Part shown: in pieces, positions 1-30,073 of the stretch | How the letters are laid out: every line of letters starts with the position of its first letter | How positions within the stretch are numbered: position 1 is the first letter of the stretch | IMG/VR virus record: IMGVR_UViG_3300027734_000232 | Coordinates: 1 to 30,073 of that record | DNA: 30,073 nucleotides | Source: a virus | Strand: one strand, 5' to 3' | Position numbers and translations under genes: made by a program | Notes under the pieces: generated by a model | The model's database searches: none | Seen by the model: only the letters and a program-made list of their open reading frames with translations | What the model was told of the DNA's origin: nothing

Positions 1-2
1 TA

Positions 3-1205
3 TCGCGTCGGGCGTTCGACGCGACCTATCGCGGGATCATGTGCCATTCGCTGCACAACAATGGCGGGAAGGCGCGGATCATCAACCCGTCGCTCTGGTT
101 CGACGAGAACCGTACGGCCGCTGGCGGCCATATCCTCGCGGGCTTAACCTATGCGGCCGGTGAGTCGGTCTTAGCCGTACGGGATAACCTACCCTATGCG
201 AACCGTTGGGTTGACGCGCGGCCGACGCCTATAGCGGGGCCTATACAGGCGTGGATTGATCATTGCCGCAAGCTAGTTCCGGTACAGTCGGAACTCGACC
301 ATATATGGGACGTTATGGCTTATAAAGTCCAGAACCCGCGCGTCAAGATTAATCATGCAATCCTTCATGCGTCGGATGAGGGGTCGGGTAAGGATACGAT
401 GTATGACCCGTTTATATGGGCCGTGTGTGGCGATAACAAGCACAATCTAGGGTTGGTCGACAATGAGTCGCTGACGTCGCAATGGGGCTATCAACTAGAG
501 TCTGAGATTCTAGTGATCAACGAGCTAAAAGAGGCGCTTGCGGCCGATAGGCGCGTGCTAGCCAATAAACTCAAACCTATCATCGCGGCCCCGCCTGAGG
601 TGCTGGCCGTGAATCGAAAGGGACTTCACCCCTATATGATGGCAAACCGTGGTTTCGTGTTGGCGTTCTCGAATGACCTATTGCCTATATCGATCAGCGC
701 GCAAGATCGCCGTTGGTTCTGTATCTGGTCCCATGTGGGCCGCATGAGTGACGCGGACGGGGCCGCAATCTGGCAATGGCTTAGAACGGGCGGCCGCGCG
801 GCCGTGGCCGCTTGGTTGCACGCGCGCGACGTGTCGCGCTTCAATCCGGGCGCGGCCCCGCCTATGACTGAATTTAAGCAAACTATGACTGAGAATTCGT
901 TATCGGGCGCTGAGAGTTATATCCTTGAATTGATGCGCGCCCGCAAGGGTGTGTTCACGCGCGGCGTGATCGCGGCCCCGCTACAGGCCGTGCTAGACGA
1001 TCTAGCGCGATCGGCCCCGGCCGGGTTGAAACTGTACCAGCAAGCGTTATTGCAAGCGATTAAAGAGGCCGGATGGATCGACTGCGGGCGCGTCGCTGCG
1101 CGCGGTTTAGAGTCTAAGCGCCACGTATATTGCGCGCCCGATCTAGCCGCCGTGGGCGCGTCCACGCTGCGTCGGATGGTAGAGCCGGACTATCAGCCCA
1201 CGTAA
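3..1205 (+). CDS. Primase-helicase, DUF5906/SF3-like, 5' end cut by window edge
   Basis: The frame is open to the left edge (first full codon at base 3), so the protein continues upstream; the first internal Met is at base 39. Numbering from that Met, a degenerate Walker A (DEGSGKDT, residues 113-120) is followed by a hydrophobic strand ending in acidic residues (ILVINELKE, 157-165, Walker B position), a sensor-like FVLAFSND (206-213) and an arginine-finger-like QDRRW (222-226). This order fits the DUF5906 / SF3-type helicase half of phage primase-helicases that unwind DNA at the fork. A primase or polymerase half would lie upstream and is not seen. The C-terminal 100 residues may be a winged-helix region, which is inference. 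The gene is convergent with the leftward operon. Its DNA is rich in CGCG and GGCC strings and uses CTA leucine codons often. Confidence 0.75.
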   Translation, partial: SRRAFDATYRGIMCHSLHNNGGKARIINPSLWFDENRTAAGGHILAGLTYAAGESVLAVRDNLPYANRWVDARPTPIAGPIQAWIDHCRKLVPVQSELDHIWDVMAYKVQNPRVKINHAILHASDEGSGKDTMYDPFIWAVCGDNKHNLGLVDNESLTSQWGYQLESEILVINELKEALAADRRVLANKLKPIIAAPPEVLAVNRKGLHPYMMANRGFVLAFSNDLLPISISAQDRRWFCIWSHVGRMSDADGAAIWQWLRTGGRAAVAAWLHARDVSRFNPGAAPPMTEFKQTMTENSLSGAESYILELMRARKGVFTRGVIAAPLQAVLDDLARSAPAGLKLYQQALLQAIKEAGWIDCGRVAARGLESKRHVYCAPDLAAVGASTLRRMVEPDYQPT

Positions 1206-1228
1206 AAAACCCGCCTTTCGGCGGGTTA
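1203..1228 (-). terminator. Rho-independent terminator of the leftward operon, possibly bidirectional
   Basis: The arms AACCCGCC (1208-1215) and GGCGGGTT (1220-1227) form a perfect 8-bp stem. Read on the minus strand the loop is GAAA and the hairpin runs into a U tract, the classic intrinsic-terminator layout. On the plus strand the hairpin follows the helicase stop but lacks a good U tract after it. It therefore mainly ends the leftward operon and may also slow rightward transcription. Confidence 0.85.
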
Positions 1229-1285
1229 TAGATCTAGGATAATCACTAGGATGGCGGCCAAAACGGCCGCTATCACTAACGACAC
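1226..1285 (-). CDS. Possible 19-residue hydrophobic peptide
   Basis: A GTG-started frame encodes MSLVIAAVLAAILVIILDL, almost entirely hydrophobic and long enough for one membrane span. It overlaps the end of the 32-residue gene by 10 bases, and its stop codon lies in the terminator stem. No clear Shine-Dalgarno is visible, so its translation would depend on coupling. The hydrophobic composition could be chance in GC-rich sequence; this is a weak call. Confidence 0.22.
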   Translation of the reverse strand: MSLVIAAVLAAILVIILDL

Positions 1286-1374
1286 AGCGCCGCGATAATC
1301 GCGTCGGATAGGATGACGCTACACACGATAACCCATCCGATCAGCGCGGCCGTAGCGTAGGTTTCGAGTTTCAT
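1276..1374 (-). CDS. Small single-span membrane protein (32 aa)
   Basis: The start codon overlaps the stop of the preceding 91-residue gene as ATGA, the same coupling used elsewhere in this operon, which supports a real gene. The product starts MKLETYATAAL and has one hydrophobic stretch of about 20 residues (roughly 8-30) ending in CR, so a small inner-membrane peptide is likely. It is the last well-supported gene of the leftward operon before the terminator. The family is not recognised. Host-takeover or superinfection-exclusion peptides are often of this size and shape, but nothing here shows that function. Confidence 0.5.
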   Translation of the reverse strand: MKLETYATAALIGWVIVCSVILSDAIIAALCR

Positions 1375-1646
1375 TGGTCGGCCTCCGCGTAGGCTGATTC
1401 AATGCGCGCGCCCGTATGATCACAATACAGGTCCGCGTCTTCCCAGTTAATATCGCATCCGATGACGCGCCAGCCGCCCGTGTTGTCATCCGTGCGGATG
1501 GCGCGTCGAATTAGTCGGCGCTCGTTTTCGGCCGCAGCGTAAGATAGGGCCGCGCCATCGGCCGTTATAAAGTAACGCGGATACCCGCCCGGCCATGCAT
1601 AGGGTTCTGCTAGATCGCGGGCAAATTGATCGGCTGAATATTTCAT
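1371..1646 (-). CDS. Conserved-type phage hypothetical protein (91 aa)
   Basis: The start is preceded by AAAGG, which lies within the last codons of the upstream gene 2 bases away, so the two are probably co-translated. The 91-residue product is soluble, with aromatic residues near the N terminus (Y16, W18, Y22, Y25) and a C-terminal segment WRVIGCDINW followed by YCDHTGARIESAY. The single C-x-x-H pair near the end is too little to call a zinc site. I recognise the style of this sequence from phage early regions but cannot name a function. Its stop overlaps the start of the 32-residue gene. Confidence 0.75.
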   Translation of the reverse strand: MKYSADQFARDLAEPYAWPGGYPRYFITADGAALSYAAAENERRLIRRAIRTDDNTGGWRVIGCDINWEDADLYCDHTGARIESAYAEADQ

Positions 1647-1648
1647 GA

Positions 1649-2323
1649 TTAACCTTTAACGAGTGGAATAACCCGACGCGCGATAGCATCGGCCGTTTTG
1701 GCGCGCGTGCCGTGCGCGAGAAACCCGACGATAACCTTGCGATTAGCGCGGGCGCACAATCCGCACGTGTAGCACGTAACGTCATCCTTAGTCTGAGCCG
1801 GACACACGACGATAGCGCGGCCCGCCGGGGTGGTGGTTCGCTCCGGGGTCCCTAAAGGGACAACGACGGCAACGGGTAAACCCGTCTCCGCAAGCTTGTC
1901 AGCGTGGCCCGCGTCGTCGGCCGATAGGTTCACGGTAAACCCGCGCTTGGTCGCGTAGCGCGCGAATTTGATCGCGCGGTCCGAATGCTTATGCGTGTAG
2001 GTAAACCCGCGACGCCCGCGATTCGCTTCGATTAGCTGCGCAAACGCGGGGCCGTCAATATCCTCACCCACACCCGGTAAATCGCCCGCGACGTTAAACC
2101 GCCACAGCGTCGCGGGTTTTAACGCGCGAATTTTGGCCGCGACCGTGGCGATATCCTTGCCGCGCGTCGGGACTTTGTCCCAATTTAGGCGAGTGTGGAA
2201 ACCCGCATCCGCGTAACAAGCTTTCATCTGCCCGCAACTAGCGGGGCAAGTATCGCGCGCGGAGTAAGTAATCGGGATCGGCCCGGTTTTTGTGTTGCTT
2301 GATTTTGCGACGAAGTGGATCAT
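1649..2323 (-). CDS. Cysteine-cluster phage protein, DUF7227 / Gp88-like
   Basis: The protein has 224 residues and two cysteine clusters: C26-x3-C30-x5-C36 in CPASCGQMKACYA, and C174-x9-C184-x2-C187-x2-C190 in the C-terminal third. Between them are alternating strand-like and helix-like segments (LWRFNVAGD, GFTYTHK, FTVNLSAD, VAVVVP, AIVVCPA) that read like a partial alpha/beta barrel. The N terminus, with TKTGPIPITYSARDTCP, matches my memory of the phage DUF7227 / gene-product-88 family of unknown function. Metal or Fe-S binding by the cysteines is inference. The start has GGAG eight bases upstream and overlaps the stop of the previous gene as ATGA. A link to radical-SAM-like phage proteins is possible but the CX3CX2C signature is absent. 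Confidence 0.8.
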   Translation of the reverse strand: MIHFVAKSSNTKTGPIPITYSARDTCPASCGQMKACYADAGFHTRLNWDKVPTRGKDIATVAAKIRALKPATLWRFNVAGDLPGVGEDIDGPAFAQLIEANRGRRGFTYTHKHSDRAIKFARYATKRGFTVNLSADDAGHADKLAETGLPVAVVVPLGTPERTTTPAGRAIVVCPAQTKDDVTCYTCGLCARANRKVIVGFLAHGTRAKTADAIARRVIPLVKG

Positions 2324-2634
2324 TTTGCGGCTCCGGCAAGCGTAGCGTTGAATTTATCGGATCCGATACGTTCGATCAACGCGTCAACTTGCGCTTGTGC
2401 GGCCGCGCGCGCTTCTTTAAGCGTGAACCCTTTAGACGATACGACCGCACCTTTGTATTGACCGCGCACGTGCGCCACGCAAGCGCCCGATTCAGGGTGC
2501 GTTACCTTCCATGCGCCAAATCCGTCCTTGTGCAACGCAAGCTTGTGCGTTTCCGTGCCCGCGATCACGATCAACGCGTGCGCTTTGAACGTGGCGATCG
2601 GATCGCCGTTTTTCATTTTCGTCGTGACTTCCAT
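2320..2634 (-). CDS. Hypothetical early protein (104 aa)
   Basis: The start has a GAGGG Shine-Dalgarno (CGAGGGTAAACAATG). The product has a beta-rich first half (HALIVIAGTETHKLAL, AWKVTHPESGACVAHVRG) and a helical C-terminal half rich in Ala, Lys and Glu (KEARAAAQAQVDALIERIG). The two parts look like a small alpha/beta domain. The family is not recognised. The stop overlaps the start of the cysteine-cluster gene by ATGA, so the two are probably made together. Confidence 0.75.
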   Translation of the reverse strand: MEVTTKMKNGDPIATFKAHALIVIAGTETHKLALHKDGFGAWKVTHPESGACVAHVRGQYKGAVVSSKGFTLKEARAAAQAQVDALIERIGSDKFNATLAGAAK

Positions 2635-2679
2635 TGTTTACCCTCGTTTAGTTTAGTGTGATCGGACAAAATGCCCGCC

Positions 2680-2700
2680 AATGCGCCCGTCGGGCGCATT
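2680..2700. other. Intergenic hairpin in the leftward operon
   Basis: AATGCGCCC (2680-2688) pairs with GGGCGCATT (2692-2700) around a three-base loop, a perfect 9-bp stem. It sits between the 48- and 104-residue genes. Neither strand has a good U tract right after the stem, so a full terminator is unlikely. An attenuator, RNA-processing or mRNA-stability element is more plausible. Confidence 0.5.
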
Positions 2701-2710
2701 AGCTGAAATT

Positions 2711-2857
2711 TTAAAGGTAGCCGACGAGGATGCCTTCCTCGTCGCGCACGGCGATTACGTAGTACTCGCCGCGTTGTTCGATCGTGTACGTCCAATCGTC
2801 GTTTTCGTTGTTAAACGCGGCCGTTTCGATCGCGCGTTGCTCTGTCATGTAAAGCAT
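2711..2857 (-). CDS. Small acidic hypothetical protein (48 aa)
   Basis: The gene has a strong Shine-Dalgarno (GGAGAACCGAAAATG) and reads MLYMTEQRAIETAAF to a TAA stop. The product is acidic, with a C-terminal half of likely beta strands (WTYTIEQRGEYYVIAV, then GILVGYL) and an NNENDDW turn. A second Met at position 4 is a possible alternative start but lacks its own ribosome site. Small proteins of this style are frequent in phage early operons. No function can be assigned. Confidence 0.7.
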   Translation of the reverse strand: MLYMTEQRAIETAAFNNENDDWTYTIEQRGEYYVIAVRDEEGILVGYL

Positions 2858-2869
2858 TTTCGGTTCTCC

Positions 2870-3142
2870 TTATTTTGCGTTGATCAGCTCGCGAAGCTCG
2901 CGAATCGTTTCGGCGTGCTCTTCTTGAGGTTGCGTGTACCAGTTGCTGTCATAGGATTCCATCACCCACCGATGACTGAGGATTGACTCGGTAAATTCTG
3001 CGTCGCACAAAACCGGGATAACGCCGTCGATGTTGCGGTCAACGTCGACGAACACGGTTTGGCCGTTAGCCAAAACGCGCGCGGCAATTCGCTGACCTTT
3101 GGGGCCGTATTCGCGCTGTGTGTTGAATCTGATCGTTTTCAT
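2870..3142 (-). CDS. Hypothetical early protein (90 aa), first gene of leftward operon
   Basis: I chose the Met at 3142 rather than an upstream start at 3181, because AGGA lies nine bases before it and the extra 13 residues look untranslated. The product begins MKTIRFNTQREYGPKGQRI and is basic at the start, with probable beta strands (ARVLANGQTVFVDVD) and a charged C-terminal helix (EEHAETIRELRELI). The family is not named. As the promoter-proximal gene of the operon it is likely expressed early. Upstream lies the repeat-rich control region, so its promoter is probably between 3180 and 3250. Confidence 0.75.
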   Translation of the reverse strand: MKTIRFNTQREYGPKGQRIAARVLANGQTVFVDVDRNIDGVIPVLCDAEFTESILSHRWVMESYDSNWYTQPQEEHAETIRELRELINAK

Positions 3143-3188
3143 TTGTGCGTGTCCTGTAGTTGAGTTAAGTAGCGAGAGCACACATCTT

Positions 3189-3198
3189 TACACGTGTA
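3189..3198. promoter_or_regulatory. TACACGTGTA palindrome upstream of leftward operon
   Basis: A perfect 10-bp palindrome lies 47 bases before the start of the first leftward gene. A TTGACG (minus strand, 3207-3202) lies just upstream of it, and a second TTGACG lies at 3246-3241. No convincing -10 hexamer was found at the usual distance. A repressor site over a leftward promoter is a reasonable inference. Confidence 0.4.
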
Positions 3199-3249
3199 CA
3201 GCGTCAAAAAATGGCAGTTGCAACTTGCGGTTGTAAAAATCGTCAAAAC

Positions 3250-3291
3250 CTAGGGAAACCCCTAGTGCGCAGCGTTGCGCATTGGCAACGC
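3250..3291. repeat. Two adjacent inverted repeats
   Basis: CTAGGG (3250-3255) and CCCTAG (3260-3265) form a 6-bp stem with a four-base spacer. GCGTTGC (3272-3278) and GCAACGC (3285-3291) form a 7-bp stem with a six-base spacer. Neither is followed by a U tract, so terminators are unlikely. They may be protein-binding sites or origin stem-loops. Confidence 0.5.
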
Positions 3292-3292
3292 G

Positions 3293-3353
3293 CAAAGTGT
3301 GGACACTTTGTGAGCGTTTTGTGAGCGTTTTTTGGCGTGCGAGTGTCTACACT
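3293..3353. promoter_or_regulatory. Pair of AGTGT-NN-ACACT operator-like palindromes
   Basis: CAAAGTGTGGACACTTTG (3293-3310) has perfect 8-bp arms around GG. Its core AGTGTGGACACT (3296-3307) recurs as AGTGTCTACACT (3342-3353), so the arms are conserved and the central two bases vary. The two copies start 46 bases apart. Conserved arms with a free centre are typical of a dimeric repressor site. No repressor gene is in the window. Confidence 0.6.
3310..3331 (+). repeat. Perfect tandem 11-bp repeat
   Basis: GTGAGCGTTTT occurs twice head to tail (3310-3320 and 3321-3331), with a period close to one helical turn. It abuts one palindrome and precedes the other. Iteron-like binding of one protein on the same DNA face is a reasonable inference. 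Confidence 0.7.
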
Positions 3354-3409
3354 TTTGCGAGGATTGGCGCGGGTTTGTGGGGTGTACCCGTATGTTAGCT
3401 ATATCACTT

Positions 3410-3437
3410 TTGAAAAAAGTTGAATTTTATATATATA
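3410..3437 (+). promoter_or_regulatory. Candidate sigma70 promoter, rightward
   Basis: TTGAAA (3410-3415) is separated by 16 bases from TATATA (3432-3437) within an A/T-rich stretch. It would transcribe rightward through the GGGTACAC boxes into the terminase genes, leaving a leader of about 350 bases. The run of alternating TA could instead be a DNA-unwinding element. Confidence 0.4.
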
Positions 3438-3563
3438 GGGGATTTTGCTGGACGACGGCCGTGGAATCCGCGCGCGTTTTCCCAGCGCAATTTTTTACCT
3501 GGTCAAAAACCGCTCACAAGTGGGTACACGCTCACACACTAAAAAATAGTACGGTTTCGTAGC

Positions 3564-3707
3564 ATGGCAAACAGGCGGGTACACGTACACGGCTAACCGA
3601 TTTTTTAGAATGGCAAACAGGCGGGTACACCGGGTACACGTCCGCCCGCCTGCGCATGGCATGGGGCCGCACCGGCCGTTGTGCCCATGGCAAACAGGCG
3701 GGTACAC
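3564..3707 (+). repeat. Three copies of a 21-bp repeat with GGGTACAC boxes
   Basis: Identical 21-bp units lie at 3564-3584, 3610-3630 and 3687-3707. Each starts ATGGCAAACAGGC and ends in GGGTACAC. Further GGGTACAC boxes lie at 3522-3529 and 3632-3639, and an inverted copy GTGTACCC at 3382-3389. Unit starts are 46 and 77 bases apart, so spacing is irregular and not CRISPR-like, and it does not preserve one reading frame. An iteron array or operator cluster is the likeliest reading. Confidence 0.75.
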
Positions 3708-3713
3708 GAAGGA

Positions 3714-3739
3714 GGCCGGGTAGGGCCGGCGGCCCGGCC
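3714..3739. repeat. GC-rich inverted repeat
   Basis: GGCCGGG (3714-3720) and CCCGGCC (3733-3739) can pair; an inner GGGCC/GGCCC pair (3723-3727, 3731-3735) is an alternative fold. It lies between the last 21-bp repeat and the A/T tract at about 3765-3785. GC-rich next to A/T-rich DNA is common at origins, but this remains inference. Confidence 0.4.
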
Positions 3740-3784
3740 GGTCACGGTAACGCACCCCCCGCAAACATTTTTTAAAATTTTTTT

Positions 3785-3793
3785 TGTTACACT
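3785..3793 (+). promoter_or_regulatory. Extended -10 element before the small terminase gene
   Basis: TGTTACACT matches an extended -10 (TG-N-TACACT). A start seven bases downstream would be about base 3800, the A of the terminase ATG, giving a leaderless mRNA. This agrees with the lack of a Shine-Dalgarno there. No good -35 is visible, as is usual for extended -10 promoters. Confidence 0.35.
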
Positions 3794-3799
3794 TCAGCC

Positions 3800-4261
3800 A
3801 TGTTCAAATCTTTGCCACTAACTGTCAGAAATGTTCAGGCGACCGAGGCGCGTCTTCAGTCCATCTACGACGCGGCGAAGTTAGGTCTGAAAGGTGACTC
3901 GCTGGCGCTGGCGGCTGGTATGCTGCCCGCTGAATATCGGCAACTGTGTCAGCTAGATCCGTTAGCGGAAATGGCTGAACAAAAAGGCCGCGCGGATAAC
4001 GAGCGTGAAATCTCGCAGGTTCTCAACAACGCGGCGTTAGGTGGCGACGCCAAAGCCGCGTTAGAGATCCTGCGTCACCGTCACGAGTGGACGGCCAAGC
4101 AAGAAGTTAGTGTTGATGTGTATCAACGGATCAGCATCACACAGGCGCTAGAAGCCGCGCAAACCAGAGTGCTAGAGAATGCAAAAAACGATCTATACAT
4201 CAGCCGAAGAGCAGACGTTGATGACGCGGTTGTGGTCACCCGCAATAGCGAACGATCCTGA
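3800..4261 (+). CDS. terS: Terminase small subunit (153 aa)
   Basis: The 153-residue length is close to P22 gp3, and the gene lies directly before the large subunit. The N-terminal region (about 15-55: TEARLQSIYDAAKLGL, then LALAAGMLPAEYRQL) reads as the helix-turn-helix DNA-recognition domain, and the middle (60-110, with NNAALGGDAKAALEILRHRHEW) as the helical oligomerisation part. It would bind the pac site and hand DNA to the ATPase. No ribosome site precedes the ATG; TTACACTTCAGCC is immediately upstream, so the mRNA may be leaderless. The 3' end overlaps the large-subunit gene in another frame. The assignment rests on context and helix pattern more than on a signature motif. Confidence 0.75.
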   Translation: MFKSLPLTVRNVQATEARLQSIYDAAKLGLKGDSLALAAGMLPAEYRQLCQLDPLAEMAEQKGRADNEREISQVLNNAALGGDAKAALEILRHRHEWTAKQEVSVDVYQRISITQALEAAQTRVLENAKNDLYISRRADVDDAVVVTRNSERS

Positions 4262-5702
4262 AGCGTTTGTACTGTTCGCGTTTCCTTGGGGTCAACCCAA
4301 CACACCGTTAGCTAAGTTTAGCGGGCCGCGCAAATGGCAACGCGAGATACTGCGTGACATTACCAAGCACATCAAAGTCAACGAAGGTAAGGTCAACATG
4401 GACACGCTACGCGAAGCGGTGTCCAGCGGACGGGGTATTGGTAAGTCTGCGCTAGTGAGTTGGCTGATCTTGTGGATGCTGTCCACGCGGATCGGCTCGA
4501 CGGTCATCGTCAGCGCCAACAGCGAAGCGCAGTTAAGGTCTGTCACTTGGGGTGAATTGACCAAGTGGCAAGCGATGATTATCAACTCCCATTGGTGGGA
4601 GATCAGCGCGACTAAGATCGTACCGGCGCAATGGCTGACCGAACTGGTCGAGCGCGACTTAAAGAAAGGGACGCGCTACTGGGCAGCAGAGGGCAAGCTG
4701 TGGAGTGAAGAGAACCCCGACGCCTACGCCGGGGTACATAACCACGACGGGATGATGTTGATCTTTGACGAGGCGTCAGGTATTGCAGACGCGATCTGGG
4801 CGGTGGGGGCTGGCTTTTTCACAGAAAACATTCTGGACCGCTACTGGTTTGCGTTTAGCAACCCACGACGCAACAGCGGGTACTTTTTTGAGACGTTTAA
4901 TAGTAAGCGTGACTTCTGGCAGACGCGCCAGATAGACGCGCGCACGGTTGAGGGGACGGACAAACAAGTCTACGAGCAGATCATCGCGGAGTACGGCGAG
5001 GATTCAATCCAGGCGCGCGTTGAGGTGTACGGTGACTTTCCAAGCGCGGGTGAGGATCAGTTCATCTCGCCAATGATTGTCGAGGACGCATTTAAGCGGC
5101 CTAAATACAAGGACGAAACCGCGCCTATAGTAATAGGGGTAGACCCAGCGCGTGGTGGACTGGACTCAACTGTAATTGTAGTTCGCCGGGGCCGGGACAT
5201 CGTAGCAATCAAACGGTACAAGGGCGAAGATACGATGTCAATTGTTGGTCGTGTCATTGACGCAATTGACGAATACAAACCAACGCTAACTGTAATAGAC
5301 GAAGGTGGTTTGGGCTACGGTATACTTGACAGGCTAACAGAGCAACGGTATAAGGTACGGGGGGTAAACTTTGGTTGGAAAGCCAAGAACCCTGTAATGT
5401 GGGGCAACAAGCGGGCTGAGATGTGGGGCGCGATGCGCGAGTGGCTGAGGACGGCCAGCATCCCACAAGACAAGATGCTCAAAGATGATCTGGTTGGGCC
5501 GATGAAGAAGCCCAACTCGGCGGGTACGATCTTTCTGGAAGGTAAGAAAGAGATGAAATCTAGAGGGTTGGCATCTCCCGACGCAGCCGACGCGTTGGCA
5601 GTGACGTTTGCCTATCCTGTAGCGCACCGTGAGTACACAGAAAAAGCGCGTACGATTGTTTCCAATAGGGCTACAATGTCTGGATCTTGGATGGGTGCAT
5701 AA
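4179..5702 (+). CDS. terL: Terminase large subunit, packaging ATPase-nuclease (507 aa)
   Basis: Walker A GRGIGKS (84-90) and Walker B LIFDEAS (194-200) mark the ATPase, and TVIVSANSEAQLR (108-120) is the strand-helix after it. The RNase H-like nuclease has its acidic residues in VIGVDPARGG (D322), TVIDEGGLG (D374) and SPDAADALA (D468/D471). This motor pumps DNA into the prohead through the portal and cuts the concatemer. The first Met gives an 83-base overlap with the small subunit. An alternative start, MTRLWSPAIAND at 4221, cuts the overlap to 41 bases and costs only 14 residues. All key residues are present. Confidence 0.95.
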   Translation: MQKTIYTSAEEQTLMTRLWSPAIANDPEAFVLFAFPWGQPNTPLAKFSGPRKWQREILRDITKHIKVNEGKVNMDTLREAVSSGRGIGKSALVSWLILWMLSTRIGSTVIVSANSEAQLRSVTWGELTKWQAMIINSHWWEISATKIVPAQWLTELVERDLKKGTRYWAAEGKLWSEENPDAYAGVHNHDGMMLIFDEASGIADAIWAVGAGFFTENILDRYWFAFSNPRRNSGYFFETFNSKRDFWQTRQIDARTVEGTDKQVYEQIIAEYGEDSIQARVEVYGDFPSAGEDQFISPMIVEDAFKRPKYKDETAPIVIGVDPARGGLDSTVIVVRRGRDIVAIKRYKGEDTMSIVGRVIDAIDEYKPTLTVIDEGGLGYGILDRLTEQRYKVRGVNFGWKAKNPVMWGNKRAEMWGAMREWLRTASIPQDKMLKDDLVGPMKKPNSAGTIFLEGKKEMKSRGLASPDAADALAVTFAYPVAHREYTEKARTIVSNRATMSGSWMGA

Positions 5703-5849
5703 ATGAAAAAGGGTCTTTACGCCAATATTCATGCTAAACAAGCACGTATTGCTGCTGGTTCTGGCGAGAAGATGAACAAGGTTGGTAGCAAAGCTGCGCC
5801 ATCTGCCAAAGACTTTAAAGAATCGGCAAAGACGGCTAAGAAAAAGTGA
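5703..5849 (+). CDS. Small lysine-rich protein between terminase and portal (48 aa)
   Basis: The ATG follows the terminase stop directly (TAAATG), and the stop overlaps the GTG of the portal gene (GTGA). The product has 12 lysines in 48 residues, starts MKKGLYANIHAKQARIAAG and ends KTAKKK. I recall small proteins of this kind between terL and portal in many podovirus-like phages, without a known role. Its high positive charge would suit binding DNA or an acidic portal surface, which is inference. No membrane segment is seen. Confidence 0.75.
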   Translation: MKKGLYANIHAKQARIAAGSGEKMNKVGSKAAPSAKDFKESAKTAKKK

Positions 5850-8011
5850 GTGATTACACCGGGATTAACGCTGTTGGCAACGTGGCTCTTGGTGGCAAAC
5901 CACTCAAGAGCGACTCGGATGTCTTGTCCACAGCACGAGATCGCCTGTCGATGGCAATTTCGGCGTATTCCGAGTCGCGCGAAGACGAGCTAGACGACCT
6001 GCGTTTCTACGCTGGCTCACCGGATAACCAATGGCAATGGCCAGCAGATGTGCTGGCAACCCGTGGTGCGGTGCAGGGTCAGACGATTAACGCTCGGCCC
6101 TGCTTGACGATCAACAAGTTGCCGCAGCACGTTCACCAGATTACGAACGATCAGCGCCAGAACCGGCCTAGCGTCAAGGTCATCCCTGTAGATGACAACG
6201 CGGACGTTGAGGTTGCCGAGATTTTCAACGGCATGATCCGGCATATCGAGTACATCTCGGATGCGGATGTGGCCTACGATACGGCTTGCGAGAACCAAGT
6301 TGCCTACGGCGAGGGGTACATTCGGATTCTGACTGAGTATTGCGACGACAATACGTTTGATCAGGACATCAAGATTGCCCGTGTACGCAATAGCTTTAGC
6401 GTCTACATGGACCCGCTGATCCAAGACCCATGCGGCAGTGACGCCAAGTGGTGTTTTATCACGGAAGACTTGTCTAAAGCCGAATACGCACGGCTTTTCC
6501 CCAACGCATCGCCATTGTCTACGCTTGAGACGCTGGGTGTTGGGGATCAGAACCTAAGTCAGTGGTTAAATACGGATACGATCCGTATTGCTGAGTATTT
6601 TTACTGCGAATACGACACGCAGACGTTGAATTTGTATCCTGGCAACGTGACTGCGTTCCAAGGAACGCCGGAAGACAAAGAGTTGCGGGCGGTTTACGGT
6701 AAACCAAAGAAGTCACGCCAAGCGGATCGCAAAAAGATTTGTTGGACAAAGATCAACGGCTACGAAATCCTTGAAAAGCAGGAATGGGCCGGTAATTGCA
6801 TTCCTGTTGTGCGGGTAATTGGCAACGAATACGAGGTTGAGGGCCGCATTTACATCAGTGGGCTGGTGCGTAACGCCAAAGATGCCCAGCGGATGTACAA
6901 CTACTGGACTAGCCAAGAGGCAGAAATGCTGGCGCTGGCTCCAAAGGCCCCGTTTATTGGTTATGGCGGTCAGTTTGAGGGGTATGAAACCCAATGGAAG
7001 ACTGCCAACACGAATAACTGGCCTTATTTGGAAGTCAACCCGGATGTAACGGACGGTCAAGGCGCAATATTGCCGCTGCCCCAACGGGCGCAGCCGCCAA
7101 TGGCCTCATCTGGCCTGTTGCAAGCTAAAGTGGGTGCATCGGAAGACATTAAGTCTGCAACGGGGCAGTACAACGCTTCGTTGGGCATGACTTCTAACGA
7201 GCGCTCTGGCAGGGCTATCTTGGCTCGCCAGCGTGAGGGTGACGTTGGTACTTATCACTACCAAGACAACCTAGCACGGGCTGTACGGCACATTGGTCGG
7301 CAATGTGTTGACCTAATTCCCAAGATTTACGACACGCAGCGCATCGCCCGGATTATCGGGATTGATGGCGAGACGAAGATGGTCAAGATTGACCCGACGC
7401 AAGCCGAGCCTGTGCGTAAGATCCAGAATCAAGATGGCGTGGTCATAGACAAGATCTACAATCCAAGTGTTGGCAAGTACGACGTAGTTGTCGCAACGGG
7501 TCCGGGCTACGCCACCAAGCGCCAAGAGGCACTTGAGGCGATGGCGCAACTGTTGCAGGGTAATCCACAACTTTGGACCGTGGCTGGCGACCTGTTTGTT
7601 AAGAACATGGATTGGCCTGGGGCGCAGGAAATGGCAAAGCGGTTTGCCAAGACGATTGACCCCAAGCTCATGGGTGATGCCGAGGACAATCCGGCTCTGC
7701 AAGCTGCCAACCAGCAGATGCAAGCGATGGCGGCAGAACTGGATCAGTTGCATCAAATGTTGCAGAATGTCGGCAAGTCGATGGAAGCGCAGGACATGGA
7801 GCGCAAGGACTTTGAGGCTAAGATCAAGGCGTACCAAGCTGAGACGCAGCGCATTAGTGCTGTTCAGGCTGGTATGTCTGAAGAACAGATTCAAGACATT
7901 GCGATGGGCGTGGTCGCTGCGGCTATGGAGTCGCAGAGTTTGATGAACCAAATGCCTGAAATGCGTGAGGAATCCATGCCGATGGAAATGACACCGGAAG
8001 GTATACAATGA
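5846..8011 (+). CDS. Portal protein, P22 gp1-like (721 aa)
   Basis: The 721-residue length is nearly that of the P22 portal (725). The N-terminal part (about 20-170) carries the family pattern: an acidic helix EDELDDLRFYAG, W-rich NQWQWP, then RPCLTINKLPQHVHQITNDQRQ and a segment ending YGEGYIRI. The C-terminal part (about 620-700) is a long Gln/Ala/Met-rich helix (ALQAANQQMQAMAAELDQL and following), matching the barrel helix that projects into the capsid in P22. Twelve copies would form the DNA channel and the head-tail vertex. The start is GTG, chosen because it overlaps the previous stop and gives the usual N terminus. The C terminus is Met/Glu-rich. Confidence 0.92.
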   Translation: MSDYTGINAVGNVALGGKPLKSDSDVLSTARDRLSMAISAYSESREDELDDLRFYAGSPDNQWQWPADVLATRGAVQGQTINARPCLTINKLPQHVHQITNDQRQNRPSVKVIPVDDNADVEVAEIFNGMIRHIEYISDADVAYDTACENQVAYGEGYIRILTEYCDDNTFDQDIKIARVRNSFSVYMDPLIQDPCGSDAKWCFITEDLSKAEYARLFPNASPLSTLETLGVGDQNLSQWLNTDTIRIAEYFYCEYDTQTLNLYPGNVTAFQGTPEDKELRAVYGKPKKSRQADRKKICWTKINGYEILEKQEWAGNCIPVVRVIGNEYEVEGRIYISGLVRNAKDAQRMYNYWTSQEAEMLALAPKAPFIGYGGQFEGYETQWKTANTNNWPYLEVNPDVTDGQGAILPLPQRAQPPMASSGLLQAKVGASEDIKSATGQYNASLGMTSNERSGRAILARQREGDVGTYHYQDNLARAVRHIGRQCVDLIPKIYDTQRIARIIGIDGETKMVKIDPTQAEPVRKIQNQDGVVIDKIYNPSVGKYDVVVATGPGYATKRQEALEAMAQLLQGNPQLWTVAGDLFVKNMDWPGAQEMAKRFAKTIDPKLMGDAEDNPALQAANQQMQAMAAELDQLHQMLQNVGKSMEAQDMERKDFEAKIKAYQAETQRISAVQAGMSEEQIQDIAMGVVAAAMESQSLMNQMPEMREESMPMEMTPEGIQ

Positions 8012-8370
8012 AGTGCGCGGATTTTGTCGGGCTTTTGTTCTTGGCGCGAGATGTAGCCCATAGCGTACATCTGAACACCCGCAGTTACAGCAAGCACAAG
8101 GCGCTCGGTCATTTTTACGAATTGATTGTTGAAGCGGCAGATGATTTTGCCGAAGCGTACCAAGGTCGGCACGGTCTGATTGGGCCGATTACGCTAATGA
8201 CTGCCAAGAAAACGACTAACATTGTTGAGTTTTTAGAAGAACAGTTGAAAGAAATTGAAGGTTGTCGATACGAGGTTGTGGACAAGACGGATATGTCTTT
8301 GCAACAACTTATTGATAACATTATAGAAATTTACCTTCGTGCTTTGTACCGTCTAAGGTTCTTGGCATGA
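8008..8370 (+). CDS. DUF5856 protein with Dps-like ferroxidase pattern (120 aa)
   Basis: The start has GGAAGG six bases upstream and overlaps the portal stop as ATGA. The sequence is predicted all-helical and matches my memory of phage DUF5856 proteins (HLNTRSYSKHKALGHFYEL; YQGRHGLIGPIT). H18, H30, D45 and E49 are spaced 12, 15 and 4 residues apart. That is the spacing of the ferroxidase ligands of Dps (H51, H63, D78, E82 in E. coli), and DDFAE matches the Dps DxxAE motif. A ferritin-like helical bundle that binds metal or DNA is therefore plausible. It is shorter than Dps (about 165 residues), so one helix may be short or missing. No function is established here. Confidence 0.75.
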   Translation: MKCADFVGLLFLARDVAHSVHLNTRSYSKHKALGHFYELIVEAADDFAEAYQGRHGLIGPITLMTAKKTTNIVEFLEEQLKEIEGCRYEVVDKTDMSLQQLIDNIIEIYLRALYRLRFLA

Positions 8371-8735
8371 CAATTTCGGTAAACCACACTACGCCAGCGG
8401 ACGGTTCATTTAGCGCCACTGGTGCGGCTGCATGGAATGCCACACACTCGTTTACTGGTGTTTTAGACGTAGTAAACGGCGGCACCGGTACGGCAACGCC
8501 ATCGTTGGTTGCCGGAACAAACGTCACGATTACTGGAACTTGGCCTAATCAGACAATAAATTCGTCAGGTGGTGGCGGTGGTGGCGGTCCAATTCTTGAG
8601 TCTCAGATTGTTATTAGTCAGAACTACACGCTGACCAGCAACACAAACGGGTTCAGTGTTAGCCCAGTAACTATCGCCGCAGGATATGCAGTTACTGTCC
8701 CGACTGGTCAAGTTTGGGCAATTTGGAATACTTAA
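8367..8735 (+). CDS. Small fibre-type structural protein (122 aa)
   Basis: The gene overlaps the previous stop by ATGA. The product begins MTISVNHTTPADGSFSATGAA and contains NGGTGTATPSLVAG near residue 40, a module common in phage fibre and fibre-associated proteins. A run of seven glycines (about 69-75) acts as a linker to a beta-rich end (IVISQNYTLTSNTNGFSV). No enzyme motif is seen. It is likely a minor virion or fibre component. The lack of an assembly domain leaves its exact place in the virion unknown. Confidence 0.7.
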   Translation: MTISVNHTTPADGSFSATGAAAWNATHSFTGVLDVVNGGTGTATPSLVAGTNVTITGTWPNQTINSSGGGGGGGPILESQIVISQNYTLTSNTNGFSVSPVTIAAGYAVTVPTGQVWAIWNT

Positions 8736-9554
8736 ATGAGTGCAATCAAACTTCAAGGCAATGCAAGTGGAGCTGGCACCCAGACTTTACAGGCTGCTGC
8801 AACTTCCGGTACTCCTGTAATTACGCTACCAGACGCAACAGGCACGCTGATTGTTACCGGTGGAGACTTGGGTACCCCTTCAGCGATTGTGCTTACGAAT
8901 GGTACGGGGTTGCCGCTTACTACTGGTGTTACAGGGATTCTTCCGGTTGCTAATGGCGGCACAGGTTTAACAGCGGGGACTTCTGGCGGGGTACCTTATT
9001 ACTCGGCAACAGGCACGTTGGCGTCTTCTGCTGCGCTTGCATCTAACGCATTGGTTATTGGTGGCGGCGCTGGCGCGGCCCCGGCAACGACTACGACTGG
9101 GACGGGTGTTCTTACATTTTTGGGAACTCCGTCAAGTGCCAATTTGCTCTCGGCGATGACCGATGAGACAGGCACTGGGCTAGTGGTCTTTAACAATACG
9201 CCAGCACTGACCAATCCGACGGTTACGAACTACACCGAAAGTGTTGTGGCTATCGGCACGGTAACAACGACAAACACCATAGCTTTAACTAACGGCACGG
9301 TTCAAACGGCAACATTGACAGCCTCAACTGCTTGCACGTTCACAATGCCGACTGCAACCGCTGGCAAGTCATTTGTTCTGTTGCTTAAACAAGCCGCGTC
9401 TACAGGCAACGGTACGGCTACGTTTACTGGAGTTAAATGGGGGACTGCGGGTGCCCCGACAATTACGGCAACGGCGGGGAAAATGGACATACTGTCTTTT
9501 GTTGCTGATGGTACAAACTGGTATGGCTCCATTACTCAAGGGTATACCCCATAA
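8736..9554 (+). CDS. NGGTG-repeat fibre-type structural protein (272 aa)
   Basis: The ATG follows the previous stop directly, with TTGGAA upstream. The protein is rich in Thr, Ala and Gly and starts MSAIKLQGNASGAGTQTLQAAATSGTP, a form of N terminus seen in many phage virion proteins. It holds LPVANGGTGLTAGTSGG (about 73-89) and LGTPSSANLL repeats. The C-terminal domain (about 165-272) is beta-rich and ends DGTNWYGSITQGYTP, a shape often found at the tips of phage fibres. A role in fibres or capsid decoration is inference from these modules. Confidence 0.72.
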   Translation: MSAIKLQGNASGAGTQTLQAAATSGTPVITLPDATGTLIVTGGDLGTPSAIVLTNGTGLPLTTGVTGILPVANGGTGLTAGTSGGVPYYSATGTLASSAALASNALVIGGGAGAAPATTTTGTGVLTFLGTPSSANLLSAMTDETGTGLVVFNNTPALTNPTVTNYTESVVAIGTVTTTNTIALTNGTVQTATLTASTACTFTMPTATAGKSFVLLLKQAASTGNGTATFTGVKWGTAGAPTITATAGKMDILSFVADGTNWYGSITQGYTP

Positions 9555-10456
9555 TGTTTGCCGCCCTCAATAATTTTTTAACACTGCAAGCCGCTGGTGG
9601 TGGTAGCGCCCCGACTTCAGTTGAATATCTAGTTGTTGCAGGCGGCGGCGGTGGCGGACAATCAATTGCCGGTGGCGGCGGTGCTGGAGGATTTAGAACA
9701 TCGGCAAGTTTTTCAGTAGCCGCCGCAACACCTTATACAGTGACCGTTGGCGCTGGCGGTGCTGGTGGTACTAACATTTCAGGCGATAACGGTAATGCCG
9801 GGTCATCCGGCAGCAATTCCGTATTCAGCACCGTCACCTCTAATGGTGGTGGAGGCGGCGGTTCCTATAATGCAGCCAATGGTATTAATGGTGGTTCAGG
9901 CGGGGGAGGCGGTGCAAAAGACAGCGGCACGTCTGTTGCTGGCACAGGTAATACCCCATCAACATCGCCGTCACAAGGAAATAATGGAGGTACTGGAAGA
10001 ATCGGCACCAATCCGTGGATAGGTGGAGGTGGCGGCGGTGCTTCCGCTGTTGGCGGTAACGCAACATCTACCAACGGAGGGGACGGAGGCGCTGGAACAG
10101 CTTCATCTATTACTGGCTCGTCTGTTACTTATGCCGGAGGCGGAGGCGGAGGCACGTCCGCAACTGCTACGGCAGCGGGAAGCGGCGGGGCTGGCGGTGG
10201 TGGTGCTGGTGGTAAAGCTCTCGCCGGTACTGCTGGCACTCCAAACACTGGCGGCGGCGGCGGCGGTCAAGGGCTAATTAACCCGCTAACCACACAGAAT
10301 CCGGGTTCTGGTGGGTCTGGAATTGTTGTTATTGCTTACCCCGACAGTTTTGCGCCACTTTCATCTATTGGCGGCACTTTAGTTTATGATCAGCCAACCA
10401 GAACCGGGTATAGAGTTTATAGATTTACATCCGGAACCGGAAATATTCAGTGGTGA
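9554..10456 (+). CDS. Glycine-rich domain virion protein (300 aa)
   Basis: The stop of the previous gene and this start share a base (TAATG). After VEYLVVAGGGGGGQSIAGGG (about 23-42), which is the opening of the phage glycine-rich domain, the protein is a chain of Gly runs joined by Ser, Asn and Ala up to about residue 245. It ends in a compact beta segment, GSGIVVIAYP then YRVYRFTSGTGNIQW. Such domains occur in phage tail-fibre tips, where Gly-rich helices can form receptor-binding loops. Which virion part carries it is not shown. Gly codons dominate, so the DNA is locally repetitive. Confidence 0.8.
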   Translation: MFAALNNFLTLQAAGGGSAPTSVEYLVVAGGGGGGQSIAGGGGAGGFRTSASFSVAAATPYTVTVGAGGAGGTNISGDNGNAGSSGSNSVFSTVTSNGGGGGGSYNAANGINGGSGGGGGAKDSGTSVAGTGNTPSTSPSQGNNGGTGRIGTNPWIGGGGGGASAVGGNATSTNGGDGGAGTASSITGSSVTYAGGGGGGTSATATAAGSGGAGGGGAGGKALAGTAGTPNTGGGGGGQGLINPLTTQNPGSGGSGIVVIAYPDSFAPLSSIGGTLVYDQPTRTGYRVYRFTSGTGNIQW

Positions 10457-10461
10457 TAAAT

Positions 10462-10830
10462 ATGGCACATTACGCATTTCTTGATTCTAATTTTATTGTC
10501 ACCGAAGTTATTACCGGAATAAATGAATGGGAAGATGCTGCTGATTGGGAACGGTTGTACGGTGAATTTCGTGGTCAAATTTGCAAGCGCACAAGCTACA
10601 ACACTTTTGGCAATCAGCATCTAGAAGGCAAACCGTTTCGCAAAAATTACGCAGGAATTGGCTACACCTACGACGCAACCCGTGATGCATTCATTCCTCC
10701 GCAGCCATTTCCGTCATGGGTTTTGAACGAAGAAACCTGCCTGTGGGATGCTTCTGTTGCAATGCCTGACGATGGGCAACGGTATCAATGGGACGAGGCA
10801 ACAACTTCTTGGGTTGCATCTGAAACATGA
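10462..10830 (+). CDS. Conserved structural-type phage protein (122 aa)
   Basis: A GTG frame starts 12 bases earlier, but MAHYAFLDSN at 10462 is the better start because this N terminus is typical of the family. The segment FRKNYAGIGYTYD, then DAFIPPQPFPSW and YQWDEATTSW, resembles small proteins common in cyanophages and other marine or freshwater myo- and podoviruses. Trp, Tyr and Pro are frequent and no enzyme motif is seen. A virion role is inferred from its position among fibre-type genes. Its stop overlaps the start of the next small gene by ATGA. Confidence 0.75.
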   Translation: MAHYAFLDSNFIVTEVITGINEWEDAADWERLYGEFRGQICKRTSYNTFGNQHLEGKPFRKNYAGIGYTYDATRDAFIPPQPFPSWVLNEETCLWDASVAMPDDGQRYQWDEATTSWVASET

Positions 10831-10943
10831 ATTCGTTTTTTGGCGGTGCATTTTTTGCCGGAGACTTTTTTCAGTCTGTTGTCACTGGTGCAGACCAATT
10901 GTTGATTAAACTTCGGTCATTCACCGAAAGAGGGAGATTTTAA
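10827..10943 (+). CDS. Small Phe/Gly-rich protein (38 aa)
   Basis: The start overlaps the previous stop (ATGA), and the stop overlaps the next start (TAATG), so both ends are coupled. The product begins MNSFFGGAFFAGDFFQS, is rich in Phe and Gly in its first 15 residues, and ends in a charged basic stretch (KLRSFTERGRF). No complete membrane span is evident. It contains the Shine-Dalgarno GAGGGAG of the next gene, so part of its value may be to carry that site. The function is unknown. Confidence 0.5.
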   Translation: MNSFFGGAFFAGDFFQSVVTGADQLLIKLRSFTERGRF

Positions 10944-11248
10944 TGGCTATTAACCTAAAAGCAATTACCTCGGTAATGGGCTACCAGCAGATCACAAGTT
11001 TGAGTACTGCTACCAAACTGACCGTGCCGCCACGCGATATAGGTGGATTGATTGGGTCGCCTCGGATTGCTATCATTACGCCCGAAACGCAAGCCGTGCG
11101 CTGGCGCGACGATGGCGTAGCCCCAACCGCAAGCGTTGGTATGCCGCTTGCCGCTGGCGTTACGTTGCAATATGACGGCGATTTATCGCAGATCCAGTTT
11201 ATTGAGCAAAGCGCCGGGGCAAAGCTCAACATTAGTTACTATTCTTGA
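10943..11248 (+). CDS. Beta-rich virion-type protein (101 aa)
   Basis: A good ribosome site (GAGGGAG) lies about eight bases before the ATG. The product is small and beta-rich. It carries the phrase AVRWRDDGVAPTASVGMPLAAG (quoted here in two parts: AVRWRDDG and VAPTASVGMPLAAG, about 51-72), followed by LQYDGDLSQIQFI and a short tail NISYYS. I recall this pattern from conserved small structural proteins near phage capsid genes. A decoration or accessory role is inference. No metal or enzyme motif is visible. Confidence 0.7.
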   Translation: MAINLKAITSVMGYQQITSLSTATKLTVPPRDIGGLIGSPRIAIITPETQAVRWRDDGVAPTASVGMPLAAGVTLQYDGDLSQIQFIEQSAGAKLNISYYS

Positions 11249-11255
11249 GGTTGCC

Positions 11256-11744
11256 ATGCAAGTCTCTAACGACTCTCCTGCCGTGAACTACGTTGATTAT
11301 TTCACCAAGCAATTTCCAATTGATCTGGCTAACATGGCCGCGTTGCGTGACGAACTGGCTATCCGCCAGGGTGCTTTGTCTGCCGCTCAAGACGCTGTAG
11401 CTGACCGCGAACGTGCCAAGCAAGAACTGGATGCTGCAAAAGCTGAAGCAGTAGCGTTAAAAGTTGACGCCACGGCTGACCGCGAAGCAGCAAAACAAGA
11501 ACTTGCTGATGCCAAGGCCAAAGCTAAAGATTTGAATTCCCAAGCTAAAGCCGCGCTTGCTGCTGCGGTAGACCGTGAAACTGCTGTGGAGTTGCGCGAA
11601 AAAGCGGTTGCTGATCGTGAGGTTTCCCAGATTGCGGCCCAGGCTGAAATTGATAGCCAACAGGCTGCACTGAAAGCCCAGAATGCCGCTTTGGATGCTC
11701 GCGTAAAAGCGTTCCAAGATAAAGTTGCTGCACTTACTGCGTAA
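11256..11744 (+). CDS. Long coiled-coil protein (162 aa)
   Basis: An upstream start at 11136 exists in this frame, but it lies inside the previous gene and has a poor sequence. The Met at 11256 is preceded by TGAGG and is preferred. After about 35 residues (MQVSNDSPAVNYVDYFTKQ, then FPIDLANMAA) the protein is an Ala/Glu/Lys/Gln-rich helix of about 120 residues with heptad-like repeats (DREAAKQELADAKAKAKDL and similar). It is probably an elongated dimer or trimer. A fibre shaft or assembly factor is possible from context. No family could be named. Confidence 0.7.
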   Translation: MQVSNDSPAVNYVDYFTKQFPIDLANMAALRDELAIRQGALSAAQDAVADRERAKQELDAAKAEAVALKVDATADREAAKQELADAKAKAKDLNSQAKAALAAAVDRETAVELREKAVADREVSQIAAQAEIDSQQAALKAQNAALDARVKAFQDKVAALTA

Positions 11745-11752
11745 AACTGAAA

Positions 11753-12457
11753 ATGGCAAACACCACGATTTCCGCACTACCTTCAGCGACTACACCGCTT
11801 AGCGGTACAGAAGTTGTTCCTATTGTCCAGAGCGGCGTAACCAAAAAGGTTGCAATTAGTGCGGTTGGTGCGAGTGGCACGGTTACTAGCGTTGCGATGT
11901 CAGTTCCGGCATTTTTGTCAATTGGCGGCTCGCCAATTACGTCTAGCGGCACGTTGGCAGTTACGTTGTCTGGTACTGCGCTGCCCGTTGCTAACGGAGG
12001 AACTGGGGCTACGACCTCCACAGGATCTGGAAGTGCCGTTCTTTCAACCTCTCCTACGCTGACGACTCCGGTTCTTGGGACTCCAACGTCTGGGACTTTA
12101 AGTAATTGTACGGTTGACGGCACAGATTCTGTTGGCTTTCGCAATCTTCCACAAAATGCACAAACAGGTAGTTATACCTTAGTTCTTGCAGATTCTGGAA
12201 AACACATTTACAGAGGTTCAGGCAGTGCCGCCACCTGGACAATTCCTGCAAATAGTTCTGTGGCTTATGCGATCGGAACGGCAATTACTTTTATAAATCT
12301 TTCTGCCACAAGCGTCAGTATCGCAATCACGACTGACACCATGTATTTATCAAGTGCAGGAACCACCGGCACTAGGACGCTGGCTCAATACGGTTCTGCA
12401 ACCGCGCTTAAAATTACATCAACTTCTTGGTTGATTTCAGGAAGTGGGTTGACATGA
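11753..12457 (+). CDS. NGGTG-type fibre or structural protein (234 aa)
   Basis: The N terminus MANTTISALPSATTPLSGTE is a common opening of phage virion proteins, followed by VVPIVQSGVTKKVAISAV. A central LPVANGGTGATTSTGSG (about 77-93) and a TLTTPVLGTPTSGTL block repeat modules also seen at 8736-9554. The C-terminal half is beta-rich (SYTLVLADSGKHIYRGSG, then WTIPANSSVAYAIG and later TSTSWLISGSGLT), as in many capsid-attached or fibre domains. A surface-exposed virion role is inferred. Confidence 0.75.
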   Translation: MANTTISALPSATTPLSGTEVVPIVQSGVTKKVAISAVGASGTVTSVAMSVPAFLSIGGSPITSSGTLAVTLSGTALPVANGGTGATTSTGSGSAVLSTSPTLTTPVLGTPTSGTLSNCTVDGTDSVGFRNLPQNAQTGSYTLVLADSGKHIYRGSGSAATWTIPANSSVAYAIGTAITFINLSATSVSIAITTDTMYLSSAGTTGTRTLAQYGSATALKITSTSWLISGSGLT

Positions 12458-13719
12458 GTGGTGCGCTACAAGCGATATATCAAAACCACAGGGGTTTTGG
12501 AACTTCGGGCGGCCCATTTTGGGTTGGATTATTGGGCGGTGCCACTGGCTATGGCTATGGAGTTGCAGTAGATTCTTCTAGTAATATGTCCCTTTGCGGA
12601 ATTGTTGGTGGCCCACAAGATATTCAAATAGCCAAATACAATACATCTGGAGCCATTCAATGGCAGAGGAAGTTAAACGAGGGTTCGTTTGACTTTGGCC
12701 GAGCAGTTGCAACAGATTCTTCCGGTAATGTGCACATATGCGGAGATACGCAGGGAAATGACATACAAGTAGCCAAATACAATACCTCTGGAACCCTTCA
12801 GTGGAAAAAAAGTTTATATGGCGGCAGCTCGACTTCCCGAGGCTATGGTGTTGCAGTAGATTCCTCCGGTAATGTGTATGTTTGTGGGCTTTTCAATTAT
12901 TTTATTTACGGTGTTAATCAACTTTTAGTAGCCAAATACAATACTTCTGGAACCCTTCAATGGCAGTATTTTATAGATGACACCGGTGAAGGGGGTGGCT
13001 ATGGAGTTGCAGTAGATTCTTCTGCTAATGTGTATATTTGTGGGTATAGTAGTGACTCTTTATACACCGCTAAATTTAATACTTCTGGAACACTTCAATG
13101 GCAAAAGCGTTTAGGTAGTAGTGCCGCTACGAACTATGGTGTTGCAGTAGATTCTTCTGGCAATGTTTACGTTTGTGGGTACGCATATCCTAGTGGCAAT
13201 GCTATTTATACAGCCAAATACAATACTTCTGGAACCCTTCAATGGCAAAGAAGTTTGGGCGGTTTTAGCGGTATTGGACGTGCAATTGCAGTAGATTCTT
13301 CTGCTAATGTATATATTTGCGGGGATTCAAATGCAGGTGGCTCTCCGGGTATGCAAATAGCTAAATATAATACATCTGGGGTCATTCAATGGCAAAGAAC
13401 TTTAAAGGTTGGTTTGTCTACCTCAGCCCAAGCAATTGCAGTAGATTCTTTTGGTAATGTGTATATTTCTGGGGTATTTAACGCTACGGCCGGAAATACG
13501 TTTTTTTTCGCAAAACTTCCCGGTGATGGTTCATTAACTGGCACCTATACCCTTGGTGGAGATTCATTCACCTACGCAGCCTCTACCATGACTGATTCCT
13601 CTGGTGTTCTTAGTGACATCGGAGTTTCTTCAACTAGAGCCATTTCTACCCTAATCGACCAAACGTCTTCCGCTACCGATTCGGCAACTTCTCTAAGTTC
13701 CACCCTTACTACATTATGA
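12454..13719 (+). CDS. Seven-repeat beta-propeller virion protein (421 aa)
   Basis: The true start is the Met at 12454, overlapping the previous stop (ATGA), not the longer frame at 12427. The first 17 residues (MSGALQAIYQNHRGFGT) form a short anchor-like segment. Seven repeats of about 46-52 residues follow (about 34-80, 81-128, 129-180, 181-226, 227-273, 274-323, 324-365). Each has GVAVDSSGNVYVCG then AKYNTSGTLQW. This is the SBBP/beta-propeller repeat pattern, and seven copies suit a closed seven-bladed propeller. The C-terminal 50 residues are Ser/Thr-rich. A binding role at the virion surface, such as carbohydrate recognition, is inference. Confidence 0.85.
   Translation: MSGALQAIYQNHRGFGTSGGPFWVGLLGGATGYGYGVAVDSSSNMSLCGIVGGPQDIQIAKYNTSGAIQWQRKLNEGSFDFGRAVATDSSGNVHICGDTQGNDIQVAKYNTSGTLQWKKSLYGGSSTSRGYGVAVDSSGNVYVCGLFNYFIYGVNQLLVAKYNTSGTLQWQYFIDDTGEGGGYGVAVDSSANVYICGYSSDSLYTAKFNTSGTLQWQKRLGSSAATNYGVAVDSSGNVYVCGYAYPSGNAIYTAKYNTSGTLQWQRSLGGFSGIGRAIAVDSSANVYICGDSNAGGSPGMQIAKYNTSGVIQWQRTLKVGLSTSAQAIAVDSFGNVYISGVFNATAGNTFFFAKLPGDGSLTGTYTLGGDSFTYAASTMTDSSGVLSDIGVSSTRAISTLIDQTSSATDSATSLSSTLTTL
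12931..13247 (+). repeat. Identical 35-bp direct repeats in the propeller gene
   Basis: Bases 12931-12965 and 13213-13247 are identical over 35 bp (both start GCCAAATACAATACTTCTGG). Near copies with a few changes lie at about 12772 and 13363. They encode the AKYNTSGTLQW part of the blades. Identity at DNA level, beyond what the protein requires, points to recent duplication or recombination between blades. Confidence 0.85.
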
Positions 13720-13985
13720 GTTCATACATCAAACTATCGACCAATGAATTTCCACGTCACATTGGGGACATTGAGATTGATTCTGATGGTGCAGCAGACT
13801 ACGCTCATGTAGAGTGGGTAGACCAACCAGCGTATGATCCAAAGACTCAGCGTTGTGTAGCGGGACCGCCGCAGCAGATTGACGGCATTTGGTACTGGAC
13901 ATGGGTAGTGCGCGACGCTACACCAGAAGAGATTGAAGAAGCAAATAAACCGTTTGATCCAAACAACCCATTTAAAATTCGTTGA
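13716..13985 (+). CDS. Small conserved structural-type protein (89 aa)
   Basis: The gene overlaps the propeller stop by ATGA. It begins MSSYIKLSTNEFPRHIGDI and contains VEWVDQPAYDPKTQRCV, then IWYWTWVVRDATPEEIEEA; I recall proteins of this form accompanying tail-fibre genes in phages. Trp and acidic residues are frequent, and no membrane segment or enzyme motif is present. It may be a chaperone or minor fibre part. Its last codons hold the -35 of the promoter proposed for the capsid genes. Confidence 0.72.
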   Translation: MSSYIKLSTNEFPRHIGDIEIDSDGAADYAHVEWVDQPAYDPKTQRCVAGPPQQIDGIWYWTWVVRDATPEEIEEANKPFDPNNPFKIR

Positions 13986-14010
13986 TCGCCGCGTATAAAG
14001 CGGGTAAGAT
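13982..14010 (+). promoter_or_regulatory. Candidate sigma70 promoter for scaffold-coat genes
   Basis: TTGATC (13982-13987) and TAAGAT (14005-14010) are separated by exactly 17 bases. The -35 covers the stop codon of the previous gene. A start near 14017 would give a short leader with AGGA before the scaffold ATG. Together with the terminator at 16461 it would frame a scaffold-coat unit. Hexamer matches are moderate. Confidence 0.4.
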
Positions 14011-14052
14011 AACCGTACCGGCGCGGATCACCGGGGAATCTCAGGATTCAAA

Positions 14053-14787
14053 ATGTCCGAAGAAGTAGTAGCGACTGAAGCGGAAGTAGCGCCCGCGCCG
14101 GAACTGGAAGCCACGGCGGCCCCGGAACCTGTAGATACGCCGGAAGTTGCCAAGACTTTTTCCCAAGAGGAATTAGACGCAGCAATTCAGAAACGTCTCG
14201 CAAGAGAACAGCGAAAGTGGGAGCGTGAGCGTCAAGCACCGCCGCCCGTTGCCGTTGATGTCCCGCCAGCAGATCAGTTTGATTCGGTTGACGCGTATGC
14301 AGAAGCCAAAGCGGTCAAGCTAATTGAACAGCGTGAACAGCAGCGCCAACAAGCGGAGATTCTTGAGGCATATCACGAACGTGAAGAAGAGGCTCGGACT
14401 AAATACGATGACTTTGAACAAGTCGCGTACAACCCAACTCTCAAGATCACGACCGTGATGGCGCAAGCGATTCAAGCCTCTGATGCTGGCCCTGATGTAG
14501 CTTACTACCTTGGGTCCAATCCAAAAGAGACAGATCGTATTTCCCGTCTTAGCCCGATTTTGCAAGCAAAAGAGATTGGACGCATTGAGGCTAAAATAGC
14601 CAACGATGTCCCAGTCAAACGTACTACGTCCGCGCCCGCACCGATTAGTCCAGTAAACGCCAGAACTTCAGGCAATCCGAGTTATGACACGACCGATCCT
14701 CGGTCGACCAAGACCATGACTGCATCGGAATGGATTGAAGCAGAAAGGCTGCGCCAGACTAAGAAGTGGCAAGCTCAGAATCGCTAA
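14053..14787 (+). CDS. Scaffolding protein (244 aa)
   Basis: AGGA lies seven bases before the ATG. The protein opens with an acidic, Pro/Ala/Glu-rich low-complexity part (1-45), then FSQEELDAAIQKRLAREQRKWERE (quoted in two parts: FSQEELDAAI, QKRLAREQRKWERE, about 47-70). A long charged helix (about 95-120, with EQREQQRQQAEILEAYHERE) follows, and the end is basic (ERLRQTKKWQAQNR), fitting the coat-binding tail of P22-type scaffolds. Position directly before the coat gene supports the call. It would guide coat assembly into a procapsid and leave before packaging. Motifs alone are only moderately specific. Confidence 0.85.
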   Translation: MSEEVVATEAEVAPAPELEATAAPEPVDTPEVAKTFSQEELDAAIQKRLAREQRKWERERQAPPPVAVDVPPADQFDSVDAYAEAKAVKLIEQREQQRQQAEILEAYHEREEEARTKYDDFEQVAYNPTLKITTVMAQAIQASDAGPDVAYYLGSNPKETDRISRLSPILQAKEIGRIEAKIANDVPVKRTTSAPAPISPVNARTSGNPSYDTTDPRSTKTMTASEWIEAERLRQTKKWQAQNR

Positions 14788-14805
14788 CTTCTTTTAGGAA
14801 TTACC

Positions 14806-16017
14806 ATGTCAAATAGCATTTTAACGATTGACATGATCACCAGGAAGGCCCTGGAGATCTTGGAAAACAATCTGGTTCTCACCCGTAACGTCAACCGCCA
14901 GTACGACGACAGCTTTGCTGTTGAAGGCGCTAAGATCGGTTCGACCCTGCGTATTCGTCTGCCCGATCGCGCTCTGGTGACGGACGGTGCCGCCCTGCAA
15001 GTTCAGGACGACAACGAGCAGTTCACAACCCTGACCGTTTCGACCCAGAAGCACATTGGCGTGAACTTCACTTCTGCCGAATTGACCATGCAGTTGGATG
15101 ACTTTGCAGAGCGCGTTCTCAAGCCGCGTATCTCGCAGTTGGCCTCTAGCATTGACGCTGACGTTGCCAATGCCTACAAAGCAATTGGTAACACGGTTGG
15201 TACTCCGGGCACAACCCCAGGCACTTCGCTGGTTCTGCTGCAAGCGCAACAGAAACTGAACGAAAACGCCGCTGTGATGACCCCGCGCTATGCAACGGTT
15301 AACCCCGCTGCCAACGCTGGTCTGGTTGAAGGCATGAAAGGTCTTTTCAATCCTACGGACACGATCTCCAAGCAGTTCAAAAACGGCATGATGGGGACTG
15401 GTGTTCTTGGGTACGACGAGATTAATATGTCTCAGTCGATCAAGCAGCACACCACGGGTAACTTTCCTGTTTCGCCAATTGTTTCCGCAAGCGCCACGTT
15501 TGCTGAAGGTCAATCGACCCTCGCCATTACGTTCTCTAGCGGGACCAAGACGGTTAAGCAAGGCGACGTGTTCACCATTGCTAACGTGTACGCTGTTAAC
15601 CCACAGACCCGTGAGTCAACTGGTTCGCTTCAACAGTTCGTTGTGACCGCTGACAACAGCGTTACCTCCGGCACTGCAATGACCTTGGCAATTTCTCCGG
15701 CGCTTTACACGTCGGCAAATGCTTTGGCTACCATTGATGCGTTCCCAGCCACCAGCGCGGTTATCACGTTTGTTGGGACTGCTTCAACTCAGTACCCACA
15801 GAACTTGGTTTACCACAAGGACGCAATCACGTTCGCTACGGCTGACTTGTTGCTGCCGCAGGGTGTTGATATGGCTGCTCGCGCAGTGCATAACGGTATT
15901 TCGTTGCGTGTCGTGCGCCAGTACGACATCAATAACGACCGTCTGCCATGTCGTATTGACGTTCTGTATGGCTTCTCAACGATCCGTCCACAGATGGCTT
16001 GCCGCGTCTGGGGTTGA
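14806..16017 (+). CDS. Major capsid (coat) protein, P22 gp5-like (403 aa)
   Basis: At 403 residues it is close to P22 gp5 (430). The N-terminal part (about 1-130: LTIDMITRKALEILENNLVL, then VEGAKIGSTLRIRLPDRA and HIGVNFTSAELTMQLDDFAE) follows the P22 coat family pattern of N-arm, E-loop and spine. A Thr/Ser/Val-rich beta segment at about 220-345 sits where P22 gp5 has its inserted I-domain. The C-terminal strands include ISLRVVRQYDINNDRLPCRIDVLYG (read as ISLRVVRQYDI, NNDRLPCRIDVLYG). Hundreds of copies would form the icosahedral shell. AGGA lies upstream of the ATG. Confidence 0.92.
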   Translation: MSNSILTIDMITRKALEILENNLVLTRNVNRQYDDSFAVEGAKIGSTLRIRLPDRALVTDGAALQVQDDNEQFTTLTVSTQKHIGVNFTSAELTMQLDDFAERVLKPRISQLASSIDADVANAYKAIGNTVGTPGTTPGTSLVLLQAQQKLNENAAVMTPRYATVNPAANAGLVEGMKGLFNPTDTISKQFKNGMMGTGVLGYDEINMSQSIKQHTTGNFPVSPIVSASATFAEGQSTLAITFSSGTKTVKQGDVFTIANVYAVNPQTRESTGSLQQFVVTADNSVTSGTAMTLAISPALYTSANALATIDAFPATSAVITFVGTASTQYPQNLVYHKDAITFATADLLLPQGVDMAARAVHNGISLRVVRQYDINNDRLPCRIDVLYGFSTIRPQMACRVWG

Positions 16018-16040
16018 ACCTCTTAATTTAAGGAAATATT

Positions 16041-16448
16041 ATGGCTCTCCCTAATGGTGGTGGTGGTTACCAAGTTGGCGCAGGTAATCGTCAAGAAACA
16101 ATCATGGGCGCTATGGCTGTCCCCCAGACAGCTACGGCAACTGCAACTCTTACCGCAGCGCAGATCGTTAATCAGATGTTGGTGGCTAACCCATCAACGA
16201 CTGCTGCAACGTACACGTTGCCTTTGGGCACGGCAATTGATGCTGCCGTTCCTAACGCCACGGTCGGCAGCACGTTTGACCTGTCAATCGTCAACATTGG
16301 CACTTCGTCTGGCGCGGTGACGTTGGCTGTTAACACTGGTGTGACCGATGGCGGCAACGCTTTGGTTGCTATCGCTGTTACAACCAGCCAGTTGTTCCGT
16401 TTCCGTAAGACCGGCGAGGGTACTTACGTTGTTTACCGTTTGGGCTAA
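16041..16448 (+). CDS. Small beta-rich head protein, possible decoration protein (135 aa)
   Basis: AAGGA precedes the ATG. It starts MALPNGGGGYQVGAGNRQE and then is Thr/Ala/Val-rich with likely strands (ATATLTAAQIVNQMLV, FDLSIVNIGTSSGAVTLAV, FRFRKTGEGTYVVYRL). The position between coat and terminator, and a composition like that of capsid-surface proteins, suggest a capsid decoration or head-stabilising protein. This is inference from context. It shares its size and beta-rich style with the protein at 16505-16918, so the two could be distant paralogues, but I could not align them convincingly. Confidence 0.7.
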   Translation: MALPNGGGGYQVGAGNRQETIMGAMAVPQTATATATLTAAQIVNQMLVANPSTTAATYTLPLGTAIDAAVPNATVGSTFDLSIVNIGTSSGAVTLAVNTGVTDGGNALVAIAVTTSQLFRFRKTGEGTYVVYRLG

Positions 16449-16460
16449 AAGCCTAAATCT

Positions 16461-16492
16461 AAGGGGGAGGGCCACAAGCTCTCCCCTTTTTT
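16461..16492 (+). terminator. Rho-independent terminator after capsid genes
   Basis: AAGGGGGAGGG (16461-16471) pairs with CTCTCCCCTTT (16479-16489) with two G-U pairs and a seven-base loop, and the stem ends in a run of T (to 16492). It lies 13 bases after the stop of the 135-residue gene and before the AAGGA site of the next gene. It probably limits read-through, boosting capsid over tail transcripts. Confidence 0.85.
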
Positions 16493-16504
16493 AAGGAAAT
16501 TACT

Positions 16505-16918
16505 ATGCCTAATACGCAAGCAGTTGGGGTCGCGTATTCCGATCCTGAATTTACGACAGTTTACGCAAGCCAAGAAATTGGCTACAGCGCGGCGGCTCAA
16601 GGCACTGTGACGCAAGCAACAGACAAGTCCACAGCGGTAACGCTGAACAAATCTGCTGGTCGCATCACAATGAACAACGCGGCTTTGGCTGGGTCTACTG
16701 CGGTTTCGTTTACGTTAAACAACAGCACTATTTCCACCAATGACACGATCATTGTGAATATTTCTAGTGTTACTACTGGCAGCAGCGCAGGGGCGTATAC
16801 CAGTTACGTTTCCAATATGTCTGCTGGTTCTGCCTCAATCACGTTGCGTAATTTGAGTGCAACTTCATACTCTGAAGCTGTTATTATCAACTTCGCAATC
16901 ATCCACAGCGCAAGCTAA
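16505..16918 (+). CDS. Small beta-rich virion protein (137 aa)
   Basis: AAGGA precedes the ATG, overlapping the end of the terminator T run. It opens MPNTQAVGVAYSDPEFTTVY and is otherwise Ser/Thr/Ala/Asn-rich with alternating strands (ITMNNAALAGSTAVSFTLNN, DTIIVNISSVTTGSS, AVIINFAIIHSAS). This suits an Ig-like or jelly-roll decoration protein, but no family is firmly recognised. Location between the head and connector genes supports a structural role. A TTTAAGG to ATG spacing of about seven bases suggests strong translation. Confidence 0.7.
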   Translation: MPNTQAVGVAYSDPEFTTVYASQEIGYSAAAQGTVTQATDKSTAVTLNKSAGRITMNNAALAGSTAVSFTLNNSTISTNDTIIVNISSVTTGSSAGAYTSYVSNMSAGSASITLRNLSATSYSEAVIINFAIIHSAS

Positions 16919-16923
16919 CAGGC

Positions 16924-16937
16924 GGGGCTTTGGCCCC
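16924..16937 (+). other. Short GC hairpin before the connector genes
   Basis: GGGGC (16924-16928) and GCCCC (16933-16937) form a 5-bp stem with a TTTG loop. A TTTT tract follows only after about 12 bases, so termination would be weak. It may modulate read-through into the connector genes. The GAGG ribosome site of the next gene is just downstream. Confidence 0.35.
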
Positions 16938-16955
16938 TCCTCTTGAGGTTTTACG

Positions 16956-17687
16956 ATGGCAACATATTCCGCTGGTGATCAGATCAACCGCGCCCTGCGT
17001 TTGTTGGGTGTCCTAGCAGAAGGTGAAACAACTTCGGCCTCGGTGTCTCAAGATTCATTGATGGCAATGAATCAAATGATTGACAGTTGGAACACCGAGC
17101 GGTTGTCGGTGTTTTCAACCATAGATCAGATTGTTAATTGGCCTGTTGGTTCAATCAACGCCACGCTTGGCCCATCAGGGTCTTTGGTTCGTCTAAACGG
17201 TACTGCCGTTCGCCCCATTCTGGTTGACGACGCAACGTATTTCCGCGATCCGCAGACCAACGTGTCCTACGGGATCAAGCTGATCAACCAGCAGCAATAC
17301 GATGGCATTGCGGTCAAGACCGTAACGTCTACCTATCCGCAGGTCATGTTTGTAAACATGACCTACCCCGACATTGACATCTACATCTACCCCAAGCCCA
17401 CGCGCCTGTTGGAATTCCATTTTGTCAGCGTTCAAGAGTTGTCCGAACCGGCAACGCTGGCGACTACGCTGGCCTTCCCACCTGGGTATTTAAGGGCGTT
17501 TACCTACAACTTGGCGATGGAAATTGCGCCTGAGTTTGGCGTTGAACCATCGGATCAGGTCAAGCGGATCGCTATGACCAGCAAGCGCAACCTGAAGCGC
17601 ATCAACAACCCTGACGATGTGATGTCGATGCCTTACGCAATCGTTGCGACGCGGCAACGGTTTAACGTCTACGCCGGTAACTATTAA
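16956..17687 (+). CDS. Head-to-tail adaptor, P22 gp4-like (243 aa)
   Basis: The sequence opens MATYSAGDQINRALRLLGVL and continues LMAMNQMIDSWNTERLSVFS, the helical start of the P22 tail accessory factor gp4 / phage adaptor family. Later segments (MFVNMTYPDIDIYIYPKPT, then LEFHFVSVQEL) and FPPGYLRAFTYNLAMEIAPEFG match that family's C-terminal region. Gp4 binds beneath the portal, closing the channel after packaging and docking the tail. P22 gp4 has 166 residues; the extra length here is in the middle. The stop overlaps the next start (TAATG). Confidence 0.85.
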   Translation: MATYSAGDQINRALRLLGVLAEGETTSASVSQDSLMAMNQMIDSWNTERLSVFSTIDQIVNWPVGSINATLGPSGSLVRLNGTAVRPILVDDATYFRDPQTNVSYGIKLINQQQYDGIAVKTVTSTYPQVMFVNMTYPDIDIYIYPKPTRLLEFHFVSVQELSEPATLATTLAFPPGYLRAFTYNLAMEIAPEFGVEPSDQVKRIAMTSKRNLKRINNPDDVMSMPYAIVATRQRFNVYAGNY

Positions 17688-19216
17688 TGAAAACGCCGAT
17701 TCTGGGATCGGCGTATGTTGCTCGGAGCATCAATGCTGCCGACAACAGAATGGTCAATCTCTTTCCTGAGATTGTTCCTGAAGCCGGTAAAGAACCCGCT
17801 TTTCTGAACAGAGCGCCAGGACTGCGCCTACTAACTACTGCTGGCGATGGTCCCGTTCGGGGACTGTGGACGTATGGCGGCGTGGCTTACATCGTTAGCG
17901 GCGACAAGCTCTATCAGATGGCAGGGTTTGGGACGCCGGTAGTAATCGGCACGGTGTCGGGCACAGGCCCCGTTAGCATGGTGGACAACGGTACGCAGTT
18001 GTTCATTGCTTGCGGTGGGCCGAGCTACATCTACAACAACAGCACAGGCGCGTTTGGACCGATCACCGATCCAGATTTCCCCGGCGCTTTGACCGTTGGT
18101 TACCTTGACGGGTACTTTGTTTTCATCGAACCCAACAGTCAAAAGGTCTGGGTAACTACGCTGTTGGATGGCACTTCAATTGACCCGCTGGATTTTGCCA
18201 GCGCAGAAGGCTCGCCAGATAACCTAGTCAGTATGATCGTTGACCACCGAGAAGCGTGGTTGTTTGGGACCAACTCGGTCGAAGTTTATTACGACGCTGG
18301 CAACGCAGACTTCCCGTTGCAACGCATCCAAGGCGCGTATAACGAGATTGGTTGTGCTGCTACATTCTCAGTAGCCAAACTAGACAACGGTTTGTTCTGG
18401 CTTGGCTCAGACGCTCGCGGCCAAGGTATTGTCTACCGCTCGCAAGGATACTCAGGACAACGAATTAGCACGCACGCGATTGAGTACGCAATTGCTCAGT
18501 ACGGCAACATTAGCGATGCGATTGCCTACACATACCAACAGGAAGGTCATTCTTTTTATGTTTTGACATTTCCATCGGCTAACGCCACTTGGGTGTACGA
18601 CGTATCAACTCAGGCATGGCATGAGCGGGCTGGCTTTGACAACGGTAACTTTACACGGCATCGCAGCAACTGCCAGATGGCCTACAACAGCGAAGTGGTT
18701 GTTGGCGATTACGAGAACGGCAATCTATACGCTTTTGATTTAGACGTTTACGCTGACAACGGTAGCATTCAAAAATGGCTGCGCTCTTGGCGGGCGCTGC
18801 CTACTGGGCAGAATAACCTAAACCGTACAGCACATCATAGCCTACAACTTGATTGCGAATCGGGCGTGGGGATTAATAACAGCGCAGGCACTGACCCGGA
18901 TTTTTTGACTACCGAAAACGGTCTGTTTTTAATCACAGAAAACGGCGATTATTTATTGGCTGTCTCCGGTGATTCGTTTACAATTGGATTTGATCCTAAA
19001 ACCATGCTGCGTTGGTCAGATGATGGCGGCCACACTTGGTCAAACGAACACTGGTCGCCAATGGGTAAGATTGGCGTTTACCAGCAGCGCGTATTTTGGC
19101 GGCGTCTTGGTATGACGCTCAAACTGCGTGATCGAATTTACGAAGTGTCTGGTACAGATCCGGTCAAAATCGCAATCATGGGTGCTGAACTGCATCTCAG
19201 TGGGACTGCTGCCTGA
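17687..19216 (+). CDS. Packaged-DNA stabilisation / tail hub protein, P22 gp10-like (509 aa)
   Basis: The N terminus is typical of the family: ILGSAYVARSINAADNRMVN, LFPEIVPEAGKEPAFLNRAP and GLRLLTTAGDGPVRGLW. Strand-turn repeats follow (VAYIVSGDKLYQM, TQLFIACGGPSYIY, GYFVFIEPNSQKVWVT, AWLFGTNSVEVYYDAG, GLFWLGSDARGQGIVYRS), suggesting a beta-propeller-like body. The P22 relative has 472 residues and forms the hexameric ring between gp4 and the needle/spikes. It overlaps the gene on each side by a base or more. It would hold the DNA in and carry the tailspikes. Confidence 0.88.
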   Translation: MKTPILGSAYVARSINAADNRMVNLFPEIVPEAGKEPAFLNRAPGLRLLTTAGDGPVRGLWTYGGVAYIVSGDKLYQMAGFGTPVVIGTVSGTGPVSMVDNGTQLFIACGGPSYIYNNSTGAFGPITDPDFPGALTVGYLDGYFVFIEPNSQKVWVTTLLDGTSIDPLDFASAEGSPDNLVSMIVDHREAWLFGTNSVEVYYDAGNADFPLQRIQGAYNEIGCAATFSVAKLDNGLFWLGSDARGQGIVYRSQGYSGQRISTHAIEYAIAQYGNISDAIAYTYQQEGHSFYVLTFPSANATWVYDVSTQAWHERAGFDNGNFTRHRSNCQMAYNSEVVVGDYENGNLYAFDLDVYADNGSIQKWLRSWRALPTGQNNLNRTAHHSLQLDCESGVGINNSAGTDPDFLTTENGLFLITENGDYLLAVSGDSFTIGFDPKTMLRWSDDGGHTWSNEHWSPMGKIGVYQQRVFWRRLGMTLKLRDRIYEVSGTDPVKIAIMGAELHLSGTAA

Positions 19217-21105
19217 TGGCTGTAACAAACAACATTACCACGATCCCAGCTTCGCGGGTTCCGTTAACAGACGAACGAACCAAGCTAATGTCGCGTGAAT
19301 GGTATCGGTTTTTCAACAACCAATACACCAAGACCACTCAAAGCGCCAACGCAGTCACACCTGAAAATTACGGCGCAATTGGTGATGGTCTAATTGATGA
19401 CTCGGCCAGCATTCAAGCTGCGCTTGATTCTGGGTTTGACGTTTATCTGCCGCCTGGACGTATCTACGCAATTGGCACTACGCTCACGATGTCCACGCCA
19501 AACCAGTCGTTTGGTGGGCCTGGGGTTTTACGAATTCTTGGTGCAATTAACGGTCTAAAACTGATTTCGCCAACCGCCACGGTTGTGACTGGCATTCAAC
19601 TAGATTTGACTTTTGACTCGCCTACGCAAACGGCGGGTTGGGCGGTTTACATTGAGAACAGTAGCCGCCTTAAGATCAACAAGCTCAACATCATCAGAGG
19701 TTTTGGTGGTTTGTACGTCCAGCAAGCCAACTGGGTAATTGTGGACTTTATGTGGGCATCACTCACAGGTCCCGGCGTTAAATGGTACGGCAACGACTCA
19801 ACTCGGTCTGACCTGCTAATACTGAACTCGGTGATTGTTGCTACTGGCGCCACCTACTACGGTATGGATTGGGACGGTAACTGCAATAGCTTGACGGTTA
19901 AGTATCTTGGTATTGTTGGCGGCAAGGGAATGATCATTCGCAACACGGATGGTGTGACAACCTTTCCTGCGATTGGGCGTATTGGTCAAGTGGAGGTGGA
20001 CTACTCAACCGGCATCGGAGTTGAAATTCAAGCCGGTCTGGACTATGACTTTGTAATGCCATACGTTCTTGGCGCGGCTTCGGACGGGTTCCGAATTGCG
20101 GCCACTATTAACTCTTACGAAGTGCGGATTACGGGCGGTAAGTCTATCGGCAACGGCGGATACGGCATTAACAACCTAGGCGGCGTCTTGCTTTACGCGG
20201 GTGATACCGCGTTGTACTCCAACGGTCTTGGTGAGATTAATGGAACGGTCTGGAACAAGACGCCGCGTCAAGCAATTGACGATGATTTCTACCTAACGAC
20301 CAGCGGAGGCAATCCTTTAATTGCGTTTGCTACAAATGATTATTTGGCTTACGACAGAACAGCAAACCAGTTAAATTTTCAAATTAACGGCGTTGGCACA
20401 ATTAGTTTTTCTGGCGCAGCTACTCAATCTTATGTGCCAGTGTACGCAACTGGTCTGCGCCTTATTGGGTCAACATCTGGGTACACAGGATTTGTTCCAG
20501 ACGCTGCCGGTCCAGCAGTAACATATAAACTTCCTACTGCGGTTGGAACTATCAACCAAGTTCTTAGCACAGACGGGTCTAACAATCTGTTCTGGGCAAC
20601 GGTCAGCGGTGGCGGTGGCGTTACAAGCGTTACCGCAACCAGTCCAGTTAATTCTTCTGGCGGCTCAACACCAAACATTACTGTAAACGCTACCAGCGGC
20701 AACACGCCGCTGTATCTTGTGCAACGCAATGTTTCTGGAGATTTTAGCGCCAACTACATTACCGCAACTGGATTTTACGCTGACGCGACCTACTATATGC
20801 AGATGTCGGGGGCTGACCCGAATCTGGTATTTGATACGAATGATTATTTAGCCTACGACCGCACAAACAACAGTTACAATTTTCAGATTGCTGGAAACGG
20901 GATTTTTAAGGTAGCACCCACTTATGCCCAATCGTTTCAACCTTTTGTCTTACCTCAGTACACGGTGGCAACGCTTCCGGCAGGCCCTCTTGGGGCAACT
21001 GCTTACGTCACAGACGCCCTCGCCCCTGCGTATAATACAACCGTTGTCGGAGGCGGCTCCTCCGTTGTCCGTGTCTTCTTTGACGGCACCTCATGGAAAA
21101 CCTGA
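19216..21105 (+). CDS. Tailspike 1, pectate-lyase-type beta-helix (629 aa)
   Basis: The start overlaps the previous stop (TGATG). The first 45 residues include LTDERTKLMSREWYRFFNNQY, read as LTDERTKLMS and REWYRFFNNQY, which recurs in phage tail proteins and probably docks to the tail. NYGAIGDGLIDDSASIQAAL (51-70) is the opening of the pectate lyase-3 type beta-helix, which runs to about residue 360. The C-terminal half has two copies of an NDYLAYDR-...-FQI module (373-400, 542-565) flanking a fibre-type module (about 415-490: GFVPDAAGPAVTYKLP, then SVTATSPVNSSGGSTPNITV). It ends in a YTVATLP domain. A polysaccharide-binding or -cleaving spike is inferred; the catalytic residues cannot be assigned by eye. 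Confidence 0.88.
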   Translation: MAVTNNITTIPASRVPLTDERTKLMSREWYRFFNNQYTKTTQSANAVTPENYGAIGDGLIDDSASIQAALDSGFDVYLPPGRIYAIGTTLTMSTPNQSFGGPGVLRILGAINGLKLISPTATVVTGIQLDLTFDSPTQTAGWAVYIENSSRLKINKLNIIRGFGGLYVQQANWVIVDFMWASLTGPGVKWYGNDSTRSDLLILNSVIVATGATYYGMDWDGNCNSLTVKYLGIVGGKGMIIRNTDGVTTFPAIGRIGQVEVDYSTGIGVEIQAGLDYDFVMPYVLGAASDGFRIAATINSYEVRITGGKSIGNGGYGINNLGGVLLYAGDTALYSNGLGEINGTVWNKTPRQAIDDDFYLTTSGGNPLIAFATNDYLAYDRTANQLNFQINGVGTISFSGAATQSYVPVYATGLRLIGSTSGYTGFVPDAAGPAVTYKLPTAVGTINQVLSTDGSNNLFWATVSGGGGVTSVTATSPVNSSGGSTPNITVNATSGNTPLYLVQRNVSGDFSANYITATGFYADATYYMQMSGADPNLVFDTNDYLAYDRTNNSYNFQIAGNGIFKVAPTYAQSFQPFVLPQYTVATLPAGPLGATAYVTDALAPAYNTTVVGGGSSVVRVFFDGTSWKT

Positions 21106-21106
21106 T

Positions 21107-22954
21107 ATGACCACTTACATTTCGCCACAACCAAAACTGCAATTTCTGGACAACAACGGATCTCCGTTGTCGGGCGGTAAGGTTTACACCTACTCAGCCG
21201 GAACCACCACGCCGCTTACAACCTACACTGATTACACCGGCAGTACGGCTAACTCCAACCCAGTTATTTTAGACAGTCGCGGCGAATGCAGCATTTGGTT
21301 AGGTACGTCTTCGTACAAATTTAAACTTACAACATCTACGGATGTTGAAGTCTGGACCGTTGACAACATCTCGGTCCTGACCAGTTCAGCCAACATTACC
21401 TACGTTGAATCCGGTACTGGTGCAGTAACCCAGACGGTGCAAAGCAAACTGCGCCTTGGGTACGTATACCCCGAAGATTTTGGCGCTGCCGGTGATGGCA
21501 CAACCAACGACACGACCGCGTTGCAGAACGCCATCAATACTGGCCGCGATGTCTATCTTGCTGCTGGCAAAACTTACCTGCACACCGTCGCGTTATCGGT
21601 TACAACAAACAATCAATGGTTTGGTGGTCCCGGCGTTCTAAAAACCTCCGGCGCAATAAATAGCGTCAACGTAGGCGGCGCTAGTAACGGTGTTAAGTTG
21701 TCGCTCAACTTCAACTCCCCCGGTCAGACAGCCGGCTACGCTATCTACATTAGCAACGCAGCCCGTGTAACGATTGAACGGGCGTATTTGTACGATGCGT
21801 TTGGAGCGTTGTACGTTGAGCAAGCCAACACCGTTCAACTTGAGTGGATGTGGGGAATTATTCGCGGCCCAGGTATCAAGTGGTACGGCGACGGGTCCAA
21901 ACGGTCAGACATTCTGTCGATCAACTTCTGCGTACTTGACCCCGGCACCGACTATTATGGGTTTGAGTGGGACGGCAACTGTAACAGTCTGAACGTCAAG
22001 TACATGGGTTTGGTCTGCGGCACTAGCAACGCCACCCAATCCAGTTTTGGATTCATTATTCAAAACACGGTTGGCGGCTACAAGTCGGTCACCAGCGGAA
22101 CGATTGCCGGTACAACTTTGACACTGACCACCGCGCCATCTAGCCCGATTGTGGTTGGCATGATCATATCTGGTACGGGCGTAACTGCTGGCACTACGAT
22201 CACTGGTCTTATCAATTCAACCAACTACACCGTTTCAACCGCTCAGTCGGTTGCAACCACTCCTATTACTGCCGTCCCGGCGTTCTTCCCCGCGATTGGT
22301 CGAGTGGGCCAAGTTGAGATTGACTACGCAAAGAGCGCGGCGATCAGGGTGTTGTCTGGCGTGGACTACGATTTTGTCATGCCATACGTTACCGGCTCTG
22401 TCAGTGACGGATTGTATGTTGACCCCAATATTGACAGCTACAACGTGCGCGTAAGCGGTGGCAAGTTCATCGGTAACGGCGGCTACGGAATCAACAACAC
22501 GACCGCTGGCATCTTGTTGATGTCTGGCAGCGTTCAGTTGACCAACAACACCAGCGGCGCAACCAACGGCAACGTCTGGAACCTAGCACCAACCCAAGCG
22601 GTTGATGATTACTTCTACCTAAACCTTGGCGGCGACAAGACGCTCGCCAGCGGTACGTCGCAGATCAACTTTTACCCCAACGATTACATCTCGCACAATC
22701 GGGCGTCGCCAAGGAAAGTGCGGTTTTATATTGGCGGTATTGAGGTCTTTACCGTTGGCGCGGATTCTGTTGACTCGCTTATTCCGTTCAAACTCAAGAC
22801 CTACACCGTTGCTACGCTGCCTGGAAGCCCCGTCAAAGGATGGGTTGCGATGGTCACGGACGCCAACGCTACGACGTTTGCCAGCACCGTCGCTGGTGGT
22901 GGAAGTAATAATGTTCCCGTGTACTATGATGGCACGAACTGGAAGATCGGGTAA
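21107..22954 (+). CDS. Tailspike 2, paralogue with a different anchor (615 aa)
   Basis: The Met at 21107 lies one base after the stop of tailspike 1; the longer upstream frame overlaps that gene and is rejected. Residues 1-90 (PQPKLQFLDNNGSPLSGGKV, AGTTTPLTTYTDYTGS, NPVILDSRGE, VWTVDNI) are the head-binding module common to phage tailspikes. A pectate lyase-3 type beta-helix starts at PEDFGAAGDGTTNDTTALQ (122-140) and parallels tailspike 1 closely (FGGPGVL, GPGIKWYG, WDGNCNSLNVKYMG, DYDFVMPYV, IGNGGYGINN). An insertion of about 65 residues (325-390: SGTIAGTTLTLT, GMIISGTGVTAGTTITG) has no counterpart in spike 1. The end again carries YTVATLP and DGTNWKIG. It is probably a receptor depolymerase or receptor binder. 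Confidence 0.9.
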   Translation: MTTYISPQPKLQFLDNNGSPLSGGKVYTYSAGTTTPLTTYTDYTGSTANSNPVILDSRGECSIWLGTSSYKFKLTTSTDVEVWTVDNISVLTSSANITYVESGTGAVTQTVQSKLRLGYVYPEDFGAAGDGTTNDTTALQNAINTGRDVYLAAGKTYLHTVALSVTTNNQWFGGPGVLKTSGAINSVNVGGASNGVKLSLNFNSPGQTAGYAIYISNAARVTIERAYLYDAFGALYVEQANTVQLEWMWGIIRGPGIKWYGDGSKRSDILSINFCVLDPGTDYYGFEWDGNCNSLNVKYMGLVCGTSNATQSSFGFIIQNTVGGYKSVTSGTIAGTTLTLTTAPSSPIVVGMIISGTGVTAGTTITGLINSTNYTVSTAQSVATTPITAVPAFFPAIGRVGQVEIDYAKSAAIRVLSGVDYDFVMPYVTGSVSDGLYVDPNIDSYNVRVSGGKFIGNGGYGINNTTAGILLMSGSVQLTNNTSGATNGNVWNLAPTQAVDDYFYLNLGGDKTLASGTSQINFYPNDYISHNRASPRKVRFYIGGIEVFTVGADSVDSLIPFKLKTYTVATLPGSPVKGWVAMVTDANATTFASTVAGGGSNNVPVYYDGTNWKIG

Positions 22955-23424
22955 TGCCTGTAATGTCTCAAGAATGGCAAGACCAAAACCAAGCGTACAA
23001 ACGCGCTTGGTGTTTGGGCAATCAAGACGCGATAGCGTTCTTGAACTGCCTTTTTGACGCCGTAGAACTTTGGGACGACTTGATTGACAAAGATGTGCCG
23101 ATTGATGACGGCCATGTCAACAGAGTGTTTACATCGCTGATGTTTGCGTTGCCGTCAAACCCGTGGTTCGTGGCAAACTATGCGTACTATCAGCCGTTGA
23201 TCATGGCTTCGATAAACGGGTTCCACGACGCCAACGAGATGTGCAAGAGTGACAAAAAGCATCTGAGAAACTTGGCGTTTCACATTCGCAATTTTGGTAT
23301 AGAAATCCACATCGCCACCGCGTTTTTGATCGGTGGGTTTGACCATATGCGTAAAGTCTCCAAAGAGATACGAGAATTTTACGCTTTTGAAAATTTTGAG
23401 GAATGGGAGCGCAATCATGCCTGA
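22954..23424 (+). CDS. Conserved helical phage protein (156 aa)
   Basis: The start overlaps the tailspike stop (TAATG). The product is strongly helical and contains AFLNCLFDAVELWDDLIDKD (28-47), ALPSNPWFVANYAYYQPLIM and LAFHIRNFGIEIHIATAFLIGG. I recall conserved phage proteins with this sequence beside tail and ejection genes, without a known function. The WDDLID string resembles a DDxxD metal motif, but a single motif in a short protein is weak evidence. It may be a virion or assembly factor. The ribosome site of the next gene lies inside its last codons. Confidence 0.75.
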   Translation: MPVMSQEWQDQNQAYKRAWCLGNQDAIAFLNCLFDAVELWDDLIDKDVPIDDGHVNRVFTSLMFALPSNPWFVANYAYYQPLIMASINGFHDANEMCKSDKKHLRNLAFHIRNFGIEIHIATAFLIGGFDHMRKVSKEIREFYAFENFEEWERNHA

Positions 23425-24142
23425 TCCAGTAAGCGGCGCTATAGGCGGAAGCGCGCTTGTAGGCGCGTATTCGTCTAACAGGGCGTCAAAGACTCAAGCG
23501 CAAGCCGCTCAACAAGGGCTTGACGCCCAAGAGCGGATGTTTGAGCGTCAGAATGAACTGCAAGAACCGTTTCGTCAGGCAGGTATCGGCGCGCTCAACA
23601 AGCTTATCCCGATGTCTGACTATACCAAGTTTGGCATGGATCAGTTTACGCAAGATCCGGGGTACGCTTTTCGGTTGTCCGAAGGCATGAAAGCGTTGGA
23701 CCGTACTGCCGCTGCTCGCGGCGGTCTGTTGTCTGGGTCTACCCTTAAAGGGGCGCAACGCTACGGTCAAGATCTAGGTTCGCAAGAGTACATGAATGCG
23801 TTTAATCGTTACCAAACTGAACGCAACGCGCAACTTAACCCGTTGCAATCGTTGGCTGGTTTAGGGCAGACATCTACCAATGCGTTGTCGGGCATGGCCG
23901 GTCAAATGGGTCAGAACTACGCTACGGGCTACGGCAACATGGGGCAAGCTAGGGCGTCAGGATACGTTGGTGGCACTAATGCGCTAACATCCGCGCTTGG
24001 CACTGGCATCAACTACGCGCAAAATCAGCAGTACATTAACCGAATGCCGATTCCTGGAACGGGCGTCGCGCTGCCTTCTTACAGCGGAGCGTATGGTGGA
24101 ACTCAAGTTACCCCCGGTAATTTTGGCGACGAATATTATTAA
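23417..24142 (+). CDS. Ejection (DNA transfer) protein, P22 gp7-like (241 aa)
   Basis: The Met at 23417 has GGGAG eight bases upstream and overlaps the previous gene by 8 bases; the longer frame at 23333 is rejected. The start MPDPVSGAIGGSALVGAYSS is a Gly/Ala-rich hydrophobic stretch. Next come AQERMFERQNELQEPFRQAG (40s-60s), AARGGLLSGSTLKGAQRYGQ and YQTERNAQLNPLQSLAGLGQ. The phrase of reactive small residues then Y-x-x-E-R is typical of podovirus DNA transfer proteins. P22 gp7 has 229 residues. It would be packed in the head and expelled ahead of the DNA to form the envelope channel. Confidence 0.8.
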   Translation: MPDPVSGAIGGSALVGAYSSNRASKTQAQAAQQGLDAQERMFERQNELQEPFRQAGIGALNKLIPMSDYTKFGMDQFTQDPGYAFRLSEGMKALDRTAAARGGLLSGSTLKGAQRYGQDLGSQEYMNAFNRYQTERNAQLNPLQSLAGLGQTSTNALSGMAGQMGQNYATGYGNMGQARASGYVGGTNALTSALGTGINYAQNQQYINRMPIPGTGVALPSYSGAYGGTQVTPGNFGDEYY

Positions 24143-24151
24143 GGTCTAATC

Positions 24152-25648
24152 ATGGCAGACTACTCCCTCGCGCTTGGCGTCAAACCGCTTCAGCTTGAAG
24201 ACCCGCTGACGTCTTACGGCAGATTCGCCACCATCCAGAACGCGCAGAACCAGAACGCGCTGGCGCAGTATCAACTCGCCGCAGCGCAACGAGCAGAAGG
24301 GCAACAAAACGCGCTCTACGAACAAGCCCAGACGCCGGGGTTCAAACTTGATTTTCCGACGGCGATAAAATTTGGCCCGCCAGGGATCGCGGCGTATAAA
24401 GCCCAGCAAGATGCAGCAACTAACGCATTGCAAGCCACAAAATTGCAAGGTGAGATTGCGGCCCAACCCGGCGCTAGGCTAAAAACGGAAGCCGAAACAA
24501 ACAAAACCAACCAAGAAATAAGGGACAACCAAACAAAAGCTCTTGGCGTTGGTTTGATGCAAGCCATGCAAAATCCAGATGACGCTACTTTAAAAGGTGT
24601 ACTTGATCGTTTAGAAGAGACAGGGATACCTACTGCAAATTTGCGAAGTCATTTTGCAGCTATGCCAGATTTGGAACAGCGCAAGCAAACTATTAAAAGC
24701 TATGCACTTAGCAATCCGGAAGGGCGCGCGGCGCTACAATTTACGTCACCTAAACCTGAAACATTTGACTTTGGGGGGCGTAAAGTATCATTTGATATGA
24801 ACCCTAACAGTCCAACGTATAAACAAGAAATTTTAAGTCGAGAAAAAACCGCAACACCCGATGCTTTGATAGCGGACGCTCGTTTAAAAGAACAGCACGT
24901 TGACCAGCTAAAACAATGGGATAGACTTAACGATCAACAAAAAGCACAGCTTCAAGAACTAACTCGTTCGCATAATTTGCAGGACGCACGGTCGCGCGCG
25001 CAACTTGAGGAAACGATTGCAAACAACGCGCGTGTTGATCGTCGTGAAGCAGATCGAATCGCGCAAGCAAACAACCCAGGGGTTGTCGCTAACACAATTA
25101 CGGACGCTTCGGGTAAAGTTACGTTACTTAATAAGTTTGGTCAGCAAATTGGCGAACCTATGCCTGGATTGGGTAAGCCTAGCGCGACGTTTGAAAAAAC
25201 GGCGGCGCAGAAAAAACAACTGGCGCTTGATCTTGACCGCATCATTCCAGAACTTAAAAATGCAGTTAAGCCCGGAGGGCTTATTGAGACATCTACCGGC
25301 AGCGGCATAGGTAAGTTGGCTGATGAAACCGCAGCGTTTTTTGGGCAGTCAACAAAAGGTGCTATTGCGGCTGGACAACTTCAGCCTATTTATGACATGG
25401 TTCTCAAAATAGTTCCACGTTTTGAAGGCCCACAATCTAACGCGGATACTAAGTCTTACGAACGCGCCGCAGGTGACATAGGCAACCCAGCAATACCCGC
25501 CCCAAGAAAATTGGCCGCAGCAAAAGAAATTTTACGATTGTTAGAGGCTCGTAGAGATCAATTTGCGACGCGAGATATGGTAAACGAAGGTGGCGGTTTA
25601 CCGCTAACCGGAGGCGGCGTGGATACTAACAATCCGTTGTTAAAGTAA
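24152..25648 (+). CDS. Internal virion / ejection protein (498 aa)
   Basis: AAGG lies before the ATG. The protein begins MADYSLALGVKPLQLEDPLT and is Ala/Gln/Asn-rich with a long helical N-terminal part (NAQNQNALAQYQLAAAQRAE), then further coiled-coil-like helices at about 245-305 (KQWDRLNDQQKAQLQELTRS and following). Its length (P22 gp20 is 471) and position between gp7-like and large ejection proteins suggest the gp20 counterpart. No enzyme motif is seen. The role in forming the ejection conduit is by analogy only. Confidence 0.7.
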   Translation: MADYSLALGVKPLQLEDPLTSYGRFATIQNAQNQNALAQYQLAAAQRAEGQQNALYEQAQTPGFKLDFPTAIKFGPPGIAAYKAQQDAATNALQATKLQGEIAAQPGARLKTEAETNKTNQEIRDNQTKALGVGLMQAMQNPDDATLKGVLDRLEETGIPTANLRSHFAAMPDLEQRKQTIKSYALSNPEGRAALQFTSPKPETFDFGGRKVSFDMNPNSPTYKQEILSREKTATPDALIADARLKEQHVDQLKQWDRLNDQQKAQLQELTRSHNLQDARSRAQLEETIANNARVDRREADRIAQANNPGVVANTITDASGKVTLLNKFGQQIGEPMPGLGKPSATFEKTAAQKKQLALDLDRIIPELKNAVKPGGLIETSTGSGIGKLADETAAFFGQSTKGAIAAGQLQPIYDMVLKIVPRFEGPQSNADTKSYERAAGDIGNPAIPAPRKLAAAKEILRLLEARRDQFATRDMVNEGGGLPLTGGGVDTNNPLLK

Positions 25649-25658
25649 GGGGCGCACT

Positions 25659-28600
25659 ATGGCTACGTCACTTACAGAAATCATCAAAGATCCCAGCTAC
25701 GTTAACGCTAACCCGGAAACGCAGCGCGCGATTTTTGAAAAGTACGCGCCGCTTGACCCCAACTACAGCAACGCCAACGCTGCTACGCAACAAGCCATAC
25801 GTTCCAAGTTTGGTATAGCACAACCAAGCGCAGCGCAAGCACCCGAAGCCGCTGCGCCTAGCGACGTTGAGTTGTTTTATAAACAACTGAAAAATATTAG
25901 CGGCCCGATTCCTACTGAACCCATCGCGGCTGTTGCTCGCGGAGCAACCGACGTTGCGCGTAACTTTGTTCTTGGCGGCGCTCGTCTAGCAGATAAGTTT
26001 TTTCCGCGCGATCAAAATCTTAGCGGGCTAGTTACGGGTCAACAGCCAAGCTACCGTGCTGACGCCGAAAGAGCGTTTGCTGAACAAGAAGAGGCATACC
26101 GAAGAAATTTTGGGGACTTTGACGCGCTGCGTTCTGTTGGTCAGATAGCCGCTACCGTACCGTTTCAAATAGGCGCGGGTCAGGCGGTGTCACGGTTTAA
26201 CCCCGCACTTGGCGCTCAAATTCAAGCGGGTGGTTTTGGCCCCGGCGGTACTATGCCAACCCGTATCGCGGGCGGTGGTATCTCTGGCGGCATCGGTGCA
26301 GGGCTAGTGAACCCAGACGAAACTACGATGGGCGCTACCCTGGGCGCTATCCTACCTCCGGCGGCTCGGCCTGTCGTTAAAATAGGTGGGGAACTTTTCA
26401 AACGTGTAGGCGCGATGCTTCCATTTGGAACCAAGCAAGACGCCTACATGGAGGCGCTTGGTAACGACCCACAAAGGATTAGCGCCGCGATTGATATGCT
26501 TGAGAAAGGCATACCAATTGAAAAAGTTGCGGTAGATCTTAACAGCAGCGGTCTGGCCGCGCTGGCTAAGTCAACCCGTGAAAAAGCCAGCAGCGCAATT
26601 GTAGATCTGTACGCCGCGCGCGATGCAGCTATTAAGTTGCAGCAAACCAATCAGCTTGCTGGAGCGCAACAAAACGTAAACGCGCTTGCCCAACAGAACA
26701 TACCGGCGGCTACCGCAACGCCTAGCGCCCCTCGCGCGGCGGTTAAACAAGCGCTGGCCGCAGAACGAACCGCGTTAGAGGGACAGAAAGCCGCCCGTAC
26801 TGGCGCTTTGACCGCTGAACAACAGGCCGCTGAAAGGGCTTTGGCTACCAAACGCGCAGAAGAACAAGCGCGCGTTGAAGCGGGTCAAGGAACTACAAAC
26901 GCCATGATTGCAGAACGTGAAGCCAAAGCCCGCGCGGGTGTGGCTAACGTCAGTCAATTGACGGTGGGCGAAGCACTTGCAAACGCTGAAAAAGTAATCC
27001 AAGAGAACACCAAAGAAACCGTAACTAGACCCGCGTACAAGGCTGCGTTTGACGCCGCGCCCGACGCGACGATTGATCTGAGCAATTTGGCCGCAGTTTC
27101 TAAAGGTCAACTGGGTGATTTGCTTACGGAAATTAAAGGGTTAGCGCCAAATGCTGCGGCGTTTCTTGAGAAGTACGGTCCTAAAAAGCGAACCGTTAAC
27201 ATGGGCGAAGGGCTGACAACAACCGAAATGGTTCCAGCCAAACCCGTCACGCTTGAAGACGCCCATAAGCTACGCCAAGCGATCAACATCGACCGTTCGG
27301 CGCTTAAAGGCTCGACCGATTCGCAAGCAAACATCACTCGCGCGCGTTTGAATCAGTTGTACTCAGAAGTTGATAAGGCAATCAAAGCTGGCGCGCCAGA
27401 AGAAGCCTACAAGCTATTCCAAGAAGCCAACAAGTTGTTCCGCGAGCGGATCGTCGGCATCCACGGTACAGGGCCGCTCGCCAAACTATCGCGCACCAGT
27501 ACAACTAATGAGCCAATGTTGCGCCCAGTTGAGATTGCATCGACAGCACTTAAAGACGAAGGCGCTACCCGTCAGTTTTTAAATCTTTACAGTCAAAACC
27601 CAGAGTCGTTGCAAACGCTCGGTACAGCTATTGAAGATTTGTACCGCCGCGAGGTTTTGAAACCTAGCGCGGGCGCTAACGCGCACGCTGATTTTATGTT
27701 TACCCGCGCCGATCAGCTTGCCGCTATGGATCAAGCTGGCATGAACATAACCCAGCGGTTGAACAGCATCGGCGATGAGTTTGCCAACATCCGGCAAGCC
27801 AAGGAAGTCGCCAAAGCAACCAAAGGGGAAACATTTAAGGCTGAACAAACAGCGTTAGAGCGGCAGCGCGCGGGCATATCTAAAAAAATTGACGCTGAGT
27901 TTGCCAAGCAAGACGAAGCGTTAAATCTTGCGGCTACAACCCTTGGGTTCAAGTACACGCCAGACCTTCGCGCCAAGATTGTCACGGACCCAATGACGCG
28001 CAGCATGGCGTTGTCCCGTATGGATGACGGCGCTAAGTCATCGCTGGCGCGTGGCGTTATGCTGGACGCATCGCAAGGCGTCATCGCTGGCGAAGCGGGC
28101 GCGGGCGCTAAGATGCTTAAGCATCTGACCGACAACGAAGCGGGTATTCTGAAAGTTCTGGAAGCAAGCGATCCAAAGAACGCCGCAAAGATCTTGGCTG
28201 ACGCCAAGCAAGTAGCCGAACTGTACCAGTTGGTCGAACAAGCCGGTAACAAATTAGCTCCCGAAGGCGCGGTGCTTAACAACGCAATGACCACCGCGCG
28301 CAACATTGGCGCGCTGACACAGAATGCGCCGGAGATTCGCGCAGTTGCGGATAAGATCCTAAGTGATCTGGCGACGGGCAAAAAGTTTGAAGAGCTTGGC
28401 GGCAAAGGTGTTATTGCCGGTACTCAAGGTGCTAAGTTGTTTAGCGATCAATTGAAACCAGAACCTCCTGGCGGCTGGAGTCCTACGTACACGATTGCCC
28501 GTCACATCTATAAACTTCTGGGCGGCAGAATAGACAACAAACTTGCCGTAGAAGTAGCGACCGAGCTTGCCAACTCGCAAACCGCCGCTGAAGCAATTAG

Positions 28601-28721
28601 AGCAGCGCGCGACAGAGCGGTGAAGCAAGAACAGCGCCGCGCGGTAGTGACCGGAATCGCCAAAAAAGGCGCGCCTGTTTACCCGACCTTAGTAACTCCC
28701 ACAAATCAAATGGCCGAATGA
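25659..28721 (+). CDS. Large internal virion / ejection protein (1020 aa)
   Basis: AGGGG precedes the ATG. The N terminus has two tandem copies of a 22-residue unit: DPSYVNANPETQRAIFEKY (11-29) and DPNYSNANAATQQAIRSKF (33-51). A Gly/Ala-rich segment (about 175-250, GGGISGGIGAGLVNP) may insert in a membrane. A long charged coiled-coil region (about 335-430, EQQAAERALATKRAEEQARV) follows. It occupies the place of P22 gp16 (609 residues), the largest ejected protein, and is much longer. No lytic transglycosylase motif was recognised. It is likely packed in the head and delivered into the host envelope. Confidence 0.78.
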   Translation: MATSLTEIIKDPSYVNANPETQRAIFEKYAPLDPNYSNANAATQQAIRSKFGIAQPSAAQAPEAAAPSDVELFYKQLKNISGPIPTEPIAAVARGATDVARNFVLGGARLADKFFPRDQNLSGLVTGQQPSYRADAERAFAEQEEAYRRNFGDFDALRSVGQIAATVPFQIGAGQAVSRFNPALGAQIQAGGFGPGGTMPTRIAGGGISGGIGAGLVNPDETTMGATLGAILPPAARPVVKIGGELFKRVGAMLPFGTKQDAYMEALGNDPQRISAAIDMLEKGIPIEKVAVDLNSSGLAALAKSTREKASSAIVDLYAARDAAIKLQQTNQLAGAQQNVNALAQQNIPAATATPSAPRAAVKQALAAERTALEGQKAARTGALTAEQQAAERALATKRAEEQARVEAGQGTTNAMIAEREAKARAGVANVSQLTVGEALANAEKVIQENTKETVTRPAYKAAFDAAPDATIDLSNLAAVSKGQLGDLLTEIKGLAPNAAAFLEKYGPKKRTVNMGEGLTTTEMVPAKPVTLEDAHKLRQAINIDRSALKGSTDSQANITRARLNQLYSEVDKAIKAGAPEEAYKLFQEANKLFRERIVGIHGTGPLAKLSRTSTTNEPMLRPVEIASTALKDEGATRQFLNLYSQNPESLQTLGTAIEDLYRREVLKPSAGANAHADFMFTRADQLAAMDQAGMNITQRLNSIGDEFANIRQAKEVAKATKGETFKAEQTALERQRAGISKKIDAEFAKQDEALNLAATTLGFKYTPDLRAKIVTDPMTRSMALSRMDDGAKSSLARGVMLDASQGVIAGEAGAGAKMLKHLTDNEAGILKVLEASDPKNAAKILADAKQVAELYQLVEQAGNKLAPEGAVLNNAMTTARNIGALTQNAPEIRAVADKILSDLATGKKFEELGGKGVIAGTQGAKLFSDQLKPEPPGGWSPTYTIARHIYKLLGGRIDNKLAVEVATELANSQTAAEAIRAARDRAVKQEQRRAVVTGIAKKGAPVYPTLVTPTNQMAE

Positions 28722-28909
28722 TGGTTACATTATCTGAAGTCGATCACAAGATTGATGCCCACGTGGACGTTTGCGCGATCCGGTACGAAGGTATCGAGAA
28801 AGAGACGCGCGGTATCCACGCCCGGATCAAGCGCCTTGAGCAGATCCTGATCACCGGCGGGGGTGCAATCATTATGTTGCTCCTGACGATAATCCTGAAG
28901 GGACACTAA
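28718..28909 (+). CDS. XhlA-like holin-associated membrane protein (63 aa)
   Basis: The start overlaps the previous stop by ATGA. The first 45 residues are a charged, coiled-coil-like part (EVDHKIDAHVDV, GIHARIKRLEQI), followed by one C-terminal membrane span (LITGGGAIIMLLLTIIL). This is the shape of XhlA / hemolysin-type phage proteins, which help holins in lysis. An alternative start is the second Met. It is the first of three small membrane proteins placed before the endolysin. Confidence 0.65.
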   Translation: MMVTLSEVDHKIDAHVDVCAIRYEGIEKETRGIHARIKRLEQILITGGGAIIMLLLTIILKGH

Positions 28910-29214
28910 TGACTGAAAAGTTGGAAGCCAAGTCGCAGTTGATTGAGAAGACTGCGTTTGCGGTCTTGCCGATCCTGTTTACTTGCGTGGTGTATCTGAT
29001 GTCGTCGCTGGATAAACTTAGCCACGATGTGACGGTCCTGAACGCAAAAATCAGTCTGGTGGTCACATCAGACAACAAGCAAGCCGCCAACTCCGGGGCT
29101 GAACTGGCGCGGGAAAAGTTGCGCCAAGATCTAGAAAAGCAAATCCATGAGAACCGGGAACTTATCCATCTGAACCGCGAGCGCATCGTAATCCTTGAAC
29201 AAAAGGTCAAGTGA
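28909..29214 (+). CDS. Lysis-cassette membrane protein, possible i-spanin (101 aa)
   Basis: The start overlaps the previous stop (TAATG). It has one N-terminal membrane span (AFAVLPILFTCVVYLMSSL, about 17-35) followed by a long coiled-coil part with charged residues (LAREKLRQDLEKQIHENREL). An N-terminal anchor with an outward coiled coil is the layout of Rz-type inner-membrane spanins, but no o-spanin lipobox gene was found nested in it. A holin partner is the alternative. Confidence 0.6.
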   Translation: MTEKLEAKSQLIEKTAFAVLPILFTCVVYLMSSLDKLSHDVTVLNAKISLVVTSDNKQAANSGAELAREKLRQDLEKQIHENRELIHLNRERIVILEQKVK

Positions 29215-29372
29215 TGGAAGTTTTTGAAATCATTCTCAAGGCGTCTCCGGCGATCCTCGCGTTGATCACGCTGATTGTTGTTCTTGCCAAACTCGACCTG
29301 CGCGTTGCCGTGTTGGAAGAGAAAGTCAAAACCCTGTTCGACCTCATCAATAAGAGGCCACACAATGGCTGA
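29214..29372 (+). CDS. Small membrane protein, candidate holin (52 aa)
   Basis: The start overlaps the previous stop (TGATG) and the 3' end overlaps the endolysin by 8 bases. A single span (SPAILALITLIVVLAKL, about 11-27) is followed by a short amphipathic helix (VAVLEEKVKTLFDLINKR). The size and position directly before the endolysin fit a holin or holin-modulating peptide. The product is too small to assign to a family by eye. Confidence 0.6.
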   Translation: MEVFEIILKASPAILALITLIVVLAKLDLRVAVLEEKVKTLFDLINKRPHNG

Positions 29373-29874
29373 CTTTGGACCTGCGTTTGAAAAGATGATC
29401 CACGATGAAGGTGGATACCAACTGACGGACATTCCGGGTGACCGGGGAGGACAAACATATGCAGGGATCGCAAGAAAACCAAATCCCGACTGGGCAGGAT
29501 GGCAGCACATCGACCGCAAAGACTTCGGGTCAGCTACGCCGTTGGTCCGCGAATTCTATAAAACGAATTTTTGGGATCGTGTCCGAGGCGATGACCTTAC
29601 GGACCAAGCTATTGCAGAAACCATCTTCAACTTCGCAGTCAACACCGGAGTCGGTGTCGCCGCCAAACTCGCCCAAGTAATTGTAGGAGTTGCTCCAGAT
29701 GGTGCTATCGGTGCTAAGACGGTTGAACGACTTAACATCTGCACGGCGGAAAAGTTTGTTCCAACGTATGCACTCGCAAAGATCCAACGCTACGCCGCCA
29801 TCTGCAACAAAGACAGATCCCAGTCCAAGTTCCTGCTCGGATGGATCAACCGCACCCTGCAAGGACTCAAGTAA
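29365..29874 (+). CDS. Endolysin, glycoside hydrolase family 108 (169 aa)
   Basis: The Met at 29365 (AGAGG upstream) is preferred over a longer frame that begins inside the previous gene. The N-terminal signature is MIHDEGGYQL then PGDRGGQTYAGIARK (11-38): E15 is the expected catalytic glutamate of EGGY and the D-x-GG-x-T-x-x-GI motif is intact. The helical GH108 body runs to about residue 90, and the C-terminal half (GVGVAAKLAQVIVGVAPDGA, then KTVERL) matches the PG_binding_3 domain. It cleaves the glycan strands of peptidoglycan (muramidase activity is known for the family) once a holin opens the membrane. No signal peptide is seen. Confidence 0.93.
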   Translation: MADFGPAFEKMIHDEGGYQLTDIPGDRGGQTYAGIARKPNPDWAGWQHIDRKDFGSATPLVREFYKTNFWDRVRGDDLTDQAIAETIFNFAVNTGVGVAAKLAQVIVGVAPDGAIGAKTVERLNICTAEKFVPTYALAKIQRYAAICNKDRSQSKFLLGWINRTLQGLK

Positions 29875-30073
29875 TGGATCTGATTGGGATCGGGAGCATC
29901 ATTGAAGGCGTGGGTAAGGTCGCGGGCGACCTCATTACGACAGACAAAGAACGCCTTCAAATGGCGTTGGAAGAGCGCAAGCTCGACTTGGAAGAGAAGC
30001 GCATTGACCAAGCTACAGACCTCGCGCAGGTGGATATCAACAAGATCGAAGCGGCGTCTACTAGCGTATTTGT
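29874..30073 (+). CDS. 3TM-type holin, 3' end cut by window edge
   Basis: The ATG overlaps the endolysin stop (TAATG). The 66 visible residues begin MDLIGIGSIIEGVGKVAGDL, then a charged helix (ERLQMALEERKLDLEEKRID) and QVDINKIEAASTSVF, which is where the GTA/3TM holin family usually starts its membrane part (VAGWRP...). The membrane segments themselves lie beyond the right edge. If right, the holin follows the endolysin, which is a less common order. Confidence 0.7.
   Translation, partial: MDLIGIGSIIEGVGKVAGDLITTDKERLQMALEERKLDLEEKRIDQATDLAQVDINKIEAASTSVF

Follow-up and report, generated by a model that had tools for sequence, protein, structure and literature searches.

DUF5856, a small phage protein family including T4 rI.-1, resembles Dps and keeps an invariant set of putative metal ligands

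Dps proteins, such as E. coli Dps, MsDps2 and HP-NAP, are four-helix bundles of 150–170 residues with an H...H...DxxxE set of ligands at the end of helix A, the start of helix B and the middle of helix B. In these proteins, the four residues meet across a two-fold axis. Dps-type proteins are also borne by phages. Gratiaviridae and Lactobacillus phages encode diiron enzymes that are described as members of the Dps family and have been suggested to shield against oxidative damage (PMC8008677), and a further group of phage Dps proteins, including that of Mildred21, is collected in PHROG_3636 under the name ‘DNA binding protein’. The family DUF5856 (PF19174) has no assigned function in Pfam and is present in about 1,375 phage records, T4 and its relatives included, whereas its counterpart in PHROGs, PHROG_858, bears the name ‘starvation-inducible transcriptional regulator’. 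T4 rI.-1, or MobD.6 (NP_049716), is a clear DUF5856 member (5e-33) and, in a review's account of Golec et al., a weak modulator of lysis inhibition (PMC6832632). DUF5856 itself found no mention in the literature searched. Because the family name in PHROGs and RefSeq already implies a link to Dps, the relationship is not wholly new; what is new here is the correct ligand register, the invariance of the ligands, the description of a reduced architecture and the recognition that T4 rI.-1 belongs here too.

The window, that is, the whole 30,073-nucleotide stretch of viral DNA analysed here (IMG/VR record IMGVR_UViG_3300027734_000232), encodes a DUF5856 protein of 120 residues. Its features are as follows.

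5846–8011, plus strand: portal protein gene (P22-like, phrog_156, E = 6.5e-133), given for context only
8008–8370, plus strand: DUF5856/PHROG_858 gene for a Dps-like four-helix protein of 120 residues (open reading frame, PF19174, PHROG_858, AlphaFold2 pLDDT 96)
8014–8076, plus strand: helix A, residues 3–23, with H18 and H21 near its end (AlphaFold2 model)
8059–8061, plus strand: H18, corresponding to K48 of E. coli Dps (profile alignment, conservation)
8068–8070, plus strand: H21, homologue of Dps H51 (profile alignment, conservation, RB49-type model)
8077–8085, plus strand: A-B loop, shortened by three residues relative to Dps; 20 of 245 sequences, RB49 rI.-1 among them, have the full-length loop
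8086–8172, plus strand: helix B, residues 27–55, with H30, D45 and E49 (AlphaFold2 model)
8095–8097, plus strand: H30, homologue of Dps H63 (profile alignment, conservation)
8140–8142, plus strand: D45, homologue of Dps D78 (profile alignment, conservation)
8152–8154, plus strand: E49, homologue of Dps E82 (profile alignment, conservation)
8173–8220, plus strand: B-C loop, residues 56–71, in which the short BC helix known from Dps is missing (DSSP on the model)
8221–8277, plus strand: helix C, residues 72–90 (AlphaFold2 model)
8293–8364, plus strand: helix D, residues 96–119, with conserved D103 and Y114 (AlphaFold2 model, conservation)

The initial annotation had placed a DUF5856 gene next to the portal gene, and both assignments hold. 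The protein matches PF19174 with E = 2.4e-18 (67.4 bits, above the gathering cut-off of 34.6) and PHROG_858 with E = 1e-22, and its start shares 4 bp (8008–8011) with the last codons of the portal gene. That annotation had further pointed to H18, H30, D45 and E49, spaced by 12, 15 and 4 residues, as a copy of the Dps ferroxidase ligands. This spacing is indeed present and equals that of H51, H63, D78 and E82 in E. coli Dps (translated from MG1655), and D45-DFA-E49 fits the DxxAE motif of D78-TMA-E82. The strict spacing pattern is uncommon, appearing in 136 of 200,000 shuffles of the window protein. Since the pattern was chosen after the fact, conservation across homologues is a better test than shuffling. 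Elsewhere in the window, amid mostly plus-strand genes, a minus-strand open reading frame (1649–2323) matches DUF7227 (5.6e-74) and Gene product 88 (8.6e-7).

Homologues were gathered by six scans of viral contigs, seeded with single proteins and with alignment A2 (alignment A1 was too divergent as a seed), and by one scan of phage records, which together gave 244 usable sequences. Thinning at 70% identity left 60 of these; alignment A3 holds 67 sequences, with a lowest identity to the window protein of 21%. Five columns are invariant in A3, namely H21, H30, Y37, D45 and E49, and H21, H30, D45 and E49 are identical in all 245 sequences, even in members at 21–25% identity. H18 is kept in 236 of the 245; it is replaced by R in seven sequences and by Q in one, all of them divergent members that retain H21, and the remaining sequence is truncated. 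Three of the four residues first proposed are thus fixed across the family, whereas the invariant first histidine is H21 and not H18. In the two most divergent members (L118:2977-3324 and L120:2989-3339), the four ligands are kept, the C-terminal part is different, and D103 and Y114 are apparently lost. A natural tandem arrangement was sought among the family open reading frames, the longest of which is at most 146 residues, and none was found.

The kinship with Dps or mini-ferritins that the initial annotation had suspected is supported by sequence profiles as well as by the predicted fold and the invariant ligands. On its own, the window protein gave a hint only when searched against the PDB, to a Dps-family neutrophil-activating protein at E = 0.49. 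A profile of 11 diverse members, searched against all PDB sequences, found Dps proteins as its best matches (4evd, 8e-5; 2d5k, 2e-4; 1ji4, 3e-4), and two further family profiles also agree on Dps (5e-4 and 4e-4). Aligned by HHalign to a set of eight Dps proteins, the family reached a probability of 94.6 and P = 6.7e-8 over 110 columns, whereas twelve column shuffles and one reversed profile stayed at a probability of 0.9 or lower, with P of 0.06 or worse for the shuffles. When H18 and the four ligand columns were masked, a largely overlapping stretch still aligned with P = 4.9e-4. The phage Dps proteins of PHROG_3636 bridge the two families: that of Streptomyces phage Mildred21 matches PF00210 (4e-11), DUF5856 (7.7e-4), phrog_3636 (2e-40) and phrog_858 (3e-5). 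Matches to phrog_3636 are also given by E. coli Dps (3.5e-27) and by 40 of the 67 DUF5856 members (best E = 8e-11). The PHROG_3636 member tested passes the Pfam Ferritin cut-off, whereas DUF5856 members do not; the window protein has no match to PF00210, and the two of 67 members that match it (best E = 0.027) fall below the gathering score. At the level of profiles, homology between DUF5856 and Dps is well supported.

Structure prediction, together with a Foldseek search, gave a concordant result. AlphaFold2, run with alignment A3, returned four helices (pLDDT 96.0, pTM 0.89), and the best 50 Foldseek rows against the PDB are nearly all Dps entries; the best of them have a probability of 1.00 and a query TM of at most 0.80, at E-values of 0.05 and above. 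By VIA, the model superimposes on MsDps2 with Z 14.3 and an rmsd of 2.2 Å over 118 residues, and on E. coli Dps with Z 13.1; a Z of 13 is readily attained by helical bundles, and this structural result is therefore weighed jointly with that from sequence. A model of an RB49-type member gave the same Dps-like result. The DUF5856 architecture differs from that of Dps in several respects. The proteins have about 120 residues, most of them have an A-B loop reduced by three residues, and the BC helix found at the two-fold axis is absent from residues 56–71 of the predicted window model and from the predicted RB49-type model. Position 34, where a counterpart of Dps D67 was sought, is mostly G and otherwise Q, E, N, R, K or A; D67 is also missing in one of the eight Dps proteins compared (L256). 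No basic DNA-binding tail was found, as helix A begins at residue 3 in the model, and the proteins are acidic, with a net charge of -3 for the window protein and a family median of -6. Predicted look-alikes in BFVD include entries from crAss-like phages. Two giant-virus entries, A0A7D3V608 (Fadolivirus, 129 residues) and A0A481ZC29 (Pithovirus LCPAC404, 115 residues), are possibly DUF5856- or Dps-like, at 21–26% identity to the window protein.

The register of the ligands bears on which histidine takes the place of Dps H51. HHalign pairs H21 with H51, H18 with K48, H30 with H63, D45 with D78 and E49 with E82; the counterpart of H18 is the first histidine of the HxxHW motif in NapA-type Dps. 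From H21 to H30, the distance is 9 in 225 of the 245 sequences, 12 in 19 and 13 in one. Long-loop members read HxxHFGVTGPGSYAKH (RB49 rI.-1) and HxxHWRVKGEGSFAKH (L236), close to Dps HWNMRGANFIAVH, and in both types the second histidine, the homologue of H21, stands 12 residues before the next one. In RB49 rI.-1, this histidine has the exact Dps spacing of 12, 15 and 4, as it does in the RB49-type protein that was modelled, where it is H36. VIA aligns residues 1–120 of the window model to residues 31–166 of E. coli Dps, which would place 21 on 51 if helix A is gapless. For the RB49-type model, residues 16–132 align to the same range with 117 of 117 residues, and a single offset of 15 kept along both helix A and helix B, in keeping with the sequence spacing, would set H36, H48, D63 and E67 on H51, H63, D78 and E82. 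The pairing of H21 with H51 thus draws on profile alignments and on structural alignment ranges.

Against this evidence, the original form of the proposal, in which H18 is the homologue of H51, is very unlikely. Its appeal lies in the ungapped spacing of 12 between H18 and H30, which is that of Dps, and one HMMER alignment (to 4evd) sets H18 opposite the HWN histidine. However, H18 falls at the Dps spacing because the A-B loop is three residues shorter, the spacing of 12 runs from H21 once the loop has its full length, and eight members dispense with H18 while keeping H21. We therefore rejected the H18 register as contradicted by conservation, the long-loop members and HHalign. Still harder to credit is the idea that the four-helix bundle has no kinship with Dps and owes the resemblance to chance or convergence. 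High structural Z scores do come easily to helical bundles, yet the sequence evidence is independent of them, carries its own shuffle controls and includes bridging sequences, and Dps dominates the top matches of both the PDB profile search and Foldseek.

H30 and D45 lie 15 residues, or about 22 Å, apart on one helix, and a single chain therefore cannot bring the four invariant residues together in a site. Their joint invariance would follow from a site shared by two subunits, as in Dps. We regard it as likely that the window protein is a minimal and divergent representative of the Dps branch within the ferritin-like superfamily, with a metal site shared by two subunits. Helix B would probably be where two subunits pair, bringing H21 and H30 of the first chain up to D45 and E49 of the second, and the resulting site would bind iron or another divalent metal in the manner of a Dps ferroxidase centre. 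During infection, ferrous iron would most likely be bound and oxidised with peroxide or oxygen, which may lessen damage to phage DNA or serve metal or redox sensing. By analogy with Dps, the DUF5856 protein probably binds iron during infection, and ferroxidase activity with protection of DNA is plausible. Because the protein is acidic and lacks a basic tail, DNA binding like that of E. coli Dps is unlikely, and these traits, together with the missing D67 and BC helix, argue against a plain DNA-coating Dps. A more specific proposal is tentative and, in our estimation, has a minor share of the probability: DUF5856, T4 rI.-1 included, would be a phage-specific minimal ferroxidase that forms a dimer or small assembly and not a 12-subunit cage, and would link the iron or peroxide state of the infected cell to phage success and, in T4-like phages, to lysis timing.

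The genomic surroundings of DUF5856 vary with lineage. The gene directly follows a portal gene in 69 loci of about 245 members, mainly in the window's own lineage, these loci having been detected with the window's own portal. In Caulobacter phage GB2A its neighbour is an endolysin gene, in RB49 and T4 its neighbours are rI and tk, and at other loci it adjoins RusA, HNH or methyltransferase genes; portal linkage was therefore rejected as a general rule. Single loci place it after a different portal type (L203), near a virion protein (L228) or between the terminase and head-to-tail connector genes (L086). The Ackermannviridae member of Salmonella phage selz, which is Kuttervirus-like, is named structural protein, and a database note calls phiR1-37 g280 ‘phage structural protein’; g280 finds no mention in the phiR1-37 transcriptome paper or in a 2026 paper. 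Genes for the co-chaperonin GroES occur close to DUF5856 in two phages that otherwise differ (L081:1561-1809 and L085:3407-3598). A prophage origin was not supported, as matches in genome contigs comprised three short MAG contigs with one peptide pattern only.

Two further readings assign the protein other roles, and both are improbable. According to the first, which the initial annotation had raised as conceivable, it is a component of the virion or packaging machinery that resides at the portal or inside the head and acts on packaged DNA. Overlap with the portal gene in the window, the 69 portal-linked loci, the placements in L203 and L086 and the two structural-protein labels lend this idea weak support, whereas the inconstant gene context and the absence of a basic DNA-binding tail speak against it. 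Dps-like domains in BFVD proteins named prohead protease also favour it: such domains appear in three longer uncultured-phage proteins (A0A6J7XDU5, A0A6J7WIS1 and A0A6J7WVS4), two of which bear that name (333 and 432 residues) and would connect such a domain with assembly of the head. The other reading, which we consider no more probable, derives the protein from Dps with the metal site kept for structure or sensing and not to oxidise iron, and has it tune lysis inhibition with RI, RI.1 and RIII in T4-like phages. T4 rI.-1 shares PHROG_858, PF19174 and the invariant ligands with the window protein, as do RB49 and others, but it differs in having a short N-terminal extension and lying in the rI-tk operon. 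As the review summarises Golec et al. (2010), over-expressing it extended lysis inhibition slightly and abolished the slowing of growth by rIII (PMC6832632), and the absence of D67 and the BC helix would suit a non-oxidising metal site. However, the reported effect is slight and was seen on over-expression, most DUF5856 members have no rI neighbour, and RaK2 has a homologue but neither the T holin nor the RI antiholin (PMC3622015). That the ligands are strictly invariant as a complete set, moreover, fits catalysis or real metal binding.

Placing DUF5856 with Dps and naming four invariant residues makes a direct test possible in the model phage T4. If the proposal is true, the few phage Dps proteins reported so far would greatly understate how common Dps-type iron handling is among phages.
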